DNA of 10,612 bases from an uncultured Oscillospiraceae bacterium. Lineage in GTDB: Bacteria > Bacillota_A > Clostridia > Oscillospirales > Oscillospiraceae. The notes under the pieces are model-generated. The model was not told the DNA's origin and ran no database searches. It was given only the letters and a program-made list of their open reading frames with translations. Location: positions 1 through 10,612 of the forward strand of contig CALWWO010000146.1 of the NCBI GenBank assembly GCA_944385265.1. The letters are read 5' to 3'. Positions 1 through 10,612 of this stretch are shown here, piece after piece (position 1 is the first letter of the stretch; every line of letters starts with the position of its first letter). The translations under genes were made by a program, and so were the position numbers.

Positions 1-157
1 TCTGGGATGTGATAGCGGCGGCGATCACGGTCGGACTATGCTTGTTTCCCGTATCGTTTTGCACGATAAGCACGGGACGCATACCGCCCTGCTCGCTGCC
101 CACGACCGGACTTAGATCTGCATAATAAATATCTCCTCTTTTGACTCCGTTTAACAT
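1..157 (-). CDS. mazF: MazF/PemK-family endoribonuclease toxin (partial, N-terminal 52 residues)
   Basis: This is the N-terminal part of a MazF/NdoA-type mRNA interferase, cut by the left window edge. The visible residues fit the family closely: [10 protein letters not shown] at 6-15, PVVGSEQGG at 17-25, RPVLIVQND at 27-35 and AAAITSQ at 46-52. In the family the Arg of the RPVL motif (R27 here) and the Thr of the ITSQ motif (T50) belong to the RNase active site. Such toxins cleave mRNA at short motifs and are normally neutralised by a MazE-type antitoxin. The start is the ATG at 155-157, with GGAGAG nine bases upstream. In Bacillus the antitoxin gene lies between alr and ndoA. Here no antitoxin ORF is apparent between alr and this gene, and a terminator stands between them. 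The identification is secure, but activity cannot be judged from the fragment. Confidence 0.93.
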
Positions 158-222
158 ACAGCTTCACTCTCCGACGAAGTATAGTTGCCGCAGTTACACC
201 AAATCGTTTATGTAACCGGACT

Positions 223-250
223 ACTATAATTCTTTCACAAAGCAAAACAA
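223..250 (-). promoter_or_regulatory. Possible promoter for mazF
   Basis: On the minus strand, TTGTTT (245-250) and TATAGT (223-228) are 16 bases apart in an AT-rich stretch between the alr terminator and the mazF start. Each hexamer is an imperfect match to the SigA consensus. Placement downstream of a terminator makes a separate promoter for mazF reasonable. Confidence 0.35.
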
Positions 251-301
251 AATATACAGAATAATAAAAATATCTGCCATATCCGTTGCACGGCGAGCGG
301 G

Positions 302-337
302 AAAAACCGCCCCTGATTTATAATATGCAGAGGCGGT
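302..337 (-). terminator. Rho-independent terminator after alr
   Basis: Read on the minus strand, ACCGCCTCTG (337-328) pairs with CAGGGGCGGT (315-306) around a 12-base AT-rich loop. The 10-bp stem has one G-T wobble and is followed by a run of five T. It begins 9 bases past the alr stop codon and separates the alr transcript from mazF. Confidence 0.8.
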
Positions 338-345
338 CGGTCATG

Positions 346-1482
346 TTAAGTATATATTCTAGGTATGCGCTTCGACACGGCGCACAGAAGCTCGTAATGT
401 ATAGTACCGGCTTTTTCTGCGAGCTCTTCTGCGGACACGCTTTCTTGCCCGTCTGTTCCGAAAACGGTGACAACGTCCCCTATCGAGACATCTCCCGCTT
501 CCGTTATATCGATCATGCACATATCCATGCAGATGTTCCCTATCTGCGGGACACGCCTGCCGTTTACGAGCATTTCTATCTTTCCGGATAAGATGCGGTG
601 AAGCCCGTCGGCATATCCGACGGGTACGACGGCTATACGCCGGCTTGTATCAGCTATATATTTTCTGCCGTAACTGACGCTCCATCCCGGCTTTATCGTG
701 CTGATATGCACCACTCTCGATTTAAGCTGCATCGCCGGACGGAGCGGTATCTCCCTGTCATCCCCGGGGTACAGCCCGTACAGTAAAATACCGGGGCGCA
801 CCATATCGAGCTGCATATTTTTATGGCTGCACACCGCTCCGCTGTTTGAGCAGTGGCGCATTTTGAATTTTACGCCGCCCCTGCGCTCGATCTCATCTAT
901 GCTATCCATAAACGAGGCAAATTGCCTGTCGGTATAATCGGATCCGGTGTCCTCCGAAACGGCGAAATGGGTGAATATCCCCTCCGCTTCAAGTCCCGGC
1001 AGCTTTACTATCTTGATCAGGGTATCGATATCGGAGCATCCATCACGGTATGTAAAGCCGAGCCGCCCCATACCTGTATCAATCTTTATATGGACCCTGA
1101 GCTTTTCCCCCATACCGGCGGCGATGTCGGACATTTTTTTCGCTGTATCGTAATCGGAAACCGATTGGATGATATCATTTTCGATCAGCTTTGCCGCAGC
1201 GTCCGGCACAGAGTATCCGAGTATCAGTATCTCGGACGATATGCCGGCATTTCGAAGTTCAAGCGCCTCGCAATCGGTCGCGACGGCGAGATATTTGCAG
1301 CCTATAGATTCGATCGCGCGGGCAACAGGCACGGCCCCGTGCCCGTATCCGTCCGCCTTTACCACGCCCAGCAGCTCTACGCCCGGTGAAAGGCGGCTTT
1401 TTATTGAATCGTAGTTGAATTTTATATTCTCAAGGCTTATTTCAGCCCACGTTCTGTCATTGGTATTCACGGTATTCTCCAT
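346..1482 (-). CDS. alr: Alanine racemase
   Basis: This cytoplasmic PLP enzyme interconverts L- and D-alanine and supplies D-Ala for peptidoglycan. At 378 residues the protein is a normal full length. The N-terminal TIM barrel carries the PLP-lysine motif VVKADGYGHG at 40-49 (K42 forms the Schiff base), HIKIDTGMGRLG at 131-142 (R140) and MRPGILLYGLYPG at 228-240. The C-terminal beta domain carries the second catalytic base in SVSYGRKY (Y271), then VPVGYADGLHR and GNICMDMCMID at 315-325. GGAAGG lies about ten bases before the ATG. The gene follows the lipoprotein gene by about 70 bases with no terminator seen between them, so co-transcription with nnr and the lipoprotein is likely. The order lipoprotein - alr - mazF-type toxin matches the Bacillus ydcC-alr-ndoA region. 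Confidence 0.97.
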   Translation of the reverse strand: MENTVNTNDRTWAEISLENIKFNYDSIKSRLSPGVELLGVVKADGYGHGAVPVARAIESIGCKYLAVATDCEALELRNAGISSEILILGYSVPDAAAKLIENDIIQSVSDYDTAKKMSDIAAGMGEKLRVHIKIDTGMGRLGFTYRDGCSDIDTLIKIVKLPGLEAEGIFTHFAVSEDTGSDYTDRQFASFMDSIDEIERRGGVKFKMRHCSNSGAVCSHKNMQLDMVRPGILLYGLYPGDDREIPLRPAMQLKSRVVHISTIKPGWSVSYGRKYIADTSRRIAVVPVGYADGLHRILSGKIEMLVNGRRVPQIGNICMDMCMIDITEAGDVSIGDVVTVFGTDGQESVSAEELAEKAGTIHYELLCAVSKRIPRIYT

Positions 1483-1553
1483 TCCGCTGCCGCCTTCCGC
1501 GGCGCGCTTTGTATGCTATATGCCAGGCATGTCTTGCGCCGGCTTTTATCGTT

Positions 1554-2132
1554 TTATGATACTGAAACATTTTCAAAATCGCACTTTATGACGACATATC
1601 CGTTGTGCGCGATCTCGCTGTACACCGGAAGGAAGGTCTCGCTGTCAAACCACGTGCGAAGCGACACGCCGTCGGATACAGTCATGTCGGCGACAGTGCA
1701 GTTTATACCGTCGTGCTTTTCAAGCGAATACCCCGATATGTATCCCTCTTGCCACTGTTTGAGCATAACGGGTATCGCATCCACGGGCGAAAGCCCGTCC
1801 TCATACAGCTTTCCGGTATCTAAAACGGTGCCGTCGTATTCAAGCTTTATCCCGTCGTCAAACGACACCTGGGCGCGTATTCCGGCAATGATCTCGGGAC
1901 TTACGATCTCTATCGTTCCCGAGCTCTCGGAGCCTGAATATTTGAGCGTATACTCAAACACTTTATCGCCGTAATCTGCCGTAACAGCGGCTTTTATATC
2001 TATGCTTTCACAGCCGCTCAAAAACTCGCGTATCTCCCGCATGTTCGATTCCGCCGAACGCGGGGCTGAACACGAGGAAAACGCTGCCATAAGACATATT
2101 ATGATGATAACTGCCGTGTAAAAACGCTTCAT
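1554..2132 (-). CDS. Lipoprotein, LolA/YdcC-like (function unknown)
   Basis: The 192-residue protein is predicted to be a secreted, membrane-anchored lipoprotein. It starts with a basic residue pair, then a hydrophobic segment (about 5-18) and a lipobox-like AFSSC, with C21 as the likely lipidated cysteine. The mature part is rich in alternating beta-type stretches such as KVFEYTLKYSG, GTIEIVSPE and YSEIAHNGYVVIKCDFENV. This pattern recalls the LolA-like open-barrel proteins (Bacillus YdcC) encoded beside alr. The family assignment rests on position and this pattern, not on a diagnostic motif. The start is the ATG at 2130-2132, preceded by GAGGTGG at good spacing. Some clostridial relatives of such proteins are annotated as germination or outer-membrane-carrier-like, but no role can be assigned here. 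Confidence 0.85.
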   Translation of the reverse strand: MKRFYTAVIIIICLMAAFSSCSAPRSAESNMREIREFLSGCESIDIKAAVTADYGDKVFEYTLKYSGSESSGTIEIVSPEIIAGIRAQVSFDDGIKLEYDGTVLDTGKLYEDGLSPVDAIPVMLKQWQEGYISGYSLEKHDGINCTVADMTVSDGVSLRTWFDSETFLPVYSEIAHNGYVVIKCDFENVSVS

Positions 2133-2533
2133 ATGACGACCACCTCAACGCAAAATCATCTTCACGACAATATATGCGCCGAAGGACATCTTTATGCATG
2201 CAGCAAGAACAGCCGCGCAACGAAAGCATTTACCGCGATACTGCGTCTTTCCGATCAGCCGCAATACGCGCTTCATCTCGCAGGGGAAACATATGTCCAG
2301 TACGCAGGCACGCAGGACGCGCGGAGAATGCAGTCAAGCTCATGTAGGCGTTGTGCGGATACATCCGGCACGAGGTGGACGGAATATACTTCACGCGCAG
2401 GCGGATAAAATGCGTTTTCGTATATTGCGGCGGGCGCGTTTTTCATATACCGTGGTGGGCACACTTTCTCCGTCCTGACACCGGCAGCAAGAGACTTCCG
2501 ATCGGCATCTTGAGTATATCGCCGTGGGCAAGC
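2133..2533 (-). other. Gap between nnr and the lipoprotein gene, with doubtful small ORFs
   Basis: About 400 bases separate nnr from the next convincing gene. On the minus strand, a 63-codon ORF (2273-2464, GTG start, AGGACGGAG just upstream) ends in an ATGA overlap with a 43-codon ORF (2145-2276). The stop of the second lies just ahead of the lipoprotein ribosome binding site. Codon choice resembles that of neighbouring genes. The proteins (for example AIYENAFYPPAREVYSVHLVPDV and MKRVLRLIGKTQYRGKCF) match no family I recognise, and other frames are also open. The stretch could be small genes, a decayed gene with frameshifts, or spacer inside the transcript. No terminator was seen. Confidence 0.3.
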
Positions 2534-4045
2534 TCAGCGCATAACGTCGTGCAATGCGTCTATCATATCGGATGGCGTCATGCAGTATTCTCCGAGTTTA
2601 TCGGCGCAGCTATCTCCCGCCGCTCCGTGTATGCACACGGCAAGCGGCACAGCCTGCTTTAGCGGCAGTCCCTGACCGATGAGCGACGCTATTATCCCCG
2701 CGAGCACATCGCCGCTGCCGCCCTTTGCCATACCGGGATTTCCGGTCGTATTTATAAATACCTCCCCTTCCGGCAATGCGGTTATCGTACGGTGTCCCTT
2801 TAAGACGAGGACACAGCCGTGCTCTGCCGCAAAGCTTCTCGCGACACCTATCCTGTCGCCTGACGAAAGATCTCCGCCGAGACGCTTGAATTCCCCGTCG
2901 TGCGGGGTGAGTATAATGTGGCTTTTAGCCTCCCTGAGCACATCTATATTTTTTGAAACGGCGTTCAAACCGTCGGCGTCCAAAACAAGCGGGATATTGG
3001 CTGAACGGACTATCTCGCTTACGAGCGCCGTGATCTCCGGCGACTGACCGAGCCCCGGTCCTATCAGGCACGCATCGCATTTTTCGAGCCGCATCAATAT
3101 TTCACCGGCGGCGGGAGAGGAAATCCTACCGTCTTCGTCGCACGGCAGCGGAAACGGCATCGCCTCGCGGCATCTTGCCGCCGTTATACCATAAATTGAG
3201 TCCGGTACGCCGAGGAAAACGAGACCTGCTCCCGATCTCACGGCGGCGTCCGAAGAAAGTACCGGCGCGCCGGTATACCCACGGCTTCCCGCAATTATGA
3301 GGAGCTTTCCGAAATCGCCTTTATGCGCGTCGCGCGGGCGTTTTGGAAGCTTTATATCGTCCTTTAAAAATGCGTTTGTCTTTATATCGAGTTTTCCGGC
3401 AAGCTCCTGCGGGATCCCGATATCCATTATATGCGTCCTGCCGCAGTAAAGGCACCCCGGAACCGTCATTTGCCCTGGCTTTGCCATAGAAAACGTAACT
3501 GTTACATTGGCTTTGACGGCGCAGCCCAGCACCCTGCCGGTATCGGTCTCGACTCCACTCGGCATATCAGCCGCGATAACAGCGGCTGGAGAATCGTTTA
3601 TCAGTGCAACAGCGTCCTTCGCCGCGCCGCGCATATCAGAATTCAGCCCCGTGCCGAACATCGCGTCGACAATAACAGTGCAGGACATAACAAACGTGCG
3701 TTGCTCCTCCGACATAGGATCGAAATCCTCTGTCACGCCGCCGCAAGCGGCGTATTTTTCAGCCATAGCGCGCGTGTCATGCGTCATTTTCGCGCGGTTT
3801 CCCGTCATAAAAACGCGGATATCCGCTCCGCGCTCTTTAAGTATCGCCGCCGCGCCGAAGCCGTCGCCCCCGTTGTTCCCGCTGCCGCAGAAAACGGCGC
3901 AGCTCCCGCCGGCGACAAGATATGTCGATGCAAACATTGCGATATGAGCGGCTGCCCGCTCCATAAGCTCAAGCGATGGGACGCCGAGCGTATTTATAGT
4001 GTATTCATCCATATATTTCATCTGTGATGCAGATGCAAGCTTCAT
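2534..4045 (-). CDS. nnr: Bifunctional NAD(P)H-hydrate epimerase / ADP-dependent NAD(P)H-hydrate dehydratase
   Basis: This cytoplasmic repair enzyme handles damaged nicotinamide cofactors. The N-terminal YjeF domain epimerises R- and S-NAD(P)HX, and the C-terminal ribokinase-like domain dehydrates S-NAD(P)HX back to NAD(P)H using ADP. With the chosen start the protein has 503 residues, normal for the fused form. Epimerase motifs are FCGSGNNGGDGFG (52-64), DAMFGTGL (127-134) and ADMPSG (159-164). The dehydratase domain begins at about 235 with GDFGKLLIIAGS (243-254) and continues with LDADGLNA (355-362), LTPHDGEF (379-386) and GGSGDVLAG (442-450), which holds the catalytic Asp. An in-frame ATG at 4069 exists, but the ATG at 4043-4045 has AGGAGTG seven bases upstream and gives the usual MKLAS-type beginning, so it is preferred. 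It leads the nnr-lipoprotein-alr unit. The acpS gene that lies near this block in some Firmicutes is not next to it here. Confidence 0.95.
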   Translation of the reverse strand: MKLASASQMKYMDEYTINTLGVPSLELMERAAAHIAMFASTYLVAGGSCAVFCGSGNNGGDGFGAAAILKERGADIRVFMTGNRAKMTHDTRAMAEKYAACGGVTEDFDPMSEEQRTFVMSCTVIVDAMFGTGLNSDMRGAAKDAVALINDSPAAVIAADMPSGVETDTGRVLGCAVKANVTVTFSMAKPGQMTVPGCLYCGRTHIMDIGIPQELAGKLDIKTNAFLKDDIKLPKRPRDAHKGDFGKLLIIAGSRGYTGAPVLSSDAAVRSGAGLVFLGVPDSIYGITAARCREAMPFPLPCDEDGRISSPAAGEILMRLEKCDACLIGPGLGQSPEITALVSEIVRSANIPLVLDADGLNAVSKNIDVLREAKSHIILTPHDGEFKRLGGDLSSGDRIGVARSFAAEHGCVLVLKGHRTITALPEGEVFINTTGNPGMAKGGSGDVLAGIIASLIGQGLPLKQAVPLAVCIHGAAGDSCADKLGEYCMTPSDMIDALHDVMR

Positions 4046-4075
4046 AAATATCACTCCTGTCCGAAGCATAAGATC

Positions 4076-4104
4076 ATTATATTTTAACCTCTAAAAATAG
4101 TCAA
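4076..4104 (-). promoter_or_regulatory. SigA-type promoter for nnr (nnr-alr operon)
   Basis: On the minus strand, TTGACT (4099-4104) and TATAAT (4076-4081) are separated by exactly 17 bases. Transcription would begin near 4069, leaving a leader of roughly 25 bases before the nnr start. The match is close to consensus and correctly placed. Confidence 0.8.
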
Positions 4105-4145
4105 ATTATAAATCAAAAATTTAAATTTTAGAAGCAATTATCTCA

Positions 4146-4174
4146 TTGACGAAATATGTGAATTGTTGTAAAAT
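4146..4174 (+). promoter_or_regulatory. SigA-type promoter for the zinc-ribbon/Big2 gene
   Basis: TTGACG (4146-4151) and TAAAAT (4169-4174) are 17 bases apart, placing a start near 4181. The leader of about 60 bases contains a small hairpin, CCGGC-TTCAT-GCCGG (4200-4214), followed by GGAGGGG at 4229-4235. The promoter lies back to back with the nnr promoter. Confidence 0.75.
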
Positions 4175-4240
4175 TTATATATACGATTTTAGATTTTATC
4201 CGGCTTCATGCCGGTCGACTATATATATGGAGGGGTAGAT

Positions 4241-4915
4241 ATGGCTTTGATTCCTGATGTTAAATGCAGCAGATGTGACAGACATTATTCCGGACTTCGC
4301 GGCAAATGCCCGTATTGCGGCGCCCGAAGGTCGAAAAAAGGCAAGCGCGTCTCGCCGAATGATAACGCCACGTGGAAGCTGGCGATAAGCCTTCTGCTTC
4401 TCGTCATCCTCGTAGCGGCCGTCATCGTACTGGCGATAGGCTCGGGAAGAGACGCTGAAAACTCCTCTCCTGACGATTCAAGCAGCGTATCTACAAGCAG
4501 CGTCGACGGTGAGACCTCGGATTCTTCAGATTCCGCAGACGGCTCCGACGCGTCCGAATCCTCCGACGCGTCCGATACAACCGATACGTCTGATACGCCG
4601 GATTCTTCCGACAGTTCCGATTCCTCTGAATCGTCTACCAGCTCTGTTACGCCTTCGGGCGGCGTTGAAGCCGTTACTATAACATATCTCGGCGATCCGC
4701 GCGACGATATCACGATGACCATCGGCGAAGTGCTTCCGCTCGGTTATCAGACGACTCCGGCAGGAATCGAAGCGACGGCGTTGTGGGACAGCAGCGACGA
4801 CGACGTCTTTACCGTGACACAATCCGGCACCCTCACGGCTATCGCCGCAGGTGAGGCTGAGCTTACAGTCACTGTCGACGGCGTTACAGCACGATGCATT
4901 ATAAGAGTCAACTGA
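4241..4915 (+). CDS. Zinc-ribbon, membrane-anchored Ser/Asp-rich protein with Big2-like domain
   Basis: The 224-residue protein has a clear modular layout. A short N-terminal zinc ribbon has two CxxC pairs (C9, C12, C23, C26). A basic stretch (RRSKKGKR) follows, then one transmembrane helix at about 47-67. The next 70 residues (about 70-140) are almost only Ser, Asp, Thr, Glu, Ala and Gly, a flexible stalk. The C-terminal 80 residues resemble a bacterial Ig-like (Big2) domain: an YLGDPRDDITMTIGEVLPL strand, a W-D-S-S core (182-185), SGTLTAIAAGEAELTVTVDG. By the positive-inside rule the zinc ribbon would be cytoplasmic and the Big domain outside. The start is the ATG at 4241 with GGAGGGG five bases upstream; an in-frame ATG at 4208 falls in the leader hairpin and is less likely. 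The gene is transcribed alone. Function and partner are unknown. Confidence 0.88.
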   Translation: MALIPDVKCSRCDRHYSGLRGKCPYCGARRSKKGKRVSPNDNATWKLAISLLLLVILVAAVIVLAIGSGRDAENSSPDDSSSVSTSSVDGETSDSSDSADGSDASESSDASDTTDTSDTPDSSDSSDSSESSTSSVTPSGGVEAVTITYLGDPRDDITMTIGEVLPLGYQTTPAGIEATALWDSSDDDVFTVTQSGTLTAIAAGEAELTVTVDGVTARCIIRVN

Positions 4916-5079
4916 TCTTTCTGACGTAGCTGTCAATGCGGACGATCGCGGCTGCCGCGGCTTTTGCCGAAGCATAACGCCTTTACCGCATGTTTTATGT
5001 TAGCCTTTGTGAAGTGATCGAGGCATAACAACGCGTATCGGGCTTTTAGCTGAAAACTAACTAAATCTTTTGATAACAT

Positions 5080-5107
5080 AAATACCCGCTCAGATGAGCG
5101 GGTATTT
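5080..5107. terminator. Hairpin between convergent genes, likely bidirectional terminator
   Basis: AAATACCCGCTC (5080-5091) pairs perfectly with GAGCGGGTATTT (5096-5107) around AGAT, a 12-bp stem. It lies two bases beyond the yitT-family stop codon. The flanking T runs are short on both strands, so termination efficiency is uncertain. The 164 bases between the Big2 gene and this hairpin hold only one weaker hairpin (CGCGG-CTG-CCGCG at 4947-4959, followed by GCTTTT), a possible earlier stop for the plus-strand gene. Confidence 0.7.
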
Positions 5108-5109
5108 CA

Positions 5110-5988
5110 TTATCTATTTGAGCGGTAAAAATCGCCGACTACCTCGCTTACCGATGAGATATACGCAAACGAGTCGCCGTGGCGCTTCAATATCGCGTTG
5201 AATGCGGCGAGCTGGTGCCTGTTCACGATGCATATCAAAAGCGAATGCTCCTTTTCCGTATACATTCCCTTAGCGCGCACTATCGTCACACCGCGCTCAA
5301 GGCTGCCCATTATTTCTCTTGCCAGCTTCTCAGGCTCGTCTGTGATAACCTCAAATTTAAGCGCGCTCTTGCCGCCTTTTAGCATCTTATCGCTCACATT
5401 GCTCGCCAAGAAGCTGTATAAAACGCATAAAATCACCGGCTCCATTTGATAACCATACACGAAATATGAGGTCACGGCGACAGCGGTGTTTATCGCAAAA
5501 ATTATCCACATCAGATTGAAGTCCGGTCTGAGCTTCTGTATTATCGCGGCAATGATATCCGTTCCGCCCGTAGAGCCGTCGAGCTTTATTATCACGCCGT
5601 AGTACAAACCGCATATGACGCCGGCTGCGATAGGCGCAAGTATGCGGCTCATCCCGTCCTCAGTGTAATACACAAAAGGCGAGATATCTATATATCCGCT
5701 TTGCAATGCAAGCAGAGCGAGCGAGGTGGCAAACGTAAATACCGCCGTCCTTACTGCAAAGCGTTTGTTCACGGCAAAATATGCGAACACACATAAAGGT
5801 ATGTTCATTATCGCCGTCATATATCCGACGCTGAAGCCCGTCACATGCTGTATCATGGTGGCGACGCCCATAAGCCCCGACGGTGCAAACTGGTTCTTGT
5901 CTATGAATATCATATATTCAAGCGCTGATACAAACGCAAGCAGAATTATCGCAATATATTTGAAGACTTCGCCAAGCCGCTTTCTCAC
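5110..5988 (-). CDS. YitT family membrane protein (DUF161 + DUF2179)
   Basis: The 292-residue integral membrane protein belongs to the YitT/UPF0750 family, common in Firmicutes in several paralogues and without a settled function. Hydrophobic segments lie at about 9-28, 54-75, 80-97, 116-134, 157-178 and 184-197. The family signature DGSTGGTDIIAAII spans 137-150 after the fourth segment. The soluble C-terminal DUF2179 domain (about 222-286) contains RGVTIVRAKGMYTEKEHSLLICIVNRHQ-type sequence and ends in SEVVGDFYR. AGAGGTG lies about six bases before the ATG at 5986-5988. It is monocistronic as far as can be seen, with a palindromic region carrying a possible extended -10 upstream and a hairpin immediately downstream. 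Confidence 0.93.
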   Translation of the reverse strand: MRKRLGEVFKYIAIILLAFVSALEYMIFIDKNQFAPSGLMGVATMIQHVTGFSVGYMTAIMNIPLCVFAYFAVNKRFAVRTAVFTFATSLALLALQSGYIDISPFVYYTEDGMSRILAPIAAGVICGLYYGVIIKLDGSTGGTDIIAAIIQKLRPDFNLMWIIFAINTAVAVTSYFVYGYQMEPVILCVLYSFLASNVSDKMLKGGKSALKFEVITDEPEKLAREIMGSLERGVTIVRAKGMYTEKEHSLLICIVNRHQLAAFNAILKRHGDSFAYISSVSEVVGDFYRSNR

Positions 5989-6029
5989 ATCTTATCACCT
6001 CTTTACCGCTATATTTAGCCGGAATACAC

Positions 6030-6070
6030 AGTATTATACCATAACGTCTTCGCCGTTATGGTATAATACT
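6030..6070. promoter_or_regulatory. 17-bp perfect inverted repeat with an extended -10 box on each strand
   Basis: AGTATTATACCATAACG (6030-6046) is the exact reverse complement of 6054-6070, with a 7-base spacer. Each arm carries TGGTATAAT, a perfect extended -10 motif, so each strand has one. On the minus strand it would start transcription near 6026, about 38 bases before the yitT start, although no good -35 is present. The symmetry would suit a dimeric regulator or a cruciform. Whether it is a promoter, operator or repeat end is not decided by the sequence. Confidence 0.5.
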
Positions 6071-6073
6071 CAT

Positions 6074-6149
6074 CTTTTTCGGTTGCCGCGAATGCGGCGA
6101 GAAAAAGGACTTAAATATGAGTATAATATCCGTCTAGCGGGTATTATAC
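6074..6149. repeat. Two further stem-loops in the yitT upstream region
   Basis: CTTTTTC (6074-6080) pairs with GAAAAAG (6101-6107) and encloses GCCGC-GAAT-GCGGC (6085-6098). Next, GTATAATA (6121-6128) plus TCCG pairs with CGGG plus TATTATAC (6138-6149), giving 12 pairs with one wobble and a 5-base loop. The ATACTCAT at 6066-6073 also mirrors ATGAGTAT at 6117-6124. With the 6030-6070 repeat this makes about 120 bases of nested palindromes between the M18 gene stop and the yitT promoter region. No T-rich tail marks any of them as an ordinary terminator. Confidence 0.6.
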
Positions 6150-6183
6150 AATTTATTATATGGAACGCGCGCGTTTTTCTGTC

Positions 6184-7488
6184 CTACAGCTTATACATCG
6201 TACCTCCGGACGGTGTTACCGCCTTTTCAAAATATACTTTCATCGCTTTTATCAGATATTCAGTATCCCTCGCGCCTGCAGTCTCGTACGCCGAGTGCAT
6301 GGCAAGCTGACAAAGCCCTATATCTACGCAGCTTACAGGCACTTTTTCAACAGCTATATGACCGAGCGTCGAGCCGCCGGCGATATCCGCTCTATTCGCA
6401 TACGTTTGAACGGGCACGTCCGCCTCTTTGCAAACGCTCTTGAACACGGCTTCTGACAGCGCGTCCGTCGTATATCTCTGGTTTGCGTTGTATTTTATAA
6501 CGATGCCGCCGTTCATATAAGGTCCTCCGGATTTGTCGGCGTACTCGGGATGGTTTGGATGCACGGCGTGGGCGTTATCTGCAGATACCATGAAGCTTTT
6601 GGATATAGCCATCCTATACTCAATTTCATTTCTTCCCATAGCCTCGTTTATCCTATATAAAACGTCCGGAAGAAAGGTCGATCCCGCGCCCTGCCGCGTT
6701 CCGCTGCCGACCTCCTCATTGTCGAATATGCAGCACACCGGTATGCTCTTTATATTTTCCGCGGCGATAAATCCCTCAATAAGCGCGTACGCACATTGCA
6801 GATCGTCAAGCCGTGGCGACGATATAAACTCCCCGTCATGCCCCCATACCATGCCCTTCTGCCTGTTGTACACTGTAAGTTCCGCGCCGATCACCTCATT
6901 CTCATCTGCTCCGGCGGCTTCGGCGATAATCCTCTTAAACTCGCCCTTGCCGCTCCCCGACGCGAACAGCGGCTGGAGATCGACGGCGGGATTGTACGCA
7001 AACCCGGTGTTTATCTGCCTGTTCATGTGTATCGCCACGTTCGGTATAATCAGCAGATCTCGATCTATATTTACAAGTCTCATCTCAATGTCTCCGCCAC
7101 TTGAGACGGCGACCCTGCCGGCAACGGATAGTGGGCAGTCAAGCCACGTGGAGTATATCATTCCGCCATACGCCTCCGTATTGAGCTGTACGTATTTCTC
7201 CCCGCCCGACTCAGCCACTGTTTTTATCTTAAACGCAGGGCTATCTGAATGTGCAGCGGCTATCATAAATCCTTTAATACCGTCCTCTGGTATCGCAAAC
7301 GCTATCACGCTCGACTGATTTCGCATGACGAAATATTTCCCGCCTGTAATAAGGCTCCATTTCTCATGCTCATAGAGCTCGGTATATCCCGCAGATACCA
7401 GCTTGTCCGCAATATTTCTCGCAGCATGGCAGCTCGTTGGACTTTTCTCTATAAAATCAAGCAATTTTTGAGTTTTCTCGTTATTCAC
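6184..7488 (-). CDS. M18 family metalloaminopeptidase
   Basis: This is a cytoplasmic aminopeptidase of the M18 family (aspartyl aminopeptidase-like), a two-metal enzyme that removes N-terminal residues, often acidic ones, from peptides. With the chosen start the protein has 434 residues, a normal length. Conserved metal-site motifs are AAHSDSP (H80), SPRLDDLQ (D228), FDNEEVGSGT (E258, E259), VSADNAHAVHPNHPE (D304) and LAMHSAYE (H398). TWLDCPLSVAGR and GHDGEFISSPR are also family-typical. Two GTG starts are possible, at 7500 and 7488. AGGGGTG stands nine bases before the 7488 GTG but overlaps the 7500 one, so 7488 is preferred. No clear terminator follows; the next 195 bases are the palindromic region before yitT. 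Confidence 0.94.
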   Translation of the reverse strand: MNNEKTQKLLDFIEKSPTSCHAARNIADKLVSAGYTELYEHEKWSLITGGKYFVMRNQSSVIAFAIPEDGIKGFMIAAAHSDSPAFKIKTVAESGGEKYVQLNTEAYGGMIYSTWLDCPLSVAGRVAVSSGGDIEMRLVNIDRDLLIIPNVAIHMNRQINTGFAYNPAVDLQPLFASGSGKGEFKRIIAEAAGADENEVIGAELTVYNRQKGMVWGHDGEFISSPRLDDLQCAYALIEGFIAAENIKSIPVCCIFDNEEVGSGTRQGAGSTFLPDVLYRINEAMGRNEIEYRMAISKSFMVSADNAHAVHPNHPEYADKSGGPYMNGGIVIKYNANQRYTTDALSEAVFKSVCKEADVPVQTYANRADIAGGSTLGHIAVEKVPVSCVDIGLCQLAMHSAYETAGARDTEYLIKAMKVYFEKAVTPSGGTMYKL

Positions 7489-7516
7489 CTTTAAGTTCAC
7501 CCCTTTATACGATACG

Positions 7517-7545
7517 ATTATATTATTTTCAACCGTTTAATTCAA
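7517..7545 (-). promoter_or_regulatory. SigA-type promoter for the M18 aminopeptidase
   Basis: On the minus strand, TTGAAT (7540-7545) and TATAAT (7517-7522) are 17 bases apart. The start would fall near 7510, leaving a leader of about 20 bases. It is divergent from the GNAT promoter, with the two -35 boxes only seven bases apart. Confidence 0.75.
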
Positions 7546-7552
7546 CGGATAT

Positions 7553-7580
7553 TTGCATTTTATGATATATGTGCTATAAT
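7553..7580 (+). promoter_or_regulatory. SigA-type promoter for the GNAT acetyltransferase
   Basis: TTGCAT (7553-7558) and TATAAT (7575-7580) are 16 bases apart, and the -10 is extended (TGCTATAAT). Transcription would start near 7587, about 25 bases before the GNAT start codon. Confidence 0.75.
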
Positions 7581-7611
7581 TTTAAAACGACTTGAAGAGA
7601 GGTTTTATACG

Positions 7612-8094
7612 ATGTACATAAGACACGCCGCACGCGATGATTTTGACGAGATCATGGAGGTTTACGCATACGGGCGTCAATTCCAGATAGATAACGGGAA
7701 CCCCAATCAGTGGATAAACGGCTATCCGTGGGCTTGGCTTATACGCGAGGATATCGAAATGGGCAACTGCTACGTATGTATGGCGGATGATCACAGGATA
7801 GCCGGCGTTTTCACTCTGTTCGACGGACGGGATCCGACTTATGAGACTATAGACGGCGAGTGGCTGAATGACGACCCGTACCTTACGATACACCGGATCT
7901 CAAGCTCCGGTATATGCCACGGGATAGTAAAATTCTGCGTCGACTGGGTGTATGCGAAACGTCCGAATATCCGCATAGATACGCACCATGACAACTCCGT
8001 CATGCGGCATATACTTCCAAAGCTCGGCTTTAAAGAGTGCGGCGTTATTATCACGCATAACGGTACGCCGCGCATAGCTTTTCAAAAATGCTGA
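7612..8094 (+). CDS. GNAT family N-acetyltransferase
   Basis: The 160-residue cytoplasmic protein has the GNAT fold pattern and probably transfers an acetyl group from acetyl-CoA to an unknown amine. It starts MYIRHAARDDFDEIMEVY, the usual first strand and helix. YVCMADDHRIAGVFTLF (54-70) forms central strands. LTIHRISSSGICHGIVKFCVDW (91-112) covers the acetyl-CoA loop and following helix, with SSSGICHG in the pyrophosphate-binding position. IRIDTHHDNSVMRHILPKLGFKECGVI (120-146) is the typical C-terminal motif. AGAGAGG stands nine bases before the ATG. It is monocistronic between its own promoter and a strong terminator. The substrate cannot be read from the sequence. Confidence 0.93.
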   Translation: MYIRHAARDDFDEIMEVYAYGRQFQIDNGNPNQWINGYPWAWLIREDIEMGNCYVCMADDHRIAGVFTLFDGRDPTYETIDGEWLNDDPYLTIHRISSSGICHGIVKFCVDWVYAKRPNIRIDTHHDNSVMRHILPKLGFKECGVIITHNGTPRIAFQKC

Positions 8095-8125
8095 AAAATC
8101 CCCCTGTGTATCAGGGGGATTTTTT
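8094..8125 (+). terminator. Rho-independent terminator of the GNAT gene
   Basis: AAAAATCCCCCTG (8094-8106) pairs perfectly with CAGGGGGATTTTT (8112-8124) around TGTAT, followed by one more T. It begins at the last base of the GNAT stop codon. The GC-rich core and six-T tail make it a textbook terminator. Confidence 0.95.
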
Positions 8126-8126
8126 A

Positions 8127-8218
8127 TCGCCGGAAAGGCAACATATTTCGTTCGAAAGAGCGATACATTTTTCGCCCACTATGTGGGCGGGATTGCCGCG
8201 CCGCAATGGTGCATTTTT
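8127..8218 (+). other. Spacer after the GNAT terminator with an extra hairpin
   Basis: No gene is supported here. A perfect hairpin CGCCCAC-TAT-GTGGGCG (8173-8189) lies 29 bases before repeat copy A and may be an additional module of it. ATTGC (8192-8196) and GCAAT (8203-8207) form a weaker stem. Confidence 0.5.
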
Positions 8219-8401
8219 TCGCGCGAAGCGCGAGTTTCCTTTTCGCGCCTATGGCGCGGGTGTTGTTACCATTTCTTTGGCATATCCCTCGTCGCCGCAA
8301 GCTTCATATCGTTTGTTTTGCCCTTTCGGGCAAAAGTGCGCTCATTCCGCTGCGTCTCCTCTCAAAATCACAACCGCTTCGCTGGGTTGCGATTTTGTAT
8401 C
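8219..8401 (+). repeat. Modular hairpin element, copy A (plus orientation)
   Basis: The element reads, in order: hairpin H1 TCGCGC-GAA-GCGCGA (8219-8233); ten T-rich bases; hairpin H2 CGCGCC-TAT-GGCGCG (8244-8258); 12 bases; the box ATTTCTTTG (8271-8279); about 36 bases; hairpin H3 TTTTGCCC-TTTC-GGGCAAAA (8316-8335); 20 bases; and a conserved core (8356-8401). The core holds hairpin H4, a 13-bp stem with one mismatch (8363-8375 with 8385-8397). Copy B on the other strand has the same layout and core, but different H1-H3 stems. Overlapping ORFs of up to 132 codons cross the area but do not look like real proteins. The nature is unknown: structured RNA, or a short dispersed repeat. Confidence 0.7.
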
Positions 8402-8737
8402 TGCCTTTTTCTATGTTTTCTCCCAGCACAGGCATACGTCATCTAAAATGATAGACTATCCCCCTCAAGATAGAGGGGCGCATTGACAGCGCGATGCGTA
8501 ACAATAACACTGCGCGCAGTATTACACCGCGGCACGGAGGTCACGTTACCCTGCTCTCTTTATCGTTACTTTCGTCTGCCGCGCCTTTTATGGCGCGGGG
8601 TAGTGATTTAAAAATCTATCAGATTTCCACCGTCATTCGTCGAATGATGAGCACAGTCATGTTACTAAAGGGTACTTCCTTTTCAGAATTGTCCATGCGT
8701 ATGTTGATGCGCGCCTTTTGGGGTTTGCAAAGGGGAA
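8402..8737. other. Hairpin-rich spacer between the two element copies
   Basis: No credible gene is seen. Palindromes are frequent: CCCCTC/GAGGGG (8461-8478) competing with CTATC/GATAG (8456-8473); the 12-base palindrome ACTGCGCGCAGT (8509-8520); CCGCGCC-TTTTAT-GGCGCGG (8579-8598); AAATCT-ATC-AGATTT (8612-8626); and TCATTCG-T-CGAATGA (8633-8647). The last three follow each other closely and resemble the H1-H3 style of copies A and B without the shared core, so this may be a decayed or different member of the same family. Confidence 0.45.
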
Positions 8738-8948
8738 GATACAAAATTACAACCCAGCGCAAGCGGTTGTGATTTTGAGAGGAGGAGCGATGGAGTGGGT
8801 AAGCGTCCGCTTAAAAGCGGACGCGCGCTTAACGCAATCCGCGACGACGATTTCTTTGGGTGTACCCGTTTCTTTGACATACATCAAAGAAATGGGTACA
8901 AATCCCCGCTCGCTTTCGCGGGCTAAAAAGGTGCCGCCCTTAGGCGGC
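8738..8948 (-). repeat. Modular hairpin element, copy B (minus orientation)
   Basis: Read on the minus strand the order is: hairpin H1 GCCGCC-TAAG-GGCGGC (8948-8933); ten T-rich bases; hairpin H2 CCCGC/GCGGG (8922-8905); 11 bases; the box ATTTCTTTG (8893-8885); a palindromic extension of the box (stem 8861-8877 with 8884-8900, 17 pairs with one wobble); 36 bases; hairpin H3 GCGTCCGCTT/AAGCGGACGC (8824-8803); 18 bases; and the core (8784-8738). The core matches copy A at all but two positions plus one added base. Its hairpin H4 pairs 8742-8754 with 8765-8777. The copy starts about 20 bases after the histidinol phosphatase stop codon. Confidence 0.7.
8925..8948 (-). terminator. Likely terminator of the his operon, overlapping copy B hairpin H1
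   Basis: On the minus strand GCCGCC-TAAG-GGCGGC is followed by ACC and five T. The stem is only 6 bp and the T run is displaced by three bases, so it is weaker than the GNAT terminator. It lies 22 bases past the last gene of the operon. Confidence 0.5.
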
Positions 8949-8969
8949 GAAGGGTTATGTGCGATAAAA

Positions 8970-9785
8970 TCAAAGCTTTTCGCACTGAAGACCATCTCTG
9001 GTCATGACCATAAAATTTTTAAACCCGCAGCTTTTGGCGAGCGCCACAGCCTCACCAAAACCGTAATCAAGCGCGGCTCTATCGTGACAGTCGCTCGATA
9101 TCGCGATGCTGCCTCCCATATCGTGTATATCCGCAAGTATCTGCTTTGACGGGTACGGCGCGCTTCTGTATCCTCTCGCCATTGCGCCCGTATTTATCTC
9201 GAACGGCTTATTATACGGTATGAGCTTTATGAGCGCCGCGCGGTATGCGTCTACATACTGCGGATCGGACTCAGAGAACATAACCTCTCCCTCGTTAAAC
9301 TTTGTTATGAGGTCGAAATGCCCTATGATGTCGGCGTTCGTCTTCCCGACCACGTCCGCGACCGTGGCGAAATAGTCCTCTACAAGTCCGTAGATGTCGC
9401 CGCCGTAGTGCTTTATCGCGGCGTCTTTTAATATCTGCGCCGTCTCGTCAACGGGAATATACTCCCCGTTTTTGAGCACATAGTGGACGGAGCCTATGAC
9501 GTAGTCCCAGCGCGACACCGGCTCATCGGAGTAATAATCCTGCTCTATGCCGCAGTACAGCTCTATCCGTCCGCAGTATTTGACCTTGAGGGCGTTTATT
9601 TCATCGTAATACCTATCGGCTGCGGCGTGAGACATTGCATAGCTTAAGTCAAACGGCGTATGCGCATGCCCCGAAAAACCGAGCGCGGTGAATCCGAGAG
9701 CTATCGCGGCTTTTATCGTCTCCTCCGGCGTATTTTTGCCGTCGCAGTATGTCGTGTGCGTGTGAAAATTCTTTTTGATGCTCAT
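8970..9785 (-). CDS. hisJ: PHP-type histidinol-phosphatase (HisJ/HisK family)
   Basis: The 271-residue cytoplasmic enzyme of the PHP superfamily is predicted to convert L-histidinol phosphate to L-histidinol, the penultimate product of histidine synthesis. Metal-site motifs are in the family order: [10 protein letters not shown] (H8, H10, D15), FSGHAHTP (H40), CGIEQDYY (E81), IGSVHYV (H101), DIIGHFDL (H156), FEINTG (E197) and ISSDCHD (D232, H234). The ATG overlaps the hisIE stop codon by four bases (ATGA), so translation is probably coupled. Its place in a his operon supports the histidinol-phosphate substrate over other PHP activities. It is the last gene before repeat copy B. Confidence 0.93.
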
Positions 9786-10432
9786 TGTGTCATTTTTTCC
9801 TGTTTGACCTTATGGTCGATGACGTGGCGCGACTTGAGCTCGTCGTAAATATCGTCGAGCGTTATGCCCATCTGTATCATCATGACCATGACATGATAGG
9901 CGAGGTCGGCGATCTCGTATATCGTCTCTTTCTTATCATCGGCTTTTGCGGCAATTATGACCTCGGTGCTCTCTTCGCCGATTTTTTTCAGTATTTTATC
10001 TATACCCTTTTCAAACAGGTATGTCGTATACGACCCCTCTTTTTTCTCAGTCTTTCGCCCCGCTATGAGCTCCATAAGCCCCTGATATGTGAAGTCCTGA
10101 TACTCGTCGCTCTGCCATACGGTATCGTTAAAGCACGAATCTGCGCCGGTATGGCACGCGGGACCGTCCTTTTCCACAAGCACCGTGAGCGCGTCGCGGT
10201 CGCAGTCGGCCGTTATGCTTATTATATGCTGGTAATTGCCGCTAGTCTCGCCCTTCAGCCACAGCTCCTGCCTTGACCTGCTCCAAAAGCATGTGAGCCC
10301 CTTTTCCATCGATATTTCAAGACTCTCCCTGTTCATATACGCAAGCGTCAGCACCTTGCGGCTTTTGGCGTCTACGACTATCGCGGGGATGAGCCCTTTT
10401 TCGTCAAATTTCAGTTCGTCAATATTCAGCAT
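9782..10432 (-). CDS. hisIE: Bifunctional phosphoribosyl-AMP cyclohydrolase / phosphoribosyl-ATP pyrophosphatase
   Basis: This fused enzyme catalyses the second and third steps of histidine synthesis. The HisE domain hydrolyses PR-ATP to PR-AMP, and the HisI domain opens the purine ring to give ProFAR. With the chosen start it has 216 residues. HisI occupies about 1-108, with [23 protein letters not shown] and the metal motif [21 protein letters not shown] starting near residue 76. HisE occupies about 118-208, with [12 protein letters not shown] and [13 protein letters not shown]. Two starts are possible. The ATG at 10438 overlaps the hisF stop as ATGA, but its GAGG is only two bases away. 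The ATG at 10432 has GAGG eight bases upstream and is preferred. It is translated from the same message as hisF and hisJ. Confidence 0.95.
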
Positions 10433-10434
10433 TT

Positions 10435-10612
10435 TCATAACCTCACTATAATATCGTTTTCTCTCAGTGTGCGCTTGAGCTCTTTTATATCCACCTCGCC
10501 GAAATGGAATATCGACGCGGCAAGCCCCGCGTCCACCTTCGGAAGAGTTTTAAACAGCCGCACAAAATCATCTATTTTACCGGCTCCGCCGGAGGCTATC
10601 ACGGGGACGCTT
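10435..10612 (-). CDS. hisF: Imidazole glycerol phosphate synthase cyclase subunit HisF (partial, C-terminal 58 residues)
   Basis: The C-terminal end of HisF is visible, with the rest beyond the right window edge. The fragment reads [16 protein letters not shown], then [23 protein letters not shown], ending in IIVRL. The VIASGGAG loop and the AASIFHFGE segment are the last phosphate-binding parts of the HisF TIM barrel. The subunit uses ammonia from HisH glutaminase to turn PRFAR into imidazole glycerol phosphate and AICAR. Its stop codon overlaps the upstream hisIE ATG, or lies two bases from the preferred hisIE start. Confidence 0.95.

Follow-up and report, generated by a model that had tools for sequence, protein, structure and literature searches.

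The convergent gap and the two arms of a proposed element

The window, a stretch of 10,612 nucleotides from an uncultured Oscillospiraceae bacterium, contains an 875-bp gap (8095-8969) which, according to the list of open reading frames (ORFs), separates the convergent ORFs 7612-8094 (+) and 8970-9785 (-). Pfam searches assigned the genes flanking the gap to ordinary housekeeping families (alanine racemase, NAD(P)H-hydrate dehydratase, YitT, M18 peptidase, PHP, and PRA-CH/PRA-PH). ORF 7612-8094 was without a Pfam match, and its GNAT label is derived from the names of homologues. The best named relatives of the M18 peptidase belong to Ruminococcaceae/Oscillospiraceae metagenome-assembled genomes (MAGs; 60-62% identity), with closer homologues at 68-85%. 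A perfect 13-bp terminator-like hairpin (8094-8124) is located at the stop codon of the GNAT-like ORF, apart from the element described below. Elsewhere in the window, the translation of ORF 4208-4915 shows a zinc-ribbon-like start, a single membrane segment, and a Ser/Asp repeat stretch, and contains a Pfam Big_2 domain; the product is probably a surface protein with a repetitive linker.

A sequence-only reading of the window had described two inverted copies of a modular element within the gap, A (+) and B (-), each with three hairpins of unrelated stem sequence (H1-H3), a box, and a near-identical core (H4) at conserved spacing. The parts are listed here as the arms of one proposed element.

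8219-8948, no strand: proposed single inverted-repeat element, from H1 of A to H1 of B, with putative outer limits; inverted arms, compare the ~735-bp unit in another genus (copies, empty sites)
8219-8233, +: H1 of the left end, perfect 6-bp stem; as RNA, possible pairing with H2
8244-8258, +: H2 of the left end, GC hairpin outside the box, perfect 6-bp stem 12 nt ahead of the box
8271-8279, +: left box ATTTCTTTG, without the CAAAGAAA partner and second box, from alignment to the right end
8316-8335, +: H3 of the left arm, perfect 8-bp stem
8356-8401, +: core H4 of the left arm, apex GCTTCGCT, from alignment; fold z -4.6
8411-8728, no strand: hairpin-rich element centre, with hairpins at 8461-8682
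8738-8785, -: core H4 of the right arm, from alignment; fold z -3.4
8803-8824, -: H3 of the right arm, perfect 9-bp stem
8850-8858, -: second (direct) CAAAGAAA box of the right end, from sequence and pattern match
8861-8900, -: right end hairpin, foot TGTACCC/GGGTACA plus TTTCTTTG/CAAAGAAA; 17-nt arms 94% complementary, fold z -6.2
8905-8922, -: H2 of the right end, 5-bp GC hairpin 11 nt ahead of the 9-nt box
8933-8948, -: H1 of the right end, perfect 6-bp stem followed by ACCTTTTT

In total, 12 perfect hairpins (stem of at least 6, loop of 3-9) were found in the gap, where 200 shuffles averaged 1.3 and reached at most 7. The excess spans the entire gap, including 8173-8207 ahead of A and 8461-8682 between A and B, and the two modules are therefore not delimited by hairpins. 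Besides the hairpins of A and B, five lie in the centre of the proposed element (8461-8682), among them CCGCGCCTTTTATGGCGCGG between GTTACTTTCGTCTG and GGTAGTGATTT, and GTTACTAAAGGGTACTTCC; by eye, CCGCGCCTTTTATGGCGCGG with its flanks and GTTACTAAAGGGTACTTCC look like decayed box ends.

Comparison of A with B confirmed the earlier observation in part, the hairpins, core, and box being upheld and the box-H3 spacing not. The two are related, as their local alignment score of 92 was approached by at most 37 in the best of 300 shuffles. The near-identical core (local score 80; no more than 24 in any of 1000 shuffles) and the similar stretch around the common ATTTCTTTG box (score 24, reached by 0 of 1000 shuffles, the best of which scored 23) are as described, and so are the perfectly paired stems of H1A (8219-8233), H2A (8244-8258), H3A (8316-8335), H3B (8803-8824), H2B (8905-8922, with a stem of only 5), and H1B (8933-8948). 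The description of H1-H3 as unrelated yet paired holds for the pairing. H3 shows no sequence homology between A and B (610 of 1000 shuffles scored as well), and similarity in the H1-H2 stretch is marginal (equalled by 16 of 1000 shuffles, with the best alignment in another register). In the RNA fold of A (8219-8260), H1 pairs with H2 in preference to forming two separate hairpins (z -2.3), while two separate hairpins are formed in B (8952-8895; z -2.1). Spacing is conserved between H1 and H2 (10 bases in both), between H2 and the box (12 in A, 11 in B), and between H3 and CAAAATC (27 and 25), but not between the box and H3, which are 36 bases apart in A and 60 in B because B has an additional CAAAGAAA...CAAAGAAA segment. 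The box segment of B reads TTTCTTTG-ATGTATGT-CAAAGAAA-CGGGTACACC-CAAAGAAA, of which A retains the first box only. The two boxes are inverted and ~570 bp apart, and the A end is degenerate.

Both copies were also correctly described as oriented like the gene preceding them (the GNAT-like ORF ending at 8094, +, and the PHP ORF ending at 8970, -), which would equally result from one inverted-repeat element between convergent genes. The right-end H1 (8933-8948) may double as the terminator of the PHP gene (stop at 8970). The foot helix TGTACCC/GGGTACA of the right end adjoins one A-C mismatch.

Box ends in other genomes, plasmids and viral contigs

Other genomes were searched with the end pattern TTTCTTTGN{3,20}CAAAGAAAN{2,12}CAAAGAAA, which fits the complete B end (TTTCTTTG-loop-CAAAGAAA-spacer-CAAAGAAA). 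Among Pseudomonadota, 37 of the 398 genomes searched had matches, and among Bacteroidota 2 of 198; of three further genomes, one did, a Latescibacterota MAG. A single genome held as many as 39 matches, and none occurred in 149 Planctomycetota genomes. Phyla were assigned from the titles of the records that pointed to each group. A stricter end pattern was found in none of 59 relatives of a Cytophagales MAG. MAG contamination could be the source of the matches in the rarer phyla. The reversed pattern, used as a control, had no match in the 748 genomes searched, nor in the Cytophagales set, and a chance fit of the end pattern in 10.6 kb is thus unlikely. This bears on another account of the locus, an ordinary hairpin-rich convergent gap with terminators, in which the likeness of A and B would be a local inverted duplication and the box match a coincidence. 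Such a gap would agree with hairpins occurring throughout 8095-8969 and with H1-H3 being without convincing common sequence; against the silent reversed pattern and the 12 perfect hairpins, compared with at most 7 in 200 shuffles, we regard it as very unlikely.

The end pattern was also found in IMG/VR contigs of differing base composition; of the 18 contigs, L059 and L063, coding-like by eye, were excluded from the tests of GC hairpins, tips, and loops described below. A blastn search of plasmids with the L048 end gave 13 records and 52 places, in Caballeronia, Pasteurella, Paraburkholderia, Variovorax, Chitinibacter, and Ilyobacter. The best match was without an annotated gene beneath it in 11 of these records and two were without annotation, the plasmid gene table being incomplete (one Caballeronia record holds a single feature in total). 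L048-like ends in Ilyobacter and Pasteurella are intergenic at the two annotated places inspected. With the Ilyobacter end, blastn gave 10 records and 50 places, two of the records being from Pseudoalteromonas. In several bacterial phyla, the end signature belongs to a repeat that is dispersed and apparently mobile.

Searches with the window's own sequence gave less. An exact 18-mer of the core had five matches in the genome collection, none in hairpin context, and an exact 16-mer matched 39 stretches of viral contigs, by eye none of them in hairpin context. Neither A, searched against plasmids, nor B, searched against phages, gave a blastn match, and the B box at E ≤10 gave short and weak matches in 23 plasmid records. 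One stretch recovered from viral contigs with a palindromic core pattern was rejected as an AT-rich terminator-like hairpin. No Oscillospiraceae host DNA was detected in viral contigs by an M18-peptidase profile search.

The structure of the ends was analyzed in an alignment of 40 ends including the window, taken from 46 ends of 38 hand-chosen sources by dropping the second L073 copy, L050, two L090 ends, and two L122 ends. The structure tested (foot, box, and loop/downstream helices) was written after inspecting the sequences. Across these 40 chosen ends, the foot helix and the loop-to-downstream (pseudoknot-type) helix covary: 84.7% of the cells were paired compared with 75.7% in shuffles, and covariation was 0.190 compared with 0.085 (0 of 500 shuffles on both measures), in a test of the kind that related rows inflate. 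Sliding by 1-3 columns lowered pairing to 44-60%. Compensatory changes occur in all eight pairs outside the box, which is itself invariant because the pattern required it. Two of the five measures, the pairs with double changes (8 vs. 6.9; 55 of 500 shuffles) and the further types of pair (18 vs. 16.9; 171 of 500), were not clearly beyond the shuffles, only 67-68% of cells were paired in the foot helix (four pairs) and the loop helix, and RNAalifold predicted from the 40 ends only the invariant box helix, without a covariation term.

In 51 of 58 distinct ends, the loop was complementary (run of at least 3) to the 6 nt past the second box, compared with a mean of 20.1 and a maximum of 29 in 500 swaps; runs of at least 4 were found in 36 of the 58 (swapped 5.6, maximum 13). 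In the window this pairing is a run of 1 only, and the pseudoknot pairing is absent. A GC hairpin within 20 nt outside the box was observed at 49 of 79 ends, the window included, compared with 164 of 890 positions taken at random and with 223 of 1580 shuffles. These hairpins differ in sequence among ends, and both window ends have one. For 15 of 117 ends, an interior tip, TGAGCGNAGCGAGTT, on quite different stems, was found no more than 600 bp away, and it was present in none of 117 control stretches; the 15 come from six genomes, some elements were counted from both ends, and controls were short or empty near contig ends. Read on the minus strand, the apex of the left core in the window includes AGCGAAGC, the middle of this tip, and the right core does not exactly; AGCGAAGC may be a weak link of the window to the tip.

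Since the foot and loop helices covary, structure kept while sequence changed is true for the wider class. The earlier interpretation is in this way partly supported: a dispersed repeat with hypervariable stems, under selection on structure, describes the wider set that shares the motif (covarying foot and loop helices, varied GC hairpins, and tip stems in six genomes). The window is probably a divergent, partly decayed example of the box-ended repeats; with the pseudoknot pairing absent and the A end degenerate, its membership is likely rather than established.

Inverted pairs and occupied and empty sites

In Pseudomonadota, ends of both orientations were found in nine of 20 fetched regions, several of which were chosen because a pair was visible, and all nine have the '> <' order of the window, none '< >'; one other region has two ends of the same orientation only, and the remainder a single end. 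Two loci of the Latescibacterota MAG have inverted ends separated by 318 and 322 bp, and a third (L066) is without a partner. By script, an inverted partner no more than 1.3 kb away was detected at only three of 20 loci (21 were given, one without an exact end, and some of curtailed extent), which indicates that ends are often single or decayed.

Comparison of the copies in genus G311 by blastn delimited a ~735-bp unit whose inverted arms measure ~300 bp; the box lies ~100 bp inside this unit, and the outermost sequence is a mosaic. At the L107 site, distances read by hand from the match table place the flanks ~860 bp apart in G311 and 122-361 bp apart in at least 28 of 40 congeners, among the matches listed. 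Of the other 12 congeners, five (G661, G671, G672, G680, and G683) are longer or element-bearing, and seven were without both flanks in order on one contig, among the matches listed. A script restricted to the same strand paired the L107 flanks in nine of 30 loci, seven at 129-281 bp, one at 709 bp, and one as a partial match. At the L201 site, six of ten congeners have 188-233 bp where the occupied site has ~830-875 bp, and G671 carries the element; at the L200 site, both flanks appeared side by side in none of ten congeners, among the matches listed. These ten congeners had 60-197 matches per genome, a count that includes the flanks, the two arms, and either strand. The compared sites yielded neither an exact junction nor a target duplication.

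The pairs bear on whether the window holds one element or, as first described, two dispersed copies that arrived independently in head-to-head order. Ends at 17 of 20 loci have no detected partner, and only the core and box are convincingly common to A and B, as independent copies would allow. The '> <' order with a few hundred bases between the boxes recurs in other genomes, and the G311 pair is copied and absent as one unit, which makes a chance meeting of two copies improbable. We infer that A and B are instead the inverted ends of one element of ~730 bp, and replace the two copies of the earlier description with this single element.

At 2863-4055 and 15384-16191 of L197 (G671:C1:76000-95000), an element is bordered on both sides by pieces of the outer arm, in a nested arrangement that looks as if elements insert symmetrically into one another. 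In L102, L103, and L203, the outermost ~50 bp alternates among modules, for example GTTCGCACTCGG and GCGCTGGCGCTTGG, with G-rich runs, forming a mosaic beyond the arms.

Nature of the proposed element and relation to known repeats

The reading that we prefer, and to which we give about an even chance, is that a single dispersed element, non-coding and non-autonomous (MITE-like), occupies 8219-8948, and that this element, whose inverted ends are highly folded, was inserted between convergent genes. In a complete end, a GC-rich hairpin would be combined with the box hairpin TTTCTTTG-loop-CAAAGAAA and a further CAAAGAAA. The fold of the end, most likely as single-stranded DNA, would be recognized together with the invariant box by an enzyme acting in trans, and the stems would consequently be free to drift provided that pairing holds. 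Insertion just beyond gene ends would be tolerated best. Repeat copies, inverted pairs, presence and absence at one site, covariation, and an excess behind gene ends were all observed for relatives elsewhere; the window would be of the same kind, its movement would be transposition (deletion is possible), and its fold would act as DNA. Counting against this single inserted element are the loop run of 1 in the window, the A end without CAAAGAAA partner and second box, the possible pairing of H1 with H2 in A, the core without a copy in the genome collection (exact 18-mer), and the detection of a partner at 3 of 20 loci only.

Gene context was determined from crude ORF calls, in counts where related copies are non-independent. 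Among 100 ends with a detectable outer gene, there were 65 strict cases, 44 with the 3' end of the outer gene toward the element and 21 with its 5' end; within 200 bp of the ends, there are 38 gene 3' ends and 17 gene 5' ends. The excess of 3' ends could also reflect a function at the RNA level. As a bidirectional 3' end module, the GC hairpin, the box hairpin/pseudoknot, and the long hairpins would stop the polymerase or protect the mRNA end; convergent transcripts would run into the module, and the repeat would spread as useful or neutral there. By eye, the ends L049, L050, L051, L058, L061, and L062 directly follow terminator-like hairpins with T runs, and the H-type pairing with an A-rich third segment is like that of known RNA pseudoknots. 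Rfam gave no match at gathering score in the window or in 10 related loci, and the 11 matches at a permissive E-value were all under the gathering score. Given also that 21 of the 65 strict cases face gene starts and that the symmetry of two ends is equally needed by ends acting as DNA, we consider the RNA module possible but rather doubtful.

The enzyme that would move the single element was sought among IS200-like transposases. Of 42 Y1_Tnp (PF01797) matches in 27 of the 40 box-bearing genomes, 30 loci were inspected, and none had a box end within about 1.5 kb. A Y1 match was present in 21 of the 27 genomes and absent from six, and PF01797 was not detected among the nine window proteins scanned. 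Mobilization as a REP/BIME/TIRtron-type repeat by such a transposase (RAYT/TIRYT) would fit the same kind of habitat, the palindromic structure, the 21 genomes with a match, and the RAYT-like genes with long flanking TIRs and repeat families described in passages of PMC3733652; with 0 of 30 Y1 loci carrying a box end and six genomes free of Y1 matches, we find it highly improbable. No autonomous version of the element was found among the copies examined. At L196 (4325-6938), transposase-like ORFs were read in 2.6 kb between the arms of one long element. This long version was rejected as an autonomous parent, as its ORFs resemble the transposases of other insertion sequences; it looks as if the element had been their target.

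The box-ended repeat is best described as a structured, non-autonomous dispersed repeat, the nearest known kinds being REPs/REPINs with RAYTs, TIRtrons, and stem-loop repeat families. With REPs/REPINs, as they are described in parts of PMC3733652 and PMC2817692, it shares being palindromic, intergenic, of high copy, often paired, and mostly downstream of genes. It differs by a unit of ~350-750 bp (20-40 bp in REPs/REPINs), by the TTTCTTTG/CAAAGAAA box, and by having no box-bounded Y1 gene at 30 loci. TIRtrons/TIRYT repeats likewise have long inverted repeats, some partly self-complementary, that form repeat families (PMC3733652, in part), but no tyrosine transposase was found beside the box ends; the TIRs were compared by description, not sequence. 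Bacterial MITEs (NEMIS, RUP, ERIC, Nezha, and others) are also short, non-coding, foldable intergenic elements with inverted ends, given in the same source as 70-300 bp long with TIRs of 15-30 bp, whereas the present elements have ~300-bp arms (in one genus), covarying end helices, and no parent IS that was found. The families of Cozzuto et al. (2008; PMC2267715) are systematically listed bacterial stem-loop repeats, two thirds intergenic, with shared predicted structure; their main text contains neither TTTCTTTG nor AAAGAAA, and overlap is possible in the family sequences and supplements, which lie outside this comparison. A literature search by box and tip sequence and by topic found the repeat in no title or abstract opening among the matches listed, with subscription journals, figures, and supplements mostly outside its range. 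A box string occurs in PMC7525159, PMC12336165, and PMC12323599, among the matches listed.

More tentatively, the box-ended repeats may be mobile elements of a class so far without a name that occurs across phyla (Pseudomonadota, Bacteroidota, Fusobacteriota, possibly Latescibacterota) and in Oscillospiraceae, with ends recognized by shape (TTTCTTTG plus two CAAAGAAA), a covarying foot and pseudoknot loop helix, flanking hairpins of variable stem, and an undiscovered enzyme inserting them into gene ends. Dispersed palindromic repeats are usually lineage-specific, and the same eight-letter box with covarying pseudoknot-type pairing in Pseudomonadota, Bacteroidota, Fusobacteriota, and perhaps Bacillota would point to a trans-acting factor across phyla. 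The repeats also offer a concrete test case for structure kept while sequence is lost, and for what moves non-autonomous elements without a known parent. As AAAGAAA is identical when reversed, the second box could serve as a purine third strand, antiparallel on the box helix, or it could form the A-rich loop of an RNA pseudoknot.
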